64,000 nt of DNA from positions 62,001 through 126,000 of the forward strand of contig JACZJK010000056.1 in assembly GCA_014860575.1 (NCBI GenBank), given 5' to 3'. Below, piece by piece: positions 1 to 64,000 of this stretch. The notes under the pieces are model-generated. The model saw only the letters and a list, made by a program, of their open reading frames with translations, did no database searches and was not told where the DNA came from. The number at the start of each line of letters is the position of its first letter. Positions within the stretch are counted from its first letter, which is position 1. The DNA is from Bacteroidales bacterium. Its GTDB lineage: Bacteria; Bacteroidota; Bacteroidia; Bacteroidales; JAAYJT01. The translations under genes and the position numbers were made by a program.

Positions 1-25
1 TTTGGCCGGAGATGTAGATTTTCAT
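1..25 (-). CDS. Start of a DUF4406-like gene (partial, runs off the left edge)
   Basis: An ATG on the minus strand at 25-23 opens a frame reading MKIYISGQ before the window ends. That N-terminus matches the usual opening of DUF4406 / nucleoside 2-deoxyribosyltransferase-like proteins (MKIYISGxI/ITG), which are common in phage and integrative-element operons and act on, or resemble enzymes acting on, nucleosides. It lies 62 bp downstream of the methyltransferase stop and would be the next gene of the same operon. Only eight codons are visible, so the family call rests on that signature alone. Confidence 0.45.
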
Positions 26-87
26 AGTTGCGTGGTGCTGGTTACTGGTTTCTTTGCGTCTTCGCGTCTTTGCGGTTATTTTAATTG

Positions 88-1740
88 TTAAGCGGTTTTA
101 CTCAGTATATTATTTAAGGATCCGGCTACTTCACGGATCAGTATCTCGGCCATGGTGACGTGCACTGCATTGCCGATCATTTTGATGATCTGCTTTTTGT
201 TGAGCTTCAGGCCGGGGCGTTTGAAATAACCTGCAGGGAAACCCATGATGGCAGCTAGTTCATCTTCACTAAGGAACCTCATTTTCACATCGAAATCAAT
301 CATGCCGTTGGTGTTGGCTGTGATCAAAGCCTTTTTGTTGGTTCCGGTTAGAATGGTGTTCAGCGGTTGCTCAAGGCTTTGGTTCTGGCTCCCGGGATTG
401 CCGCTGCTGTTAAAATATGCGGTAATGAACTGGAACTTCTCCTTTGTTGTGAGAGCGCCCAGCGGTTGATCAATGGATTTGTTGTTGTTTCCGTTGCTGT
501 TGTTTTGTTGGCTGATGAACTGTGCCCTGGTGCTGATCAGTACATTGCGGTTTACAGTAGTGATGGTTGGAAAAGGAACTTCCACCGGTTCGCAATGATG
601 CTGTACATTGCCGTTCTGACGTTTGCCATTAAAATATTTTGCAATGAACTGGGCCCGGCATGTGATCAATCTTTTGGACCCGCCTGCAACCACAGTGTTG
701 GTGGGTTTGTCAATAGATGAACAAACATTGTCGCGGTTATAGTTTCCATCCATCAGCAATTGCTTTTCAACCGTAATTAGTTGCTTGGTTTGCCTTGTGA
801 GCTGTGTGCGAAGCGGTTCATCAAGCGTATCATGGTAATCCATGTGGCAATAATCCTGAATGAACTGCATCTTCTCAACAGTAATGAGCGCGTGGGATTC
901 GTGGGTTCTTACCGTGTGCAATGGCTCATTAATGCTCTGGCAGTTGTGGCCAGTGCCGTAGTATTTCATAATGAAATGGACTTCCGGAGCGAACTTCTTA
1001 ATGCCTCCGGCAATGCGGCGAAGGGTGTTCACTGAAAGTGGATGGCGCTTGCCTTTGGCTACGTTTGGATTTTTAGCGCGGCCAAAAATGGAGTTTCCTT
1101 CGTTTTCGAGGTTAATATAATCGCGGCACGGAACCCACTGCGGCAAGCCGAAGATGTTCATAGGACTTTGGTGGTGGCTTTGCTCGGGCCAGTTGATTTT
1201 GATCCCGGGTTTTGTGAAGATCCCAAAGTAGCGGATCCGGCGTGTGGGAGCTCCAAAATCGGCGGCGTTCAGGAAACGGTATTGGTAGTTGCTCCAACCC
1301 ATTTCCCTGATGGTATTCACCCATTTAATGTATTCTGAACCTTCTGATTCCTTTACCCTTTTGCCATTCTTCAGCTCTCCCCAGCGAACGAATTCGCTGA
1401 CGTTCTCAATCATCAGCGAGTCCGGGTTAACTGCGCGCAGGTAGCGGTACAGCTCCCAGCCCAGGGTGAAGCTACCAACGTTCTTTTCTTTACCGCCTTT
1501 GGCTTTGCTGTGCTCAGTACACTCTAAAGATGCCCAGAGAATATCAACAGGTTCAAGTACGTTTACGTCCTGGGTGCGGATGTCGGCCTGGTAATGTTTT
1601 GTTTCCGGATGAGCCGCAGCGTGTGTTGCGATCGCAACCGGATCATGGTTGAGTGCCCAGGCAACGTAAAGATCAGGCACATTCAGCGCTCCTGTAGTTG
1701 TGCCGCCACCTCCGGCGAACATATCTGCAAATTTCAGCAT
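88..1740 (-). CDS. DNA (cytosine-5-)-methyltransferase, phage/mobile-element type, with a repeat-rich target domain
   Basis: A 550-residue C5-cytosine DNA methyltransferase. SAM-binding motif I is at residues 4-19 (FAGGGGTTTG). Motif IV is a variant: the catalytic Cys74 sits in SLECTEHS where classical enzymes have PPC, a substitution I associate with mobile-element Dcm-like enzymes (PEC type). ENV motif VI is at 112-114, an RRIR motif VIII-like segment at 167-170, and motif X (IGNAV) at 522-526, so the catalytic core looks complete. Residues about 255-475 hold roughly six degenerate 31-44-residue repeats of pattern FI-x(n)-SIDxPLxTIT-x(n)-LIT in the target-recognition region. The start overlaps the stop of a 64-codon frame by one base (TGATG), which suggests translational coupling. 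No restriction endonuclease is adjacent, so it probably acts as a solitary protective or regulatory methylase. Confidence 0.9.
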   Translation of the reverse strand: MLKFADMFAGGGGTTTGALNVPDLYVAWALNHDPVAIATHAAAHPETKHYQADIRTQDVNVLEPVDILWASLECTEHSKAKGGKEKNVGSFTLGWELYRYLRAVNPDSLMIENVSEFVRWGELKNGKRVKESEGSEYIKWVNTIREMGWSNYQYRFLNAADFGAPTRRIRYFGIFTKPGIKINWPEQSHHQSPMNIFGLPQWVPCRDYINLENEGNSIFGRAKNPNVAKGKRHPLSVNTLRRIAGGIKKFAPEVHFIMKYYGTGHNCQSINEPLHTVRTHESHALITVEKMQFIQDYCHMDYHDTLDEPLRTQLTRQTKQLITVEKQLLMDGNYNRDNVCSSIDKPTNTVVAGGSKRLITCRAQFIAKYFNGKRQNGNVQHHCEPVEVPFPTITTVNRNVLISTRAQFISQQNNSNGNNNKSIDQPLGALTTKEKFQFITAYFNSSGNPGSQNQSLEQPLNTILTGTNKKALITANTNGMIDFDVKMRFLSEDELAAIMGFPAGYFKRPGLKLNKKQIIKMIGNAVHVTMAEILIREVAGSLNNILSKTA

Positions 1741-1934
1741 CAGGTTAAATCGTTAAGTGGTAGCGTTGACCCTGAGACTTGTTCTGAAGTAAGGAGGCGC
1801 GATAGTTCTTGTGCGCGTTCCCGGAAGTGCCGGCTTGCAGCGCCGAGGATTTTGGATTCTATTTGCCGGTTGAATGCGCGGCGGCTTGATGCGTTGTCTG
1901 AGTTCAATTGGAGTGTTTGCTTTTTGGTTTTCAT
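1740..1934 (-). CDS. Small 64-residue overlapping ORF coupled to the methyltransferase
   Basis: A 64-codon ATG frame lies inside the 3' part of the DnaA-like gene in another frame. Its TGA overlaps the methyltransferase ATG in the arrangement TGATG. The product is polar and probably helical (MKTKKQTLQLNSDNASSRRA at its start), whereas the overlapping DnaA-like tail is Pro/Arg-rich and looks out of frame. Either this is a real dual-coded small protein, or the DnaA-like gene naturally ends earlier. No family is recognised. Confidence 0.45.
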   Translation of the reverse strand: MKTKKQTLQLNSDNASSRRAFNRQIESKILGAASRHFRERAQELSRLLTSEQVSGSTLPLNDLT

Positions 1935-2307
1935 AACCTTTGATGATGAAGGGTAATAATAATGTTTCGGCGTGCTTGATCAAAGGAAGGAAAGCCTTAT
2001 CCTTCGAATCAATCATATTGTCAACCTGGCGAATGCTATGGAGGACGCTGGCATGATCTTGATTAAAGTGTATGCCTAGTCTCGCAAGGCTGTGAAGGGT
2101 GTATTTTTTCCCGAGCCAGTAAAAGGTATGGCGGGCTTTTACTATTTCCCGTTTGCGGGAAAGTTCTCCGCTTTCGTTTTTCTCCCGTAGTTTTTCAGGA
2201 GTAACAAAGAAAGCTTCGCACACTGCCTTCTCAATGTTATTGAGAGGTATGTTGTGACGTATAGCGCTGGTGCCCGTGAAGCCGGGGAAACTGTATGCGC
2301 TAAACAT
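1753..2307 (-). CDS. Stand-alone DnaA domain IV-like DNA-binding protein
   Basis: Residues about 24-100 match the C-terminal DNA-binding domain of the replication initiator DnaA: KREIVKARHTFYWL, then a helix-turn-helix ending in the signature QDHASVLHSIR (83-93), which in DnaA contacts the DnaA box. The AAA+ ATPase part is absent, so it cannot initiate alone. Phages and integrative elements carry such proteins, which could bind DnaA boxes to modulate host or element replication. I chose ATG 2307 over an upstream ATG at 2334 because it overlaps the preceding stop by only 8 bp. The last 60 residues are Pro/Arg-rich, overlap another small frame and may not be functional. Confidence 0.75.
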   Translation of the reverse strand: MFSAYSFPGFTGTSAIRHNIPLNNIEKAVCEAFFVTPEKLREKNESGELSRKREIVKARHTFYWLGKKYTLHSLARLGIHFNQDHASVLHSIRQVDNMIDSKDKAFLPLIKHAETLLLPFIIKGYENQKANTPIELRQRIKPPRIQPANRIQNPRRCKPALPGTRTRTIAPPYFRTSLRVNATT

Positions 2308-2614
2308 GCAGATCGAGTTTACGGAGTGAGGCAAGGCGGAGATCAGTCCAGCGTTTGATTCCTTCCACGGTCGCGGTTTCTTTGCCGTTTACATGGCAGG
2401 TTATTTCAACCTGGTCGCCAGCGGCAACCCCATCGAGCAGGTTGATGCCTTCGTTAAGGGCTTGCATTGTAAGGACATGCTCTTTGTTGTGTAATTCGCC
2501 GTTGGGTTTTAAAGTGGCTTTTTCAACCACTTCCATCTTCTGGATGCTCACTTTGGTGAGGTGCTGCACCGGGTACAGCTTTTTAATGGTTACTTTGGTG
2601 GGTCTGGTTCTCAT
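2300..2614 (-). CDS. Small OB-fold-like protein (possible DUF3127-type)
   Basis: A 104-residue protein of the element's early operon. The part GDQVEITCHVNGKE followed by WTDLRLASL resembles the end of DUF3127-type OB-fold proteins (GDEVxVxFxLxxRE...WYTDIRAWRI), which are thought to bind single-stranded DNA. The resemblance was made by eye and the N-terminal half is not recognisable. Its stop overlaps the DnaA-like start by 8 bp, consistent with co-translation. A replication-accessory role is inferred from the neighbourhood only. Confidence 0.5.
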   Translation of the reverse strand: MRTRPTKVTIKKLYPVQHLTKVSIQKMEVVEKATLKPNGELHNKEHVLTMQALNEGINLLDGVAAGDQVEITCHVNGKETATVEGIKRWTDLRLASLRKLDLHV

Positions 2615-2631
2615 AATAGATATTTAAAAGG

Positions 2632-2805
2632 TTAATAGGCTGGTTTTTTCTTTTTGCGAACAGGCCAGGCGCTGATCAGTCGCCGGTCGGGTGTGATGCC
2701 TGATTGTTTCAGGTTCTCATATACTGTGTTGATTGCCTGGTCGCGGGTTTCGGCTGGGAATACTCCGCTGCCGCGTCCGGCGTAGGTGGTGATGAAAGTT
2801 TGCAT
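2632..2805 (-). CDS. 57-residue hypothetical protein of the element operon
   Basis: A short ATG frame fills the space between the OB-like gene (17 bp further on) and the previous gene, whose stop is 2 bp before this start. The product begins MQTFITTYAGRGSGVFPAET and ends with a Lys-rich tail (PVRKKKKPAY). The middle, RDQAINTVYENLKQSGITPD, is plausibly a folded helix. Its tight fit in the operon argues that it is real. No function is recognised. Confidence 0.6.
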   Translation of the reverse strand: MQTFITTYAGRGSGVFPAETRDQAINTVYENLKQSGITPDRRLISAWPVRKKKKPAY

Positions 2806-2807
2806 GG

Positions 2808-3041
2808 TTATAGCATTTCAGGTAAGTACTTCTGCAAGAGTTTCAGGGTGCGGCCTTGCTGGATTTCAGTAAAATCTCTGCCATAGTATTCAAACTTGCG
2901 TTTGAGGCTTTGAAAAAGTTCTCCTATCTCGGGATCATTTTCAATATCGTCTGATGGATATTTTTCGAGAAAGGTGTCGAGGATTACTCCGATGGATTTT
3001 GGTAACATACTTTTAAGATTAGAGGTTAAACTTTTGCTCAT
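2808..3041 (-). CDS. Hypothetical 77-residue acidic helical protein
   Basis: The frame contains a start at 3041 (MSKSLTSNLKSMLPKSIGV) and an internal ATG at 3008 (MLPKSIGV), so the product is 77 or 66 residues. I give 3041, which overlaps the upstream membrane-protein gene by 23 bp. The body (FLEKYPSDDIENDPEIGELF, then LKRKFEYYGRDFTEIQQGRT) is charged and probably all-helical. It is closely spaced with both neighbours in the leftward operon. No family is recognised. Confidence 0.55.
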   Translation of the reverse strand: MSKSLTSNLKSMLPKSIGVILDTFLEKYPSDDIENDPEIGELFQSLKRKFEYYGRDFTEIQQGRTLKLLQKYLPEML

Positions 3042-3177
3042 CGAGGTGAGACAGGTAAAAGAGGTAACTGAGGCATCCGGCAATAATAAATACAATGAAT
3101 TGCAGGTGATAGCCTAACAGCCCTGCAATAAATGCGGCGATGGCAAGTGCTCCGAAAGCGATACTCCAGAATTTCAT
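3019..3177 (-). CDS. 52-residue membrane microprotein with two transmembrane helices
   Basis: Starting at ATG 3177, the product MKFWSIAFGALAIAAFIAGL has one hydrophobic helix at about residues 4-22 and a second at about 25-43, ending in a polar tail (SHLDEQKFNL). The longer frame begins before the stop of the upstream regulator gene, so 3177 (16 bp after that stop) is the better start. Small double-membrane-span proteins are common in phage early operons, but nothing shows what this one does. Confidence 0.5.
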   Translation of the reverse strand: MKFWSIAFGALAIAAFIAGLLGYHLQFIVFIIAGCLSYLFYLSHLDEQKFNL

Positions 3178-3193
3178 GGTTTCAGTATTAAGG

Positions 3194-3748
3194 TTAACAT
3201 AAATTGTGACGGATAGCAAAAGAGGCGATAAAGCTGCGGGTGTTTCGTCCGATTTTATCACCAATATGAGAAATGTGTGTTTTCACGGTGTTGCGTGAAA
3301 TGAAAAGCCTTTCAGCTATTTCATCGTCGGTAAGGCCATCGGCAACTTTTTGCGCGACTTCAACCTCACGTGGGGAAAGATTTCCAAAGGGTGCGTGATA
3401 GGATCCTTTGCCGCACAGCACTTCAGAGAAATTGCATTTGCCGGTACCCCGGGCATCGCACTGGCAGTATTCATAATCCTGCCTGTTATTCCGGCCATTG
3501 ATGAAATCAGGCTCATTGTTCAGATCGCCATGGTAGCAATTGGCAAAATGGTACAATTGATCCACACCGTGGATTCCGGCACGTTCCAGGGCAGCTTCTT
3601 TTTCCGGGAAGCGGTCAAGATCCCGGCGAAGCATTTCAAGTTCGCTGCTTTTGATTTCATTCCAGGGATGTACTTTGCTATCCCGAATGATGTTGAGTTC
3701 GCCGTTGAGTTTAAAGAACTCAATTCCTTGTGTAATTGTAATTTGCAT
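3194..3748 (-). CDS. LuxR-type helix-turn-helix regulator with Cys-rich N-terminal half
   Basis: A 184-residue protein whose residues 123-180 form a complete GerE/LuxR-type DNA-binding domain (NLSPREVEVAQKVADGLTDD, then EIAERLFISRNTVKTHISHI). There is no receiver domain. The N-terminal region has a cysteine cluster, Cys71 and Cys95/97/105/112, which may bind a metal. It is probably a transcription activator or switch protein of the element, second in the leftward operon, 12 bp from the Cro-like gene. The effector, if any, is unknown. Confidence 0.8.
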   Translation of the reverse strand: MQITITQGIEFFKLNGELNIIRDSKVHPWNEIKSSELEMLRRDLDRFPEKEAALERAGIHGVDQLYHFANCYHGDLNNEPDFINGRNNRQDYEYCQCDARGTGKCNFSEVLCGKGSYHAPFGNLSPREVEVAQKVADGLTDDEIAERLFISRNTVKTHISHIGDKIGRNTRSFIASFAIRHNLC

Positions 3749-3760
3749 GATTAAAAGGTT

Positions 3761-3985
3761 TTAGGTTAGTGTATTGATGCGCTCCTGCAGAGCGATTTTT
3801 TTGCATTGGTTGATGTGGGCAAGTTCAATGGCTGCATCAAGGATTTCATCATTATTGCGATCGCCGCGCAAGACTTTTTCTATAAGGCTTTTTGACCATT
3901 GCCCTTTAAGGGTTTCAAAAAGGGTTTTCAGGTGGTTTGATGGGAGGTTTTCTCTTATTTTAATTAGCTCGTCCTGGGTAATCAT
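3761..3985 (-). CDS. Cro/XRE-like small DNA-binding protein
   Basis: A 74-residue first gene of the leftward operon. The segment SKSLIEKVLRGDRNNDEILD followed by AAIELA has the pattern of the recognition helix and following helix of small XRE/Cro proteins (xxVxxVLxGxRxNxxILxAAIxLA). It is transcribed away from the XRE repressor at 4135, matching the cro/cI arrangement. I infer a Cro-like role in lowering repressor synthesis; binding has not been shown. Confidence 0.6.
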   Translation of the reverse strand: MITQDELIKIRENLPSNHLKTLFETLKGQWSKSLIEKVLRGDRNNDEILDAAIELAHINQCKKIALQERINTLT

Positions 3986-4134
3986 TCTTTTGAATTATTA
4001 ATTTGTGTGATCGTTGTGTTATATTTGTGCGTGAATTGTGCGACAAAGATACAGTAAAATGTGTGAAATCCTATTTTAGTGTGTTAAAAAAACTCATTTT
4101 AATACTTATTTAGAAAGCATCTAAATATAATTCC
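3986..4134. promoter_or_regulatory. Divergent control region between Cro-like gene and repressor
   Basis: A 149-bp AT-rich spacer between the leftward operon and the XRE gene. It contains a Bacteroidota-type -7 box TATCTTTG on the minus strand (4044-4051), suited to the leftward operon, and several GTGTGA/GTGTTA words around 4005-4085 that could be operator half-sites. No perfect operator palindrome was found by eye. Confidence 0.5.
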
Positions 4135-4512
4135 ATGAATTACAATAAGATAAAAGAAGAGGTTGAAAAGCGATTTCCTTCTCATATAGAGTTTTGTAGA
4201 AAAATTGGAATGCCAAAATCAACTTTCGATAGGATTTTTAATGAGCAAAACACCCGTATAAGCACTCTTGAGATGATAAGTGATGGCTTAGGTGTATCAC
4301 CATCATATTGGTGGGAGGATGAAGAAGCACAACTTACTATGGTAAAAGAAGGAGCTATTCACTATGGGGGTTACATTCCCCGCTCTGTATATCTTGATAT
4401 GCTTGGAAAATGGAACGAGGACCGGGAGAGCAAGAAAAAACTGGAAGAGCATATTGATTTCCTGCAAAAGCATTTTGATGATCATAAAAGAAAGAGCGCA
4501 CAATGCGGATAG
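4135..4512 (+). CDS. XRE-family repressor-like protein of the mobile element
   Basis: A 125-residue protein with an N-terminal Cro/C1-type helix-turn-helix (residues about 5-60: IEFCRKIGMPKSTFDRIFNE, then STLEMISDGLGVSPSYWWED) and a C-terminal charged coiled-coil-like segment (KWNEDRESKKKLEEHIDFLQ) for dimerisation. It is divergent from the early operon and followed by a terminator, as expected for a phage or element repressor. It has no peptidase domain, so induction would not be by LexA-type self-cleavage. Confidence 0.75.
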   Translation: MNYNKIKEEVEKRFPSHIEFCRKIGMPKSTFDRIFNEQNTRISTLEMISDGLGVSPSYWWEDEEAQLTMVKEGAIHYGGYIPRSVYLDMLGKWNEDRESKKKLEEHIDFLQKHFDDHKRKSAQCG

Positions 4513-4595
4513 TGTATATATGCCCAAAATACAAAAATAGCAAAGACAATTATACAAATCAGACAAAACAGACATAACGGGAAGTAAGGAATAGC

Positions 4596-4642
4596 GCGGA
4601 GTACAGAGGGGGGATGAAGTCCCCTCTTCCGCACTTTTTTTT
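4596..4642 (+). terminator. Rho-independent terminator downstream of the repressor
   Basis: The stem GCGGA...TCCGC (4596-4600 with 4627-4631 region) continues, after a 4-base bulge, as AGAGGGG (4605-4611) paired with CCCCTCT (4621-4627). The hairpin is followed directly by AC and eight T residues (4635-4642). It ends the rightward transcript of the element and insulates tig. Confidence 0.7.
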
Positions 4643-4789
4643 GAAGGAATTAATGAATAGAAAAGACCCAAACAAGGAATTAATAACACGGACCATAAAA
4701 CCCGGAATCTGAAAACGATCAGGCACGAAATGCCTGAATAAGCAGGCAACCGGTCTCCTATCTACCAAAATATCCCAATTTTTTTATAC

Positions 4790-6319
4790 ATGAATATTAC
4801 AAAAGAACCAAGCAGCGAACTCACCGCTACATTAAAAGTTGAGATCAAAGAAGAAGATTATCTCGAAAAAGTTAATAAGATACTGAAAGATTATCAGCGA
4901 AAAGCCAACGTGCCAGGTTTCCGGCCGGGCAAGGTTCCCATCGGAATGGTGAAAAAAATGTACGGTACTGCCGTGATGGCTGAGGAGGTTAACAAGCTGG
5001 TTTCAGAAGAATTAACCAAATATCTGCGTGAAAATGAGGTAAAATTGCTTGGATACCCAATACCCAACGATGAAAAAACCGGCATGGTTGACTGGAACTC
5101 CCAAAGCAGCTTCGATTTGTATTTCGATATAGGCCTGGCTCCCGAATTTGAACTTAATTTCTCGGATCAGATCAGTGTGGACTATTTCAAGATCAAACCC
5201 GACAATGAGCAGATTGATGAAGAAGTGAAACGCCTGGCACAGCAACATGGAAGAATGGATAAGGTGGAAGCTTCCGAAGAGACTGACTGGATTGACGGTC
5301 ACCTGGTGCAACTTGCTTCTAACGGAAATGAACTTGAAAAAGGCTTTAATGTTGACACTTACATTTACCCGCCTTCCATCAGCACAGAGGAACAGAAAGC
5401 TCGTTTTATAGGACTTAAAGCTGATGATATACTCGATTTTGACCTACGAGAATTGTTTCCTGAAAACAAAGACATTGCACGTTTGTTAAAAATAACTGAG
5501 AAAGAAGCGGCAAACAAATCAGGAATGTTCCGGTTCACGGTGAAAGACATATCAAGGATGGTTCCGGCTGAAATTGACAATGAACTTTTCAATAAGGTAT
5601 ATCCCGGAGAAGAAAGTCTTGATGAAGAAGCTTTTTGTGAGCGGCTTGCAGGGCAAATTGAGAAGAACTTTTCAACAGAAAGCGATAAAAAGTTCTTGCA
5701 GGATGCTGTAGATAAGATTATGGAACTTAACAGCTTTGATTTACCCGAAGATTTCCTGAAACGTTGGATGCTCGAAAGCAATCAGGGAAAAGTAACAGAA
5801 CAGGAAATTGAAAAGGACTTTCCAAACCTTGCTAAAAGTCTGAAATGGGATCTTGTAAAACAAAAGATTGGAAGACAATACAACATCAGGGTTACGGAGG
5901 AAGATCTTGAAAATTATGTGAAAGCCTATTTCACCGGAAGGTTCGGGCAAACATTCGATGAAACTGACGACAGGATGAAGGACCTCATAAAAAGGGTTTT
6001 GAGCAAGGACGAAGATGCTGAGCGTATTGAAGCTGATATTTTCAATGGCCGATTGCTGCAGGTTATGAAAGAACAATTAAATCTGCAAACCAAAGAACTT
6101 TCATTACCAGAATTCATTGCGTTGATGGGCGCAAGTCACCATCATGACCACGATCACGACCACGATCACGACCACGACCGCGATCATGAGCACGACCACG
6201 ACCACGACCATCATCACCATCACGACCACGATCATGACCATCATCACCATCACGGCCATGATCACAACCACGATCATGATCACGATCATGATCATGACCA
6301 CGAAGGACATCGCCATTAA
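4790..6319 (+). CDS. tig: Trigger factor with a 60-residue His/Asp-rich C-terminal tail
   Basis: A ribosome-associated chaperone and peptidyl-prolyl isomerase. The N-terminal ribosome-binding domain has the signature VPGFRPGKVPIGMVKKMYG (about residues 41-59); a central FKBP-like region and a long helical chaperone domain follow to about residue 445. Residues 450-509 are almost entirely His and Asp (HDHDHD with HHHHH runs), an extension not part of the usual trigger factor of about 430-450 residues. E. coli SlyD, another ribosome-linked isomerase, has a metal-binding His-rich tail, so Ni/Zn/Co binding is a reasonable guess. It leads the cluster with clpP and clpX, 42 bp before clpP. Confidence 0.93.
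   Translation: MNITKEPSSELTATLKVEIKEEDYLEKVNKILKDYQRKANVPGFRPGKVPIGMVKKMYGTAVMAEEVNKLVSEELTKYLRENEVKLLGYPIPNDEKTGMVDWNSQSSFDLYFDIGLAPEFELNFSDQISVDYFKIKPDNEQIDEEVKRLAQQHGRMDKVEASEETDWIDGHLVQLASNGNELEKGFNVDTYIYPPSISTEEQKARFIGLKADDILDFDLRELFPENKDIARLLKITEKEAANKSGMFRFTVKDISRMVPAEIDNELFNKVYPGEESLDEEAFCERLAGQIEKNFSTESDKKFLQDAVDKIMELNSFDLPEDFLKRWMLESNQGKVTEQEIEKDFPNLAKSLKWDLVKQKIGRQYNIRVTEEDLENYVKAYFTGRFGQTFDETDDRMKDLIKRVLSKDEDAERIEADIFNGRLLQVMKEQLNLQTKELSLPEFIALMGASHHHDHDHDHDHDHDRDHEHDHDHDHHHHHDHDHDHHHHHGHDHNHDHDHDHDHDHEGHRH
6137..6316 (+). repeat. Imperfect GAYCAY hexanucleotide tandem repeat encoding the His/Asp tail
   Basis: About 180 bp of repeating GACCAC/GATCAT-type units within tig. The repeat is in frame with the gene and its synonymous sites vary (C or T), so it is not a fresh expansion, yet it could still change length in multiples of six bases by slippage. 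Confidence 0.85.
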
Positions 6320-6361
6320 AAGAACACGTGATACTAAATTGATTTTTGAAATACAGAAAAT

Positions 6362-7039
6362 ATGAAACAGGACGAATTCAAAAAATACGCCACCAGGCAC
6401 ATGGGCATTAACAGCCTCACCCTCGATCATTACACTTCAACAGTGAACGGCTATATATCGCCAACCATTATTGAAGAACGCCAGCTCAACATCGCCACTA
6501 TGGATGTTTTTTCAAGACTGATGATGGATCGCATCATCTTCCTGGGCGTACCCATTGATGATTATGTTGCTAATATTATTCAGGCCCAACTTCTTTTTCT
6601 TGAATCATCTGATGCAAAGAAAGATATACAGATATACTTGAACACCCCCGGTGGTTCGGTGTATGCCGGCCTTGGGATTTATGATACCATGCAGTACATT
6701 GCCCCCGATGTGGCAACCATTTGCACCGGTATTGCAGCTTCAATGGGCGCAGTACTCTTGTGTGCCGGAGCACCGAAGAAAAGAACCGCACTGAAACATA
6801 GCCGCATCCTCATTCATCAGCCGATGGGTGGTGCCCAGGGACAGGCTTCGGACATTGAAATAACAGCCCGGGAAATTCTTAAGCTTCGCGCTGAATTGTA
6901 TGAAATCATTGCATCGCATTCGGGGCAGAAATTTGAAAAAGTAGAAAAAGACTCTGACAGGGATTACTGGATGACTGCCGAAGAAGCTAAAACTTACGGC
7001 ATGATTGACGAGGTCTTATTTAAGAATGTTAAAAAATAG
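6362..7039 (+). CDS. clpP: ATP-dependent Clp protease proteolytic subunit ClpP
   Basis: A 225-residue serine peptidase forming the tetradecameric chamber of the Clp protease. The catalytic triad is visible: Ser127 in GIAASMGA, His152 in ILIHQPMGG, and Asp201 in the SDRDYWM segment. The length fits the family with an N-terminal propeptide-like extension of about 25-30 residues. It lies between tig and clpX, the classical order; clpX starts 29 bp later, so a single transcript is likely. Confidence 0.97.
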
Positions 7040-7068
7040 TTGGCTTTAGCCGGCTTAAACATTTACAC

Positions 7069-8310
7069 ATGGCAAAAAATTATGAACGCTGTTCGTTCTG
7101 CGGAAGGGAAAAACGCGATACCAACGTTTTGATAGCTGGTATTGATGCCCACATCTGCGATTTCTGTATTTCGCAGGCTCAGGAAATTATTACTGAGGAA
7201 GCAGGCGCAAAAAGCAGAAAGTATTCAGCACATATCGAGTTACTCAAGCCTGTGGAAATTAAAAAATACCTCGATCAATATGTGATTGGGCAGGATGATG
7301 CCAAAAAGGTGATCTCAGTGGCAGTTTACAACCATTACAAACGTATTCTGCAGCCCAAGGGCAAGGAAAAGGCTGATGATGTTGAGATCGAAAAATCGAA
7401 CATCATTATGACAGGCGAAACCGGAACCGGGAAAACATTGCTTGCCAGAACCATTGCCCGCCTGCTGAGGGTTCCTTTTTGCATTGCCGATGCTACCGTG
7501 CTTACTGAAGCGGGGTATGTAGGAGAGGATGTTGAAAGCATCCTGGCACGCCTGCTCCAGGTAGCAGATTACGATATCGCTGCTGCCGAACGCGGAATTG
7601 TTTTTATTGATGAGATTGATAAAATTGCACGCAAAAGCGATAACCCGTCCATCACCCGCGATGTTTCAGGCGAAGGCGTTCAACAGGCATTATTGAAAAT
7701 GCTTGAAGGAACAGTTGTGAATGTTCCGCCACAGGGTGGCCGCAAGCATCCCGAACAAAAAATGTTGCAGGTGAACACTCAGAATATCCTTTTTATTACC
7801 GGAGGCGCATTCGATGGTATTGAGAAAATCATTGCTTCACGCTTGCAAACCAATGTGGTTGGATTCAAAAAAGAACAGGACCGGCAGGACTTCGACAAAG
7901 GTAACCTTACCCAGTATGTGGCTCCACAGGATTTGAAACGTTTCGGTCTGATTCCGGAACTCGTAGGCCGTTTGCCTATAGTTACCTTCCTGAATCCCTT
8001 GGATCGAGATACATTAAAAAGGATTTTGGTTGAACCGAAGAATTCATTGATCAAGCAATATGAGCGTCTGTTTCAGATGGACAATATTGCACTTAGTTTT
8101 AGTCCCGGTGTTTACGATTTCGTGGTTGATAAAGCCGTCGAGTTCAAACTGGGTGCACGCGGTTTACGTTCAATCCTTGAAGCAATAATGACCGATGCCA
8201 TGTTTGAGATGCCTTCGCAGGCAAACCATGCCCATGAACTGAAAATCACAAAGCGGTACGCCGAAGAAAAGCTCAACCATTCAAGCATTGCAAGGCTTAA
8301 AGTTGCCTGA
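7069..8310 (+). CDS. clpX: ATP-dependent Clp protease ATP-binding subunit ClpX
   Basis: A 413-residue AAA+ unfoldase that feeds ClpP. The N-terminal zinc-binding domain has Cys8, Cys11, Cys30 and Cys33. Walker A is GETGTGKT (116-123; Glu replaces the usual Pro), the pore loop GYVGED is at 149-154, and Walker B IVFIDEID is at 177-184. A VGF tripeptide in NVVGFKKEQ corresponds to the IGF loop that docks on ClpP. All elements for a working ClpXP are present in the cluster. Confidence 0.97.
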
Positions 8311-8374
8311 TCCTTTAGCGTTGGCATACTTATTGCCTATTTCCCGGCGTTTGAACTTCAAACCTATTTGGTCA

Positions 8375-8965
8375 ATGATGAGAGCGCTACTTTGCACAAT
8401 CATATTTTTTTTATTGGGCATTTCATCTTCATACTCCCAAAATGTATGGCCCGTAATAAGCGAAGCCATTATTGACGAAAATGGAGATACCTTAGCTATT
8501 ATTACCCTGCCCGAGTTTGTGAAATTTGCGCCCCCGGTTTTCAAAAATGCAGCCGAACAACGCCGCTACGACCGATTAGTAAGAAATGTAAAAATCGCTT
8601 ATCCTTATGCAAAACTTGCCAGTATCCGGTTAATTGAATATGAAAACCAGCTTGCACTTGTAAGCACTGATTGGGAAAAGAAGGAACTGATGCGCGAGGC
8701 AGAAGATCAGATCCGTGAAGAATTTGAAGAAGACCTGAAACAACTAACTTTTACTCAAGGCTGGATTGTGCTGAAACTGATTGACCGTGAAACCGGTAAT
8801 ACTTCCTATGATTTGGTGAGTGAGTTCAGAGGGAAATTCAGGGCATTTTTCTGGCAGTCTTTTGCAAGGATTTTTAGCTTCGACCTCAAAGTGAAATACG
8901 ACCCGTTTGGCACCGACAAAGACATTGAACATATTGTAAGAATGATCGAAGCCGGAGCAATCTGA
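8375..8965 (+). CDS. DUF4294 family exported protein
   Basis: About 196 residues from ATG 8375 (a second ATG follows at 8378). The N-terminus is a signal peptide (MMRALLCTIIFFLLGISSSYS). The mature part has the features of DUF4294: a short beta region (VISEAIIDENGDTLAIITLP), then FKNAAEQRRYDRLVRNVKIAYPYA and an acidic helix. The longer frame from 8288 overlaps clpX and lacks a signal sequence at its start, so the internal ATG is preferred. The function is unknown; this is a Bacteroidota-restricted periplasmic family. It follows clpX by 64 bp and may share its transcript. Confidence 0.75.
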   Translation: MMRALLCTIIFFLLGISSSYSQNVWPVISEAIIDENGDTLAIITLPEFVKFAPPVFKNAAEQRRYDRLVRNVKIAYPYAKLASIRLIEYENQLALVSTDWEKKELMREAEDQIREEFEEDLKQLTFTQGWIVLKLIDRETGNTSYDLVSEFRGKFRAFFWQSFARIFSFDLKVKYDPFGTDKDIEHIVRMIEAGAI

Positions 8966-9206
8966 AATAACAGCGATTCAGTCCACGGTTCAGAAGATTG
9001 GTTGCATGTTACTGCTGGCTGCTTATCTCTTCCTCTCTTTGTCTCCCCATCCTTCGTCTCTTTGTCTGTTCGTCTCCTCGTCCCTTCGTCGCCTTCTTCT
9101 CTCTGTCTCTTCGTCCCTCGTCCCTTCGTTTCTAAGTCCCCCAATCTCATCTTCTCATTTTCTCACCTTCTCCAATTCTCCAACTCTCCACTTCTCCCAC
9201 TCCCAA
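8966..9206. repeat. Pyrimidine-rich degenerate repeat tract
   Basis: A 241-bp gap between two convergent genes. From about 9015 it is made of degenerate words such as TCTTTGTCTCC, TCGTCCCTTCG and TCTCCAACTCTCC on the plus strand. No credible gene is present; frames through it are simple-sequence translations. Confidence 0.7.
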
Positions 9207-10622
9207 CTACTTCCCCCTGCCCATTGCCACAATCAGCACTGTATAGATCATGATCTTGATATCCATGGCTATGGACATGTTTTCGATGTAGAGGATATCA
9301 TATTTCAATCGTTCGATCATTTCGTCCACATTTTCGGCATAGCCAAACTTTACCTGGCCCCAGGAAGTAATTCCGGGTTTGACTTTTTGTAATATTCTAT
9401 AATGTGGTGCACGTTGAACAATCTGGTCAATGAAAAACTGGCGCTCCGGGCGAGGTCCTACCAGCGACATATCGCCGATTAAAACGCTAAAGAACTGCGG
9501 TATCTCATCCAATCTCACTTTACGGATGAACCGGCCGAAAGGTGTGATACGGCTATCCGCCCGAGATGAAAGCATCGGAACACCTTTTTCTGCATCGGAA
9601 TACATTGAACGGAATTTATGCATCTTGAAAGGTTTTCCATAGATGCCGATGCGCTCTTGCGAATAAATGATGGGCCCTTTGGAAGACCATTTAACACCAA
9701 TGGCAGTGGCAATGTAAACTGGTGATAAAATAATTATTGCCAGAATTGATAGTACTATATCCATAGCCCTTTTGATGCTTTGCTGCCAGGGTGGCATCAG
9801 ATCAGGCGAAATTTGTATAAGAGGCGTGTGGAAAATGGATTGCACCTTAACGGTTCCCAAAAGAAAATCCTGCATATCGGGAATAACCTTGATGATCACA
9901 TTCACGTCCTGCAGTTGTGTGATAATCATTTCAATGGTTTTATGCTCCGACCGCTCAATGGCAATAATCACTTCTTCAATCTTATTGTCTGTTACGATCC
10001 TTTTCAGGTCGCTTAGATCCCCAAGGTGTTTCAAATACTTTTCGACTTTGTAATTATCGTAGGATTCAACATTTACAAATCCAATGAATTTATTGCCGGA
10101 AGAACGCTCCTGGTTTTCAATGTCATTAAATACTTTTATAGCGTTGCCATTGCTTCCTACAATTACAGTATTGAAACCAATAAGTTTATGATGGATTTTA
10201 TATGCCGTAATTGAGGTAATAATTAACCGGATGGGATAAGTGATCCCAAAATGCAAGGCATATAGAACAAGAAATGATTGGTAATAAGTTTTGTATGAAA
10301 TTACGATGTCGTCGAGGATTAGGGCGAAGAAGATGATAATAACGCCCAGCAATGTGATGAAGAGTGTTTGACCGAGCTCTTTAAGCCGCGATTTACGGTA
10401 AATACGCCGGTAAGTCCCCGCCATTGTGTAGAGGATGAGCCAGAAAAGAGGAACGACTGTAACGCCAATATAGTAATTGGCATCGGCATAAATCTGACCG
10501 TAATTTTCCTGAATTTCAATATCGTGAACTGATTTTCTGTAAAGAAAGAACAAACTCCATGCTATTGCGGCTGTTAAAAGATCTGCAATAACGTACTTGG
10601 CAACTTGTCGTTTTCTGTTCAT
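9207..10622 (-). CDS. Exopolysaccharide polyprenyl-phosphate sugar-1-phosphate transferase
   Basis: A 471-residue inner-membrane enzyme of the WbaP/WcaJ type that starts a repeat unit of a surface polysaccharide by moving a sugar-1-phosphate onto undecaprenyl phosphate. Residues 1-130 hold about four transmembrane helices; the middle is a CoA-binding/Rossmann-like domain (IVGSNGNAIKVFNDIE). The C-terminal catalytic domain begins KRAMDIVLSILAIIILSPVY and contains KFRSMYSDAE, RLDEIPQFFSVLIGDMSLVG and VKPGITSWGQV, all hallmarks of the bacterial sugar transferase family. It lies 12 bp after a lipoprotein gene. The sugar substrate cannot be read from the sequence. Confidence 0.93.
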   Translation of the reverse strand: MNRKRQVAKYVIADLLTAAIAWSLFFLYRKSVHDIEIQENYGQIYADANYYIGVTVVPLFWLILYTMAGTYRRIYRKSRLKELGQTLFITLLGVIIIFFALILDDIVISYKTYYQSFLVLYALHFGITYPIRLIITSITAYKIHHKLIGFNTVIVGSNGNAIKVFNDIENQERSSGNKFIGFVNVESYDNYKVEKYLKHLGDLSDLKRIVTDNKIEEVIIAIERSEHKTIEMIITQLQDVNVIIKVIPDMQDFLLGTVKVQSIFHTPLIQISPDLMPPWQQSIKRAMDIVLSILAIIILSPVYIATAIGVKWSSKGPIIYSQERIGIYGKPFKMHKFRSMYSDAEKGVPMLSSRADSRITPFGRFIRKVRLDEIPQFFSVLIGDMSLVGPRPERQFFIDQIVQRAPHYRILQKVKPGITSWGQVKFGYAENVDEMIERLKYDILYIENMSIAMDIKIMIYTVLIVAMGRGK

Positions 10623-10634
10623 GTGGTTCGAGGG

Positions 10635-11510
10635 TTAATAAACAAGCTTGAGATTGTCGAAGTAGATGGTGGCTGTTTCAGTTTCAGGAGTTCTGAGTAA
10701 ACCTATGAAAATCCTGAAGTCGGTAGCATTGTAAAAGTATGATATTGTCGGCGTTAAATTGATATAAATCTTATTCCAGGTTTCAGAAGGGTTGAGTACC
10801 AGCAGCGCTTGCTGGACAGTCTGGCCTGATGAAACCATAGTCAGGCCAACCGTAAGATTATGATTGTTTTTGTAATTCATCTCGAGGAATACAGGTTTGC
10901 CGCCTTCAGGGAACTCAAGACTTTGAATAGTAGCACATTCAAACAAAAGGGTATCGCCCGAAACTGAAGCCATGGCTGAATAATCGTTTGGCTCGTTATC
11001 GAAGCTGAATATAAGATCCGGATCGGAGATTCTTACCAAATTGGTTTCGCTGTTTGAAGTTGTGTCAATGGAGAGTGCACCGTCAAAGTCCTCCATCCAC
11101 GAAAAAGTTGTTTCAGGATCGTAAGAAACTACTGCATTGCTGATGGTGTCAACAACACCAGGCGTAAGGTTCACATCAACGATTATGGGCGTGAAAAACG
11201 GGTAAGCCGAACGTGTAGCAGCAATTCCATTTATTTTGATGCCTGCATAAATTGTAACTTCCTGATCACCTTGTTGCAGTACAGGAAAGGTAGCTGGCAA
11301 CTCAAAAACGCCAATTAATTTCATGTCAATATACACCCAGGCATCGGTGATCTTATGCGAAGCAGTTCCCTGTCCAGGTTCCGTTGTTAGTCCGATTTCT
11401 TCGATGTGGATATACGCCGGAATTCCATCATCACCTTTTGGATCGCAAGCATTGAGAGCGGTGGCGATGAGAAATAAAATTAAATAGCGTTGTAAAGAAG
11501 TGGGTCGCAT
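10635..11510 (-). CDS. Predicted outer-surface lipoprotein of unknown function
   Basis: About 291 residues from ATG 11510, chosen because it begins a signal peptide with lipobox (YLILFLIATALNAC, Cys at about 22); the longer frame from 11594 puts 28 polar residues before it. The mature part is beta-rich with an early PEGA-like segment (WVYIDMKLIGVFELPATFPV) and a C-terminal jelly-roll-like region ending TATIYFDNLKLVY, a style seen in carbohydrate-binding or surface-anchored proteins. It is immediately upstream of the sugar transferase, which suggests a link to surface polysaccharide. No family is confirmed. Confidence 0.65.
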   Translation of the reverse strand: MRPTSLQRYLILFLIATALNACDPKGDDGIPAYIHIEEIGLTTEPGQGTASHKITDAWVYIDMKLIGVFELPATFPVLQQGDQEVTIYAGIKINGIAATRSAYPFFTPIIVDVNLTPGVVDTISNAVVSYDPETTFSWMEDFDGALSIDTTSNSETNLVRISDPDLIFSFDNEPNDYSAMASVSGDTLLFECATIQSLEFPEGGKPVFLEMNYKNNHNLTVGLTMVSSGQTVQQALLVLNPSETWNKIYINLTPTISYFYNATDFRIFIGLLRTPETETATIYFDNLKLVY

Positions 11511-11623
11511 AGCGTAACTTTCCGGTGCTGTGGAGTCTTGCGAAAGGAACGCATATCCGGAGCTTATATTGCGCCTAAATGGAGCTGAAGGCATAATGAA
11601 AAATTCAAGGATTAAACTAGGAA

Positions 11624-12613
11624 TCAGACAATATTCAATGCCGTTTGATTGATCTTTTTAATAATCTGATGTGCGACCTCCAAAGCAATGTAGCCATCGT
11701 TGATGGTCACCGGAGGTGTTTTGTCGTTTTGGATCGCGATTTGAAAACTTCTCAATTCTTCAACGATTGCATTTACAGCCGGAACTTTCGGCCTGTCGAA
11801 AAATAACTGCCGGGGTGTTTTTCCGGAGCCCATATCAAGGATCATTGCCAGGGGGTCAATATCTGCTGATTCAACATTTTTCATGCGAATGATCTCAACG
11901 GCTTTGTCAAGAAAGTCAACGGATATGTAGCTATCACGCTGGAAGAAACGGGATTTGCGCATGTTTTTCATTGAAATGCGACTCGCAGTCAAGTTGGCAA
12001 CACAGCCATTTTCAAATTCAATGCGGGCATTGGCAATATCGGGCGTGTCGCTTACCACTGATACCCCGCTGGCATTGATTTTTTTAATGTTCGATTTAAC
12101 CACACTCATTATAATGTCAATGTCATGGATCATCAGATCGAGTACCACGGGCACATCGGTTCCGCGTGGATTGAATTGTGAAAGCCTGTGTGCTTCAATA
12201 AACATTGGGCTTCCAAGGTAAGACTGGGCTGCAAGAAATGCCGGGTTGAAGCGTTCAACATGACCAACCTGGACTTTCACACCGGCTTCGGTGGCAATGT
12301 CAATGAGTTTGAGCGCTTCATCGGGAGTTGCTACAATGGGCTTTTCAATAAATACATGACGAAACTTGCGGAGAGAACGTTGTGCACAATCGAAATGTGA
12401 AACCGTTGGGGTCACAATATCCACCACATCAACGGCATCAATCAGGTGTTCAATATCATCAAAGAGTTTGACGCTTTCTTCAGCTTCCACTTTCCTGGCA
12501 ATTTTTTCGCTTGGATCGAAAAAGCCAACCAACTCATATTCCGGGATTTGTTTAATACATCTGATATGGATCTTGCCAAGGTGTCCTGCGCCTAGAACGC
12601 CAATCTTTAACAT
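11624..12613 (-). CDS. Gfo/Idh/MocA family NAD(P)-dependent oxidoreductase
   Basis: About 329 residues from ATG 12613 (MLKIGVLGAGHLGKIHIRCI). It has an N-terminal Rossmann fold with GAGHLGKIH at about residues 8-16 and the family signature FIEKPIVATPDEA near residue 100, followed by a GHVERFNPAF segment and a C-terminal alpha/beta domain. Members oxidise or reduce sugars and cyclic polyols; position upstream of the lipoprotein and the sugar transferase (113-bp gap) suggests nucleotide-sugar or polysaccharide metabolism. The substrate is unknown. The longer frame to 12670 runs through the promoter region. Confidence 0.88.
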   Translation of the reverse strand: MLKIGVLGAGHLGKIHIRCIKQIPEYELVGFFDPSEKIARKVEAEESVKLFDDIEHLIDAVDVVDIVTPTVSHFDCAQRSLRKFRHVFIEKPIVATPDEALKLIDIATEAGVKVQVGHVERFNPAFLAAQSYLGSPMFIEAHRLSQFNPRGTDVPVVLDLMIHDIDIIMSVVKSNIKKINASGVSVVSDTPDIANARIEFENGCVANLTASRISMKNMRKSRFFQRDSYISVDFLDKAVEIIRMKNVESADIDPLAMILDMGSGKTPRQLFFDRPKVPAVNAIVEELRSFQIAIQNDKTPPVTINDGYIALEVAHQIIKKINQTALNIV

Positions 12614-12711
12614 AGGTGTTTTTTTTGCAAATCTAATATTTTTCCCGAACCGAATTACTACTTTTGCCATGTGACCGCATTTAAGCTGAAAATTTTGTAT
12701 TTCAATATATT
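12614..12711. promoter_or_regulatory. Divergent promoter region of the oxidoreductase and pcm
   Basis: A 98-bp divergent spacer. TAGATTTG on the minus strand (12628-12635), 14 bp from the oxidoreductase ATG, and TACTTTTG on the plus strand (12659-12666) both match the Bacteroidota -7 consensus TAnnTTTG. Neither has a convincing -33 TTG at the right distance. Confidence 0.4.
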
Positions 12712-13374
12712 ATGGCTTTAAACCTGGAAGATAATTACCGGCACAAAGGACTAAGAAAGAAACTTGTTGAAACAATCAGGAGTAAAGGCATCGCCTCCAG
12801 GGAAGTACTTTCGGCTATTGACGCAGTGCCACGGCACTTTTTCTTTGAATCTTCTTTTCTTGAATTTGCTTACGATGACAAGCCATTTCCTATTGGCGCC
12901 GGACAAACTATTTCGCAGCCTTATACAGTAGCTTTTCAAACCCAGTTGCTTGAAGTTAAAAGAGGCGATAAAATTCTTGAGATAGGAACCGGTTCCGGTT
13001 ATCAGGCAAGCATTCTGGCAAGCATGGGAGCCAAAGTGTTTACCATTGAACGCCACAAATCCCTGTATCAGAAAGCCAGGACTTTTCTGCCCGCCATCGG
13101 ATTTAACACAATCAAAGTCTTTTACGGCGATGGGTTTGTTGGGTTACCTTCTTTTGCACCTTTCGATAAAATCCTGATCACCGCTGCAGTTTCATTTATT
13201 CCCGAACCATTGTTTGAACAGCTCAAAGCCGGAGGCTTGTTAGTCCTGCCCCTGGGCGCTGAGGATGTTCAAACCATGACCGTGGTTCACAAAACCAGTG
13301 AAGGCGAAATGCTCAAAGAAAAGCATGGCACCTTCAGGTTTGTGCCGATGCTGCCGGATAAGAGTGAGGGTTGA
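12712..13374 (+). CDS. pcm: Protein-L-isoaspartate O-methyltransferase
   Basis: A 220-residue SAM-dependent repair methyltransferase that methylates isoaspartyl residues in damaged proteins. Diagnostic segments are VPRHFFFESSFLEFAYDDKP, GAGQTISQPYTVAFQTQLLE (the substrate-binding signature) and the SAM motif ILEIGTGSGYQ. The length is normal. It is alone on the plus strand, and its stop leads into a repeat-rich gap. Confidence 0.95.
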   Translation: MALNLEDNYRHKGLRKKLVETIRSKGIASREVLSAIDAVPRHFFFESSFLEFAYDDKPFPIGAGQTISQPYTVAFQTQLLEVKRGDKILEIGTGSGYQASILASMGAKVFTIERHKSLYQKARTFLPAIGFNTIKVFYGDGFVGLPSFAPFDKILITAAVSFIPEPLFEQLKAGGLLVLPLGAEDVQTMTVVHKTSEGEMLKEKHGTFRFVPMLPDKSEG

Positions 13375-13460
13375 AGGGAAGAAAGTGAGAAGGGGAGAAT
13401 GGGGAAGAAATGTGATGCTTTTTAATTGTGATGCAGTGATGCGGTGATGCAGTAAGTTAG

Positions 13461-13603
13461 TGTGCGATTGGTTAATTAGTCAATTGGTTGATTGAATTGG
13501 GGTGATGGAGTAATGGGTTAATGGAGTGTTGGAGTGATGGAATATTGTGACAATGTCTGCGAAGAACTCATCTCCCTTTGAAAAAGGGGGGCAGGGGGGA
13601 TTT
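13461..13603. repeat. 143-bp direct repeat, copy A
   Basis: Starts TGTGCGATTGGTTAATTAGT and ends in the CCCTTTGAAAAAGGGGGGCA word at 13571-13603. It matches the unit at 13743-13885 with scattered mismatches. The 5' half is the degenerate GATGGAGTAATGG word repeat; the 3' end is a short hairpin-forming dispersed repeat. The surrounding 13375-13897 gap has no credible gene. Confidence 0.8.
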
Positions 13604-13675
13604 GTATTTTTGTAAACTTATTTAGTACAAGACTAACCTATAGCATTATCAGCAACCACCTTGTATTGAGCTCAG

Positions 13676-13707
13676 CCCCCTTTGAAAAAGGGGAGCAGGG
13701 GGGATTT
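13676..13707. repeat. Isolated copy of the CCCCTTTGAAAAAGGGG hairpin repeat
   Basis: A third copy of the CCCCCTTTGAAAAAGGGG... word, without the rest of the 143-bp unit. The arms CCCCTTT and AAAGGGG can pair, and GGGGG runs follow. It lies midway between the two long copies. Confidence 0.7.
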
Positions 13708-13742
13708 ATTAACTTAGGATATTTTGTGATGCAGGGTTACAG

Positions 13743-13885
13743 TGTGTGATTGGTTAAATAGTCAATTGGTTGATTGAATTGGAGTGATGGAGCAATGGAA
13801 TGATGGAGTAATTGGGTGGTGGAATCTTTTGACCAAGTTTGCGAAGAGCTCATCCCCCTTTGAAAAAGGGGGGCAGGGGGGATTT
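13743..13885. repeat. 143-bp direct repeat, copy B
   Basis: Starts TGTGTGATTGGTTAAATAGT and ends with the same hairpin word at 13853-13885. It has the same length and order as copy A 282 bp upstream, so the block arose by duplication and then drifted. It ends 12 bp before the stop of the convergent secreted-protein gene. Confidence 0.8.
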
Positions 13886-13897
13886 AATTGAGTATCT

Positions 13898-14668
13898 TCA
13901 GGGTAGCCGCACAATTACTTTTCCAACAATATTCAATGCTGTCGTAAATGTTGAAAGCTCGGTGTAAAGTTCCCCGTCTTTGCCTGAGTAATGGCTGTGG
14001 CCAATGGGTTTCATTTCAAATTCCTTTTGCCCGGAAGCCGTATTAACGATGGATTCATAAACCAGCGCCGGCTGACTGGATGTTTTATAATCTTTATCAT
14101 CGGGATATTTATTGTTGGTCCAGTAATTATTCCAGTCCCAGGCCTGGTTGATTTCCATCAATATCCTGAATTGCTGGGGCAATTTCCCGTCAGCGCGTGT
14201 TTGTAGAATAAAATCTGATGTTGGTGTTGCACCAGTGTAGGCATCTGGAACCGGGTTCTCAGGCGAAGGAAGGTACAGCCCATCATCAGCCTTGATCCCA
14301 CGCTGGTGAGCCCAATATGGCAGCGATGCCGGACGACGCACCACCGCTTCATCCCAATGTCCCCAACCGGCCTGTCCGTGGCGAAATACACTGGTAGCTA
14401 TGGATTGCGAAACATAAAGCGTTTGAATGTAATTACCTTCCTCGTCTTCAACCCAGATAGCGAGCAAAGGATAATTATGCGATTTGCCTTTCCAGAATTC
14501 AATAATGATCTCACTTCCATTGCCTTCCGGATTGGTGATGATCACTGCAGGTTCTTCGGCCATTTTTTTCTTTTTTTGAGGATCAAACTCCTCTCCAGCC
14601 ATAACCGGACTTGTCATTAAAAGCGAAGCCAACGCAAATGCCAGGTTTAGTCCAAACTTCATTTTCAT
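13898..14668 (-). CDS. Secreted DUF2271-like protein
   Basis: About 256 residues from ATG 14668 (14662 is also possible); the longer frame to 14704 starts in simple repeats. A signal peptide is clear (FGLNLAFALASLLMTSPVMA). The mature protein contains FRILMEINQAWDWNNYWTNN followed by a segment ending SSQPALVYES, and KPIGHSHYSGKDGELYTELS, which I recognise as the pattern of periplasmic DUF2271 proteins often found with TonB receptors and PepSY proteins in metal- or flavin-linked loci. A TonB receptor gene lies 226 bp upstream on the same strand. The precise role is unknown. Confidence 0.6.
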   Translation of the reverse strand: MKMKFGLNLAFALASLLMTSPVMAGEEFDPQKKKKMAEEPAVIITNPEGNGSEIIIEFWKGKSHNYPLLAIWVEDEEGNYIQTLYVSQSIATSVFRHGQAGWGHWDEAVVRRPASLPYWAHQRGIKADDGLYLPSPENPVPDAYTGATPTSDFILQTRADGKLPQQFRILMEINQAWDWNNYWTNNKYPDDKDYKTSSQPALVYESIVNTASGQKEFEMKPIGHSHYSGKDGELYTELSTFTTALNIVGKVIVRLP

Positions 14669-14720
14669 TATTTTAAGATTCAAAATTCCACATTCAAAAT
14701 TCAAGATTCAAAATTGAGCC

Positions 14721-14840
14721 TATTCCGAAAAGTCACAAATTGCTGATTTTTATCGTTTTTAGCCCTGATCTGCCGCGGCGGAGAAACGCTAAAAATCAGA
14801 AATTTGTGAAAGTCCCCTTTAGGGAATTTAGGGGCGAATT
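14721..14840 (-). repeat. Dispersed inverted-repeat element, partial copy
   Basis: In the opposite orientation to the element at 20201-20366. It keeps the left end (TTCCGAAAAGTCACAAATTG), the inner arms CACAAATTGCTGATTTTTA and TAAAAATCAGAAATTTGTG (right arm at 14790-14808) and the flank AGTCCCCTTTAGGGAATTTA, but it lacks the far terminal repeat. The loop is replaced by a different GC-rich word (CTGCCGCGGCGGAG). Confidence 0.7.
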
Positions 14841-14893
14841 GTCTATTATGAGAGGTCTCAATATTCTCCCTCAACACTCTATATTTTTATAAG

Positions 14894-17275
14894 TTAAAAT
14901 TCCACAATAATCCCAATCGTCGGTAGCACGGTTCCACTTAAATTTTCAAGTTCCCGGAGGCTGTATCTGCCATCACTGATCAACGGATTTCCATTGGCAT
15001 CAAATTCCCGGACCAGGATATTTTGGTCTTTCACCTGGAAATTATATGCATTTTGAATATCTGTGTAAAGCATCAGCGACCAGCGGTTGAAGAAAAACGA
15101 TTTATCAATGCGGATATCAAGCTGGTGGAAATTTCCAAAACGTAGCGAGTTAAAGCGGTTAAAATCAAGATAGCCGCGGCTGTTGGCTTCCCATGCATCT
15201 ATGCGTGAGGATTTCTCTATATCCCATGGCGTATAAGGCGCCCCGCCAACAAAACGCCATTTGGCGCCGATATCCCAGTTGCCTTTCAGTTGCCTTCCAA
15301 CGGTGAGGTTAAGAATATGCCGGTTGTCCCAGGCCGAAGGTATATATTCATTGTCCGTATTCTGAAATTCGCTCCTCACAAAGGTGTAAGCCATAATTAT
15401 ATTGAATCCTGCCAGGTCTCTTTCCTGCAAAAGCACTTCCATTCCATAGGCGCGGCCTTTTGAGATCGAAACAACCTCTTCGTCGCCATAGGTTCCAAAA
15501 TCGGCGCCCTTATTGGCGATTGAGATAGAATCAGCAACAGAGAACGGATAATTGCGGTAGTTTTTAAAAAACCCTTCGATGGTGAACTTTGCCTCCTCGT
15601 TGCGCTGGTATTCAATGCCTGCCACCAGATGGTCGGCCGAAATATATTTCAGATCATTGTTTTTATTTACAAGTTCCCGGTCATTATTCCTGAACCCCAA
15701 CGATGTATATGGCGGCAACTGGTAGAACCTGCCGGTATTGAAATTCAGGTAGAATTTTTCAGTAAGGGCGTATGAAGCCGAAAACCTGGGTGAAAGCTGG
15801 TCAATCAGGTTTGACATGCTTTTGGAATAGCTGTTGGCATCGGATCGGAGGCCCAATGAAAGGTTCAGTTTTTCCTGCAATACACTTTTGCTTACCTGCC
15901 CGAAAACGCTCCACTTGAAAAGGTCAATATAAGAGTCGTAATTGATCGCAAATGCTTCGTTACTGCGGAAAATTTCCCGGTAGGTTTCATTCAGGTACTT
16001 TGCATATTCGGTTCCGGCACCATAATTAAACCGAAAACCGTTGAGGGTCACATTGCGTTCGTAACGAAATTTATTTTCAATTTCATCAGAATCGTAGTCG
16101 AAAATCCTTGCTTCCGTTTCATCGTTGTTACGGAATTTGAAGGCAGCATTGCGCAGCATATTCCGGCTGAGCACAAACATGTGGTTGCCGTTTTGGGTAA
16201 AATGACGGTAAACCCCGCCAATGGTATAATTCCATTGTTCGTTCACCGGAAGGTAATCCAGGATGTATTGCTGGTTTTCGTCCGGATTTTCAATGCCGGT
16301 GTTTAACCTGAACTGGTCAATGGCGCCCAGCCCGATGATGGTAAGTTGGTTCCGTGTATCGAAATTGATGCGGTATCTGGCCTGGAAATCATTATAGGTT
16401 GGAAGGAAAGGAAGGCCAATGGCATCAAAAAGAAACTGCAGGTAGGATCGCCTGGCCGACATGATAAAATTGGATCGCTCACCCAAAGGTCCATCGAGCG
16501 TAAGCGCCAGATCAGATGCACCCACCGAGCCACGAAAATTTACTTTGTCGGGGTTGCCATCGGTCTGCCTCATTTCAAGAACCGCACTTAATGCATTGCC
16601 GCGGTTTGACGGAAAAGCACCTGAATAAAGATCCACTTCCCTGATAAAATCAACATTGATAATGCCCACCGGTCCACCCGAAGCGCCTTGTGTGGCAAAG
16701 TGGTTCAGGTTTGGGATCTCAATGCCATCGAGGTAAAAACGGCTTTCACTGGGGCCGCCGCCACGCACGATCACATCGTTGCGGTAAGCAGGTGTGGAAG
16801 CCACACCGGGCAAGGATTGGATCACACGGCTGATATCGCGGTTCCCACCCGGATTTTTTTCAATCTCCTGAATGCCCAGCGTTCGCATGGAAACCGGGCT
16901 TTCCTCCTTGCGTTTGAATAGCGAGGCCTGAACCACTACCTGTTCAAGTTGAATTGCGATTTCACGCATTGGAATTTCGATGGTGGAGGTTCTTGCATTG
17001 GTAACAAGAAATTCGGTGGTGGTCACGGATTCGAACCCAACGAAGGAAGCCGAGAGTTTGACAAAACCCGGGGTTATGCCGGTAAACAAAAAATTGCCGT
17101 CAAGGTCGGAGGTTGAACCAATGCTTGTTCCGAACACAACGATATTGACAAATGGCAATGGTTCGTTGGTTTTTTCATTGAAAACCCTGCCGCGGATGGT
17201 TCCGGTTTGGGCAAGCAGCCATGCAGGCAGTAACAGAAGTAAGGCGAGTAGTAATATTAGCTTAGCAAGTCTCAT
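14894..17275 (-). CDS. TonB-dependent outer-membrane receptor
   Basis: A 793-residue receptor. After a signal peptide (ILLLALLLLLPAWLLAQ) comes a carboxypeptidase-regulatory-like domain (GTIRGRVFNEKTNEPLPFVN, about residues 24-110), then a plug domain with VIQSLPGVASTPAYRNDVIV and RGGGPSESRFYLDGIEIPNL, and a 22-strand-type barrel ending in a terminal Phe (IGIIVEF). Energised by TonB-ExbBD, such receptors import siderophores, vitamins or glycans. No SusD partner is adjacent, which argues against a classical glycan PUL. A DUF2271-like gene follows on the same strand. The substrate is unknown. Confidence 0.93.
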   Translation of the reverse strand: MRLAKLILLLALLLLLPAWLLAQTGTIRGRVFNEKTNEPLPFVNIVVFGTSIGSTSDLDGNFLFTGITPGFVKLSASFVGFESVTTTEFLVTNARTSTIEIPMREIAIQLEQVVVQASLFKRKEESPVSMRTLGIQEIEKNPGGNRDISRVIQSLPGVASTPAYRNDVIVRGGGPSESRFYLDGIEIPNLNHFATQGASGGPVGIINVDFIREVDLYSGAFPSNRGNALSAVLEMRQTDGNPDKVNFRGSVGASDLALTLDGPLGERSNFIMSARRSYLQFLFDAIGLPFLPTYNDFQARYRINFDTRNQLTIIGLGAIDQFRLNTGIENPDENQQYILDYLPVNEQWNYTIGGVYRHFTQNGNHMFVLSRNMLRNAAFKFRNNDETEARIFDYDSDEIENKFRYERNVTLNGFRFNYGAGTEYAKYLNETYREIFRSNEAFAINYDSYIDLFKWSVFGQVSKSVLQEKLNLSLGLRSDANSYSKSMSNLIDQLSPRFSASYALTEKFYLNFNTGRFYQLPPYTSLGFRNNDRELVNKNNDLKYISADHLVAGIEYQRNEEAKFTIEGFFKNYRNYPFSVADSISIANKGADFGTYGDEEVVSISKGRAYGMEVLLQERDLAGFNIIMAYTFVRSEFQNTDNEYIPSAWDNRHILNLTVGRQLKGNWDIGAKWRFVGGAPYTPWDIEKSSRIDAWEANSRGYLDFNRFNSLRFGNFHQLDIRIDKSFFFNRWSLMLYTDIQNAYNFQVKDQNILVREFDANGNPLISDGRYSLRELENLSGTVLPTIGIIVEF

Positions 17276-17393
17276 GGGTTAATCTTTGGGTTGTGATGTT
17301 TAAGAAAATTTATAAATCATTAAACACATATTGAACCAAAAAGTTTAAAGATGGTCAGGTTATTTTGGAAAATTCCGGAGGATTTCCTTTTCC

Positions 17394-17420
17394 CGTCCGA
17401 CCGCTCCCAGCGGTCTGACG
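17394..17420. repeat. Dispersed hairpin repeat CGTCCGACCGCT / AGCGGTCTGACG
   Basis: A 12-bp imperfect inverted repeat with a 3-base loop. A second copy with a G-U wobble change lies at 62120-62146. It sits in the 200-bp gap between the TonB receptor and a T9SS protein gene. A further small palindromic word (GATCGCT GGG AGCGAT) follows at about 17450. It could act as a bidirectional terminator or a REP sequence. Confidence 0.6.
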
Positions 17421-17475
17421 GATATTATTGCCTGGGTTTTTTACCCATCCGATCGCTGGGAGCGATAAGATGGGG

Positions 17476-19092
17476 CTACTGCACTACAAACTTCCCTCTC
17501 CCCACCGACCTGCCATCGCTATACACCACCACCACATACATTCCCGGTGGCCAGGCGCTTACGTTGGCGCTGGCTTGCTGCTGGCCGCGGAGTATTTTTG
17601 TTTGATGTTGTTGTACTCCCAGCAGGTTAAAGCACCGCATCTCTATATTGCGGTGGTGCTCTGTGTTTTCCAGGGCAAAAGTAATGTGGTCTTTTGCCGG
17701 GTTGGGGTAAATGGTGATGGGGATGGTGTTTATTCTTGCCCTGTAATCCGCTGCTGTGGGCATTTCCGTGCCCAGCACTATATCGCAATCATTTAGGTAA
17801 ATAAACCCGCTTTGTGGTGGACCGGGGATGCAAAGGCTATCATAAGTAAGGTTGCCGGTGTAAGCCGTATCGTACTCTAAATTGAGGTTGAGTTTGGCGA
17901 GGAAGATATCGTAGTTGGTGGAGGAATGCCGGTACGTAGAACTGCTAAGCAGTTTATTATCATGTGATACTCCGTTGAAGTAAGGGTATAGATTGTTATT
18001 ACTCAACTTTATGATTGCTGGTTCTACTGTGAGTTCATCAATATCCAAATTCAAAATACAATCCACTATCACCTGATGATTGGGGTTGAAAGAAAAGGAA
18101 CCACCGGCAAAAACGATTGAGTCTAAAAGTTTTACTTTGTTGAATGCTCCTGCATAAAAACCTGAATCTATTTGGTGATTCTCGAAGTATCTGAACATCA
18201 ATTCCTGACCATCGTTATTAAAAAACAGAAAGCTCGGTTTTGTAGCATCATAATCAATAAACGCACCTATCCCCATGAACAATGTGTCATTTATTTCAAT
18301 AACATCCAGGGCTTTACCAAGGATGGTGTCATTGAGACCAAAAGGCAAGACCCATTCTTCGTTTCCATCACTGTCGGCCATTGCAAAGAAATGTCTGATA
18401 GCAAACACTCCCTGTGGGTTCCATGGATCACGCCAGTAACCGTAGCCGCTCATCAGGTATTTATCATTGGAAGTGATCATCAGGCTTTGGCCAAACTTCA
18501 TGTGTGAGTTTGGATGGTTGTAGGTGGTTGCAAAAGCTTGTTGCCATAATACCTCGCCGCTGGCGCTGAGCTTGAACAAAATCAGGGTTTCAGAAGGATA
18601 ACTTCCAAACTGGTTTAATAGTACAACGATCTCTCCGGAGTCTGTTACTTTTATATCCCGAGCTGAAGGAAGCGCTGTTTGGCTACCCGTAAAAACTTTA
18701 CACCACTCTTTTTCACCACATGCATTGAACTTGGCAATCAATGGATTAATGACATTCTCAATCAGTGTAACGTTGCCACATAAAACAAATCCACCATCAT
18801 GAGTTGTCGCAATGGAATTCGGATTAATATACTCTAAAGAATTTTCTAGTATCTTGTCCCAAATTATATTCCCATTTATATCAGTTTTTATTATCCAGGC
18901 CCATCTTTTTGTATAGTCGTTACTAAAGTAGTCACCACAGATCAGGAATCCGTTATCATAGCTCTCAATTAGAGCTTTGGAATATTCAGGCCTATTTTGC
19001 TGCCCGTAGTATTTCGGCCATGACTGGGAATGCACATCCCCAATTATGAATGTAATAATACAAGCCAAAATGTAAAACTCTTTTCTTAACAT
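17476..19092 (-). CDS. Secreted protein with C-terminal type IX sorting domain
   Basis: About 538 residues from ATG 19092, which begins a signal peptide (MLRKEFYILACIITFIIGDV HSQ). The body is a beta-propeller-like series of segments (NGFLICGDYF, GGFVLCGNVT, DKYLMSGYGY), each of the type SxDGGFxxxG. The last ~80 residues are a type A T9SS sorting domain (ITIYPNPAKDHITFALEN, then SAWPPGMYVVVVYSDGR), directing export across the outer membrane and surface anchoring. No catalytic motif is seen. The longer frame to 19182 is not supported. Confidence 0.82.
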   Translation of the reverse strand: MLRKEFYILACIITFIIGDVHSQSWPKYYGQQNRPEYSKALIESYDNGFLICGDYFSNDYTKRWAWIIKTDINGNIIWDKILENSLEYINPNSIATTHDGGFVLCGNVTLIENVINPLIAKFNACGEKEWCKVFTGSQTALPSARDIKVTDSGEIVVLLNQFGSYPSETLILFKLSASGEVLWQQAFATTYNHPNSHMKFGQSLMITSNDKYLMSGYGYWRDPWNPQGVFAIRHFFAMADSDGNEEWVLPFGLNDTILGKALDVIEINDTLFMGIGAFIDYDATKPSFLFFNNDGQELMFRYFENHQIDSGFYAGAFNKVKLLDSIVFAGGSFSFNPNHQVIVDCILNLDIDELTVEPAIIKLSNNNLYPYFNGVSHDNKLLSSSTYRHSSTNYDIFLAKLNLNLEYDTAYTGNLTYDSLCIPGPPQSGFIYLNDCDIVLGTEMPTAADYRARINTIPITIYPNPAKDHITFALENTEHHRNIEMRCFNLLGVQQHQTKILRGQQQASANVSAWPPGMYVVVVYSDGRSVGRGKFVVQ

Positions 19093-19216
19093 AGCTTTGT
19101 GGATTAAAAAGCCGTGCCTTGCTGGGTGCAAAAGCAGGTGTAAAAATATGAAAATCCTGCGGATTGCAGTTCGGTTTAGCACAATAATAGCTTTGTGCTT
19201 TATGGCTGCTTATCCG

Positions 19217-20128
19217 TTAGACAGCCCGCAACTCCATTATCCTGGAAACCTTATCTTCAAGGCTCATTTCCCCTTCCAGCCAGTGAATCTGAAATCCTTT
19301 GCGTTCCATACGGCGGAACCAGGTCATCTGCCGCTTGGCAAACTGATGAATAGCGGTATTAAGCAGGCTGAACATTTTATCGTAGGTGATACTGCCAAGG
19401 ATATACTGCGAAAGGTAACGGTATTCAAGTCCGTAATAATCAAGTTTTTCAGCGCTGATCCCCTGGTTCATCAGCGCCTCAACTTCTGCAATCATGCCGT
19501 ACTCCAGCCTGTCGCTCAGCCTTTGTGTGATCCTTTGCCGCAAGGTTTCGCGCTCGTAGGCAATGCCGATGATCAATGGGTTCAATACAGGAATGGCCTT
19601 GTGATTATCCGCGTTTTCATTTTCATAGGTAGCAATTTCAATGGCCCGGATGCAGCGTTCACGGTCAATGGTGTCGGTGGTGTTGTGCAGGGGACGGAGG
19701 GAAGCCAGGTAAGCCACAAGCTGTTCCTGGTTTTTACTTTTAAGAAATTCACGCAGCGTTTCATCTTCCGGCGCTTCGGCAAGTGTGTAACCTGCCAGTA
19801 CCGATTCAATGTACATGCCGGTGCCACCGCACATTACAGCCGTCTTGCCACGGCTTATTATTTCATTGTAAACTTTGAAAAAATCCCGCTGATACCTGAA
19901 CACATTGTATGCTTCGCCGGGTTCAAGGATGTCAACAAGATGGTAGGGAATCTGCTTGCCATCAACAAGGTAATCGTCGTAATCCTTGCCTGTTCCCAGA
20001 TTCATACCACGGTACACCTGCCGGGAATCGGCGCTGATGATTTCGCCGTTTAGACGGGCAGCCAGCAATGCAGCCAGCCGAGTTTTGCCGCTAGCCGTGG
20101 GGCCGAGGAGGGTGAGAAGCAAGTTCAT
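19217..20128 (-). CDS. miaA: tRNA dimethylallyltransferase
   Basis: About 303 residues from ATG 20128. The P-loop GPTASGKT is at residues 9-16, and SADSRQVYRGMNLGTGKDY is the MiaA substrate-binding signature. MiaA isopentenylates A37 of tRNAs reading UNN codons. The upstream in-frame extension (to 20236) is translated dispersed repeat (NFESGIMNFKPETLNLEPRT) and should be excluded from the gene. Neighbours are functionally unrelated. Confidence 0.94.
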   Translation of the reverse strand: MNLLLTLLGPTASGKTRLAALLAARLNGEIISADSRQVYRGMNLGTGKDYDDYLVDGKQIPYHLVDILEPGEAYNVFRYQRDFFKVYNEIISRGKTAVMCGGTGMYIESVLAGYTLAEAPEDETLREFLKSKNQEQLVAYLASLRPLHNTTDTIDRERCIRAIEIATYENENADNHKAIPVLNPLIIGIAYERETLRQRITQRLSDRLEYGMIAEVEALMNQGISAEKLDYYGLEYRYLSQYILGSITYDKMFSLLNTAIHQFAKRQMTWFRRMERKGFQIHWLEGEMSLEDKVSRIMELRAV

Positions 20129-20200
20129 AGTTCGGGGTTCAAGGTTCAAAGTTTCGGGTTTGAAGTTCATGATTCCAGATTCAAAATTCCAGATTGAGTC

Positions 20201-20366
20201 CACTCCGAAAAGTAAATCTGCCCCTAAATTACTCACTTCGTTCGTGAGATCGCTTCGCTAAGTTCCCTAAAGGGGACTTCCACAAATTGCTGATTTTTAG
20301 CGGTTCCCCTTTTGGGGTCAGGGGTCAAAAACGATAAAAATCAGCAATTTGTGACTTTTCGGAGTG
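20201..20366 (+). repeat. 166-bp MITE-like element with 13-bp terminal inverted repeats
   Basis: The ends CACTCCGAAAAGT (20201-20213) and ACTTTTCGGAGTG (20354-20366) are perfect inverted repeats. Inside are 19-bp perfect arms CACAAATTGCTGATTTTTA (20281-20299) and TAAAAATCAGCAATTTGTG (20335-20353), plus a small hairpin CTCACTTCGTTCGTGAG. There is no ORF. A degraded inverted copy lies at 14721-14840. The structure fits a non-autonomous miniature element or a large REP/BIME unit. Confidence 0.75.
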
Positions 20367-20389
20367 GGCTCCAAATTCAAAATTCAGGG

Positions 20390-20510
20390 TTTGGGGTTCA
20401 TAATTCGAATGTTCTATTGTTCTACTGTTCTATTATTCTATTGTTCAATTATTCTATTATTCTCCTTTTCTCTTTTTCTCCATTTCTCCATTTCTCCTTC
20501 TCTCCTTTTC
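20390..20510. repeat. Degenerate GTTCTATT and TTTCTCC word repeats
   Basis: From about 20410 the plus strand reads GTTCTATTGTTCTACTGTTC-type words and then CTCCATTTCTCC-type words up to the glycosyltransferase stop. This is a simple-sequence gap without a gene. Confidence 0.65.
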
Positions 20511-21749
20511 TCATTTTCTCCTCTTCTCCCAGCTTTCCCTCAACATCCCATCTTCTTTATTAACCAACATCTCCCTTATCATGTTCAGCGTTTCTAGTGG
20601 AAGGGTTGAGAAGTTGAATTCTTTTATTGCCGGGAGAATGGATAAAATGTTTTCATCAGGATAGTGTTGTGAAAGAAATTCAATAAGCGATTCAGCATCG
20701 GATACAGGAGCTTGCCGCTGCCGCCATTTCAGGTATTGCAGTACCCGCAGGCCGTCAATCTTTTCATGGCAGGCGCGGATGAATTTATCAACCGAAGCAG
20801 CATTTTTACGGAGTTTTTCCCAGATCATTTCCCCGGGGAAGGCTTCTGCAAGAAACTGATCCATTGGGGTAGCTATGTCCTGTGCATAAAGCGTTGGAAA
20901 AAGATCGTAAGTTGCCTTGATTTCAGTGAACCAATCCTGATGATAGATGGGATAGCTGCTCCAGTCGCCGGCAGCGCCTTTGATCATGGCAGGGCCGGTG
21001 CCGAAGTAAACGCGGTCAGAAAAACGGGCCGCCGGGTAAGCTTTTTCTTCATTCCATAACAGCAAAGGCCCTTTCTTCCGGAGTTTCTGCAAAAAGTAAA
21101 AATCCTCACCACTCATTTTGGGTGTGATCCCACCAATACCTTTATAGTTTTTTACGGTCAGGGCAATGGCAGAACCCAAGGCTGTAAAAGCATAAGGCGA
21201 ACCAATAAGAAGCATGTTGATGGCATAGCATCGCATGTAAATTTCATAACGAAGTATGGCCCGGTCAGCAATTTCGTTACCGCTAAGATGGTGGTAATAA
21301 GTAACGGAAAGCGCCGTGGCTTCAGGGTTTGCTTTCAGAGCTTTTGCAACTGAGCTTAAATAAGCTTTGCTGAAAGTTGTATCCGCATCCAGTGAAATAA
21401 TTACATCGCTGTCGTTTGCGGTTTCAATAATTGCCTGCATCACTTCGCGGCGGGCGAAGCCTACACCATGCTGTCTGCCCACCCAGCCCTTTCCTCTGCT
21501 ACTCCTGTCAATGATTTTGATATGCTGATCGTCCAGGCTTTTTAACATGGCCAAACTCCTGGCATTATCAAGGCATACAGGAAGTTTTTCGGGCTTATCC
21601 CACCATTCGTCGGGTTGGTTCACACAAACAAAAAGATTTACCTTTCCGGCATAGTCCTGTGCCTGAATGTTGTGGAGAAAAGCAGGCAGATTTTCGTGTT
21701 CGCACAAAACCGGTAATGCAATAAAAATGGCTGGTGTTTTTTTTGTCAT
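20511..21749 (-). CDS. Family 2 glycosyltransferase
   Basis: About 412 residues from the ATG at 21749 (four codons after an alternative at 21761). It has a GT-A fold start (TPAIFIALPVLCEHENLPAF), a nucleotide-sugar/metal motif in DVIISLDADTTF (DAD), and GIGGITPKMSGEDFYFLQKL, where the ED motif of inverting GT2 enzymes is seen. The C-terminal third has no transmembrane helices, so it is cytosolic or peripheral. Acceptor and donor are unknown; no polysaccharide cluster is adjacent. Confidence 0.82.
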   Translation of the reverse strand: MTKKTPAIFIALPVLCEHENLPAFLHNIQAQDYAGKVNLFVCVNQPDEWWDKPEKLPVCLDNARSLAMLKSLDDQHIKIIDRSSRGKGWVGRQHGVGFARREVMQAIIETANDSDVIISLDADTTFSKAYLSSVAKALKANPEATALSVTYYHHLSGNEIADRAILRYEIYMRCYAINMLLIGSPYAFTALGSAIALTVKNYKGIGGITPKMSGEDFYFLQKLRKKGPLLLWNEEKAYPAARFSDRVYFGTGPAMIKGAAGDWSSYPIYHQDWFTEIKATYDLFPTLYAQDIATPMDQFLAEAFPGEMIWEKLRKNAASVDKFIRACHEKIDGLRVLQYLKWRQRQAPVSDAESLIEFLSQHYPDENILSILPAIKEFNFSTLPLETLNMIREMLVNKEDGMLRESWEKRRK

Positions 21750-21839
21750 TGCGAAGCCCAAATCTAACTTTTTACTGATTTTGTTGTTGAGTTATTAAGC
21801 AAAATTCCTGCTGACTGCAAATCTACAAAATACCACACG

Positions 21840-23564
21840 ATGGAATCGAACGAAGTTTTGGACAAACTCCCCCGTCACCTCATGTCGTTGGTAATTGACC
21901 AGCCCTACAATGATTACACGGCTCAGGATCATGCCATCTGGCGTTATGTGATGCACCGCAATGTGAAGTATTTGCCGCAGGTTGCCCACGGTTCTTACCT
22001 CGATGGTTTGAAAAAGACCGGTGTAAGCATAGAGAAAATTCCCCACATGTATGGTATGAACCGCATTCTCAAGGAGATTGGCTGGGCTGCGGTGGCGGTG
22101 GATGGATTTATCCCTCCATCAGCATTTATGGAGTTTCAGGCGTATAATGTGCTGGTGATTGCAGCCGATATGCGCCCTATTGACCAGATCGAATACACTC
22201 CTGCACCCGATATAATCCACGAAGCCGCCGGTCATGCTCCCATCATCGCCAACGAAGAATATGCCGAATACCTGCGGCAGTTTGGCTGGCTTGGCGCCAG
22301 GGCATTTTCCTCGGCAAAAGACTATGAACTTTACGAAGCCATCCGCTATCTATCTATCTTAAAGGCAAATCCTTATACTCAGCCTGCTGAGATCACGGCA
22401 GCGGAGCAAAATCTCGCCGGCCTTGAAGCCAGCATGGGCGAACCATCCGAAATGGCGCTGATACGCAACCTGCACTGGTGGACGGTGGAATATGGCCTCA
22501 TCGGCGATCTGAACAAGCCAAAAATTTACGGAGCAGGCTTACTATCCTCTATCGGTGAAAGTTTCAACTGCCTCAAGGCCCATGTGAAGAAACTGCCTTA
22601 CACCATTGATGCTGTCAATTATAGTTTCGATATTACTAACCAGCAACCTCACCTCTTTGTTACACCTGATTTTGAAAACCTGAACACGGTGCTCGGGCAG
22701 TTTGCCAATACAATGGCCTTGCGGGTTGGTGGAAAACACGCTGTTGAAAAGGCAATTGCATCGGGCAACACGGCAACCTGTGTATACAGTTCCGGATTGC
22801 AGGTTTCCGGCACATTTAGCGAAGCAATTTACAAAGGTGGTTCGCCAATTTATGTGCGAACCGAGGGCCCAACTGCTTTAAACTTTAACGGAAGCATCTT
22901 GCCTGTCCATAGCAAAGATTATCATCAGGATGGTTTCGGTTCACCAGTTGGTAAACTAAAGAACAGTAGCAAACCGATTGAAACCATGAGCGATGGCGAT
23001 TTATTGGCTATTGGCATTGAAAAAGATACATTTTGCGAACTCAGCTATGAATCGGGCGTAAAGCTGAGCGGCAAATTGCAAAAGATCCTTCGCAAGAGGG
23101 GTAGCATACTGCTGATGAGTTTCAGTGATTGCAAAGTTGTTTACGAAGATCAAACCCTGTTCGAACCATCCTGGGGAATGTATGACATGGCAGTAGGGGA
23201 GAGGATTGTATCGGCTTTTTCGGGCCCTGCCGATCCGGATACTTTCGGGTTGAGTTTTGAGGTTCCAAAAGTGAAGACCATGAAAATTCACCATTCTCCG
23301 GAAGCGGTTCAATTGCATGATTTGTATCAGGAAGTAAGGGATATCCGAGAAGGTTCGTGGAGCCATAGCGATTTGAGAAATATATTTGAACAGTTAAAAA
23401 TTAATTATCCCCACGACTGGCTGTTGCCGGTTGAAATCGCTGAATTGCTTAAACTCACCGGTTCCGACCCAAAACTTGAAAAAGAAATCAGGATGTATCT
23501 GAACATGTTCGCTTACCAAAGCGCGGATCACAGAGAACTGGTATTGAGCGAACCCGGGTCATGA
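21840..23564 (+). CDS. Aromatic amino acid hydroxylase (phenylalanine 4-monooxygenase type, long Bacteroidota form)
   Basis: A 574-residue protein. The first ~300 residues are the catalytic domain of pterin-dependent aromatic amino acid hydroxylases: the Fe(II) ligands are His127 and His132 in PDIIHEAAGHAP and Glu217 in WTVEYGL. It would convert phenylalanine to tyrosine using O2 and tetrahydropterin. Residues ~300-574 are an extra domain seen in long Bacteroidota forms and of unknown function. No pterin-recycling dehydratase gene is adjacent. The O2 requirement contrasts with the oxygen-sensitive enzymes elsewhere in the window. Confidence 0.92.
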   Translation: MESNEVLDKLPRHLMSLVIDQPYNDYTAQDHAIWRYVMHRNVKYLPQVAHGSYLDGLKKTGVSIEKIPHMYGMNRILKEIGWAAVAVDGFIPPSAFMEFQAYNVLVIAADMRPIDQIEYTPAPDIIHEAAGHAPIIANEEYAEYLRQFGWLGARAFSSAKDYELYEAIRYLSILKANPYTQPAEITAAEQNLAGLEASMGEPSEMALIRNLHWWTVEYGLIGDLNKPKIYGAGLLSSIGESFNCLKAHVKKLPYTIDAVNYSFDITNQQPHLFVTPDFENLNTVLGQFANTMALRVGGKHAVEKAIASGNTATCVYSSGLQVSGTFSEAIYKGGSPIYVRTEGPTALNFNGSILPVHSKDYHQDGFGSPVGKLKNSSKPIETMSDGDLLAIGIEKDTFCELSYESGVKLSGKLQKILRKRGSILLMSFSDCKVVYEDQTLFEPSWGMYDMAVGERIVSAFSGPADPDTFGLSFEVPKVKTMKIHHSPEAVQLHDLYQEVRDIREGSWSHSDLRNIFEQLKINYPHDWLLPVEIAELLKLTGSDPKLEKEIRMYLNMFAYQSADHRELVLSEPGS

Positions 23565-23590
23565 CAATGACGCTGGCCGGATGTTTCAGA

Positions 23591-24439
23591 TCAAGCCAGC
23601 ATTAGCAAAATAGCCACCACAGCAAGCGCAACACCCACCCAATTCAATGGCCTGAGTTTTTCTTTAAATGCAAAGTAACCGATCAAGGCCGCAGCAGAAA
23701 CAATGCTGATATTGATCATTGGGATCACAAAGCTAACATCGTATAAATCCAGGCCGAGTAACAGGAAATATCCTGAATACCAATTCACCAGTCCGATCAC
23801 AACACCTGCAACCAACTCTTTGTAAGTGAAACTGGCCTGCTGTGGTTTGCGCAGAAAAAGGAAAATGATGCCGAACACAAGTGCGGCAAGAAAAACCGTT
23901 GCAAGGAAAAGTGTGAAATCGCCACTGATGTAGTATTGCTGCCCGATTTTCATGGTCAGATCGCTGATTCCATGAACCATAAGCAAAGCAATGGGGAGGA
24001 AGATAAGTTTGCGGTCAACTTCCACCATGCGGTCGCGGTGAAACGTAAAATAGAATGCTAAAATACCCAGCAGAATACCGGTAAACCTTAAAATCCCGGG
24101 TTGGTCGCCAAAAACAAGCAATCCGGCTATTACCGAAACAATCAACGACATTCTGCTGGCCATTCCGGTTAAAGCTACACCGGCATGATGAGCTGATAAG
24201 GCAAACAAATTGAACCCAACTATAAAAAGCAAACCTGAAATAATTGATAGCAGGAACCATGGTCTGGAGGGTATTTCGGACAACAGAAAGCTGTTTGGTT
24301 CGCTCAGAAACCCAAATATTGTGGCTACTACGTAGTTAACCAGGATAGTGTAAAAAGTATTGATTTTCAGTTTGCTGAAAATCTTAAACAATACGATGAT
24401 GCTGGTAGATGAAGCAATGGCGAGGATCAGATAGAGCAT
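23591..24439 (-). CDS. EamA/DMT family transporter
   Basis: A 282-residue integral inner-membrane protein with about ten hydrophobic helices in two halves, each like an EamA unit; the second ends with MINISIVSAAALIGYFAFKE and KLRPLNWVGVALAVVAILLM, the usual closing helices of drug/metabolite transporters. Substrates of such carriers range from amino acids to nucleotide sugars and cannot be told from sequence. It is convergent with the hydroxylase gene, 26 bp apart. Confidence 0.85.
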   Translation of the reverse strand: MLYLILAIASSTSIIVLFKIFSKLKINTFYTILVNYVVATIFGFLSEPNSFLLSEIPSRPWFLLSIISGLLFIVGFNLFALSAHHAGVALTGMASRMSLIVSVIAGLLVFGDQPGILRFTGILLGILAFYFTFHRDRMVEVDRKLIFLPIALLMVHGISDLTMKIGQQYYISGDFTLFLATVFLAALVFGIIFLFLRKPQQASFTYKELVAGVVIGLVNWYSGYFLLLGLDLYDVSFVIPMINISIVSAAALIGYFAFKEKLRPLNWVGVALAVVAILLMLA

Positions 24440-24499
24440 ACCGTATCAGGCAATAAATAGTGATTTGATTTTTGGCTTGTTTCAATCATAAAATCTCTC

Positions 24500-24800
24500 G
24501 TTAAGATGGGAGGAAAGTTTAGAGGGTTTAGAAGTTTAGAGGGTTTAGGGGTTGGTTACTGGTTACTGGTTGCTGGTTGCTGGTTCGAGGTTAATAATTC
24601 TAATGTTCTATTATTTTAGTGTTCTATTGTTGGTTCAAGGTTCGAGGTTCAATGTTCAAAGTTCCGGGTTAAGAGAGATTCAACTATTTTGTGAACTGCT
24701 GCTGCCGCTGCCTACTGCCGGTTTTCAGGGTTCATAAATCGAATGTTCTATTGTTCTATTATTGGTTCAAAGTTCAAAGGCTCAAGGGTTAAAAGTTTAG
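24500..24800. repeat. Cluster of degenerate word repeats
   Basis: The 378-bp gap 24440-24817 has no gene. It holds, in order, TTTAGAGGG words, CTGGTTACTGGTTGCTGG words, GTTCTATTGTTCTATT words and GGTTCAAGGTTCGAGGTTC words. The same word families recur near 45660-45770, 20130-20160 and 52019-52115. Confidence 0.7.
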
Positions 24801-24817
24801 AAGGTTTAGAGAAGGAA

Positions 24818-25705
24818 TTATTCATTTCCAACATAAGGAAATACGGTATCAATCCAGCGGTCTTCGGTGATAAAGAATGAACCGAAGCTTTCCCATTTTG
24901 CAAGAATACGGTTTTCTTTCATTTGCGCTGCGTTGAGGCCATCCTGTTTTGCATCTGCAATAATTTCAATGGTTTCTTCGAGGTTCGATAACCATTCCTG
25001 CAATTGCTGCATGTTGTAAACCGGGCCATGTCCGCCAACAACCACTGCATCCTGTGGGAAGTGTTTAATAATCCATTTCACATTGTTGATGTAACCCAAT
25101 GGATTTCCACCTTGGCCGGTGTCAACGTAAGGGAAATAATCGGCAAAAAGCAAATCGCCTACCATCAGCACATTTGATCCGCTGAAATAAATGATCACAT
25201 CTCCTGCTGTATGGCCTTCCGGAAGGTGATACATTTGCAACACCTGTCCGTTAAATTCCATGTTAAATGTTCCCTCGAATGTGAAGTTTGGAATACCTTG
25301 CTGGGGCATAGGGCCGGGAACGCGATCGCCCTGTTTTCGGTCGGAGGTAAGCCATGTTTTAACAGAATGATGCGAAATGATGGTAGCGCCTTTGCCAAGT
25401 TCAACATTCCCACCGGTATGATCGCCATGCAGGTGGGTGTTAAGCAGGTATTTAACAGTATGACTGGTAATGCGTTTGAGTGTATCCAGCAATTGCGAAG
25501 TGGTTTGTTCATAGGCAGCATCAATCACCATAAGGCCGTCATCGCCTGTAAAGGCCACCACCGTAACAATATCGCCAACAAACAAACGGTGGATGCCGGG
25601 AGCCAGCTCAGTGTGGCTGACATGCATTGTTGAATAATCTCGTTGGGCAAAACCAAGGATGGGAACCAGAAGAATAAGATGGATAAGCTTTTTCATAATC
25701 CGCAT
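24818..25705 (-). CDS. Secreted MBL-fold metallo-hydrolase
   Basis: A 295-residue protein with a signal peptide (KLIHLILLVPILGFAQ; start at 25705 or 25696). The metallo-beta-lactamase core is intact: NTHLHGDHTGG supplies the HxHxDH zinc ligands, and GHTAGDVIIYF, VLMVGDLLFADYFPYVD and VVVGGHGPVY give the later ligands. The spacing is that of broad MBL hydrolases rather than a clinical lactamase with known signature, so beta-lactam activity is not implied. It lies 70 bp after the LolA-like gene on the same strand and may be the last gene of that operon. Confidence 0.85.
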   Translation of the reverse strand: MRIMKKLIHLILLVPILGFAQRDYSTMHVSHTELAPGIHRLFVGDIVTVVAFTGDDGLMVIDAAYEQTTSQLLDTLKRITSHTVKYLLNTHLHGDHTGGNVELGKGATIISHHSVKTWLTSDRKQGDRVPGPMPQQGIPNFTFEGTFNMEFNGQVLQMYHLPEGHTAGDVIIYFSGSNVLMVGDLLFADYFPYVDTGQGGNPLGYINNVKWIIKHFPQDAVVVGGHGPVYNMQQLQEWLSNLEETIEIIADAKQDGLNAAQMKENRILAKWESFGSFFITEDRWIDTVFPYVGNE

Positions 25706-25775
25706 TTTTGTTTAACTCTAAACAATAAAATTCAGTCCTTGTTCTTTGGCTTCACAAATACTGTAACTCAGAAGC

Positions 25776-26519
25776 TTACTGTTTCAAGGCTGCTTTAGTG
25801 AAAATGTATTCAGGAATTTCCTGATTAAACCTGATGTTTGTTATTTTAAAAGCAGTTCCCTCACCTTCCTTTAGCATGTCTTTGAAAATCATCGTAGTCG
25901 GAAACCAACGCCCTTCAATTTTCTGAACATCCTTCAATTCAGTTCTTTTCAGAAGCTGGCCGCTCTTTGCAAACATTTCCTGCAACAAGGGTACATAACG
26001 TTCTGAATCAACCCAGACTTTCTGGGAATGGTAGGCGGCGTCGCTGACCTTCGCTGTAAGTTCGAGCACCAGGGTGTGACGATCTTCAATAATTTCTTCG
26101 CCGGTAATCACTGCATTGTAGATGTCGGTGAGTTTTCTGTCATCCATCATGTCTTCGTAAGAGAGATCGGAGCCCATCACCGATTGTTTCAGCATATGAC
26201 CTGAAATTTGTATGGTGCGATCGGTAGAAGGGGAATAGATCCATAGCTGGTTTTCCAGTTTAAGCATTTTTGTTCCCTGTTCCCTTGGTGGAGATAAATA
26301 CTCTGTAAATGCTTGTTTCTCGCCAACCGAATAGGTTCGTGAAGTTATAGTCCGGCTGCTTCGCCTTCCATGAATCGTCATACTTGATTCTACTATCCGG
26401 TTTTCGGATGACAGGTTCTGATCCACTTTTTCAAGGATTTTATCGGCATCCTGAGCGCAAAGACCCAAGGTAATGGTACTTAATAGAAAAATACCGAATC
26501 TTAATTTATATACTTTCAT
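25776..26519 (-). CDS. LolA-like outer-membrane lipoprotein-sorting protein
   Basis: About 247 residues from ATG 26519 with a signal peptide (FGIFLLSTITLGLCAQ). The half-barrel family signature is visible in IVESSMTIHGRRSSRTITSR and QLWIYSPSTDRTIQISGHML, then KQSVMGSDLSYEDMMDDRKL, as in COG2834 periplasmic carriers. It would shuttle a lipid or acylated molecule between inner and outer membrane. It is directly downstream of two FtsX-type permeases and an ATPase, so it probably receives cargo from them. Confidence 0.82.
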   Translation of the reverse strand: MKVYKLRFGIFLLSTITLGLCAQDADKILEKVDQNLSSENRIVESSMTIHGRRSSRTITSRTYSVGEKQAFTEYLSPPREQGTKMLKLENQLWIYSPSTDRTIQISGHMLKQSVMGSDLSYEDMMDDRKLTDIYNAVITGEEIIEDRHTLVLELTAKVSDAAYHSQKVWVDSERYVPLLQEMFAKSGQLLKRTELKDVQKIEGRWFPTTMIFKDMLKEGEGTAFKITNIRFNQEIPEYIFTKAALKQ

Positions 26520-26610
26520 TTCTTTTAAGTTTCTGATGATTAACAATTTATTTACCAACTCTATAGAATAACTTTAAGTTGCAAACTGTTTTTCCTGTTG
26601 CCAGCTTTTT

Positions 26611-27885
26611 TCAAGCTTCCAATTCTTTAAACAGTTTTGCCGTTTGCCGCTTATAAATCCCAATTCCCGAAAGCAAAGTTCCTATCACGGTAGAGAGCAA
26701 GCCTGGCACAAACCCGATATAATAATCCATCGGTGTGATACGGGCCCGTATTTCTGAGGGCATCATGATTGCAGCACCTTCCATCATGCCGCTGATATCA
26801 ATGCCATAAGTCTGGATCAGCCACGCAAAGAACAAGCCAAACATGGTTCCTACAACTGACCCTGCAAGGCCGATAAAAACTGATTCGTAGATCATGGTTC
26901 GGTAAACATGTCCTTTTTCTTCACCCATAGCCAGCCTGATCCCGATTTCGCCATAGCGGCGCAAACCTCCCAATAAACCGGCATTCCACAAAACAAGCGA
27001 CATAGCAAACACAAATACCATCGAAATGTAAAGCGCCCATACTTTTGAAAGTGCAACATAGGTTCCCAAACCACCCTGCTGACTAAGGCTTTTCATTACA
27101 GGTGCAAATTCATCCGTGAGTTCTTCATGCTTTTCGTTGAAAGTTTTTGCAGTTTTTATGGCCAGGTCATCATCATAAAAATTTCCGGACAGGAAACCCA
27201 CAATTTCACCTGCGGCATCATTCATATCGAGTGCAAATCTCACATCTTCGATATCAGCAATAACTGCGCCCCTGTCCATTGCTTCAATCCCAAAGGCCAC
27301 GGTACCAGATATCTTAAAGTTGTGCATAATCATCGCAGCATTCATGGTTGAACTGATCAGTGTAACATCATCACCTGGAAATACATTGAGTTTTTGTGCA
27401 AATTCATCGCTCAATAATATTTCACCCGGGTTTTGGGGCAGCCCTCCCCGAACAACTGAGTTTCTGAGGTTCAAACGCTGTATTTCCTTCGAAGATGGTG
27501 ATAAGAGATCAATCCCAAGCCCAAAGGCCGGGCCTTGAGACCTGGTCTCACCAGATTCATTGGGGGCGTCAATTAAACCACCAAACTGAATTCTTGAGGT
27601 CCAATCCATTAGAGGAAAATCACTTTGCAATTCTTCTTGAAGACTGCTGACTTCCAGTAGGGCAAGGTCGTTAGGGATCATGTCCATATTTTCTGCATAA
27701 GCTCGGGTCATCACCTTAACATGACCTGCGTTAAACCTGGCATTCATTTCAATGGCGTCGCCCATGAATCCGGTTATATATGCATGCATTAGCACAGTGA
27801 GCATCACACCTATGGCCACCACAATGATGGGCAACCTGCTGCGACTCTTATCGCGCAGCAATCCTTTGATCAGAAATTTTATCAT
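26611..27885 (-). CDS. FtsX-type (LolCE/MacB-like) ABC transporter permease
   Basis: 424 residues: one N-terminal membrane helix (LPIIVVAIGVMLTVLMHAYI), a large periplasmic domain, then three helices of the FtsX core (VWALYISMVFVFAMSLVLWN, a segment with SVFIGLAGSVVGTMFGLFFA, and IGFVPGLLSTVIGTLLSGIG). This is the topology of LolC/LolE and MacB, which extract or push substrates without a classical channel. The start ATG overlaps the stop of the other permease (ATGA). It pairs with that permease as a likely heterodimer. Confidence 0.88.
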   Translation of the reverse strand: MIKFLIKGLLRDKSRSRLPIIVVAIGVMLTVLMHAYITGFMGDAIEMNARFNAGHVKVMTRAYAENMDMIPNDLALLEVSSLQEELQSDFPLMDWTSRIQFGGLIDAPNESGETRSQGPAFGLGIDLLSPSSKEIQRLNLRNSVVRGGLPQNPGEILLSDEFAQKLNVFPGDDVTLISSTMNAAMIMHNFKISGTVAFGIEAMDRGAVIADIEDVRFALDMNDAAGEIVGFLSGNFYDDDLAIKTAKTFNEKHEELTDEFAPVMKSLSQQGGLGTYVALSKVWALYISMVFVFAMSLVLWNAGLLGGLRRYGEIGIRLAMGEEKGHVYRTMIYESVFIGLAGSVVGTMFGLFFAWLIQTYGIDISGMMEGAAIMMPSEIRARITPMDYYIGFVPGLLSTVIGTLLSGIGIYKRQTAKLFKELEA

Positions 27886-29057
27886 TGCAGTTTCCCCCTT
27901 AATGCTTCAGTTGGGTTCATTTTTGCGATTTTCCTTGAAGGAATGTAGCTTACCACTGCCGTTGTGAGTGTTAGAAGTAATACGGTTGACACCACCAGCC
28001 CGACACTGTAAACCGGGAAAAGTGTTGGTGCCATCGCCATTCCAAACTGGCTGCTATCAACAGGCATGGTCCACCCGACTTTTGCCTGCCAGGCGAGAAA
28101 CGGGATTCCGTAGGCAGCAGCAACGATGGCTGCCATCACCGCATGCATGGTTCCTTCAACTGTAAATAACCCCACTACTTCTCCTCTTGTATATCCAAGC
28201 GCAACATAAGTTCCGATTTCTTTCTGACGCCGGAAGATGGAAAGTACCTGGGTGTCGAAGATGGCAAGCATGGCAAGCAGGATTAAAATTCCATACATGA
28301 TTGACTGGCCTACTGTCTTGCTCTTTATCATATCATCAACCTGTTTTGTCAGTTCTGACTTTGACTTTAGCATCCAGCCTGCGATTTCGGGCCGGGCAAC
28401 TTGTTCGTTGCTGATAGTCATAACTGTGGCGTGATTTGGCAATAACATCATGTCCCATAGTTTTTCCAGGGGTATATAGATTTGTGAAGCTTCCGCTGCA
28501 GGAACATTGCTTGAGAAGATTTCCACGATCACTATTTCAGTTGCATCGAATGTGCCGTTCACATCGCGCCAACGCAAGGTTGTGTAATCACCAATTTTAA
28601 GACGGGCGCTGTTTGCGGTCATGGAACCTATAAAGACCGGGATCGCATCTGTTAAAGTATCAAGTTTATGCGAAGGCAATTTAAAGATGTTTTGCTCAGG
28701 GCGAATTCCTTTGATCATAATTGATTGCGTGCGCCCTTGCGGAAAAATACTGCCCTGCACGATGAGAAAAGGTTCCATTTCACCATTTGCGATTTCGGTA
28801 CTAAATTCATCAGGAATTTGTGCATGGCTGTCAGTTAGGGTAAAAGGATCGAAAGGATCATAGTCTTCATGCCAATACTGGCCATGCCCGATTTCGTAGT
28901 TAGTCATATCGTTCTTGGCCTGGTAATCCCAACCGGTCATTACTCCTTTGAGCCAAATGATGATCACAAAGGAAAATGACAACACTATTACATTGAGCCA
29001 GGTTCTTAGCCCGGCGCCTATCAGATTGCGGTATGCAAGTTTGATTGCTAATAACAT
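27882..29057 (-). CDS. FtsX-type (LolCE/MacB-like) ABC transporter permease
   Basis: 391 residues of the same topology as the neighbouring permease: one helix near residue 20, a periplasmic domain of about 230 residues, then helices around SIMYGILILLAMLAIFDTQV, TMHAVMAAIVAAAYGIPFLA and a C-terminal one (YSVGLVVSTVLLLTLTTAVV). It ends with the conserved motif MNPTEALRGK, frequent in MacB-type permeases. It lies 12 bp after the ATPase gene and overlaps the next permease by 4 bp. Confidence 0.88.
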   Translation of the reverse strand: MLLAIKLAYRNLIGAGLRTWLNVIVLSFSFVIIIWLKGVMTGWDYQAKNDMTNYEIGHGQYWHEDYDPFDPFTLTDSHAQIPDEFSTEIANGEMEPFLIVQGSIFPQGRTQSIMIKGIRPEQNIFKLPSHKLDTLTDAIPVFIGSMTANSARLKIGDYTTLRWRDVNGTFDATEIVIVEIFSSNVPAAEASQIYIPLEKLWDMMLLPNHATVMTISNEQVARPEIAGWMLKSKSELTKQVDDMIKSKTVGQSIMYGILILLAMLAIFDTQVLSIFRRQKEIGTYVALGYTRGEVVGLFTVEGTMHAVMAAIVAAAYGIPFLAWQAKVGWTMPVDSSQFGMAMAPTLFPVYSVGLVVSTVLLLTLTTAVVSYIPSRKIAKMNPTEALRGKLQ

Positions 29058-29069
29058 TGTTGCCGGATT

Positions 29070-29762
29070 TTAATTTGCTGAAATTATTTCGTCTTTATCA
29101 ACCCTGCCGTCTAGCAGGAAGATTTTCCTTCGCAGGTAACTGATCACTTTGTCATCATGGGTGGCAAATAGAAAAGTTGTGTTTAGCTCACGGTTCAGAT
29201 TTACCATGGTTTTAAGGATGTTATGCGAATTGGTTGCATCGAGGTTGGCGGTGGGCTCATCTGCAAGAACCAATGAAGGCCTTTTAACCATGGCTCGTGC
29301 AATGGCTACTCTCTGACATTCTCCACCTGAAAGCTGCGGCGGCTTTGATTTAACCTTATCTGTCAACCCAACCCATTCCAGTGCATCCATCACCATTTTT
29401 TTCCTCTCTGATGCCGAATAGCTGAGGAGCAATAACGGAAACTCAACGTTTTCAAATACTGTGTGAACCTGCAAAAGGTTGTAGCTCTGAAAAATGAACC
29501 CAAGGTTTTCTTTACGAAGCCGTGCAGCTTCCCTGGAGCTAAGTTTCCCGATTGATTTTCCAAGTACATTCACATCGCCCGAGGATGGCACATCCAGTGA
29601 TCCTATTATGTTTAGAAGCGTTGTTTTTCCAGAGCCACTTGGACCAATCAGGCCGGCAAATTCCCCCTTCTCGAAATTCAGGTCAATGCCTTTAAGAGCA
29701 ACAAACTCACCTTTTCCCATTGGGAATTTCTTGGTGAGATTTTGAATTTGAATTGTTTCCAT
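29070..29762 (-). CDS. LolD/MacB-type ABC transporter ATPase
   Basis: A 230-residue nucleotide-binding subunit. Walker A GPSGSGKTT is at about 40-48, the Q-loop in FIFQSYNLL, the signature LSGGECQRVAIARAM (LSGGE, with Cys in place of the usual Gln), Walker B LVLADEPTANLD and the switch His in FATHDDKV. The length and insert-free shape are those of the LolD family. It powers the two permeases that follow in the operon. Confidence 0.92.
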   Translation of the reverse strand: METIQIQNLTKKFPMGKGEFVALKGIDLNFEKGEFAGLIGPSGSGKTTLLNIIGSLDVPSSGDVNVLGKSIGKLSSREAARLRKENLGFIFQSYNLLQVHTVFENVEFPLLLLSYSASERKKMVMDALEWVGLTDKVKSKPPQLSGGECQRVAIARAMVKRPSLVLADEPTANLDATNSHNILKTMVNLNRELNTTFLFATHDDKVISYLRRKIFLLDGRVDKDEIISAN

Positions 29763-29791
29763 TTTTTAAGTTTTATAGTATAATAAAATCG

Positions 29792-30925
29792 TTAATGATT
29801 ATATACCACCATCACCTGCAACCCTTTACCGCCATAGAGCATCCTGTCAGTATTTTGTGCAGGCATGTTGTAAATTTCCGGATTCCAGTAGGCCATCAGG
29901 TTGAAATCGAACTTGTTAAATTGTTTCCCCCAGTTAATGAAGTTGTAAAATGAGTTATTCATCCAATCGTAGTAGATGATTGCCTGCAGATTATCAAAAA
30001 TACTTACCGGATAACTGGTTGCTAAACCTGAGAACCAGTAGTTAGCGCTGAAAGCAAATGGTTTGCGGTCGAATGAAAAAAGAAGTTGCTCAAAAACCAT
30101 GTTTAGGCCGTTCCCGATACCGAAAGTGTAATCCAAACCTACGTTGAAAATCTGCTGGTTCGTCAAGCTGCCCACATTTTTACTTTTGGTAATCCAGGCA
30201 GCTTCGAACCAAAGGCCAACTCCAACATCCCATTTGCCATCAATGCCGAAGCGGTTTTCAGCAACTTCATCAAAGGCAATTGAAGGGCTGTCAAACTTCC
30301 TCGTGTCAGCAACCCTGAAATGGTAGGTAAACGCAGTTTCTCCGCCGCCTAAGGGCGATTGATACCTGCCGCCAAATTCCGGATACTGTTGATCGGTTTT
30401 GCCGGTTTCCCACATTTTGGGTTCTTTGTTGCCCCATAGGCCCCAGATCCAGAGGTTCGCATTATTGAGAAAGTAATATCTTCCGAGTAATCCCCAAACA
30501 CCATCGGTGAGCTGCAAGGGGTCGCGCGGATCAACCTGGTCGAACCACATGAGTGGCCTCAGCATCATTGCCGACCCGAAGTTTATTTTCTGCAAACCCA
30601 GGCGCAATTCAAACTGCTTGCCCGAATAGCGGGCCCAGGCACGATAGGGTTTGAGGTTGCCATCAGTTTCAAACTGACTAAATGGCTCCATACCCACATT
30701 ACCGTATATGTTTGCCGATGCCTCAAAATCAATAAGGTTTTTTTGTGGAAGGTTTATACTATAGTTGAGTTGGGGAATGTAACGGCCACCTGTCCAAAGT
30801 TGCAATTCATTAGTTGGATTGTAATGCGTATAGGCTGATAGCTGCCCTTTGAATATAAGCGTATCTTGAGCGTTCGACAGGATCGCAAAAGAGAACATGA
30901 GCAATATCAGGTTTATTGTTTTCAT
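29792..30925 (-). CDS. Outer-membrane beta-barrel protein of the ABC export operon
   Basis: About 377 residues from ATG 30925. The signal peptide (MKTINLILLMFSFAILSNAQ) is followed by alternating amphipathic strands rich in aromatic residues. The segment RLGLQKINFGSAMMLRPLMW followed by FDQVDPRDPLQLTDGVWG resembles DUF1302/alginate-export-like barrels (RQxxNWG...VDPRD). Starting 1 bp after the TetR stop and ending 29 bp before the ATPase gene, it is a good candidate for the outer-membrane exit or acceptor of whatever the ABC unit exports. The family call is by eye. Confidence 0.7.
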   Translation of the reverse strand: MKTINLILLMFSFAILSNAQDTLIFKGQLSAYTHYNPTNELQLWTGGRYIPQLNYSINLPQKNLIDFEASANIYGNVGMEPFSQFETDGNLKPYRAWARYSGKQFELRLGLQKINFGSAMMLRPLMWFDQVDPRDPLQLTDGVWGLLGRYYFLNNANLWIWGLWGNKEPKMWETGKTDQQYPEFGGRYQSPLGGGETAFTYHFRVADTRKFDSPSIAFDEVAENRFGIDGKWDVGVGLWFEAAWITKSKNVGSLTNQQIFNVGLDYTFGIGNGLNMVFEQLLFSFDRKPFAFSANYWFSGLATSYPVSIFDNLQAIIYYDWMNNSFYNFINWGKQFNKFDFNLMAYWNPEIYNMPAQNTDRMLYGGKGLQVMVVYNH

Positions 30926-30926
30926 T

Positions 30927-31511
30927 TCAGTTGCGGGGGGAAATTCCGTAAGCAATCAGATTGGCCAGTTCCATTATTAATTCCTGCGGATTGGCATACA
31001 GTTGCTGAACTTTCTCATCATTGGCAAGTTCAATCAGTTTCTGACCTGCGAACAGGATTATTTCTGGCTTAAAATCTTCACGAAACCAGCCCTTGTTTTG
31101 TCCCGATCTGAAATCTTCAATAATGTTTTGCCAGTATTCATTTGTTTTTTGCTCAATATAAGTTGATAAGCCCAGGTCGGGGTTGCGATAGAAATCCTGG
31201 ATAAACTCATGGCTCACATCGGCTGTCCCTTCCATTTTAAGCGTTAATAATCCATGCATACGTTCGTTTACTGTCAGATCCTCAGTCATCAAATTCTTGA
31301 ATTTATCCATCGCGCCCTCCACCACTGCATCAAACACAGCTTTTGCCAACTCAAGTTTGTTGGGGTAGTATTTGTAAAATGTCATCTTACTTATGTTGGC
31401 CTTCCGGCAAACCTCCTCGATGGTGACACGTTTGAAACCATGCTTCCAGAATAGATCGTGGGCGGTTTGCATCATGGCCTTGTATTTTGCAACGTTCTTA
31501 ATAATATTCAT
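30927..31511 (-). CDS. TetR family transcriptional regulator
   Basis: A 194-residue regulator. The N-terminal TetR helix-turn-helix is clear (HGFKRVTIEEVCRKANISKM followed by TFYKYYPNK); the C-terminal ligand domain is diverse. It is the first gene of the leftward export operon (only 1 bp from the barrel gene) and probably represses it together with itself through sites in the 155-bp spacer to prmC. The inducer is presumably a molecule handled by the exporter. Confidence 0.88.
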   Translation of the reverse strand: MNIIKNVAKYKAMMQTAHDLFWKHGFKRVTIEEVCRKANISKMTFYKYYPNKLELAKAVFDAVVEGAMDKFKNLMTEDLTVNERMHGLLTLKMEGTADVSHEFIQDFYRNPDLGLSTYIEQKTNEYWQNIIEDFRSGQNKGWFREDFKPEIILFAGQKLIELANDEKVQQLYANPQELIMELANLIAYGISPRN

Positions 31512-31654
31512 TTGTTTAATCTTACGAATTGACAGCTAATGTACGATAAAATTAATATCAAACAATAAACGTAAGAAAAATATTTTTCTGTAATTTAAGT
31601 TCACATATTAAACCCCAGGTTCCTACACTTTTTTTTTCTAACCCCAAAGCATAA

Positions 31655-31662
31655 TAACTTTG
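31655..31662 (+). promoter_or_regulatory. Possible -7 box TAACTTTG abutting the prmC start
   Basis: TAACTTTG matches TAnnTTTG but ends only 4 bp before the prmC ATG, so transcription would start at or inside the start codon, giving a leaderless mRNA. The -33 region is a T-run without a clear TTG. Confidence 0.3.
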
Positions 31663-31666
31663 CGCC

Positions 31667-32554
31667 ATGGCAAAATTTACAGAAATATCTGCAACCCTTC
31701 TATTTCGGCAAATGCGTTCACAACTTGAGTCAGAATACTCGCCCAATGAATCAAGGCAATTTGCCATGATTTTACTTGATCATTTTGCCGGAATAGATAT
31801 CAGGGAAATGATCATCAATCCAGGCCGCATCGTGGAAAGATCAACGCAAGAAAAGATTAATCAATCTGTTTTACGGTTATTGAAGCATGAGCCAATTCAG
31901 TACATTACCGGCATCGCTCATTTTTGTGGCTATGAGTTTCGTGTAAACCCGGACGTGCTGATCCCAAGGCCAGAAACCGAAGAGCTGGTACGCTTGGTGC
32001 TGGAAGATTATGCTGATCAACACAATTTAAAGATTGCTGATTTGGGAACCGGCAGTGGCTGCATCGCCATTTCGTTGTGGCTCAGATTCCAGGATGCAAG
32101 TGTGGATGCTTTTGATATTTCTGCTGAAGCGCTAACAATTGCCAGGAAAAACAATATTGAATTTGGTGCAAGGGTTTCTTTTTTTCAAACTGACCTTTGT
32201 GATCCGAACCTATGGCCAAATGAAAACTATGATGTAATCGTAAGCAATCCGCCGTATATCCCGATTAAAAACAAAGAATTATTGCCCATCAATGTTGCCT
32301 GGTTCGAACCGGCGACTGCCCTTTTTGTGCCTGATAACGACCCGCTTCTATTTTATAGGATCATTGCTGATTTCGCAAACTCACGGCTTAAGAAAAATGG
32401 GCAAGTATATATGGAAGTACACGAAGATTTTGCCGATAAGGTTGTTGAGCTGTTTGTAAAATCAAGTTTCGATCCTGTAGTGCTCCGTAAGGATATCAAC
32501 GGTAAGAACCGTATGGTGAAAGCACGGAAGTCAGCAGACCATACAGACTATTGA
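31667..32554 (+). CDS. prmC: Peptide chain release factor N5-glutamine methyltransferase
   Basis: A 295-residue SAM-dependent enzyme that methylates the GGQ glutamine of release factors RF1 and RF2. It shows IPRPETEELV (99-108), the SAM motif LGTGSG (126-131) and the catalytic NPPY (194-197). The N-terminal helical domain (residues 1-80) recognises the release factor. It is convergent with glgB, with 4 bp between stops. Confidence 0.95.
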   Translation: MAKFTEISATLLFRQMRSQLESEYSPNESRQFAMILLDHFAGIDIREMIINPGRIVERSTQEKINQSVLRLLKHEPIQYITGIAHFCGYEFRVNPDVLIPRPETEELVRLVLEDYADQHNLKIADLGTGSGCIAISLWLRFQDASVDAFDISAEALTIARKNNIEFGARVSFFQTDLCDPNLWPNENYDVIVSNPPYIPIKNKELLPINVAWFEPATALFVPDNDPLLFYRIIADFANSRLKKNGQVYMEVHEDFADKVVELFVKSSFDPVVLRKDINGKNRMVKARKSADHTDY

Positions 32555-32558
32555 AATA

Positions 32559-34583
32559 CTAGAACTTCTCAAAAACCAATACGCTACGGTTCACATTATA
32601 GATTTTCAGATAAGAAAGCCCGTTGGCCGGATTGGTGTAACTGAAATGCTCAATGCTTTCATCCACACGTCCCCAGCCTCCATATTCAGCATTGTCGGAG
32701 TTAAGCACAATGCGGTATTTGCCAGGTTCGGGAACCATAAATTCATAATCCGGAATGGAATTGTAAACATGGAAATTGAAAACGAATACCAAGCCACCCT
32801 TCTCAAAGATCATGGTTTTATTGTTTTCGTCCAGCATAAGCTGTTGGCCATATCCGGCTTGCAGGATTCGATGTTCTTTTATGACCGCTAGCATATCCTT
32901 GTCAAATGCAGCAAGGAACTTGTATTTCAGATCAGGATTATCCACCAACGACCATTGCCTACGTGCATACCAATGGCTCCAGTTATTGCCTTCCCTCGGA
33001 AAGTCTAACCATTCGGGATGGCCGAACTCATTGCCGATAAAATTCAGGTAAGCCTGTCCGCCCAGTGCAATTGTAACAAGCCTAATCATCTTATGCAGGG
33101 CGATACCGCGTTCAATCACGGGATGGCGATCGCCAACAGTCATGTGATCATACATTTCCTTATCCATAAGCCAGAAAGCGATAGTTTTATCGCCTACCAT
33201 CGCCTGGTCGTGCGATTCGCAGTAGGCGATTGTGTTCACGTCTTCTTTCCGGTTGACCAGCACGTTCCAGATATCATTCACACTCCAATCCTCATCGCGT
33301 TTGTTTTTAAGTGTTGCGATCCAGAAATCGGGTATGCCCATGCCTAGCCGGTAATTAAACCCGATGCCGCCATCACGGATCGCACTTGTAAGACCCGGCA
33401 TGCCAGTAACATCTTCAGCGATAGTAATTGCTTTAGGATTAATGGCATGTGCAAGTTTGTTGGCAAGTTGCAGGTAGGTTACAGCATCAAATTCAACGCC
33501 ATCGGTAAAAAATTTCCATTGATCAAAATCACCGGCATTGCCAAAATGAAAATACATCATTGATCCCACCCCGTCAAAGCGGAAGCCATCGAAATGGAAT
33601 TCCTGCATCCAGTATTTGATATTGCTCAGCAGGAAGCGTTGCACTTCTGTTTTACCGTAATCAAAAAGCCTTGAATCCCATTGCGGATGATTGCCACGCT
33701 CGCCACCATGACTGTAATGAAAATCGGTTCCATCAAAAGAATTGATACCTTCGAGAAAGTTTTTAACGGTATGACTGTGAATCATGTCCATGATTACAAT
33801 CAGACCCATTTCATGCGCTGTTCTGATTAGCGTTTTCAAGTCTTCGGGAGTGCCAAAACGCGATGAAGGTGCAAAGAAATTCGAAACATGATAGCCGAAT
33901 GAGCCATAATAAGGATGCTCCATCACCGCCATCAATTGTATGGCATTGTATCCGGCAGCCTTGATACGGGGAAGAACATTTTCTGTAAACTCATTCCAGG
34001 TTCCCACACCAGGATTTTCCTGAGCCATGCCTGGGTGACATTCATAAATAACCAGATCAGTGAGTGTTGCTAATGGAGATTTATCACCTTTCCAGTCAAA
34101 CGGTTCGGGAAGCCAGACCTGGCCTGAAAAGTTTTTCGATTCTTCATCCTGCACTACCCTGCGGATATAAGCCGGAATGCGCTCGTATCTTCCGTTGGCG
34201 CCGTCAACAAGTACCTTTATTTTGCTGCCATGTGTGAAGCGGTTTTTATATTCTTTTTCCGTCAGAAATATTTCCCATATCCCAAAAGGGTTTTTCTGCA
34301 TTGGGTGCGAACCGTAATCCCAATCATTGAAATCGCCGATGAGTTGCAGGGCAAAAGCGCCGGGAGCCCACTCACGGTAAATCCAGCCTTTGCGTTTGCT
34401 GTCGTAGTTTATGCCGAAGTGCTTATAGCCGTCGGCGAATTTCAATAAACTGCCAAAATCATTTTCAATCTGACTCAAACGTTGGCGGTAACGTTCCTGC
34501 CGCATCCAAACACCTTCGGCAACGGGTTCGAGCCAGGGATCTTTTTTAACAAGGGCCGGGATTGGGAAATTCTTGGTGTCCAT
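32559..34583 (-). CDS. glgB: 1,4-alpha-glucan branching enzyme (GH13, eukaryotic-like subgroup)
   Basis: 674 residues that introduce alpha-1,6 branches into glycogen. An N-terminal CBM48 domain (residues ~55-160, with YREWAPGAFALQLIGDFNDW) precedes the GH13 barrel, with nucleophile Asp337 in DGFRFDGVGSM, acid/base Glu390 in TIAEDVTGMPG, and CESHDQ carrying the stabilising His/Asp. The sequence style and length resemble the eukaryotic-like subgroup (GH13_8), common in Bacteroidota. No glycogen synthase or phosphorylase is nearby. Confidence 0.93.
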   Translation of the reverse strand: MDTKNFPIPALVKKDPWLEPVAEGVWMRQERYRQRLSQIENDFGSLLKFADGYKHFGINYDSKRKGWIYREWAPGAFALQLIGDFNDWDYGSHPMQKNPFGIWEIFLTEKEYKNRFTHGSKIKVLVDGANGRYERIPAYIRRVVQDEESKNFSGQVWLPEPFDWKGDKSPLATLTDLVIYECHPGMAQENPGVGTWNEFTENVLPRIKAAGYNAIQLMAVMEHPYYGSFGYHVSNFFAPSSRFGTPEDLKTLIRTAHEMGLIVIMDMIHSHTVKNFLEGINSFDGTDFHYSHGGERGNHPQWDSRLFDYGKTEVQRFLLSNIKYWMQEFHFDGFRFDGVGSMMYFHFGNAGDFDQWKFFTDGVEFDAVTYLQLANKLAHAINPKAITIAEDVTGMPGLTSAIRDGGIGFNYRLGMGIPDFWIATLKNKRDEDWSVNDIWNVLVNRKEDVNTIAYCESHDQAMVGDKTIAFWLMDKEMYDHMTVGDRHPVIERGIALHKMIRLVTIALGGQAYLNFIGNEFGHPEWLDFPREGNNWSHWYARRQWSLVDNPDLKYKFLAAFDKDMLAVIKEHRILQAGYGQQLMLDENNKTMIFEKGGLVFVFNFHVYNSIPDYEFMVPEPGKYRIVLNSDNAEYGGWGRVDESIEHFSYTNPANGLSYLKIYNVNRSVLVFEKF

Positions 34584-34654
34584 ATTTTATTGATCTGTTT
34601 ATAGTGGCCAAATCTACGTAAAATTAATCATTGCAAGGTCTTGAGTTTTTGTGT

Positions 34655-36163
34655 CTACAACTTTAAGAATGCCTTGCCCAGGTTATCAATAATATCGCTC
34701 GCTATCAAAGCTTCGTAGCCTCTTTTTGCTGCGGCAAGATCGCCGGCAAACCCATGCAGGAAAGCGCCAGCCATACAAGTTGTAAGCGGTGAATAGCCTT
34801 GTGCCAGTAAGCCTAATAAAATACCGGTAAGCACGTCGCCGCTACCGCCGCTTGCCATACCCGGATTTCCCGTAGGATTAAAATAGCACGTCCCATCAGG
34901 GGTCGTAATTGAAGTAAACGCTCCTTTCAGGATCACGAAAACATTGTACTTAGCCGAAAATTGTTGCTGTAATTCCAGCCTGTCGAGTGAGTTATTGGAT
35001 TTGGATGCGATGCGCTCAAATTCCTTAGGATGAGGGGTAAGAATTGATCCGGGTGGAAGAAATGATAACCAAGTCTTGTTCTCTCCAAGAATATTCAGGG
35101 CATCTGCATCGAGAATAAGCGGGGCGCGACAGTCTTGGATCAGTAGTTTTAAACCGGTTTTCGTCTGTTCCGCTGTCCCGATTCCCGGGCCAATTGCAAT
35201 GGCATTGTATGGCTGAAGGTCTTTCACCCCTGAAAAATATTCCTGCTCTTCATCAATGCTTACCATAGCTTCGGGGAATGCTGTTTGCAAAATGTTATAA
35301 CCTTTTGCCGGGATATGTGCCGTTAACAATCCGGCACCAGTTCGCATGCATGCCTTTGCAGCCAAAATAGCAGCTCCCATTTTTCCGTATGAACCTGCCA
35401 CAAGCAAAGCATGCCCGAAATTGCCTTTGTGCGAAAACCTTTTCCTGGGTTTTAACAAAGCGGCAATGTCCCCGGCTTCAACAAGGAAATGATCAGTATC
35501 AGTAGATTGAATAAAATCAGGGTGCAAACCAATAGGCAATACTTCCCAGATTCCTGTATATTGTTCGCTTTCGGCAAAAAAGAAACTTAGTTTTGGAAAC
35601 TGGAAAGTGAGTGTGTAATCAGCCTGGATGATGGCTCCATTCCTGCTATCAGGCAATTGATTGGCAAACATGCCCGAGGATATATCAATCGCGATCACCA
35701 CCGCCCCGCTTTTGTTGATATGTCCGATAAGGTTTTCAGGGAAGGTATTTACTGGCTTTGATAATCCTGTGCCAAACATGGCATCTATCACCAGTTCATC
35801 CGGTTCGATAACCGGCAATTCATCACCACTTAGAACATCCTGGATCGGTGAAGGCCCTGATTCCTGCAACCGTTGCAGGTTAATAAGGAAGTCGTCGGAG
35901 CATTTTTCGGAGAATTTTACGAGGAAAACTTCACAATTATAACCTGCTTTTGTAAGCAAGCGGGCAATAACAAGCCCGTCGCCGCCATTGTTTCCGGTTC
36001 CGCAAAACAGTTTAATGCTTTTGCCAAATGGTTTCTTTTTTACGATCCAATCGTAGCAAAGGCCTGCGGCTCTTTCCATCAGATCAACCGAAGCTATTGG
36101 CTCATTGGTGATTGTAAATGTATCAGCCTCACGGATTTTTCCGGCTGGAAGTATTTTAATCAT
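34655..36163 (-). CDS. nnr: Bifunctional NAD(P)H-hydrate epimerase / ADP-dependent dehydratase
   Basis: A 502-residue repair enzyme. The N-terminal YjeF-type epimerase (residues ~1-215) contains KLFCGTGNNGGDGLVIARLL and interconverts R- and S-NAD(P)HX. The C-terminal ribokinase-like dehydratase restores NAD(P)H using ADP; it shows SHKGNFGHALLVAGSYGKMG and the end motif ASGGSGDVLTG. The fused form is standard in bacteria. It is divergent from hydE across 411 bp. Confidence 0.95.
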   Translation of the reverse strand: MIKILPAGKIREADTFTITNEPIASVDLMERAAGLCYDWIVKKKPFGKSIKLFCGTGNNGGDGLVIARLLTKAGYNCEVFLVKFSEKCSDDFLINLQRLQESGPSPIQDVLSGDELPVIEPDELVIDAMFGTGLSKPVNTFPENLIGHINKSGAVVIAIDISSGMFANQLPDSRNGAIIQADYTLTFQFPKLSFFFAESEQYTGIWEVLPIGLHPDFIQSTDTDHFLVEAGDIAALLKPRKRFSHKGNFGHALLVAGSYGKMGAAILAAKACMRTGAGLLTAHIPAKGYNILQTAFPEAMVSIDEEQEYFSGVKDLQPYNAIAIGPGIGTAEQTKTGLKLLIQDCRAPLILDADALNILGENKTWLSFLPPGSILTPHPKEFERIASKSNNSLDRLELQQQFSAKYNVFVILKGAFTSITTPDGTCYFNPTGNPGMASGGSGDVLTGILLGLLAQGYSPLTTCMAGAFLHGFAGDLAAAKRGYEALIASDIIDNLGKAFLKL

Positions 36164-36282
36164 ATTTGGTTCAGGTATGTGGCCTAATTTCTAATCTTGT
36201 TTTCGATTGCGTAAAGTTAGGGTAAAACTTGGAATCACACCACAAGGATGCCGAGAGTCAAACAAAACCCTCTTAAAAACAA

Positions 36283-36305
36283 GAACCCGCCGGAGCAGCG
36301 GGTTC
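36283..36305 (-). terminator. Strong hairpin followed by T-rich run on the minus strand
   Basis: GAACCCGC (36283-36290) pairs perfectly with GCGGGTTC (36298-36305) around a 7-base loop. Read on the minus strand it is followed by TTGTTTTTAAG, the shape of an intrinsic terminator. It lies 120 bp upstream of the nnr start, where no minus-strand gene is evident, so it may end a small leader or RNA that attenuates nnr. Confidence 0.45.
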
Positions 36306-36451
36306 CTGAACGATATGATTATTAGGAGGGGGAGGGAGGGAAAATGAACCTTTTGGTTCACCAGTACATCAGGCATCACCCTGCTGTACCATTTATACAA
36401 ATCCTGCATGCAAATATGTAACATTCCGAAATGCCAAATGGAACAAATGTA

Positions 36452-36501
36452 TATTCGTAGGGGTTTATTTATTATTCGTAGCACTTTTGCCAGTATTCGT
36501 A
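36452..36501 (+). promoter_or_regulatory. Three TATTCGTA direct repeats at exact 21-bp spacing upstream of hydE
   Basis: TATTCGTA occurs at 36452-36459, 36473-36480 and 36494-36501, all on the plus strand with starts 21 bp apart, i.e. two helical turns. The last copy ends 34 bp before a candidate -7 box. Such phased direct repeats are typical binding arrays for a transcription activator. Confidence 0.55.
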
Positions 36502-36535
36502 AAATTGAACACATTTTTTTCTCGTCTGCAAAGTG

Positions 36536-36543
36536 TATTTTTG
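36536..36543 (+). promoter_or_regulatory. Candidate -7 box TATTTTTG of hydE
   Basis: A perfect match to TAnnTTTG, 31 bp before the hydE ATG. No TTG is found at the consensus distance upstream (only T-runs), which fits a promoter that needs an activator at the TATTCGTA array. Confidence 0.45.
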
Positions 36544-36574
36544 CAGAAAATTGCAGCCAATTTCGAAAAAACAT

Positions 36575-37669
36575 ATGATTCAGGAATTACTCAATAAGGA
36601 CTTTCTCGAAAAAGATGATCTTGCCGAGCTTTTGAACACCGGCGAGCAGGATCGAAAACTGATTTACCAGAAAGCTGCTGATGTGAAAGCTGCGTATGTT
36701 GGGCGCAAAGTGTATTACCGAGGGCTGGTAGAATATTCGAACCGTTGCAAGAAAAATTGTTTTTATTGTGGTGTGAGGGCAGGGAATCATAAGCTACATC
36801 GTTACGAACTCAGTGAAGAAGAAGTACTTGAAACTGCTAAATTCGCTTTTGAGAACAAATATGCATCTATGGTGATCCAATCCGGCGAGCGCTCCGACAA
36901 GTCTTTTATCCGTAAAATCGGTAAGATGCTTGTGAAAATCAAAGAACTCTCGGATGGGAAACTGGGGGTTACACTTTCATTGGGTGAGCAAACTGAAGAT
37001 ACCTACCGTTATTGGAACGAATGCGGTGCTCATCGTTATTTGCTCAGGATCGAAACTTCTAACCGTGACCTTTACAAGCGTCTGCATCCCGATAATATGC
37101 TTCACAGCTACGACAAACGAATTGAAGCCCTGCATTTTCTGCGTAAGACCAGCTACCAGGTTGGAACCGGCGTCATGATTGGCTTGCCCTTTCAAACTGT
37201 TGAACACCTGGCTGACGATTTGATTTTTTTCCGGGATCTCGATGTGGATATGGCAGGCATGGGACCTTACATTGAACATGAGCACACGCCATTGTATAAA
37301 TATAAGGATCAGCTTCTGCCCAGGATTGAACGCTTCAACCTGAGCCTGAAAATGGTGGCCCTGCTTCGCATCATCATGAAAGACATTAATATTGCTGCCA
37401 CCACAGCCATGCAGGCCATTGATCCACAAGGCCGTGAAAAAGCACTGATGGCAGGCGCTAATGTGATAATGCCCAACCTCACTCCCGTAAAGTACCGTGA
37501 AAACTACAAACTCTACGAAAACAAACCCTGCATTGATGAAGAAGCAGACGAATGCCGCAATTGCCTCGAAATTCGAATAAAGATGGCTGGCGACACCATA
37601 GGTTACAATGAATGGGGAGACTCAAAACACTTTATTGAACGCAAACAAAAAGCACGGAAAGAATCATAA
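36575..37669 (+). CDS. hydE: [FeFe]-hydrogenase H-cluster radical SAM maturase HydE
   Basis: About 364 residues from ATG 36575 (MIQELLNKDFLEKDDLAELL). The radical-SAM motif is C58-x3-C62-x2-C65 (NRCKKNCFYCGVR), and LRIETSNRDLYKRLHP and TGVMIGLPFQTVEHLADDL are HydE-type segments. HydE makes the organometallic precursor of the hydrogenase active site together with HydG and HydF, which are not in this window, nor is the hydrogenase. It is 4 bp upstream of rlmD. Its closest relatives include the biotin-synthase-like PylB, but the sequence fits HydE better. Confidence 0.88.
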   Translation: MIQELLNKDFLEKDDLAELLNTGEQDRKLIYQKAADVKAAYVGRKVYYRGLVEYSNRCKKNCFYCGVRAGNHKLHRYELSEEEVLETAKFAFENKYASMVIQSGERSDKSFIRKIGKMLVKIKELSDGKLGVTLSLGEQTEDTYRYWNECGAHRYLLRIETSNRDLYKRLHPDNMLHSYDKRIEALHFLRKTSYQVGTGVMIGLPFQTVEHLADDLIFFRDLDVDMAGMGPYIEHEHTPLYKYKDQLLPRIERFNLSLKMVALLRIIMKDINIAATTAMQAIDPQGREKALMAGANVIMPNLTPVKYRENYKLYENKPCIDEEADECRNCLEIRIKMAGDTIGYNEWGDSKHFIERKQKARKES

Positions 37670-37673
37670 AAGC

Positions 37674-39074
37674 ATGGCCAGAAGAAAGTTACCGCTGCTT
37701 GAGAAGGCAGAAATAGTCAGTGCAGGTGCCGAAGGCAAAGCCCTGGCAAAAGTGGGAGGTATGGTTGTGTTCGTGCCCTTTGCTGCTCCGGGCGATATTG
37801 CCGATATTCAGGTAGTAAAAAAGAAAAAGTCATATTATGAAGGAAGGGTAACCAGGTTTCATGAATATTCTTCGTTGCGAACCAAGCCATTTTGCGAACA
37901 CTTTGGTCTTTGTGGCGGATGCTCATGGCAACATATGGAATACCGGCATCAGTTGGCTTTCAAAAGACAACAAGTAATTGACAGCTTCCAGCGAATTGGC
38001 AAGTTTGAGTTCCCTGAAGTGGAGCAAACCCTGGGTTCGGAAAATGAAACACATTACCGCAATAAGCTGGAGTATACTTTCTCCACCCGTCGTTGGCTTA
38101 CTGACCCGGATGGCCCCGATGTGGATCAGCAAGATATGAATGGCCTGGGCTTTCATATTCCCCGCCTTTTCGATCGCATACTCGACATCAACACTTGCTA
38201 TCACCAGCCCGAGCCTTCAAATAGCATAAGGCTGGCCGTGAAAGCTTTTGCTCAGGAAAACACTTATGATTTTTACGACCACCGGAACCGGAAAGGCTTT
38301 CTCCGCAATCTGCTCATCCGCAATTCGAATACCGGCGAATTTATGGTCATACTTGTTGTGAACCACAACGACAAGGAAAAGATATTTGCCATGCTCGACC
38401 ACCTCGGCTCACTGTTTCCACAAATCACATCGCTGGGATATGTTGTGAACACAAAACTCAACGACAGTCTGGGCGATCAGGTAGCGGTTCACCATCGCGG
38501 GAAGCCCTACATAACGGAGAAAATGGAAAATCTGCAATTCAGAATTGGTCCGCTCTCGTTTTTTCAGACCAACAGCAGCCAGGCCTATCAGCTTTACAGC
38601 ATCGCCCGCGAAATGGCTGCATTAACAGGAAATGAAATTGTGTATGATCTTTATACAGGAGCTGGCACGATTGCCAATTTTGTAGCCGCTTCGGCAAAGA
38701 AAGTTATTGGCATTGAATACGTTGAAGCTTCTGTAAATGATGCCATTGAAAATGCAATGATCAACAACATTTCAAATACCAGCTTCTTTGCCGGTGATAT
38801 GGCCAGGGTGCTGAACAACGACTTTGTTGCTGAGCACGGCACACCTGATGTGATAATTACCGACCCGCCCCGTGCCGGTATGCATGAAAATGTAATTAAG
38901 ATGTTGCTGGAAATGATGCCTGCAAAAATTGTTTATGTCAGTTGCAACCCTGCAACCCAGGCCCGCGACATTGCATTGATGTCAGCACATTACAAGGTTC
39001 TGAAAGTGCAACCGGTTGATATGTTCCCGCACACACATCATATTGAGAATGTGGTGCTGCTGCAAAAACATTAG
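37674..39074 (+). CDS. rlmD: 23S rRNA (uracil-C5)-methyltransferase, RlmD/TrmA family
   Basis: About 466 residues from ATG 37674. An N-terminal TRAM domain (GAEGKALAKVGGMVVFVPFA) is followed by a Cys cluster (CEHFGLCGGCSWQHM) that would ligate an Fe-S cluster, and a SAM-methyltransferase domain with YDLYTGAGTIANFVA, ITDPPRAGMHENV and the catalytic VYVSCNPATQARD. Target uridine is by family (U1939 in E. coli); RlmCD-type dual activity is possible. The start at 37608 overlaps hydE and is rejected. Confidence 0.9.
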   Translation: MARRKLPLLEKAEIVSAGAEGKALAKVGGMVVFVPFAAPGDIADIQVVKKKKSYYEGRVTRFHEYSSLRTKPFCEHFGLCGGCSWQHMEYRHQLAFKRQQVIDSFQRIGKFEFPEVEQTLGSENETHYRNKLEYTFSTRRWLTDPDGPDVDQQDMNGLGFHIPRLFDRILDINTCYHQPEPSNSIRLAVKAFAQENTYDFYDHRNRKGFLRNLLIRNSNTGEFMVILVVNHNDKEKIFAMLDHLGSLFPQITSLGYVVNTKLNDSLGDQVAVHHRGKPYITEKMENLQFRIGPLSFFQTNSSQAYQLYSIAREMAALTGNEIVYDLYTGAGTIANFVAASAKKVIGIEYVEASVNDAIENAMINNISNTSFFAGDMARVLNNDFVAEHGTPDVIITDPPRAGMHENVIKMLLEMMPAKIVYVSCNPATQARDIALMSAHYKVLKVQPVDMFPHTHHIENVVLLQKH

Positions 39075-39093
39075 GTTTTAGAAAAGGAGTGCA

Positions 39094-40344
39094 TCAGTCT
39101 TTTATACAGCGGACGGAAAGCCCTGAAATTTTTTCATCATCGTCCCGTTCCACTCCCTCGTTCTCAGATGCTAATAACCTGAACCAGGCATCGTCTCCTC
39201 CACTCTGGCTGGCCGACCACCAACTGCCTTCCTCGTTTACAGCCTCAAAGTTTCCGTTATCTTTTCGTATACCGCCAGGCAAGGCTGTGAAACCTGATTC
39301 GTTTGTTGCCCCTGTGTTGGGGTCTTCCCAATGAAAAATGCCGGTTTCTTTCAGTTTTCCACCTGCTATTCCATCACCACCAAGAAAATCCGTTAATATT
39401 GTCCAGTCAGCATCCGTAGGAACATGCCATCCGGTGGGACAGAGCATGCCAGTGTTTACTGCGAACCAGTTGTATAAGGCTCCATAGGAAACTCCAAAGA
39501 AAGCTTCGTCGTTTTCATACCAGCAGTAAGCTGCTGTGTTTAAATCCCGCCATTCATCACGATCGGTCACAAGCGGTATTCCATTGCCGTTATTGTATGT
39601 TGTTGTTTTCATGTTTTTAGCCATCCAGGTTTGTGTTCCGATGGTCACAACAGAGTAATTGTTCTCATCTTCATCGGTACATGCCACGAATTCAAAATTG
39701 ACAGTCTGGCTTTGCGTAGGCAGCAAAGTGTACACAACTGTATGATCGCCTGAAAAACCTTTAAACAGAATCATTTCCCCTTCATCGTAAGCCATTTGAA
39801 TCAACTCGGTTGTGTTTTTTAAGTCCTTATTCTGAGAAATTTCACTGCTTCCCCGATGGCGGATTTCCGGATTCCCGGAACTATTACCTAGTGCAATGAG
39901 TTTGGAGGAATAACTCCGTTCCGAAGCGACTACCATTACACTATATACGCCAGCACTCAGATTATTAATTTCGAATTTCTGAACTCCACGTTGAAGCGTA
40001 AGGCTCTGACCGACGACTAGAATACCTGTTTCATTAATGATTTCAATTCTAACCAACCCGGAATGCAGATTGTCATATTCAAGCCTGGTTGTTTCTATCA
40101 TAGGGTTTGGGTACAGCCTCATGTTATCAATATCTGCTGTTATAGAGTTTATGCCTAACCCACTCACCAGATTTAAAATATCGTCACCGCTGATGGAAAG
40201 TGTTGTGCCCTGCGTCAGGTTCTCAACATAAACGCTATCAACTGAAGTGCTCGCACCCGAAGCAGTAAAATCAATCTGGTAATCCTGTGCTTGCATAACC
40301 GTAGCGGCAAGGGTAAATGATGCTAAAAATGTAAAAGTTTTCAT
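39094..40344 (-). CDS. Secreted FISUMP-domain protein with an internal sorting-domain-like module
   Basis: A 416-residue protein with a signal peptide (KTFTFLASFTLAATVMQAQ). Residues ~70-150 look like a T9SS type A module (MRLYPNPMIETTRLEYDNLH, then FEINNLSAGVYSVMV) placed internally rather than at the C-terminus. Residues ~225-416 are a Fibrobacter succinogenes major paralogous (FISUMP) domain: VVTIGTQTWMAKNMKTTTYN, GALYNWFAV, CPTGWHVPTDADW, ending GLSVRCIKD. It is probably surface-exposed; the function is unknown. It is convergent with rlmD, 19 bp apart. Confidence 0.8.
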   Translation of the reverse strand: MKTFTFLASFTLAATVMQAQDYQIDFTASGASTSVDSVYVENLTQGTTLSISGDDILNLVSGLGINSITADIDNMRLYPNPMIETTRLEYDNLHSGLVRIEIINETGILVVGQSLTLQRGVQKFEINNLSAGVYSVMVVASERSYSSKLIALGNSSGNPEIRHRGSSEISQNKDLKNTTELIQMAYDEGEMILFKGFSGDHTVVYTLLPTQSQTVNFEFVACTDEDENNYSVVTIGTQTWMAKNMKTTTYNNGNGIPLVTDRDEWRDLNTAAYCWYENDEAFFGVSYGALYNWFAVNTGMLCPTGWHVPTDADWTILTDFLGGDGIAGGKLKETGIFHWEDPNTGATNESGFTALPGGIRKDNGNFEAVNEEGSWWSASQSGGDDAWFRLLASENEGVERDDDEKISGLSVRCIKD

Positions 40345-40516
40345 AGTCTAAAAATTACAGGTTAATATGGTTTTATTATATCGTTCTGAACCAAAAAGCT
40401 ATTAGTGTGCGAGCTCCATGAGTATATTGATTTCAAGGATTTGTGCCGTGATTTTTAATAACAGGGAGGGGTATTTATATCAGTATAAAAAATGAGCTTT
40501 GGGAACTCATGCTCAA

Positions 40517-43500
40517 TCATTCCAGAACTATCATTTTTCGTGTTTCATTAAACCTTCCGCTTTTCAGCGTGTAGAAATACATTCCAGCTGTAAGCCTGAG
40601 ATCAGATGTTGTTATTGAGTGTTTTCCGGCAGTTTGAAATTCGTTTACAAGGCTTGCAACTTCTTTTCCGACAAGATTATAAATGATCAATGAAACAAAG
40701 CCATCGTGCAGAATCTGGTATTCAATGGTTGTAGCGCTCGTAAAGGGATTTGGATGGTTCTGACCCAAATTATAATTCTGCTCCGTCGCATTCAATGATT
40801 CAACAAATGTTGTCCCAACATTAAACTGTCCGGTAGCAACAGTACTACCTGAATACGCCGCGTCAACTGCACGAACCGACCATTCATAAGATCCATCCTG
40901 CAGTTCGGTTAAAAGCCACTCTGTCACAGCACTAATACTTCCAGGTTGAGGAAGGCGATTTGGCAAATCTACAGGCATGTTATTGTGGTAAAGTTCGAGA
41001 TCATAAGTAAGCGCCAGGCTGGGGGTATGATCATCTGTGGCGGCAATCCACGATAGCAGCATAATATTTTCTCCCTGTGGAATTACTTCCAGTCCTGTTG
41101 GTGAACTTGGCGGACTGTTCACATTCTCGGCATCATTGCGATAAATATGCATCTGCGCTTCTACAAGGCCATTTCCGCCGGGTACAAAGTATCGGCCTGC
41201 AATGAAGTAATCCAGATCGCCATCATTGTCGAGGTCGAACCATGAAAAAGTACCACCGGTTGAACCGCTGGAACGTGGCGCAGGCAAATCGTTTTCTGAA
41301 TCCGTGAAAACCCCGTTATCATTGATATAAATCTTAGTCCTTCCTTCAATCTGAGAGCCAGGGTTGTAGGTTCCGGCCAAAAGAATATCCATGTCACCAT
41401 CAGAATCATAATCAGCCCAGGTGGCGGCCGTAAGGTCAAACCAACCTTCACAGGAAATGCATTCAAGAACGTCTATTGTTTCATAAGTTCCGGAATTATT
41501 CTTATAGATGCGGAGAACCATGTTGTAAGTTCCATTGGTTTCTTTTATGTTTCCTACAACCAGGATATCCAGATCACCATCGCCATCATAATCTCCCCAT
41601 TGGGCTTCGCCATGTTCAACACTCAGCGAACCAAGAATATCCTCGCCTGTAAACACTCCGTTACCCTGGTTCGTATAAATCCGAATGAACCCATCGTCGG
41701 TAAGTGGTGTGATATTAACGAGTAGCAGATCAAGATCACCATCACCATCATGGTCAGCCCAGGCACTTTGAGCATGCGCAGTAGGAGCAAAAACCGAGTC
41801 AATTTCTGTGAAATTCCAACCAGCTGTTCCATTCGGGCCATCATTTCGCATCAATGCGGTTCGGTATGAAAAAGTGTTAAAATCATATACTGAAGGTATG
41901 AGTAGATCAAGATCGCCATCATTATCATAATCAGCCCATGTAATTGAGCGCAGGTCAAAATCGGCTTGATCATTATCCTCCCAGTAGCCCGGGAGTTCAG
42001 TGTCAGACAATACCAATGTTCCGGCATCGTTGCGGTAAAGCACAGTGTTTCCGTTTGTTCCGACCACTAAATCGAGATCACCATCACCATCCACATCGCT
42101 CCAGGCAAGATCGGATGAACCTATCGCAAGATCGCCGAGAGGCACGTCAATGTAAGAAAATTCCCATTCAGCAGCGCCAGCAGGCCCATCGTTACGGATC
42201 AAAACCAGTTTATGTTCCACACTCTGATTATAAACCACATAATATCCAAGCACAGCAATATCGAGATCGCCATCATTATCGTAATCGGCAGGAGCAGTAG
42301 TAACAACCCAGAAATCTTCTTCCTGTGGAGTGACAAACAATGAATCCCATGGTGTAACTTCAGTAAAATCACCGAATATACCGCCCGGGCCGGGTTGCAC
42401 TACAATTGCTTGCCCGACGCTCCCGGTTTCTCCATCATCGTCAGTAACCGTAAGATATACAATATACGTGTTCGCTGTATCAAATGTGTGAGTGGGGTTT
42501 TGTTCGGAGGAACTGTTGCCATCACCAAAATTCCAGTTCCAGCTAACAACTGTGCCATCGGGGTCGTAACTGGCTTCATCAAAAGCGACTGTAAGTCCCG
42601 TGGTGATAAACTCAAAAGAAGCAACCGGTGGTAAATTAAGAGGTGGCGGTGGCGAACCGGTAAAATATTCAATATAACCCTGGTAACCCACTGTCCATGC
42701 TTCGCCATCCGGGCTTGCCGCAATTGCATAGAATGATTCAAATCCTTCCGATCCAATTTGCATCACAGCCCAATTCTGACCTCCGGTAGCCGTGTAATAT
42801 GCTACATCATTGCTTGTGCTTAGCCAGAATTCATTTGGCCCAAGCAGATAGATATCAGTGAAAGTATGATTGCTGTGCGGGGTTGTCAAAATATCCCAGG
42901 TAATGCCGCCATCATTCGTACGGAAAACATAACCCCACATTCCTACTGCATACCCAATATTTTCATTGTAAAAGTCCATATCATTGATCTGGAGCGGGTC
43001 AGCAGGAAGATCGCCTTGTATCCATGTGCTTCCTCCATCGTGACTTCTATAATACCGGCCGCCAACATTTGCTGCCCAGATGTTCGTTCCAACAACATCC
43101 ACTTTAACATAGTACCCGAGAAAATCAGTGACAGCTATCCATGAATTACCGCCGTCAGTTGTATGGTAGAGTGCGCCGGTATTAGAACTTTGGCCAATCA
43201 CCCATCCATCAAGCATTGTTGAGAAGTGTACATCCTTTGCGCTGGCCAGGAATGCAGGTTTGGTGGTAGCAGCCACCCAGGTATCGCCACCATCTGTGGA
43301 TTTATAAACCCATCCTTCTTCATCTAAAACTACCGCTTCGGTAGAAGAAAGGATATGAACGGCTGCAAGGTCATTGGGGGTAAAAACTTCATCCAGTATC
43401 CATGGCGAGGTGCCGTCGCCCTTTAAAAGCGTTCCATTATCACCCACAATGATCATGTCACCATCGGGAAACCGGTCAATATCCTGCAAGGATTCGCCGG

Positions 43501-44638
43501 TTCCACTTGATATCTGAAACCAGGAAGCGCCGCCATCAGTAGTTTTTATTACGAACCCGGCGCCATAACCAAAGTAACCAACTTGAGAAGATTCGAAGGC
43601 CGGAACGGTACTGCTCAAATATCCAGGCTTTTGGCCACGTGATATAAATGATTGGGTCCAGGTAAGACCCGAATCAGAAGAAAAATACATATTCCCTTCC
43701 AGTCCTGCAGCTACTATATTTTGCGAACCCGAAACTGTGATAGCGTAAACTCCGTCAGGAATTACCTCATCCAGATCAGTCCAGGTTAGACCTCCATCCG
43801 TGGAACGGAACATTCTGTCGTCATAGTCAGGATAATTGCCGCTGCGCCCCCATGCCAGGACAATATCCGCTGAGACAACCACAAGATACTTGCGCTCACG
43901 GGCTGAATCAACTGAGCTCCAGTTAAGCCCGCCGTCGGTTGAGCGGATAAAAGTGTCATCAGCGATTCCAATGGCGATGTTGTCTGATAGAAATGCAATA
44001 TCCGTAGGATTACCTGAATATACGGAGGCAAAGTTAGAACCTCCATCAGTGGTTCGGTAAATGGCGGTATTGGATATTCCAAGTCCGGTTGTGCCGTTAA
44101 TAAAGTCGAAGGCATGAATTTCATTTGGCGAAACTACCCAATTCATTCCACCATCGTAACTGATATATTGTCCGAAATTACCGGCGGCCAATCCAAAAGA
44201 GGCAGTATAAAATTCCATGAAATACGTTGATCCCAGGGATGGGATTTGAGTCCAGTTGGTACCTCCATTGGTGGTTCGGTATTGTTCGTTGCCAAAAGCC
44301 CAACCGTTGAGGTTGTCATAAAAAAACAATCCATAGAAAGAGCTACCTAAACTTGCAGGAACATCAAGCTGAACCCAGGTAATCCCACCATCATTTGATT
44401 CAAACAGGGAACCGCCATTATCAAATGAATCATCTTCGGTTGCTAGGAATACCCTGTCTGTTGCGGGCGCAGCAGTACCTCTGATATCGAGGTGAGTGGG
44501 GACGGGGCTTTGCGTTGTCCACTGTGCACTAACACTTGTTGTTAAAATAGCCAGGGTGAAGGTTAGCAGATAATACAAATTGTGCGATGGGTAAAATCCG
44601 CAACCTCCGGTTTTTTGAGGAGTAGTTTTCTTAAACAT
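40517..44638 (-). CDS. Giant multidomain secreted protein (YCF48-like, PKD, FG-GAP repeats, T9SS sorting domain)
   Basis: 1373 residues. After a signal peptide, residues ~40-660 are BNR/YCF48-type repeats (STDGGLNWSSV, TTDGGASWF, RSHDGGSTWIQG). A PKD domain follows (SYDPDGTVVSWNWNFGDGNS), then seven FG-GAP/VCBS-type calcium-binding repeats (DYDNDGDLD, DVDGDGDLD and variants), a fibronectin-III-like unit (PSSPTGLEVIPQGENIMLLS), and a C-terminal type A sorting domain (YNLGQNHPNPFTSATTIEYQ) ending RKMIVLE. It is probably a surface-anchored adhesin-like or scaffold protein; no catalytic domain is seen. Confidence 0.88.
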   Translation of the reverse strand: MFKKTTPQKTGGCGFYPSHNLYYLLTFTLAILTTSVSAQWTTQSPVPTHLDIRGTAAPATDRVFLATEDDSFDNGGSLFESNDGGITWVQLDVPASLGSSFYGLFFYDNLNGWAFGNEQYRTTNGGTNWTQIPSLGSTYFMEFYTASFGLAAGNFGQYISYDGGMNWVVSPNEIHAFDFINGTTGLGISNTAIYRTTDGGSNFASVYSGNPTDIAFLSDNIAIGIADDTFIRSTDGGLNWSSVDSARERKYLVVVSADIVLAWGRSGNYPDYDDRMFRSTDGGLTWTDLDEVIPDGVYAITVSGSQNIVAAGLEGNMYFSSDSGLTWTQSFISRGQKPGYLSSTVPAFESSQVGYFGYGAGFVIKTTDGGASWFQISSGTGESLQDIDRFPDGDMIIVGDNGTLLKGDGTSPWILDEVFTPNDLAAVHILSSTEAVVLDEEGWVYKSTDGGDTWVAATTKPAFLASAKDVHFSTMLDGWVIGQSSNTGALYHTTDGGNSWIAVTDFLGYYVKVDVVGTNIWAANVGGRYYRSHDGGSTWIQGDLPADPLQINDMDFYNENIGYAVGMWGYVFRTNDGGITWDILTTPHSNHTFTDIYLLGPNEFWLSTSNDVAYYTATGGQNWAVMQIGSEGFESFYAIAASPDGEAWTVGYQGYIEYFTGSPPPPLNLPPVASFEFITTGLTVAFDEASYDPDGTVVSWNWNFGDGNSSSEQNPTHTFDTANTYIVYLTVTDDDGETGSVGQAIVVQPGPGGIFGDFTEVTPWDSLFVTPQEEDFWVVTTAPADYDNDGDLDIAVLGYYVVYNQSVEHKLVLIRNDGPAGAAEWEFSYIDVPLGDLAIGSSDLAWSDVDGDGDLDLVVGTNGNTVLYRNDAGTLVLSDTELPGYWEDNDQADFDLRSITWADYDNDGDLDLLIPSVYDFNTFSYRTALMRNDGPNGTAGWNFTEIDSVFAPTAHAQSAWADHDGDGDLDLLLVNITPLTDDGFIRIYTNQGNGVFTGEDILGSLSVEHGEAQWGDYDGDGDLDILVVGNIKETNGTYNMVLRIYKNNSGTYETIDVLECISCEGWFDLTAATWADYDSDGDMDILLAGTYNPGSQIEGRTKIYINDNGVFTDSENDLPAPRSSGSTGGTFSWFDLDNDGDLDYFIAGRYFVPGGNGLVEAQMHIYRNDAENVNSPPSSPTGLEVIPQGENIMLLSWIAATDDHTPSLALTYDLELYHNNMPVDLPNRLPQPGSISAVTEWLLTELQDGSYEWSVRAVDAAYSGSTVATGQFNVGTTFVESLNATEQNYNLGQNHPNPFTSATTIEYQILHDGFVSLIIYNLVGKEVASLVNEFQTAGKHSITTSDLRLTAGMYFYTLKSGRFNETRKMIVLE

Positions 44639-45055
44639 GTGATGATTTTTCTCGTTATTTTGAATCTATCTAAATAAAACACGGGAATTATCCTTTTGTT
44701 CTGAGCTGGATTTTTTTTGAACCGTGTAAGAATGTGTAATTATATTGCTAATCATTACAATACTTCCATTTCGAATTGAAATTTGATATTATATCGTCTA
44801 ATAAAATATGAGACTTTCATCAACAGTTGCGATTAATTCTTTTTCTCAACAATAAGTCTGTGGAGATCCAACCCAGGTTAAGAAAAACGCAGGAATAGAG
44901 GCAGATAAGATTATTATTTCAGACTAAAGTAGCCCGACAAAAGCTCTCCGGTAAGGTCTGGATCAGCTTACTAATACTGTGGAATCAGGCTTTTTGAACG
45001 ATTCTCAGAAACTTGACAATGTGATAAAAAAATGAGCTGAATAGGCAATACACGA
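44639..45055. other. 417-bp gap without a gene
   Basis: AT-rich upstream region of the giant secreted protein on one side and 3' side of aroK on the other. I see no convincing ORF, hairpin, tRNA or repeat; it is one of the few gaps without the word repeats. Confidence 0.5.
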
Positions 45056-45580
45056 TCACTCAGGATTTTCGTGCATCAACAGTTGGCTCAGAATATCATC
45101 TGTTTTCATCTCAAACACATCAATAATCACTTTTGCCTGATTGTAAAATTTTTCTCTTTCGATCAGGTGGCTTGTTACCGTTTCCAGCAACTCTTTTTTA
45201 TCAAGCCCCTTCAGCTTTGGCCTCCGGTAACGGAAAGGTGAGTTGCTGAGGCGGCTGGCAAGTACTGCCGGCGGAAGTTTTAGGTAAACGGTAGTTCCAT
45301 TACGGTTCATCAAATCTATATTATTGAAGAAACAAGGCGTGCCTCCACCTGTTGAGATCACAATTTTGCCGTGTTTTTCAATTACTTCCTTCAGCACTTC
45401 GTGTTCAAGCTTGCGAAAGGAATCTTCGCCGTAGCGTTCAAAAAATAGAGTGATGCTTGTACGGAATTTTTGCTCGAAATATTCATCCAGGTCAATGAAA
45501 TCCAGCTTCAACTTGTTTGCAAGTCTCTTGCCAAGTGTGGATTTCCCGCTACCCATATAACCGGTTAAGAATATTCTCAT
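45056..45580 (-). CDS. aroK: Shikimate kinase
   Basis: A 174-residue NMP-kinase-fold enzyme phosphorylating shikimate at O3 in aromatic amino acid synthesis. The P-loop GYMGSGKST is at residues 7-15, the DxD-type shikimate-binding IDLDEYFE at about 31-38, FFERYGEDSFRKLE supplies the conserved Arg, and STGGGTPC is the GGG motif. The length is standard. It is divergent from recQ across a word-repeat spacer (GTTACTGGTTGCTGG type). Confidence 0.95.
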   Translation of the reverse strand: MRIFLTGYMGSGKSTLGKRLANKLKLDFIDLDEYFEQKFRTSITLFFERYGEDSFRKLEHEVLKEVIEKHGKIVISTGGGTPCFFNNIDLMNRNGTTVYLKLPPAVLASRLSNSPFRYRRPKLKGLDKKELLETVTSHLIEREKFYNQAKVIIDVFEMKTDDILSQLLMHENPE

Positions 45581-45773
45581 CAGCTTTCAGTGAAAGGGTA
45601 AAAATAGCAAAAAGCACTCGTCTACGTTTGTATGTGCCGGAATTGTGTAATTTTAATTTTTGAACCAGCAACCAGAACAACTGTATGACAACCATATGAC
45701 AATTGTATGACCCAAATCGAGTAACCAGCAACCAGTAACCATTAACCAGCAACCAACAACCACTCATCCTCCC

Positions 45774-47693
45774 ATGCCACTAAAAAACATTTTAGTAAAA
45801 TACTGGGGCCATTCAGCTTTCAGGCCTTTGCAGGAAGAGATCATTCAATCTGTTCTGGATGGGAAAGATACGCTTGCATTGTTGCCGACAGGAGGAGGTA
45901 AATCCATCTGCTTCCAGGTTCCTGCCTTGGCAAAAGAAGGCTTGTGTTTGGTGATCACACCTTTGATTGCACTTATGCAGGACCAGGTTGAAAATCTCAA
46001 GCGCAAAAATATCAATGCCGTAGCAATCTACAGCGGGATGCACCGCAACCAGATCGAACTCGCGTTGGATAATTGTATGTTTGGCGATGTTAAATTCCTG
46101 TATCTCTCACCAGAACGGCTTGAAACAGAAAAGTTCCGCGCGGTGTTGAACCGGCTGAATGTAAATATCATTGCTGTTGATGAGGCACATTGCATTTCGC
46201 AATGGGGATATGACTTCAGGCCGCCTTACCTCCGCATTGCCGCCATCAGGGAGTTTTTGCCCAATGTTCCGGTGCTGGCCTTAACAGCCACCGCCACTCC
46301 CGATGTTGTAAAAGACATCCAGGAAAAATTAGGGTTCGCAAAAGAAAATCTTTTTCAGAAAAGCTTTGAGCGAACCAATCTAACCTATGTGGTTCAAAAT
46401 GAAGAGAACAAACTGGGGCGCCTGCTTAAAATCTGCAACCGTATTCAGGGGACTGGCATTGTGTATGTCCGTAATCGTCGGCGAACCAAGGAGATTTCAG
46501 ATTTTCTGAATACCCAGAAGATTTCATCCGACTTTTATCATGCCGGCCTTGATCCTGCCACCCGGGATAAGCGCCAGACAGCCTGGATGAATGGCCAAAC
46601 GAGGGTTGTTGTCTCAACCAATGCTTTTGGGATGGGGATTGATAAACCCAATGTGCGTTTTGTGGTTCACATGGATTTGCCCGATAGCCTTGAAGCGTAT
46701 TTCCAGGAAGCTGGCAGGGGAGGGCGCGATGGCCTTCAATCTTATGCCGTTGTGCTGTATGAAAATTCGGATGTTTTTGATCTCAAGCACAACCTTGCCC
46801 TTTCATACCCGGCCATTGATGTGGTAAAGAAAGTGTATCATTCGTTGGGTAATTATTTTCAGCTCGCAACCGGAGGTGGCAAAGACAGGGGATTTGACTT
46901 TGAATTATCAGAATTTTGCAATCAATACAAACTAAACCAGGTGATAGCCTTCAATGCGTTGAAATTTCTTGAAAAAGAAGGATACATCATGCTTAGCGAA
47001 GATGTTGGAGCGCCATCTCTTGTGCATATCAAAACCAAGAAAGAAAACCTTTATCGTTTCCAGGTTGAGAACCCTGTATATGATGCGTTTATTAAACTGC
47101 TGCTACGCTCTTACAGTGGACTTTTCACGATGTTTGTGCGCATCAGCGAAGCAGAAATTGCCCGTCGTATGCCCATGCAGTTAAGCGATGTTATTAAAAC
47201 CTTGCAGGTGCTGAACCAATTCGGACTTATCACCTATGTGCCCCGAAAAAACAAACCGCAGCTTATTTATCTTACCGAACGCCTCGATGTCAGCTCATTG
47301 CAAATATCAAAACAGCACTATCACGACCGCATGAAATCGGCGGAAAAGCGAGTTGAAAGCGTGATCAATTACGTGAGTGGTACAAATAAATGCCGGAGTC
47401 AGCTCTTGCTGGAGTATTTTGGTGAAAAAAGCAGCCAGCGTTGTGGCAGATGCGATGTATGCATTGAGCGCAATAAACTTGAACTAAGCGACTTTGAGTT
47501 CAAAAAAGTGGCTGAACAACTTGAACCCCTCATCACAGGCAAGGCTTTGAACCTTGAAGAAATTGTTGACAGCATCAAAGGCCTGAACGACGACAAAGTA
47601 ATAAAGGCATTTCGCTGGCTGCTTGATAACGATAAAATAGTTGCCACGGCTGACAATCGCTTTTTTTGGGCAAGGAAGGGGAATGGGGAGTAG
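45774..47693 (+). CDS. recQ: RecQ family ATP-dependent DNA helicase
   Basis: A 639-residue 3'-5' helicase of recombination and repair. Motif I is LPTGGGKSICFQ, motif II DEAHCISQWGYDFRPPY (DEAH), motif VI QEAGRGGRDGLQS. The zinc-binding RQC segment (CRSQLLLEYFGEKSSQRCGR, then CDVC) follows. The C-terminus is short and a full HRDC domain is not evident, so it is a compact RecQ. It is followed by paired hairpin repeats. Confidence 0.93.
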   Translation: MPLKNILVKYWGHSAFRPLQEEIIQSVLDGKDTLALLPTGGGKSICFQVPALAKEGLCLVITPLIALMQDQVENLKRKNINAVAIYSGMHRNQIELALDNCMFGDVKFLYLSPERLETEKFRAVLNRLNVNIIAVDEAHCISQWGYDFRPPYLRIAAIREFLPNVPVLALTATATPDVVKDIQEKLGFAKENLFQKSFERTNLTYVVQNEENKLGRLLKICNRIQGTGIVYVRNRRRTKEISDFLNTQKISSDFYHAGLDPATRDKRQTAWMNGQTRVVVSTNAFGMGIDKPNVRFVVHMDLPDSLEAYFQEAGRGGRDGLQSYAVVLYENSDVFDLKHNLALSYPAIDVVKKVYHSLGNYFQLATGGGKDRGFDFELSEFCNQYKLNQVIAFNALKFLEKEGYIMLSEDVGAPSLVHIKTKKENLYRFQVENPVYDAFIKLLLRSYSGLFTMFVRISEAEIARRMPMQLSDVIKTLQVLNQFGLITYVPRKNKPQLIYLTERLDVSSLQISKQHYHDRMKSAEKRVESVINYVSGTNKCRSQLLLEYFGEKSSQRCGRCDVCIERNKLELSDFEFKKVAEQLEPLITGKALNLEEIVDSIKGLNDDKVIKAFRWLLDNDKIVATADNRFFWARKGNGE

Positions 47694-47869
47694 TGAATGG
47701 TGTTGGGTTAATTTGTCAATTGGTTAATCGGTTTGGAGTATTGGAGTGATGGAGTAATGGGGTAATGGATTTGTTAATTCAAAATTCCAGATTTAAGATT
47801 CGTAAATCTACAAATGATAGCCATTTTGAATCGAACTTTGGATTTCGGACTTTGATCCTTGGTTGATTA

Positions 47870-47986
47870 GCGCACAGTATACTCAAGGCCGATAGCCTCG
47901 CCAGAGGCTAAATATTGGTAGCGAATGATGATCAGCAAACAGTATCTTCAAAACCGATAGCCCCGCCAGGGGCTAAATGTTGGTAG
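47870..47986. repeat. Tandem pair of covarying hairpin repeats after recQ
   Basis: Two 52-53-bp units (47870-47921 and 47934-47986), each a 19-20-bp variable lead (CACAGTAT...TCAA) and a 33-bp core CCGATAGCC-xx-GCCA-xx-GGCTAAATxTTGGTAG (cores 47889-47921, 47954-47986). The stems differ at paired sites: AGCCTC/GAGGCT in the first, AGCCCC/GGGGCT in the second, so pairing is kept. They lie in the 390-bp recQ-esterase gap, which also has GATGGAGTAATGG word repeats and a hairpin at 48013-48029. Confidence 0.75.
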
Positions 47987-48012
47987 AAAAAAAATAATCC
48001 CAAATCCGTTAA

Positions 48013-48029
48013 GCCCGCCAGCGGCGGGC
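48013..48029. terminator. GC-rich hairpin in the recQ/esterase convergent gap
   Basis: GCCCGCC (48013-48019) pairs with GGCGGGC (48023-48029) around AGC. A T-rich stretch follows within 10 bp on the plus strand, so it could terminate recQ transcripts. Confidence 0.4.
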
Positions 48030-48083
48030 GACATGTATTTATTTCTTTTTTAGCAATTTCATTTTCTTTTTTCGGATTCATTT

Positions 48084-48989
48084 TTATTGATTCCGTGTTT
48101 TATTGCCATAAGCCCACACCAGAAAATCCTTCATTGCAATAGCCCAGGTTTCAGGATGATGTTTCCCGCCCTCAATTTCCAGGTATTTTATTCTTTCGCC
48201 GTTCAGGATATTTTGTTTCTCCAGCTCTTTGATCAGGTCGAGTGTATCATCAATAGAATCAATAACACCGTTGCCATTGCGGTCGCTTTTTTCATCGAGG
48301 GTTCCGGTTTGAAACCAAAATTTTAAGCTGGCAGGAGCATTTTCAGTTGTACGAACTATATCATGTGCAATTCTGAATCTATCAACATTCCGCCCTTTTT
48401 TCCACTCTCGTGTTCGCCACCAGAAACTACCGGAAAAGCAACCTACATTTCCAAAATGATCAGAGTTGTTCCAAGCAATGTCAAAAGCTGATAGCGCTCC
48501 CAGGCTGTAGCCTGCGATGCTATTGTGCGAACTTTTTTCAGAAACTGGTAGCCAGGTTCCCAAATGTGGAATGAATTCGTGCAATAAAAATCGGGTGTAT
48601 AATCCAGCCTTGGAACCCCGCCCCGCATAGTCGCCTTGTTGCGCAATCCCGTATTCCTGCATTCTTTCACCGGCATAAACTCCGGCGACAATGATGGGTT
48701 CTATCAGGTTCTCACCGGTTAATAATTCAAGTGTTTCTTTGATCTTTATCGAACCGCTTTCCTGACCATCGTTCAGGATCAGCAAAGGGTATGTTTTGCC
48801 TGCGATCAAAACTTCCGGGTAGAAGACTTTATAAGTGATTCTCCGATCCAGGGCTTTACTTTTACAGTAAGCTTTGAGTTTTTCAGTGTAGCGCAATTTC
48901 TTTCCGTTGTGTTGTAAGGCGTGGAACAATATTACACTCTTTTTGTTTATTGCGAATGATTTCAAAACATGTTCTCTGTTTTCATGCAA
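48084..48989 (-). CDS. Alpha/beta-hydrolase, putative esterase (Esterase D / enterochelin-esterase-like)
   Basis: 301 residues, no signal peptide. The core fits PF00756-type esterases: PLLILNDGQESG, GDYAGRGSKAGLYTRFLLHE, then the nucleophile elbow IAGYSLGAL (Ser162 in G160-Y-S-L-G164), NVGCFSGSFWW, and the final His in GGKHHPETW. At about 234-250 there is a loop DRNGNGVIDSIDD resembling an EF-hand/dockerin calcium loop. It is divergent from the ligase operon at 49029, with 39 bp between starts, so a shared control region and a related role are likely. Confidence 0.78.
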   Translation of the reverse strand: MHENREHVLKSFAINKKSVILFHALQHNGKKLRYTEKLKAYCKSKALDRRITYKVFYPEVLIAGKTYPLLILNDGQESGSIKIKETLELLTGENLIEPIIVAGVYAGERMQEYGIAQQGDYAGRGSKAGLYTRFLLHEFIPHLGTWLPVSEKSSHNSIAGYSLGALSAFDIAWNNSDHFGNVGCFSGSFWWRTREWKKGRNVDRFRIAHDIVRTTENAPASLKFWFQTGTLDEKSDRNGNGVIDSIDDTLDLIKELEKQNILNGERIKYLEIEGGKHHPETWAIAMKDFLVWAYGNKTRNQ

Positions 48990-49028
48990 TGAATATTAAC
49001 CAATCCAAATCCGGCAAAAACTGACTTT

Positions 49029-49751
49029 ATGCAAGAAACTACACATAAATGGTTCTCCAACAATATTGGCGCTGAGATTACTACGCTTTCATTTGGCCAT
49101 GCCGGATTTCCGGTTGTACTTTTTCCAACTTCAATGGGAACCTATTATGAGAACAAGGATTTTAAGCTGGTAGAATCGGCACGCTGGTTCATTGAGCAGG
49201 GATTAATTAAGATTTATTGCCCCGACAGTGTGGATCGCCAAAGTTGGTACAACAAAGGCATTCATCCCTTTGATCGTGCCAGGAACCACATCTGGTATGA
49301 TAAATTCCTGCTTGAAGAGCTGGTGCCGCTGGTTCGGAATGAAACCGCTGTGCAACGTATAGCATTTGCAGGGTGTAGCTTTGGCGCTTACCATGCCATG
49401 AACTTTGCTTTCAAACACCCCGATGCTGCAAGTTATGTGCTTAACATGGGCGGCGCTTACACCATCAAAGACCTTGCTGATGGCTTTCATAATGATGATA
49501 TTTATTTCAACAATCCTGTTGATTTTATCCCTCAACTGAATGATCCGCGCATCTGGGATCTTTTTGTGATCCTCGGCACCGGCGAACATGATATTTGCAA
49601 AGACGACAACCTGCAAATGGCTGAAATACTGCGAAACAAGAATATCGAACACTGGTTGGATGTACGCCCGGGTAAGGACCACGATTGGCCAGTGTGGCGT
49701 GAAATGTTCCCTCATTATCTTTCTGCTATTACTGCCCGGCAATTTCGCTAA
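49029..49751 (+). CDS. Alpha/beta-hydrolase (esterase-like), first gene of the ligase operon
   Basis: A 240-residue cytosolic hydrolase. After VVLFPTSMGTYYENKDFKLV the nucleophile elbow is AGCSFGAYHAM (Ser117 in G-C-S-F-G) and the catalytic His is probably in GKDHDWPVW near the end. The family resembles small esterases linked to ATP-grasp ligases. It is 39 bp before the ATP-grasp gene and likely co-transcribed. I infer that it releases or hydrolyses an ester or amide of the operon's product. Confidence 0.8.
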   Translation: MQETTHKWFSNNIGAEITTLSFGHAGFPVVLFPTSMGTYYENKDFKLVESARWFIEQGLIKIYCPDSVDRQSWYNKGIHPFDRARNHIWYDKFLLEELVPLVRNETAVQRIAFAGCSFGAYHAMNFAFKHPDAASYVLNMGGAYTIKDLADGFHNDDIYFNNPVDFIPQLNDPRIWDLFVILGTGEHDICKDDNLQMAEILRNKNIEHWLDVRPGKDHDWPVWREMFPHYLSAITARQFR

Positions 49752-49790
49752 TTTTGAATATTCCTTCATAAAACCAAAACCACAAAAACA

Positions 49791-50798
49791 ATGAAGAAAA
49801 TCGGAATTTTATTCGGGATGGAAAATACTTTCCCACAGGCATTCATAGAAGAAGTAAACAGGCAAAACATCAAAGGCATCCAGGCCGAAGCAGTCAGCAT
49901 TGACCAGGTTAAGCAGGGCGAATCTAGCGGTTATGCAGTAATCATTGACCGCATTTCGCAGGATGTTCCCTTTTACCGGGCCTTTTTGAAAAATGCAGCA
50001 ATTTCAGGTACTGCCGTCATCAACAACCCATTCTGGTGGAGCGCCGATGAGAAATTCTTTAACAATGCCTTGGCCGTCAAAATCGGGGTTCCGGTTCCGA
50101 AAACGGTATTGCTTCCATCGCATGAGCGGCCCACTGACACTTCTGAGAATTCTTTCAGAAACATGGCCTTTCCGCTTAGTTGGAATGAGATTTTTAGCCA
50201 CATCGGATTTCCTGCCTACATGAAACCCCATGCCGGCGGAGGTTGGAAAAGTGTTTACAAAGTGAACAATGAAGAAGAAGCTTTCCGGGCCTTAAGCGAA
50301 ACCGGGCAGTTGGTCATGATGATCCAGGAAGAGATTCAGTTTACAGAATATTTCAGGTGTTATTGCATTGGTGGGAAATATGTAAAGGTTATGCAGTACG
50401 AACCGCGAAACCCCTTCCACCTCAGGTATGTGATTGACGGGCCAAAGCCATCCGCAAAACTCATTAAATTGGTTGAAAATTACGTACTGAAATTGAATCA
50501 TGCCCTCGGCTATGATTTTAACACAGTTGAATTCGCTGTCAGGGATGGCATTCCTTACGCTATTGATTTTTGTAACCCGGCGCCTGATGCAGATATTAAA
50601 TCCGTAGGACAGGAAAACTTTGATTGGGTCATAAAGCACGCCGCAATGTATGCGATTGAGCGAGCTAAAGCCCAGAAAGACGGAGTGTTGAACCTCACCT
50701 GGGGAACCTTCGTCAAAGCTGCTGTTGATGGTCATGCACCTGACGGATCGCAAAAAGAAAAGCCTGCAAGCGGGAAAGCCAAAGCCGGTAAAAAGTAA
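49791..50798 (+). CDS. RimK-like ATP-grasp ligase
   Basis: 335 residues. ATP-grasp landmarks are in order: FPAYMKPHAGGGWKSV (nucleotide-binding Lys and Gly loop, ~140-154), MIQEEIQFTEYFRCYCIGGK (adenine-binding hinge and substrate region, 177-196), and EFAVRDGIPYAIDFCNPAPD (Mg ligands, 247-266). It should join an acyl phosphate to an amine. The last ~20 residues are a Lys/Ala tail. The glutamate-ligase-like YbdK gene follows 43 bp after its stop. The N-terminal domain (GILFGMENTFPQAFIEEVNR) is a pre-ATP-grasp fold. Confidence 0.82.
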   Translation: MKKIGILFGMENTFPQAFIEEVNRQNIKGIQAEAVSIDQVKQGESSGYAVIIDRISQDVPFYRAFLKNAAISGTAVINNPFWWSADEKFFNNALAVKIGVPVPKTVLLPSHERPTDTSENSFRNMAFPLSWNEIFSHIGFPAYMKPHAGGGWKSVYKVNNEEEAFRALSETGQLVMMIQEEIQFTEYFRCYCIGGKYVKVMQYEPRNPFHLRYVIDGPKPSAKLIKLVENYVLKLNHALGYDFNTVEFAVRDGIPYAIDFCNPAPDADIKSVGQENFDWVIKHAAMYAIERAKAQKDGVLNLTWGTFVKAAVDGHAPDGSQKEKPASGKAKAGKK

Positions 50799-50841
50799 TA
50801 CAGAGAATCAAACTGTTGCCAAACCATTAAACCAACACGTT

Positions 50842-51942
50842 ATGTCTGACTTCTCAATTGGAATAGAAGAGGAATACATGATCCTCGACCCGGAAACCCG
50901 CGAACTGACCTCTCACGATCAGAAAATCGTTGAGATTGCCTCCAAACTGCTCGACGATCAGGTAAAAGCAGAAATGCATCAGGCAGTAGTTGAAGCCGGT
51001 ACCAGTATCTGCGAAAATATCAAGGAAGCGAAAAAGGAAATCTGTATGCTCCGGAAAAATATTGCGGAAATAGCCCATAGCCTTGGTTTCAGGCTGGGCG
51101 CTTCGGGTTCGCACCCATTTTCTCATTTTACCAATCAACTGATCACCCCCAATCCACGTTACGACCAGATTGTGAATGAACTACAGGAAGCCGCAAGATC
51201 AAATCTTATTTTTGGCTTGCACGTGCATGTGGGTGTTAGCGATCGCAACATGGCCATGCATATTGCCAATACCATGCGTTATTTCCTGCCGCATATTTAC
51301 GCGCTTTCAGTCAATTCGCCCTTCTGGGAAGGACGGAACACCGGTTATATGTCGTTCCGCTCAAAAGTTTTTGAACGCTTTCCGCGAACCGGAATTCCCG
51401 ATTATTTTACCAGCTACGACGATTACACCCGCTACATAAAATTGCTCGTAAAAACCGGCTGTATTGACAATGCCAAGAAAATCTGGTGGGATTTGCGGGT
51501 GCATCCTTTTTACCCGACCATTGAATTCAGAATTTGCGACATCCCTACACGGGTTGAAGCAAGCGTTTGCCTGGCTGCATTGTTCCAGGCTTTGGTCTAC
51601 AAACTGTATAAACTTCGCCTAAGAAATGTTACATTCATCAATTACCAGCGGGCACTGATCAATGAAAATAAGTGGCGGGCTTCGCGTTACGGCATTGATG
51701 GAAAGCTGATTGATTTTGGCAAGGAAGAAGAAGTACGTACGCGCGTGCTCATCATGGAATTGCTCGATTTTGTTGACGATGTACTGGTTGAACTCGACAG
51801 CCGTGAAGAAATTAATTACATCTATACGATCCTGAAGGAAGGAACCGGCGCCGATAAGCAACTCGCTGTATTTGAGAAAACCAAAAGCCTCGAAGCTGTG
51901 GTTGATTATATCATTGAAGAATCTGTGCAGGGACTTGATTGA
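50842..51942 (+). CDS. Carboxylate-amine ligase, YbdK / GCS2 family
   Basis: About 366 residues from ATG 50842 (MSDFSIGIEEEYMILDPETR), the canonical start of the glutamate-cysteine ligase family 2 (COG2170). The frame extending to 50725 overlaps the previous gene and is rejected. Other signatures are GLHVHVGV (metal ligands), RFPRTGIPDYF and DLRVHPFYPTIEFRICDIPT. Characterised relatives join amino acids (weak Glu-Cys ligation); here it probably makes one amide bond of a small peptide-like compound. It is third in the operon. Confidence 0.9.
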   Translation: MSDFSIGIEEEYMILDPETRELTSHDQKIVEIASKLLDDQVKAEMHQAVVEAGTSICENIKEAKKEICMLRKNIAEIAHSLGFRLGASGSHPFSHFTNQLITPNPRYDQIVNELQEAARSNLIFGLHVHVGVSDRNMAMHIANTMRYFLPHIYALSVNSPFWEGRNTGYMSFRSKVFERFPRTGIPDYFTSYDDYTRYIKLLVKTGCIDNAKKIWWDLRVHPFYPTIEFRICDIPTRVEASVCLAALFQALVYKLYKLRLRNVTFINYQRALINENKWRASRYGIDGKLIDFGKEEEVRTRVLIMELLDFVDDVLVELDSREEINYIYTILKEGTGADKQLAVFEKTKSLEAVVDYIIEESVQGLD

Positions 51943-52116
51943 AAAGTTGGCAATTGGCAGTGGCAGTAGCAGTAGCAGTCTCAGTAGATAGTAATTTAAA
52001 GCTTAACTTTGCATCCTTGAACATTGAACTTTGAACCCGGAAATTTGAACCCAAAACGCCGAACACCGAACGCCACTTCGACAAGCTCAGTTTCCGGAAC
52101 CTTGAACCTTGAACCT

Positions 52117-52950
52117 ATGACTCAGACTTCTTTCCGCTTTGCGATGATTGATATGTACGATGGCCACGAAAACCAGGGCAAACGCTCTATTGAAACCATC
52201 GTTCATGAATTCGCGAAGTCTTTTAACCTTGATCTCACATACGATATTTTTGATACCCGCGGCAAAGGGGAAATTCCTGATTTGTCGTACGATGCCTACC
52301 TTTCAACCGGAGGACCGGGAAGTCCGCTGGACAGCGAAGGCTCTCATTGGGAAGCGAAGTTTTTCAACTTCGTGGAGCAACTTAGAGCCCATAACCGCAG
52401 CGCTGCTGAGAATAAGAAACCTCTTTTTCTGATTTGCCACTCATTCCAGGTTTTCTGCCGGCATTATGGACTTGCCAGGGTCGGACTGCGAAAGTCAACA
52501 AGCTTTGGTGTGTTTCCGATCCATAAAACTTCCTTTGGAAAGGAAGAACCTTTTTTCAATAATCTTCCTGATCCATTTTGGGCAGCGGATCACCGCGATT
52601 ACCAGGTCACCAAAGTTGACTTTGAAAAAATGGAAGAGTTTGGAGCTAAACTGCTTTGCCGCGAAAAAATCCGGCCTCTTGTTCCTCTCGAAAGAGCGGT
52701 GATGGCCGTCAGATTTTCCGACTATATTTTCGGAACCCAATTCCACCCCGAAGCCGATCCTGTTGGCATGCTTCATTACTTTTCGATGCCCGAAAAACGC
52801 GAACAGATCATTGAGAAATATGGAGAGGACAAGTTTGAGCACATGATTGCCCACCTGAATGTTCCCGGCCATCTGGTTCTTACACGCAACACCGTTTTAC
52901 CTTCATTTCTTGAATCTGCGCTCACATACAAAATGATATTGCAGGCATGA
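52117..52950 (+). CDS. Class I glutamine amidotransferase-like protein
   Basis: About 277 residues from ATG 52117; the extension to 52024 is translated word-repeat. The glutaminase triad is complete: Cys107 in FLICHSFQVF (CHSFQ instead of the usual CxGxQ), His210 and Glu212 in GTQFHPEAD. It is stand-alone, with no synthetase domain. It could supply ammonia to a ligase or hydrolyse gamma-glutamyl bonds, like GATase-type gamma-glutamyl hydrolases. The next gene overlaps its stop by 4 bp (ATGA), implying coupled synthesis. A 174-bp repeat spacer precedes it. Confidence 0.85.
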   Translation: MTQTSFRFAMIDMYDGHENQGKRSIETIVHEFAKSFNLDLTYDIFDTRGKGEIPDLSYDAYLSTGGPGSPLDSEGSHWEAKFFNFVEQLRAHNRSAAENKKPLFLICHSFQVFCRHYGLARVGLRKSTSFGVFPIHKTSFGKEEPFFNNLPDPFWAADHRDYQVTKVDFEKMEEFGAKLLCREKIRPLVPLERAVMAVRFSDYIFGTQFHPEADPVGMLHYFSMPEKREQIIEKYGEDKFEHMIAHLNVPGHLVLTRNTVLPSFLESALTYKMILQA

Positions 52951-54188
52951 TCAAGGAATTACGAAGGCAGTTCAACAACTGGTTCAGCCAGGCAAAATTT
53001 GATGCTTACGCGCATGAGATGCATACGGATTACAATTGGAAGGTTGGTTTTCGCCTTGCCGAAACCCCTGTTTTTCTTCCGCCTCGGCTTGTTGGGGATA
53101 TACTTACGGCATCGGAAACGATAGTTGATTTCCTTGTGAACCACGATATCAAATCCATCACCCAGCCTGCGATTGAAAATGAATTTAATGTTCCGAACGA
53201 GGATCAGCATACCATGTTCCTGGCTATGGATTTTGGGATTTGCGAAGATGAAAATGGCAACATTGTTCCTAAACTGATTGAACTGCAAGGTTTCCCCTCG
53301 CTTTACAATTATATGGTTCAGATTGGGGAAACCTGGCGAAGGCATTTCCCGCTTCCTGAGAATTATGGATATCTCCTCACCGATAAAGGACTGGATTATT
53401 ATCTTGCCCGCTTGAAGCGAGCCATCTTTAATGGCCACGAACCAAAACATGTTGTTTTGCTTGAGATTGAACCTGAAAAGCAGTCAACCTCCATTGATTT
53501 TTATGTTGCTGAAAAAGAATTTGGCATCAAAGTGCTTTGCCTCAGCAAGGTCATCCTCGAGGATCGCAAATTATATTATCTCGAAAACGGGGAGAAGGTT
53601 CGCATCAGGCGCATTTATAACCGCGTGATCTTTGACGAACTCAAACAGCGCCCCGACCTTGAACGGCAATTCAATCTCACCGAAGATGTTGATGTGGAAT
53701 GGGCAGGCCATCCGAATTGGTTCGCAAGAATTTCAAAATTCCTGATGCCTTATTTACCATCCAGCGAATTCATACCCGAAGCACGTTTATTGAGCAGTTT
53801 TAAGGTTTTGCCTGAGGATCTTGAAAATTATGTCTTAAAACCACTTTTTTCGTTCAGCGGCAGTGGTGTGGTGGTTGATGTAAGCCCGGAAGATATTGCT
53901 TCAATTCCCGAAAATGACCAGCACCTCTTTATGCTTCAGCGCAAAGTGAATTATGCACCGCTTATTGAAACTACTGTGGGCGACGGCGAGAAAGCCAAAA
54001 TTGAATTCAGGTCGCTTTACCTGTGGCAGGAAGATGAGCCCCGCCCGGAACCCATGATTCACCTGCTGCGCATGAGCAAAGGCAAACTGATCGGGGTGAA
54101 ATATAACAAGGATAAAACCTGGGTAGGCTCGTCAGTTGCGTATTTTGATCTCGAAAAAGCAAAAAATCAGGCGCGCTCTTCCTCGTAG
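52947..54188 (+). CDS. Possible circularly permuted ATP-grasp protein
   Basis: 413 residues, not a standard family that I can name. The N-terminal part has [20 protein letters not shown] followed by GFPSLY (95-120), which looks like the metal-binding end of an ATP-grasp (D...G...LIExN), while a nucleotide-binding [18 protein letters not shown] (295-312), a hinge-like FMLQRKV (328-334) and EFRSLYLW (353-360) come later. This reversed order fits circularly permuted ATP-grasps, as in glutathionylspermidine-synthase-like proteins. It overlaps the amidotransferase stop by 4 bp and overlaps parE at the 3' end by 22 bp. The assignment is inference. Confidence 0.6.
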
Positions 54189-56005
54189 CGCAGGTTTAGC
54201 ATAATAAATTGTTGTCTTTCGGGTGTGTTGCGGCCCATGTAAAATTCAAGCGCTTCCTGTATTTCAGAAGATTTTTTCAGGATCACCGGATCGAGGCGCA
54301 TGGCGGGCCCGATAAAATGCTTGAACTCATCGGGACTGATTTCACCAAGTCCTTTAAAACGCGTGATTTCGGGGTTCTGACCCAGTTCTTTGAGCGCTGC
54401 AACCCGCTCTTCGTCGCTGTAGCAATAAATGGTTTTCTTTTTATTCCGGACCCTGAACAGCGGAGTTTGCAAAATGTAAACATGCCCTGATTTTACCAGG
54501 TCGGGATAGAATTGCAGGAAAAAAGTGAGCAGCAGCAGGCGGATGTGCATGCCGTCAACGTCGGCATCGGTGGCAACAACAATATTATTATAGCGCAAAT
54601 TTTCAAGGTCTTCTTCGATATTGAGCGCTGTTTGCAGCAGGTTAAATTCCTCGTTTTCGTAAACAATGCGTTTGCTCAGGCCGTAGCAGTTCAGCGGCTT
54701 GCCTTTCAGGCTGAAAACGGCCTGGGTATTCACATCTCTCGATTTTGTGATCGAACCGCTGGCCGAATCGCCCTCGGTGATAAACAAAGTGGTTTCGAGC
54801 CGGCGGTTGTCGTTGCTGTTGTAGTGCACCCGGCAATCGCGGAGTTTTTTGTTGTGCAGGCTGGCTTTTTTAACGCTCTCTTTTGCAAGTTTCTTGATGT
54901 TCGCCAGTTCCTTGCGTTCTTTTTCCGACTGCAGGATCTTACGGTAAAGCGCCTCAGTCGTATCGGTGTTGATGTGGAGGTAATTATCGAGGTTGCGTTT
55001 TACGATATCGCCTATGTAATTACGAATGGTTGGTCCGCCGGTTTCAATGTGTGATGAACCCAGCTTGGTTTTGGTTTGGGATTCAAAAACCGGTTCAACA
55101 ATTTTGATACTCAGCGCTGCCACAATGGAGGATCGGATGTCCGAAGCATCAAAATCCTTTTTGTAAAATTCGCGGATGGTTTTTACGATGGCTTCGCGGA
55201 ATGCAAGCTGGTGCGTGCCGCCCTGTGTGGTGTGCTGGCCGTTCACAAATGAATAATATTCTTCGCCATACTGTTTAGACGTATGCGTGAAGGCACATTC
55301 AAAATCATCTTCCTTGATGTGGATGATCGGGTAAATCTGGTGGCTGCCGTTGATTACATTCGAAAGCAGATCGTGCAAGCCGTTTTTCGAATAATACGAT
55401 TGCCCGTTGAAACGGATCGTAAGTCCGCGGTTCAGATAAACATAATTCCAGAGTTGCTTGTCAATATATTCGCTCAGGTAGTGGTAGTTACCGAAAATAC
55501 CATCATCGGGTGTGAACGCAATGAGGGTTCCGTTGCGCTCGTCGCTGTCGTGCTCAGGATGATCCTTTACAAGGTTCCCGTTTTCGTATTCAACTATTCT
55601 GGTTCTTCCTTCACGAACTGATTGCGCCTTGAAATACTTGGAAAGTGCGTTCACCGCCTTGGCTCCGACCCCATTCAAACCTACGGCTTTCTTGAAAACC
55701 TTTGAATCGTATTTGGCGCCGGTATTGATTTTTGAAACGCAGTCAATCAGTTTGCCAAGCGGCATACCACGCCCATAATCGCGGATAGAAACCAACTGGT
55801 CTTTAATAGAGATATCAATGGTGCGGCCGTGGCCCATTACAAATTCGTCAATGGCGTTGTCAACCACTTCTTTGAGCAACACATAAATGCCATCGTCCTG
55901 CGATGAGCCATCGCCAAGTTTGCCGATGTACATGCCCGGGCGCAGGCGGATATGCTCTTTCCAATCGAGTGAGCGTATGCTTTCTTCAGTATATTTTTCA
56001 GTCAT
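54167..56005 (-). CDS. parE: DNA topoisomerase IV subunit B (type IIA topoisomerase ATPase subunit)
   Basis: About 612 residues from ATG 56005. The GHKL ATPase domain shows [27 protein letters not shown] and [14 protein letters not shown]; the TOPRIM region has [12 protein letters not shown] and [20 protein letters not shown]. The length and absence of the GyrB insert fit ParE rather than GyrB. The subunit A gene normally next to it is not in the window: the 3' side is the ligase operon, in tail-to-tail overlap of 22 bp (54167-54188). Confidence 0.9.
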
Positions 56006-56029
56006 GATGTGTGAACCCATTTCGGGCTG

Positions 56030-56037
56030 CAAAGATA
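56030..56037 (-). promoter_or_regulatory. Candidate -7 box TATCTTTG upstream of parE
   Basis: On the minus strand TATCTTTG lies 24 bp before the chosen ATG (56005), a sensible leader length. This supports the 56005 start over the longer frame beginning at 56032, which the box would overlap. Confidence 0.4.
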
Positions 56038-56099
56038 CAGGAAAGAAACGCAGCAGTAGGGGTTTTGGTGCAGGAGTTGTGAAACGGAGCGGGGAAGTT

Positions 56100-56353
56100 A
56101 TTCACAGCTTGCCATGCTAGAAATCAAATGCAGCTACAGCGAAGGCGCGAAGACGCGAAGGCGCAATGAAAGAATCAAATACAGTTAACAGCGAAGGTTT
56201 AAAGACGCAATAAAAAGTGACTTAAAACACATAGACACATAGTACGCATAGAGGGTGCACAGTATAATCTATTGATTTAAAACTATGTGTGCTATGAGGC
56301 TGTGTGGTAAAAAAGGTATCAGGTTTTTCAGAGTGAACTCAAAATCCAGCCAT
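56100..56353. repeat. Repeat-rich gap between parE and the TauE-like gene
   Basis: It contains GCGAAGGCGCGAAGACGCGAAG-type words (the complementary type is also found at 51-75) and an imperfect inverted pair CACATAGACACATAG / CTATGTGTGCTATG at about 56229-56296. No gene is seen. Confidence 0.6.
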
Positions 56354-57142
56354 TTAAATGATTCCAGACCCAAGAAGCACCCCCATCACCAGGATCAAAA
56401 ACCCAACGGATAACTGAACGGTTCGCATGGTGACTTTTTTCAACATCCTCCTGCCAATAAATGACCCTGCAAAGGCAGCCAAGGTTGCGACCACCACCAT
56501 CCAGACTGAGTTGTCGTTGCTGATAGCCGCAAAATGTTTTGAGAAAAATGATGTTCCGTAAATGCTAAGCCTCGAAATATCTATCACAATGGCAGCGGCA
56601 ATGCCTGTGGCGATAAAGCCCTCTTTGCCTAATCCTGCCCTCAACAGAAACAATGAGCGCAGAGCACCCTGGTGCCCCGACAAACCTCCGAAGAAACCAG
56701 ACAAAGCCCCTCCGATGGGAAGGTATTTGCGGGGCAGGGCCAACTTATCGAAGCGTTTGTCAATTTCAATGATGGCAAAAATGATCAGCAGCAAGCCAAT
56801 AATAAGCTTGATTAGCGTGACTTCAAATTCCTTGTTGCCAAGATGATAGGTAAACAAAGCGTCATCACTGCTAAGATAGTTCAGCAACAAAGCGCCGCCA
56901 ATAGCAAACAACGCTGCCGGAATTGCAAACAGGGCAGCAACTTTCAGATTGACGGCTTGCCAGATCAGGCTCATCTTAAAAAGATTGTTGATCAGGTGCA
57001 CTATGGCTGTCATGGCAATGGCAATCTCCACTGGAAAGAAGATGGCAAATACCGGTAAGAGTATGGTTCCAAGTCCGAAACCCGAAAAGAAGGTCAGCAT
57101 GGCAGCGCCAAAGGCAACGAGGGCGATGAGAATGTATTCCAT
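56354..57142 (-). CDS. TauE/SafE family sulfite/organosulfonate exporter-like membrane protein
   Basis: A 262-residue inner-membrane protein with seven or eight hydrophobic helices. The family repeat is visible near the start (FGAAMLTFFSGFGLGTILLP) and in the second half (LPIGGALSGFFGGLSGHQGA). Members are linked to export of sulfite, sulfoacetate or related anions, but many have no known substrate. It is monocistronic here. Confidence 0.85.
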   Translation of the reverse strand: MEYILIALVAFGAAMLTFFSGFGLGTILLPVFAIFFPVEIAIAMTAIVHLINNLFKMSLIWQAVNLKVAALFAIPAALFAIGGALLLNYLSSDDALFTYHLGNKEFEVTLIKLIIGLLLIIFAIIEIDKRFDKLALPRKYLPIGGALSGFFGGLSGHQGALRSLFLLRAGLGKEGFIATGIAAAIVIDISRLSIYGTSFFSKHFAAISNDNSVWMVVVATLAAFAGSFIGRRMLKKVTMRTVQLSVGFLILVMGVLLGSGII

Positions 57143-57238
57143 TTTTTTTTATGATGCAGTGATACAGTTAAACAGTAATACAGTGTTGCAGTTCCCGAAT
57201 CAACGCCAATCTAAAAATTGTAGGTTTATGATTAATTA

Positions 57239-57308
57239 TCATCCTGAGTGTAACGAAGGAACTGGTTTTGAAGCTTGGAAGAGATCCTTCACTTCGTTCA
57301 GGATGACA
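57239..57308. repeat. Dispersed CATCCTGA...TCAGGATG inverted repeat
   Basis: TCATCCTGAGTGTAACGAAGGA is followed, after a 25-bp spacer, by TCCTTCACTTCGTTCAGGATGA, an imperfect inverted pair. The right arm recurs inside the element at 62640-62771. These words occur as intergenic repeats in many Bacteroidota. Confidence 0.6.
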
Positions 57309-57384
57309 AGGTATGACATTTTTAGAGAGAATGATGTTGTTGCAGTCACTGCTCTCTTATTTCTTTTAAACCAAATCTTTGCGT

Positions 57385-57404
57385 CTCCCGATAGCTATCG
57401 GGAG
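57385..57404. repeat. 20-bp perfect palindrome CTCCCGATAGCTATCGGGAG
   Basis: A perfect inverted repeat without a loop in the gap 57143-57677. It interrupts a TTTGCGTCT...GGCGGTG word, as though inserted there. It could be a REP-type unit. Confidence 0.65.
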
Positions 57405-57488
57405 CGTCCTGGCGGTGTGAATTATTTCGGTTAGTAAAATAAACGGACAAAACTAAACTTTTATATCTTTGTATCAATCATTCGCAAA

Positions 57489-57560
57489 ATGAAACACCTC
57501 ATCATTTCCACCCTCTATCACAACAACGGCAAAGGCCTATTCTCCTGCTGGATTTTATGA
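57489..57560 (+). CDS. Possible 23-residue leader peptide or gene remnant
   Basis: An ATG frame (MKHLIISTLYHNNGKGLFSC...) starts 17 bp after a -7-like box TATCTTTG (57464-57471) and ends TGA at 57560. A short inverted word (GCCT...AGGC) and a run ATTATTTTTTG follow. It may be a leader ahead of the radical SAM activator or the stump of a lost gene. Nothing else supports translation. Confidence 0.25.
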   Translation: MKHLIISTLYHNNGKGLFSCWIL

Positions 57561-57677
57561 TTTACGCCTGCCTGTAGGCTTCCTATTATTTTTTGTTTAT
57601 TTTTTAGCTATTGCCTGAGCCAAACTTCGCAAATCAAAAATCGTTGTTCCTTGTTCTAAAATCAAATTGCAATCGCC

Positions 57678-58472
57678 GTGCAAGGTATAATTTTCGACAT
57701 CCGCAGCTTCTCCATCCACGATGGACCCGGAATCCGCCAAACGGTTTTTCTGAAAGGTTGTCCTTTGCGATGCGCCTGGTGCCATAACCCCGAGAGCCAG
57801 GAAAATATCACTGAAACCATGACGAGCCACAAGAAACTTGGCGGTCAGACTTTTACCCGGACTGAAGAAGTGGGCAAGCTGATGAGCGTTGAAGGAGTGA
57901 TGCAAAGCATTGAAAAAGACATTCCTTTTTTCGAGGAATCCGGTGGTGGTGTGACCTTTTCGGGTGGAGAACCATTGATGCAGCCGGAGTTTACAACGGC
58001 TTTGCTTACTGCAAGCCGTAAAAATGGGATTCATACCGCACTTGATACCTGTGGTTATGCCGAACCTGAAGTTATTGACAAGGTGTTGCCCCTCACTGAT
58101 TTGTTTCTTTACGACCTCAAGCTTGCCGATGATGAAGCCCATAAACAATTCACAGGAGTAAGCAACCGGCCCATTCTTGAAAATCTTAATAAGATCAGTG
58201 CATCTGGCAAGCCCATCATTATCCGCATTCCGTTGATCCCGGGTATTACCGATACAGAGGAAAACCTTTCAGGATTAAAATATATCATTGAGCAAACACA
58301 AGGAATCCAGCGCATTGATCTGTTGCCTTTCCATGCCATTGCCAAAAGCAAATACGAGCGAATGGGCAAAACATGCTGGCAGCAAACTGAAAACGGCTAC
58401 GATCAGTTTAAAGCGCAGGAAATTAAGGAGTATTTTATGAACTCGGTACAGACAGTTACAATTGGGGCATAA
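57678..58472 (+). CDS. Glycyl radical enzyme activating protein (radical SAM, PflA family)
   Basis: 264 residues from a GTG start; a stop codon 21 bp upstream in frame leaves no ATG. FDIRSFSIHDGPGIRQTVFL, then GCPLRCAWCHNPES gives the radical-SAM CX3CX2C (Cys28, Cys32, Cys35), and GGGVTFSGGEPLMQPEF follows. It abstracts H from the target Gly to generate the glycyl radical. The ferredoxin-like insert with two Cys clusters seen in most PflC-type activators is replaced by a Cys-free stretch (~40-75). Its target is the enzyme 127 bp downstream. Confidence 0.9.
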   Translation: MQGIIFDIRSFSIHDGPGIRQTVFLKGCPLRCAWCHNPESQENITETMTSHKKLGGQTFTRTEEVGKLMSVEGVMQSIEKDIPFFEESGGGVTFSGGEPLMQPEFTTALLTASRKNGIHTALDTCGYAEPEVIDKVLPLTDLFLYDLKLADDEAHKQFTGVSNRPILENLNKISASGKPIIIRIPLIPGITDTEENLSGLKYIIEQTQGIQRIDLLPFHAIAKSKYERMGKTCWQQTENGYDQFKAQEIKEYFMNSVQTVTIGA

Positions 58473-58599
58473 TTTTCCATATTCAAAATTCCATATTCAA
58501 TATTCCCTGAATGAGTGATCAAAGTCCGCAAAATCTTGAATCTCAAATTTGAAATCTTGAATTAAATCTGAAATCGTAAATCGTAAATCCGAAATTCAA
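58473..58599. repeat. TTCAAAATTCCATATT-type word repeats between activator and glycyl radical gene
   Basis: The 127-bp spacer consists of ATTCAAAATTCC, CTTGAATCTCAAATTTGAAA and AAATCGTAAATC words, the same family as at 14690-14715, 20166-20195 and 47773-47830. Confidence 0.6.
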
Positions 58600-60963
58600 A
58601 TGAATTCCAGAATAACAAACCTCAGAAACCAAAGCCTCGAAGCTGTTAACACGCTTTCCGTTGAGCGGGCATTGCTGATCACAGCATTTTATAAATCCAT
58701 TGCAGGTCAGGAAGTTCCTGTGCCATTGCAAAGAGCAATGGCTTTCAGGCATATCATGGAAAATAAAAGCATCTGCATTCTGCCTGATGAACTCATCGTG
58801 GGTGAGCGTGGGCCAGCTCCAAAAGCTGCGCCTACATATCCTGAAATTTCCCTGCATTCGCTGGAAGACCTCGATATTCTTCATAAGCGTCCGAAAGTCT
58901 CTTTCAGGGTTGATGAGGAAACGCGAATTGCTTACCGTGATGTCATCATTCCTTTCTGGAAAAGCAAAACCCAACGCGACCGGGTTTTCACTGCTATGTC
59001 GCCGGAATGGAAAGATGCCTATGCAGCAGGCGTTTTTACTGAGTTCCAGGAGCAACGTGCCCCGGGCCATACGGTAGCCGGCAAAAAACTGTTCGGCAAA
59101 GGCATGAAGGATCTGAAAGAGGAAATTGCTTTAGCATTGGCAAAACTTGATTTTATTAACGATCCGGAAGCATTGGCAAAACAGCATGAACTTCATGCAA
59201 TGGAAATGGTTGCTGATGCCATTGTTGCCTTTGCGAACCGCCATGCTGAGGCATTGCAAAAAATGGTTTTAGATGAAATAGATGAAACCCGCCAAAACGA
59301 ATTGCTTGAAATGATAAGGATTTGCAGGCGCGTTCCTGAAAACGCCCCGCAGACTTTTCATGAAGCGCTGCAGCACTACTGGTATATCCACGTTGGTGTG
59401 ATCACAGAATTAAATCCCTGGGATTCGTTTAATCCCGGACGGCTGGATCAGCACCTTTTTCCTTTCTACCGCAAGGATTTGGAAGATGGATCGCTGGATC
59501 AGGAAAAAGCAAGGGAATTATTGCAGGTTTTCTGGATCAAATTCAACAACCATCCATCGCCGCCTAAAATGGGTGTGACTGCACTTGAAAGCAATACCTA
59601 CACCGATTTCGCGCTCATCAACCTGGGCGGCGTGAAAGAGGACGGTTCGGACGCGGTGAACGAACTTACCTATCTCATCCTTGATGTGATTGAAGAAATG
59701 CGCCTGCTGCAACCCAGCAGCATGGTTCAGATCAGCAAAAAGAACCCCGATAGCTTCGTGAAACGGGCGCTTCAAATTATCAAAACAGGTTTCGGTCAAC
59801 CATCGTTTTTTAATACCGATGCCATTGTTCAGCAGTTGCTGAGCCAGGGAAAATTATTGGTGGATGCACGAAACGGTGGCGCCAGTGGCTGTGTTGAAAC
59901 CGGGGCTTTTGGCACTGAGGCGTACACACTTTCCGGATATTTCAACCTGAACAAAGTATTGGAAATTACGCTCCACAATGGGTTCGAACCGAAGAGTGGA
60001 AAACATACCGGACTACAGACCGGCGAAGCTGGAAATTTTAAAGACTTTGAAGATTTGTTCCTGGCGTTCGAAAAGCAACTCAATTATTTTATTGACATCA
60101 AAATTGAGGGAAATAACCGCATCGAAAAGTTGTTTGCCGAACACATGCCTGTTCCGTTCATGTCGCTGCTAATTGAGGATTGCATTGCCAATGGCAAGGA
60201 CTATAATGCAGGAGGAGCGCGCTACAACTCAAGCTATATTCAAGGAGTTGGCCTCGGAAGCATCACCGATAACCTGAGTGCGATCCAGAAATGGGTTTAC
60301 AAAGAGAAGCAAATGAGCATGAAGGATTTGCTTGATGCGATGCGGTTAAATTTCTCAGGCTTTGATGACCTGCGTTACAAATTGGTTTATGAAACACCAA
60401 AATGGGGCAATAACGATGATCTCGCTGATATACATGCTGTGCGGGTCTTCAATAGTTTATACAAGGCTGTTGATGGAAGGCCATCGTGGCGGGGCGGGAA
60501 ATTCCGTATTAACATGTTGCCTACCACCAGTCATGTATATTTTGGAAGTGTGATAGGGGCAATGCCTGATGGAAGGCTTGCCGGAGAGCCGCTCAGCGAA
60601 GGCATCAGTCCCGTTCAGGGTGCGGACCAAAAAGGCCCGGTAGCGGTTCTGCAATCGGCAGCAAAGATTGATCATATCAAAACCGGTGGCACCTTGCTGA
60701 ACCAAAAGTTTTCGCCCTCGTTTTTCGGTTCCGATGAAGCCATTAATAAACTCTGTGCGTTGGTTCGAACCTGGTTTCGCCTCGACGGCCACCATATCCA
60801 GTTTAATGTGGTGGATGCCGAAACCCTGAGAGATGCCCAGAAATATCCTGAAAAGCACCGCGATCTGATCGTAAGGGTAGCAGGCTATTCAGATTATTTT
60901 AACGATTTGGGCGAATCGCTGCAGAATGAGATCATCAGTAGAACTGCGCATGAAGGATATTGA
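58600..60963 (+). CDS. Glycyl radical enzyme, probably trans-4-hydroxy-L-proline dehydratase-like
   Basis: 787 residues of the pyruvate-formate-lyase superfamily. The thiyl Cys431 lies in GGASGCVETGAFGTEAY with Glu433 two residues on, and the radical Gly762 lies in VRVAGYSDYF near the C-terminus. A single Cys followed by VE marks eliminase/dehydratase types rather than pyruvate formate-lyase (which has CC). The active-site context GCVETGAFG and the length of ~789 recall hydroxyproline dehydratase (HypD) as I remember it; glycerol/propanediol dehydratase or choline lyase are less likely. No proC or microcompartment gene is adjacent. It is oxygen sensitive. Confidence 0.85.
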   Translation: MNSRITNLRNQSLEAVNTLSVERALLITAFYKSIAGQEVPVPLQRAMAFRHIMENKSICILPDELIVGERGPAPKAAPTYPEISLHSLEDLDILHKRPKVSFRVDEETRIAYRDVIIPFWKSKTQRDRVFTAMSPEWKDAYAAGVFTEFQEQRAPGHTVAGKKLFGKGMKDLKEEIALALAKLDFINDPEALAKQHELHAMEMVADAIVAFANRHAEALQKMVLDEIDETRQNELLEMIRICRRVPENAPQTFHEALQHYWYIHVGVITELNPWDSFNPGRLDQHLFPFYRKDLEDGSLDQEKARELLQVFWIKFNNHPSPPKMGVTALESNTYTDFALINLGGVKEDGSDAVNELTYLILDVIEEMRLLQPSSMVQISKKNPDSFVKRALQIIKTGFGQPSFFNTDAIVQQLLSQGKLLVDARNGGASGCVETGAFGTEAYTLSGYFNLNKVLEITLHNGFEPKSGKHTGLQTGEAGNFKDFEDLFLAFEKQLNYFIDIKIEGNNRIEKLFAEHMPVPFMSLLIEDCIANGKDYNAGGARYNSSYIQGVGLGSITDNLSAIQKWVYKEKQMSMKDLLDAMRLNFSGFDDLRYKLVYETPKWGNNDDLADIHAVRVFNSLYKAVDGRPSWRGGKFRINMLPTTSHVYFGSVIGAMPDGRLAGEPLSEGISPVQGADQKGPVAVLQSAAKIDHIKTGGTLLNQKFSPSFFGSDEAINKLCALVRTWFRLDGHHIQFNVVDAETLRDAQKYPEKHRDLIVRVAGYSDYFNDLGESLQNEIISRTAHEGY

Positions 60964-61193
60964 ACCTGACAGTTTATATTGAGCATATCTTCTGGCTTTA
61001 ACACCGGTATGATGCTGTATCAGTCGCAATCTTAAAAATCTTCGTTGAACATTCGTTCAAATGTTACGTTTCTAAAAGTTTGCCAGATGCTTGCAAATAC
61101 CTAGCAGTTGTTATACATTGCGTTATTATTTCAAATTGTGATCATTGTTTTTTAAAATATTAAGAACTAATTATTTAACTAAATTCCTACACC

Positions 61194-62105
61194 ATGAAAA
61201 AACCTTTATTCATCCTCGTCATTGCATTGTTTACTGCTTCATTTAACTATGCTCAGGTTACTGATGCTGAGGCAGCCCTGAAAAATGTGAAAGAAGAATT
61301 GCCTGATGGCTGGCAGAAAGGTGGACTGTTTTCAGTCGGCTTTAACCAGGTTTCGTTGACCAATTGGGCAGCCGGTGGGCAGAATTCTTTATCAGGGAAC
61401 AGCCTTTTTAACTTATTTGCCGATTATAAAAAAGAATCGCTGATCTGGAACACTTCTCTCGATCTTGGCTACGGCCTGATGAAGCAGGGAAAGGACCAGG
61501 TAATTAAGACCGACGATAAAATTGATTTGCTCTCAAAGGTTGGATTGAAAGCCACAGAGCATTGGTTTTATGCCGGCTTGTTGAACTTTAAAACTCAAAT
61601 GACTCCGGGATACAATTATCCAAACGATTCTGTTATCATTTCGAAATTTCTTGCACCTGGCTATCTTCTGGGCGCCTTGGGTATGGATTATGTTCCCAAC
61701 GAAAATTTCACAATGTTCCTGGCGCCTCTTACCGGCAAAATCACATTTGTAAACGACCAGGCTTTGGCTGACCTGGGTTCTTTTGGAGTTGACCCCGGTA
61801 AAAAATCACGTACCGAATTCGGCGGTTATATCCGGGCTTTGTATAAAAGGGATATTACTGAAAACATTACGTTTCAAACCAAAGCCGATTTTTTCTCTAA
61901 TTATCTCGATGAACCCCAGAATATTGACGTAAACTGGGAGACCCTGCTTTTAGTGAAAGCCGGAAGGTTTATTACTATTAGCTTTGCTACACACCTCATT
62001 TACGATGCCGATATCCTTTTCAACGTAAATGAAGATGGCACCGGCGGAGAATCCAAGGTACAGTTCAAGCAATTGTTGGGTGTGGGATTGTCGTATAAGT
62101 TTTAG
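61194..62105 (+). CDS. DUF3078 family outer-membrane-type protein
   Basis: A 303-residue protein with a signal peptide (PLFILVIALFTASFNYAQ). The motif GFNQVSLTNWAAGGQNSLSG is the hallmark of DUF3078, and the rest is an alternating beta pattern ending in Phe (GVGLSYKF), typical of a barrel. The role is unknown; the family is confined to Bacteroidota and relatives. The 230-bp gap upstream of it has no recognisable element. Confidence 0.85.
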   Translation: MKKPLFILVIALFTASFNYAQVTDAEAALKNVKEELPDGWQKGGLFSVGFNQVSLTNWAAGGQNSLSGNSLFNLFADYKKESLIWNTSLDLGYGLMKQGKDQVIKTDDKIDLLSKVGLKATEHWFYAGLLNFKTQMTPGYNYPNDSVIISKFLAPGYLLGALGMDYVPNENFTMFLAPLTGKITFVNDQALADLGSFGVDPGKKSRTEFGGYIRALYKRDITENITFQTKADFFSNYLDEPQNIDVNWETLLLVKAGRFITISFATHLIYDADILFNVNEDGTGGESKVQFKQLLGVGLSYKF

Positions 62106-62119
62106 TTTGAGCAAATTCT

Positions 62120-62146
62120 CGTCCGACCGTTCCAAGCGGTCTGACG
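62120..62146. repeat. Second copy of the CGTCCGACCG...CGGTCTGACG hairpin
   Basis: The same word as at 17394-17420 with the inner stem pair C-G changed to T-G wobble. It lies 15 bp after the DUF3078 stop and could act in termination. Confidence 0.6.
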
Positions 62147-62211
62147 GATAATAGAGAGCAACCATCACAAATAATTTCAAGTATTAACAACCAAATCAAA
62201 AAACAAAAATT

Positions 62212-62613
62212 ATGAGCATGATTAAAGAATTTAAAGCATTTGCAATGCGCGGCAACGTAGTTGACCTCGCTGTTGCGGTAATTATTGGCGGCGCTTTCGG
62301 TAAAATCGTCGCCTCTTTTGTAAGTGATATTCTTATGCCACCAATAGGAATGCTGTTGGGTGGTGTGGAATTTACTGATCTGGTGCTAGTGCTTAAAGAG
62401 GCAACTGCTGATGCCGAGGCCGTGACCATAACTTATGGCGTGTTTTTACAGAATGTAGTTGACTTCGTTATCGTCGCTTTTGCCATCTTTATGATGATTA
62501 AAGCCATAAGTGCCACCAAGAAGAAAGAAGAAGTCCTCCCTGAATCCCCTACGCTACCAACAAAAGAAGAGGAATTGCTTACTGAAATCAGGGACCTGCT
62601 GAAGAAGCAATAG
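62212..62613 (+). CDS. mscL: Large-conductance mechanosensitive channel MscL
   Basis: A 133-residue emergency osmotic valve of the inner membrane. The N-terminal amphipathic helix and TM1 ([20 protein letters not shown], then GGAFGKIV), a short periplasmic loop, TM2 ([18 protein letters not shown]) and a charged C-terminal helix ([15 protein letters not shown]) are all present. The length is standard. Confidence 0.96.
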
Positions 62614-62639
62614 GTTTCTTTTTCGTATTTTTTATAAGA

Positions 62640-62771
62640 GGCTGTCTCAAAGTCCCTGAGTATTGTTTTTTGTCATTCTGATCCGCCGTGGCGGATCAGA
62701 ATTTAGTATACATACAAATAGAGTTCCTTCACTTCGTTCAGGATGACAAGATTTTACGTTTTGAGACAGCC
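62640..62771 (+). repeat. 132-bp MITE-like element with 12-bp terminal inverted repeats
   Basis: GGCTGTCTCAAA (62640-62651) and TTTGAGACAGCC (62760-62771) are perfect inverted ends. Inside is a near-perfect hairpin TTCTGATCCGCC (62676-62687) / GGCGGATCAGAA (62690-62701) with a two-base spacer, and the word TTCACTTCGTTCAGGATGAC also seen at 57281-57305. No ORF is present, and no clear target-site duplication was seen. Confidence 0.75.
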
Positions 62772-62841
62772 ACTTTTTTACGACCCGAAATAAACCAACC
62801 CGCCTGAAATACTTATTTTTGTGAGCCACCATGATAAGCTT

Positions 62842-63312
62842 ATGGAAAATCAATTTGATGATGAGCGGGAAATACTGCAACTGTTCCGGAAATCATGGCC
62901 TGCTTTTCCGAAGGGCAGGCTTATAAAAACCGAATCTCCTGATTTTATCCTTAAAACCAGCCGTAAAAACTCCATTGGCATTGAGATCACAAGAATAGAC
63001 ACGCCAACTTCCGGCAAACATTTCAACAGCAGCGAAACAAATAATTCTTTAAGCAAGAGTATCTCCGGCGCTGAAACCACACAGTTCATCACCGGGAAGT
63101 TTCTGGAATCAACCATAGAGCGCAAAGAACAAAAACTCTCGCTTTATCGCAAGCAAATGTCGGATGCTTACTGGTTGATAATTACCACCAAATCATCAAA
63201 TTGGGAAGGTTCCAGGCTGCCACAATCCATCCACGAATGGAATTTTGAAACAAAGTTTGACAAGTTGTTCCTCTTCATGCTTCCTGAGTGCAAAGTGTTT
63301 GTTTTCAAATAA
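62842..63312 (+). CDS. Hypothetical protein with PD-(D/E)XK-like signature
   Basis: About 156 residues from ATG 62842 (a GTG 21 bp upstream at 62821 is also possible). The segment ESPDFILKTSRKNSIGIEIT has the PDF...GIExx pattern of restriction-endonuclease-fold proteins, but the usual Lys of the ExK motif is Thr. The rest contains a charged helix (ESTIERKEQKLSLYRKQMSD) and ends FLFMLPECKVFVFK. Its role is unknown; it could be a degraded or inactive nuclease. It sits 70 bp after the MITE-like element. Confidence 0.55.
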   Translation: MENQFDDEREILQLFRKSWPAFPKGRLIKTESPDFILKTSRKNSIGIEITRIDTPTSGKHFNSSETNNSLSKSISGAETTQFITGKFLESTIERKEQKLSLYRKQMSDAYWLIITTKSSNWEGSRLPQSIHEWNFETKFDKLFLFMLPECKVFVFK

Positions 63313-63409
63313 TTTTCAACGATCTTCTTCCATGTCAACAGCAATTCCGCTCCCGAAAAGCTTAATCTATGTAAGTTATTAAGTTTGCCATATCTTTTTT
63401 CTAAAATAG

Positions 63410-63439
63410 TTGGTGAGCTTAAAAGAATTATTATTTTTG
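63410..63439 (+). promoter_or_regulatory. Bacteroidota-type promoter TTG-N19-TATTTTTG
   Basis: TTG at 63410-63412 and TATTTTTG at 63432-63439 are separated by 19 bp, the canonical -33/-7 spacing. The start of the 143-residue membrane protein gene follows 23 bp later. It is the best-formed promoter in the window. Confidence 0.65.
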
Positions 63440-63462
63440 CCTTCTAACCAAAACATATCACT

Positions 63463-63894
63463 ATGAGAAAAGCCTTACTATCCTTTACATTGATCGCTGT
63501 TGTTTGCTTTGCAAATGCAGCTGGTACCGCCGATGTATTTCGGCTCGACGAACAAAAAATTGCCACTGAGTTGGCTGACCTCAACGCAGTTGAAGCCTAT
63601 GTGAACAGCAGCAATGCAACACTATCGCAAATGTATGCTGAAAACAACAGCCTTGCAGTCAGGGCGCTCGTTCCTTCCTACGGTGCAACAAGCATCGCTG
63701 CTGATGGTGATGGCCCGCCACTGGGTATTCCCAGTATGGTTTGGGGTTTCTGTTTCGGAATACTCGGAGTTGCATTTGTTTACATTCTTACTGAAAGCAA
63801 GGGTGAAACCAAGAAAGCATTCTGGGGTTGCATAATTTCAGCCGTAGTTTGGACAGTGCTCAATTTTGCTGTTTTCAGTACGAGCGTTATTTAA
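63463..63894 (+). CDS. Small membrane protein of unknown function, likely upstream partner of a yidD-like gene
   Basis: 143 residues: a signal peptide (ALLSFTLIAVVCFANA), a helical periplasmic part (DEQKIATELADLNAVEAYVN), and two C-terminal membrane helices (IPSMVWGFCFGILGVAFVYI; GCIISAVVWTVLNFAVF). I recognise the layout from Bacteroidota genes placed before yidD (membrane protein insertion efficiency factor), but the next gene is cut by the window end. It is driven by the promoter at 63410-63439. Confidence 0.6.
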   Translation: MRKALLSFTLIAVVCFANAAGTADVFRLDEQKIATELADLNAVEAYVNSSNATLSQMYAENNSLAVRALVPSYGATSIAADGDGPPLGIPSMVWGFCFGILGVAFVYILTESKGETKKAFWGCIISAVVWTVLNFAVFSTSVI

Positions 63895-63925
63895 CGATAC
63901 TTAGACTTACAGAAACATTTTTATT

Positions 63926-64000
63926 GTGAATTTTCGCAAACTGCTGCCCATAATTTGCCTAGCGCTTTTTGCCTATGCATCTTATGGGCAGTCTTATTTT
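63926..64000 (+). CDS. Start of an exported-protein gene (partial, runs off the right edge)
   Basis: A GTG frame begins MNFRKLLPIICLALFAYASY and continues GQSYF to the last base: a clear signal peptide with a likely cleavage site after ASYG. It starts 31 bp after the small membrane protein gene and is probably in the same operon. A YidD-type product is possible from context, but nothing diagnostic is visible. Confidence 0.55.
   Translation, partial: MNFRKLLPIICLALFAYASYGQSYF

Follow-up and report, generated by a model that had tools for sequence, protein, structure and literature searches.

The question raised by this locus is whether five adjacent genes of a Bacteroidales bacterium form one functional unit and, if so, what they might make. 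The genes, together with a divergent neighbour, lie in the 64,000-nucleotide stretch of DNA analysed here (the window; Table 1). As the first-pass annotation had described, their ORF coordinates place all five on the plus strand with short gaps and an ATGA overlap, and the second esterase diverges 39 bp from the first gene, a distance obtained only with the TTG start of Est0. The starts taken for YbdK and GATase were ATG 50842 and 52117, respectively (the mechanical ORF list starts at the overlapping TTG 50725 and at TTG 52024). The intergenic gaps are 39, 43, 174, and then -4 bp; the corresponding medians in the named loci, which are the best 80 of 581 confirmed relatives from a contig scan with the RimK-like gene, were 45, 29, 38, and 7 bp. 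The query for a linked precursor peptide (graspetide/RiPP) covered these four window gaps and, in the flank comparison, ORFs of at least 100 residues; apart from the genes themselves, the only ORFs reaching into the 174-bp gap are short mechanical ones of at most 57 residues. Sigma-54-type sites were not above chance in the window (40 found versus 43.8 expected in a consensus scan). A search of the window's own genome gave a single match per protein for all five at the thresholds used.

Table 1. Genes of the module and the divergent esterase in the window
Gene	Position	Strand	Evidence
Est0 (divergent PF00756 esterase, enterochelin-esterase-like)	48084..48989	-	PF00756, 79.1 bits
Est1 (PF00756 alpha/beta hydrolase, GCSFG nucleophile elbow)	49029..49751	+	PF00756, 31.4 bits
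RimK-like ATP-grasp ligase, module core gene	49791..50798	+	below-cut-off family match, conserved motifs
YbdK/GCS2 carboxylate-amine ligase (PRK13515)	50842..51942	+	PF04107 and NF010039 over cut-off
GATase, C-terminally extended cysteine hydrolase or amidotransferase of the class I GATase fold	52117..52950	+	PF00117, triad C107-H210-E212, model
ATPg2, predicted circularly permuted (CP) ATP-grasp, unmodelled family	52947..54188	+	predicted structure; ATGA overlap with GATase

In 53 of the 68 untruncated named loci (from the best 80 of 581 relatives), all five genes were present and identically ordered, and no reordering was seen among these 68. Over the 53 loci, mean identity was 68% for the RimK-like protein, 70% for YbdK, and 51–57% for the others. 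According to the record titles, from which lineages were read, the 80 loci belong to Bacteroidota, with one exception titled 'uncultured bacterium' (L139). An Est0-labelled ORF was found somewhere in 58 of the 80 loci, and Est0 is thus a frequent, not an obligatory, neighbour. Clustering with a minimum ORF length of about 100 residues revealed no neighbour of that size common to all loci; a Crp-like regulator, YceI, a class III aminotransferase, an aldose epimerase, and LuxC flank the operon in single lineages only and were rejected as module parts.

Co-occurrence was assessed in 148 Bacteroidota genomes with the RimK-like gene as the reference. It was present in 58 of them, spread over 24 family groups, and was accompanied by a CP ATP-grasp (ATPg2 or its substitute m1, described below) in 58/58, by an Est1-family hydrolase match in 58/58 (including unlinked paralogues of about 30–40% identity), by YbdK in 50/58, and by GATase in 40/58. 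The 90 RimK-like-negative genomes contained a CP ATP-grasp in one case, Est1 in five (a 50% match in one of these, G062), YbdK in one, and GATase in none. The association also held where the genes are unlinked, and since the sampled genomes are related, Fisher values overstate independence. Est1 matches below 100 bits, a weak ATPg2 fragment in G047, a 28% m1 match in G102, and small second matches of YbdK and the RimK-like protein in some genomes were disregarded. The 34%-identity RimK-like matches in G007 and G087 and the 34% YbdK match in G004 were dropped from both co-occurrence and linkage counts; a 37% m1 match in G137 was kept for co-occurrence (11 genomes, one with both) and dropped for linkage. 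Genes on different contigs in G109 were scored as unlinked, and 40 of 50 ATPg2-positive genomes were fetched with flanks. COX1, present in 140/148 genomes, was non-discriminating and was rejected as a lifestyle marker.

The first-pass annotation had proposed to check whether the five genes recur together across Bacteroidota in the same order; co-occurrence was found in the genome sample and conserved order in the named loci, and linkage was not scattered and non-conserved, with the caveat that the RimK-like and YbdK genes were unlinked in 18 of the 50 genomes carrying both. Given the co-occurrence and the conserved order, the arrangement is not due to chance, and the five genes are a real module. 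On the evidence of sequences or predicted models, three ligase folds, a GATase-fold cysteine enzyme, and an alpha/beta hydrolase are shown to act as one genetic module. On plasmids, tblastn detected no homologue of the RimK-like protein or ATPg2, and YbdK homologues in 72 records; four of these loci were inspected, of which the three annotated ones lacked RimK-like, GATase, and CP ATP-grasp genes over 5–6 kb around YbdK and the fourth carries no annotation there. Separately, YbdK has the neighbours k0/k1/k3 in f23.

The RimK-like enzyme scored 39.3 bits against TIGR00768 (RimK family alpha-L-glutamate ligase; cut-off 143.4), and, since this cut-off was not reached, we call it no more than RimK-like; its KPxxGGGW and DFxNPAP motifs were kept in 79/79 copies from the named loci. 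If it appended amino acids to the tail of a protein, as RimK does on ribosomal protein S6, the other enzymes might make or trim the tag. Its strong conservation and the Lys/Arg-rich C-terminal tail seen in 30 of these 79 copies (from the best 80 of 581 relatives) are consistent with such protein modification, which we nevertheless regard as quite unlikely, given the missed RimK family model and the lack of a common neighbour among ORFs of at least 100 residues, a size limit under which a small tag gene could escape. To our knowledge, moreover, GCS2 and YgiC/GSS-type enzymes use small-molecule or peptide substrates in known cases, one of them Cp1B (PMC12568646). Est1 exceeded the PF00756 cut-off of 22, and its GxSxG and HD[WY] motifs were found in 67/67 named-locus copies (best 80 of 581 relatives); of 19 operon copies in a second genome set, three lacked the nucleophile motif.

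YbdK belongs to its family by PF04107 (207.5 bits, cut-off 21) and NF010039/PRK13515 (525.9 bits, cut-off 371), and lies far under the cut-off of the GshA glutamate-cysteine ligase model TIGR02048 (68.7 versus 249.05). The latter argues against a glutathione-like thiol, gamma-Glu-Cys-X, made beside bacillithiol by GCS2 and a glutathione-synthetase-type ligase, although the GCS2 and GSS-fold pair does recall plant glutathione synthesis. No BshA was found at E<=1e-80 in the window's own genome, but this genome is only 95% complete, and BshA occurred in 145/148 genomes with or without the module, showing no complementarity; being nearly universal, it also led us to reject the module as a bacillithiol replacement. 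The YbdK gene follows bshA in four genomes of family f20, yet the operon in these is of the m1 type and YbdK is not linked to it. Overall, a thiol product appears very unlikely.

For the last gene, the first-pass annotation had noted ATP-grasp-like motifs, and the predicted structure (pLDDT 92) bears this out by matching CP ATP-grasps. Neither Pfam nor NCBIfam assigned ATPg2 to a family at E<=0.1, and its profile match to YgiC (E 1.1e-4, residues 246–332) reached a probability of only 57%. The closest folds were YgiC (Z 25.7), YjfC (25.4), Gss and human GSH synthetase (both 23.6), and Cp1B (21.9); the first 26 listed entries had Z values of 19.5–25.7 and the next 11.7, which places the predicted model in the CP ATP-grasp superfamily. 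With high confidence, ATPg2 is thus a predicted CP ATP-grasp of the YgiC/glutathionylspermidine-synthetase/glutathione-synthetase fold, outside the sequence families of glutathionylspermidine synthetase and eukaryotic GSH synthetase (no Pfam match, incomplete quartet). Among 61 named copies (from the best 80 of 581 relatives) plus the window, K264 and K298 were kept in 62/62 rows, residue 114 was Gln in 62/62, and residue 93 was Ala, Gln, Thr, or Cys and Arg in 0/62; a loose motif count gave an Arg before D95 in 4/58, where this column count gives 0. Since ATPg2 is without the Arg and Asn of the Cp1B quartet R-x-D...E-x-N (position equivalence was set by eye and strand order), its chemistry may differ.

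In exactly the 10 RimK-like-positive genomes without ATPg2 (present in 48/58), m1, a different CP_ATPgrasp_2-like protein, matched strongly and occupied its place, linked to both the RimK-like gene and GATase in 10/10. We term m1 putatively circularly permuted on its similarity to PF14403 (cut-off 32), which one of the two scanned copies exceeded (37.3 bits in L153, 25.8 in L151).

GATase scored 40.4 bits against PF00117 (cut-off 22.8) and has the class I glutamine amidotransferase fold. The intact Cys-His-Glu triad claimed at first sight for this stand-alone protein proved correct, with C107, H210, and E212 identical in the window and all 62 named-locus copies (63/63 rows; best 80 of 581 relatives); looser motif patterns matched 60 and 61 of the 62 copies. 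In the predicted model (pLDDT 92.9), the fold is a tie between the hydrolase GGP1 (Z 21.8), the amidotransferases TM1158 (22.2) and DnfC (21.1), and MetA (22.5). GATase could therefore be a true ammonia donor that hydrolyses glutamine and passes NH3 to ATPg2 for a primary amide, the product being a C-terminally amidated peptide-like compound. The intact triad, the equal nearness to DnfC and TM1158, and the close coupling of the two genes agree with this: among the named loci (best 80 of 581 relatives), their ORFs overlap in 19/61 pairs (10 by exactly 4 bases, using mechanical first starts), and of all pairs theirs shows the strongest covariation of distances (r 0.90, 53 loci). We still consider ammonia donation unlikely, as 19 of 49 ATPg2 genomes had no GATase match at E<=1e-10 and GATase partners m1, not ATPg2, in 10 genomes. 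In two genomes without a matched GATase, an operon-type M29 peptidase lies in its slot between YbdK and ATPg2; a hydrolytic role is therefore favoured.

The three amide-forming ligase folds supposed at the outset hold up (GCS2, Ddl/RimK-like, and CP ATP-grasp), whereas the product, the step order, and the choice between ammonia supply and gamma-glutamyl hydrolysis for GATase are still what we infer. The reading we prefer, to which we give an even chance, is a conserved NRPS- and ribosome-independent Bacteroidota amide-bond pathway to a small gamma-glutamyl-type pseudopeptide or amide, with GATase as the gamma-glutamyl-amide hydrolase. In this pathway, YbdK would convert a glutamate-type carboxylate via an acyl phosphate into a gamma-glutamyl amide, the RimK-like ligase would attach an amino acid or similar unit, and ATPg2 would use the carboxylate so formed to attach a terminal amine or amino acid (cf. 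glutathione synthetase with glycine and YgiC/Gss with spermidine). GATase, as a gamma-glutamyl-amide/peptide hydrolase, would strip the gamma-glutamyl group or turn the product over (cf. the amidase-synthetase pairing of E. coli Gss), and Est1 may carry out a step of hydrolysis or acyl transfer. The product would probably be small and cytosolic rather than a protein tag. Because YbdK is absent in 8/58 and GATase in 18/58 positive genomes, no fixed five-step pathway applies universally; the breadth of distribution and the lack of an all-loci neighbour of at least 100 residues favour a conserved over a strain-specific secondary metabolite. Gamma-glutamyltranspeptidase, found in 46/58 RimK-like-positive and 48/90 negative genomes, is only loosely associated and was rejected as a module marker. 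More tentatively, and with considerable doubt, three successive ligases, the last an undescribed CP ATP-grasp variant (D...E-x-Q, not R-x-D...E-x-N), might make an unnamed, widely retained soluble Bacteroidota metabolite functionally comparable to glutathione or glutathionylspermidine (e.g., a gamma-glutamyl peptide-polyamine conjugate).

The module looks like an undescribed assembly line joining amino-acid-like units into a small amide or peptide. If so, roughly two in five of the Bacteroidota genomes sampled (58/148) would make an unknown amide metabolite. No prior description of the five-gene module was found in the open literature, where coverage was partial and absence from print is not implied; the accessible part of PMC12316311 has one sentence on COG2170 and no mention of this operon, and that of PMC4431377 states linkage of ATP-grasp and COOH-NH2 ligase genes. 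Near-perfect co-occurrence defines a minimal set (RimK-like, CP ATP-grasp, and Est1) that is open to knockout and assay, including ATPg2 as a family without a current Pfam or NCBIfam model. Among the best 80 of 581 relatives, record titles reveal named strains of Pedobacter, Dyadobacter, Mucilaginibacter, and Runella as carriers of the RimK-like gene, and the module is therefore open to culture work.

Several known systems resemble parts of the module. Iyer et al. (2009) reportedly predicted multi-ligase gene neighbourhoods for amidoligases, in which ATP-grasp and COOH-NH2 ligases are linked as they are here. The window YbdK clears the curated cut-off of the PRK13515 family; the three annotated plasmid homologues inspected (of 72 records) have no RimK-like, GATase, or CP ATP-grasp gene nearby. 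With Arabidopsis gamma-glutamyl peptidase 1 (9k7i), GATase shares the fold and the triad, but identity to this and other class I GATase-fold enzymes is 18–19%, and the module protein has a C-terminal extension. ATPg2 has the same predicted fold and conserved Lys pair as E. coli YgiC/YjfC and Gss, and a cysteine-hydrolase partner as in the Gss synthetase/amidase; it differs in lacking a Pfam/NCBIfam match, in its 12–14% identity in the fold alignment, in having no Arg at R-x-D, and in the Gln replacing Asn in E-x-N, while the module hydrolase, in contrast to that of Gss, is GATase-fold and separately encoded. Cp1B, as described in the accessible part of PMC12568646, is a fungal enzyme of E-64 biosynthesis whose partners are an oxygenase and an ANL-type amide synthetase and whose quartet R139/D141/E163/N165 is incompletely kept in ATPg2; it nonetheless belongs to the same fold group and likewise acts in an NRPS-independent pathway that joins stand-alone amide-forming ligases.

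The first-pass annotation had described five co-directional genes beside a divergent esterase, and the ORF positions, family scans and spacing all agreed with this description. In order, the genes encode a hydrolase (Est1), a RimK-like ATP-grasp protein, YbdK (GCS2), a GATase and a fifth protein, ATPg2, with intergenic spacing of 39, 43 and 174 bp followed by a 4-base ATGA overlap. In family scans of the window proteins, both hydrolases matched PF00756, YbdK exceeded the cut-offs of both PF04107 and NF010039 (PRK13515), and the GATase exceeded that of PF00117; the RimK-like protein gave only sub-threshold matches to RimK/LysX/Ddl, and no family match was obtained for ATPg2. By eye, two near-identical short palindromic stretches (gatagcc..gccag..ggctaaat..ttggtag) were seen in the intergenic stretch that precedes the divergent esterase.

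Coordinates of the gene set in the window and of features noted in related loci
Feature	Coordinates	Strand	Basis
Five ORFs	49029-54188	+ (all same strand)	ORF calls in window
Divergent esterase	48084-48989	-	PF00756 (family scan)
Palindromic stretches	47880-47990		By eye
Lys/Arg-rich tail of RimK-like protein	50700-50798		
Aromatic amino acid lyase-type gene	L159:8649-10184		PF00221
Aromatic amino acid lyase-type gene	L161:5725-7230		Clustering
YbdK gene downstream of bshA	L171:7656-, L172:9787-, L173:8637-, L174:8587-		
Frame with ATPg2 behind a symporter-like region	L048:7636-10239		By eye

Each protein was searched against 148 evenly drawn Bacteroidota genomes, and weak matches were dropped. 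The RimK-like gene was present in 58 genomes, spanning 24 family groups and 45 genera, and all 58 also carried a hydrolase of the Est1 family, together with ATPg2 or with m1, a different protein that resembles CP_ATPgrasp_2; YbdK and GATase were found in 50 and 40 of them, respectively. Among the 90 RimK-like-negative genomes, Est1 was found in 5, ATPg2 and YbdK in 1 each (the same genome, G144), and GATase in 0. Co-occurrence Fisher values, which ignore kinship, were <1e-20. Because YbdK was absent from 8/58 and GATase from 18/58 of the positive genomes, the irreducible set appears to be the RimK-like protein, the circularly permuted ATP-grasp and Est1.

Linkage within 6.5 kb was partial: the RimK-like gene was linked to YbdK, ATPg2 and GATase in 32/50, 30/48 and 29/40 genomes, respectively, and GATase to ATPg2 in 21/30, where contig breaks (e.g., in G109) may account for part of the unlinked cases. 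The module genes therefore still co-occur in lineages that have lost the linkage. Gene order was taken from 80 loci (the named loci) that were the best RimK-like matches and are thus biased to close relatives; 11 end early downstream and 1 is without a called RimK-like ORF, leaving 68, of which 53 contained all five genes in order and 0 showed a different order. The first-pass annotation had proposed co-occurrence across Bacteroidota in the same order as a check on the operon; co-occurrence was observed in the sampled genomes and the shared order in these loci. Pairwise-distance correlations between the five genes across the 53 loci were 0.69-0.90, with GATase-ATPg2 the highest, and shared species history contributes to them.

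The RimK-like proteins of the window and its relatives frequently carry a Lys/Arg-rich tail, with at least 25% K/R over at least 20 residues past position 310 in 30/79 named copies (proteins from the named loci). Two loci of family group f23 have an aromatic amino acid lyase-type gene after the RimK-like gene. In four genomes of family group f20, YbdK lies directly downstream of bshA, at a gap of ~170 bp in three and 815 bp in one, and away from the RimK-like operon. BshA was present in 145/148 sampled genomes, and BshA (TIGR03999) was not found at E<=1e-80 in the window's own genome, whose assembly is 95% complete.

Informative on function were REPLACEMENTS: m1 for ATPg2, an M29 peptidase for GATase, and Est1 losing its nucleophile. 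Ten RimK-like-positive genomes were without ATPg2, and a strong m1 match was found in exactly those ten (one being the query itself), where m1 was linked in 10/10 and, by coordinates, lay between the RimK-like gene and GATase in 10/10; G137 has ATPg2 plus a 37% m1 match. Against PF14403 (CP_ATPgrasp_2), m1 of L153 (37.3 bits) exceeded the cut-off of 32 and that of L151 (25.8 bits) fell below it; from this similarity, m1 may be circularly permuted. The GxSxG motif of Est1 was kept in 67/67 named copies, and the nucleophile Ser and HD motif were lost in three related genomes (L054, L058 and L061) among 19 operon copies from further genomes. An Est1 paralogue elsewhere in these three genomes keeps GxSxG (L198, L197 and L199, respectively), and the operon-linked copy is, judging from its residues, a probable pseudoenzyme kept in place.

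The predicted GATase model (pLDDT 92.9) has the class I GATase fold, with tied Z scores for MetA-type (22.5), TM1158 (22.2), Arabidopsis gamma-glutamyl peptidase 1 (21.8) and DnfC (21.1), and C107, H210 and E212 were invariant in 63/63 rows. By its fold alone, GATase could be either a hydrolase or an ammonia donor. In L039 and L062, the M29 peptidase is encoded between YbdK and ATPg2 in place of GATase, and GATase had no match in either genome; the operon-type M29 matched strongly in these genomes only (2/148), with 15 others matching at 26-36%, and no GATase substitute was found in the other 16 RimK-like-positive genomes without GATase. A peptidase at this position weakly favours a hydrolytic role for GATase, and we consider its acting as an ammonia donor unlikely. 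We give roughly even chances to a small amide as the product. YbdK would form a gamma-glutamyl-type amide that the RimK-like enzyme would then extend, and the circularly permuted ATP-grasp would attach a final unit, either an amine or an amino acid. Hydrolysis of a gamma-glutamyl bond may fall to the GATase-fold enzyme, and Est1 may perform a hydrolytic or acyl-transfer step. That the module serves protein modification seems a little less probable still than ammonia donation by GATase.

PMC4431377, citing earlier work, states in general terms that genes for ATP-grasp and COOH-NH2 ligases are linked. No description of the operon was found in the accessible text of that article, of PMC12568646 or of PMC12316311. 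The earlier work cited in PMC4431377 for ligase linkage is presumably Iyer et al. 2009, which may list the five-gene operon; among the open papers listed in literature searches, none describes it by title or abstract.

An AlphaFold2 model of ATPg2 (pLDDT 92, pTM 0.91) was built on the window sequence together with 37 relatives taken from the named loci, and the predicted model grouped with circularly permuted ATP-grasps (Foldseek, VIA-align 2). In VIA-align 2, it aligned to YgiC with Z 25.7 (rmsd 3.6 A, 345 aligned), to YjfC with 25.4, to Gss and human glutathione synthetase with 23.6 each, and to Cp1B with 21.9, and the first entry listed beyond this group scored 11.7. Synthesis of a glutathione-like thiol by the module seems improbable. 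Profile comparison with E. coli YgiC, annotated in its record as peptide--spermidine ligase, gave a weak sequence match over residues 246-332 of the window's ATPg2 (E 1.1e-4, probability 57%), including K264 and K298. In L048, ATPg2 falls within one 867-residue frame behind a region that by eye resembles a sodium/solute symporter, either a fusion or a frame run-through, and in L044 (G140:C1) a gamma-glutamyltranspeptidase gene is convergent to ATPg2, ~0.2 kb off.

According to the accessible text of PMC12568646, Cp1B requires R139, D141, E163 and N165, which correspond, by strand order and eye, to residue 93, D95, E112 and Q114 of ATPg2. In an alignment of 62 rows, made up of the window protein plus 61 named copies, D95, E112 and Q114 were invariant, and residue 93 was Ala, Gln, Thr or Cys but never Arg. 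Given the fold match and these changed quartet residues, the predicted model places ATPg2 as a new sequence family inside the circularly permuted ATP-grasp fold, with a catalytic signature altered from that of Cp1B, which has R139 and N165, whereas ATPg2 has a non-Arg residue at 93 and Q114.
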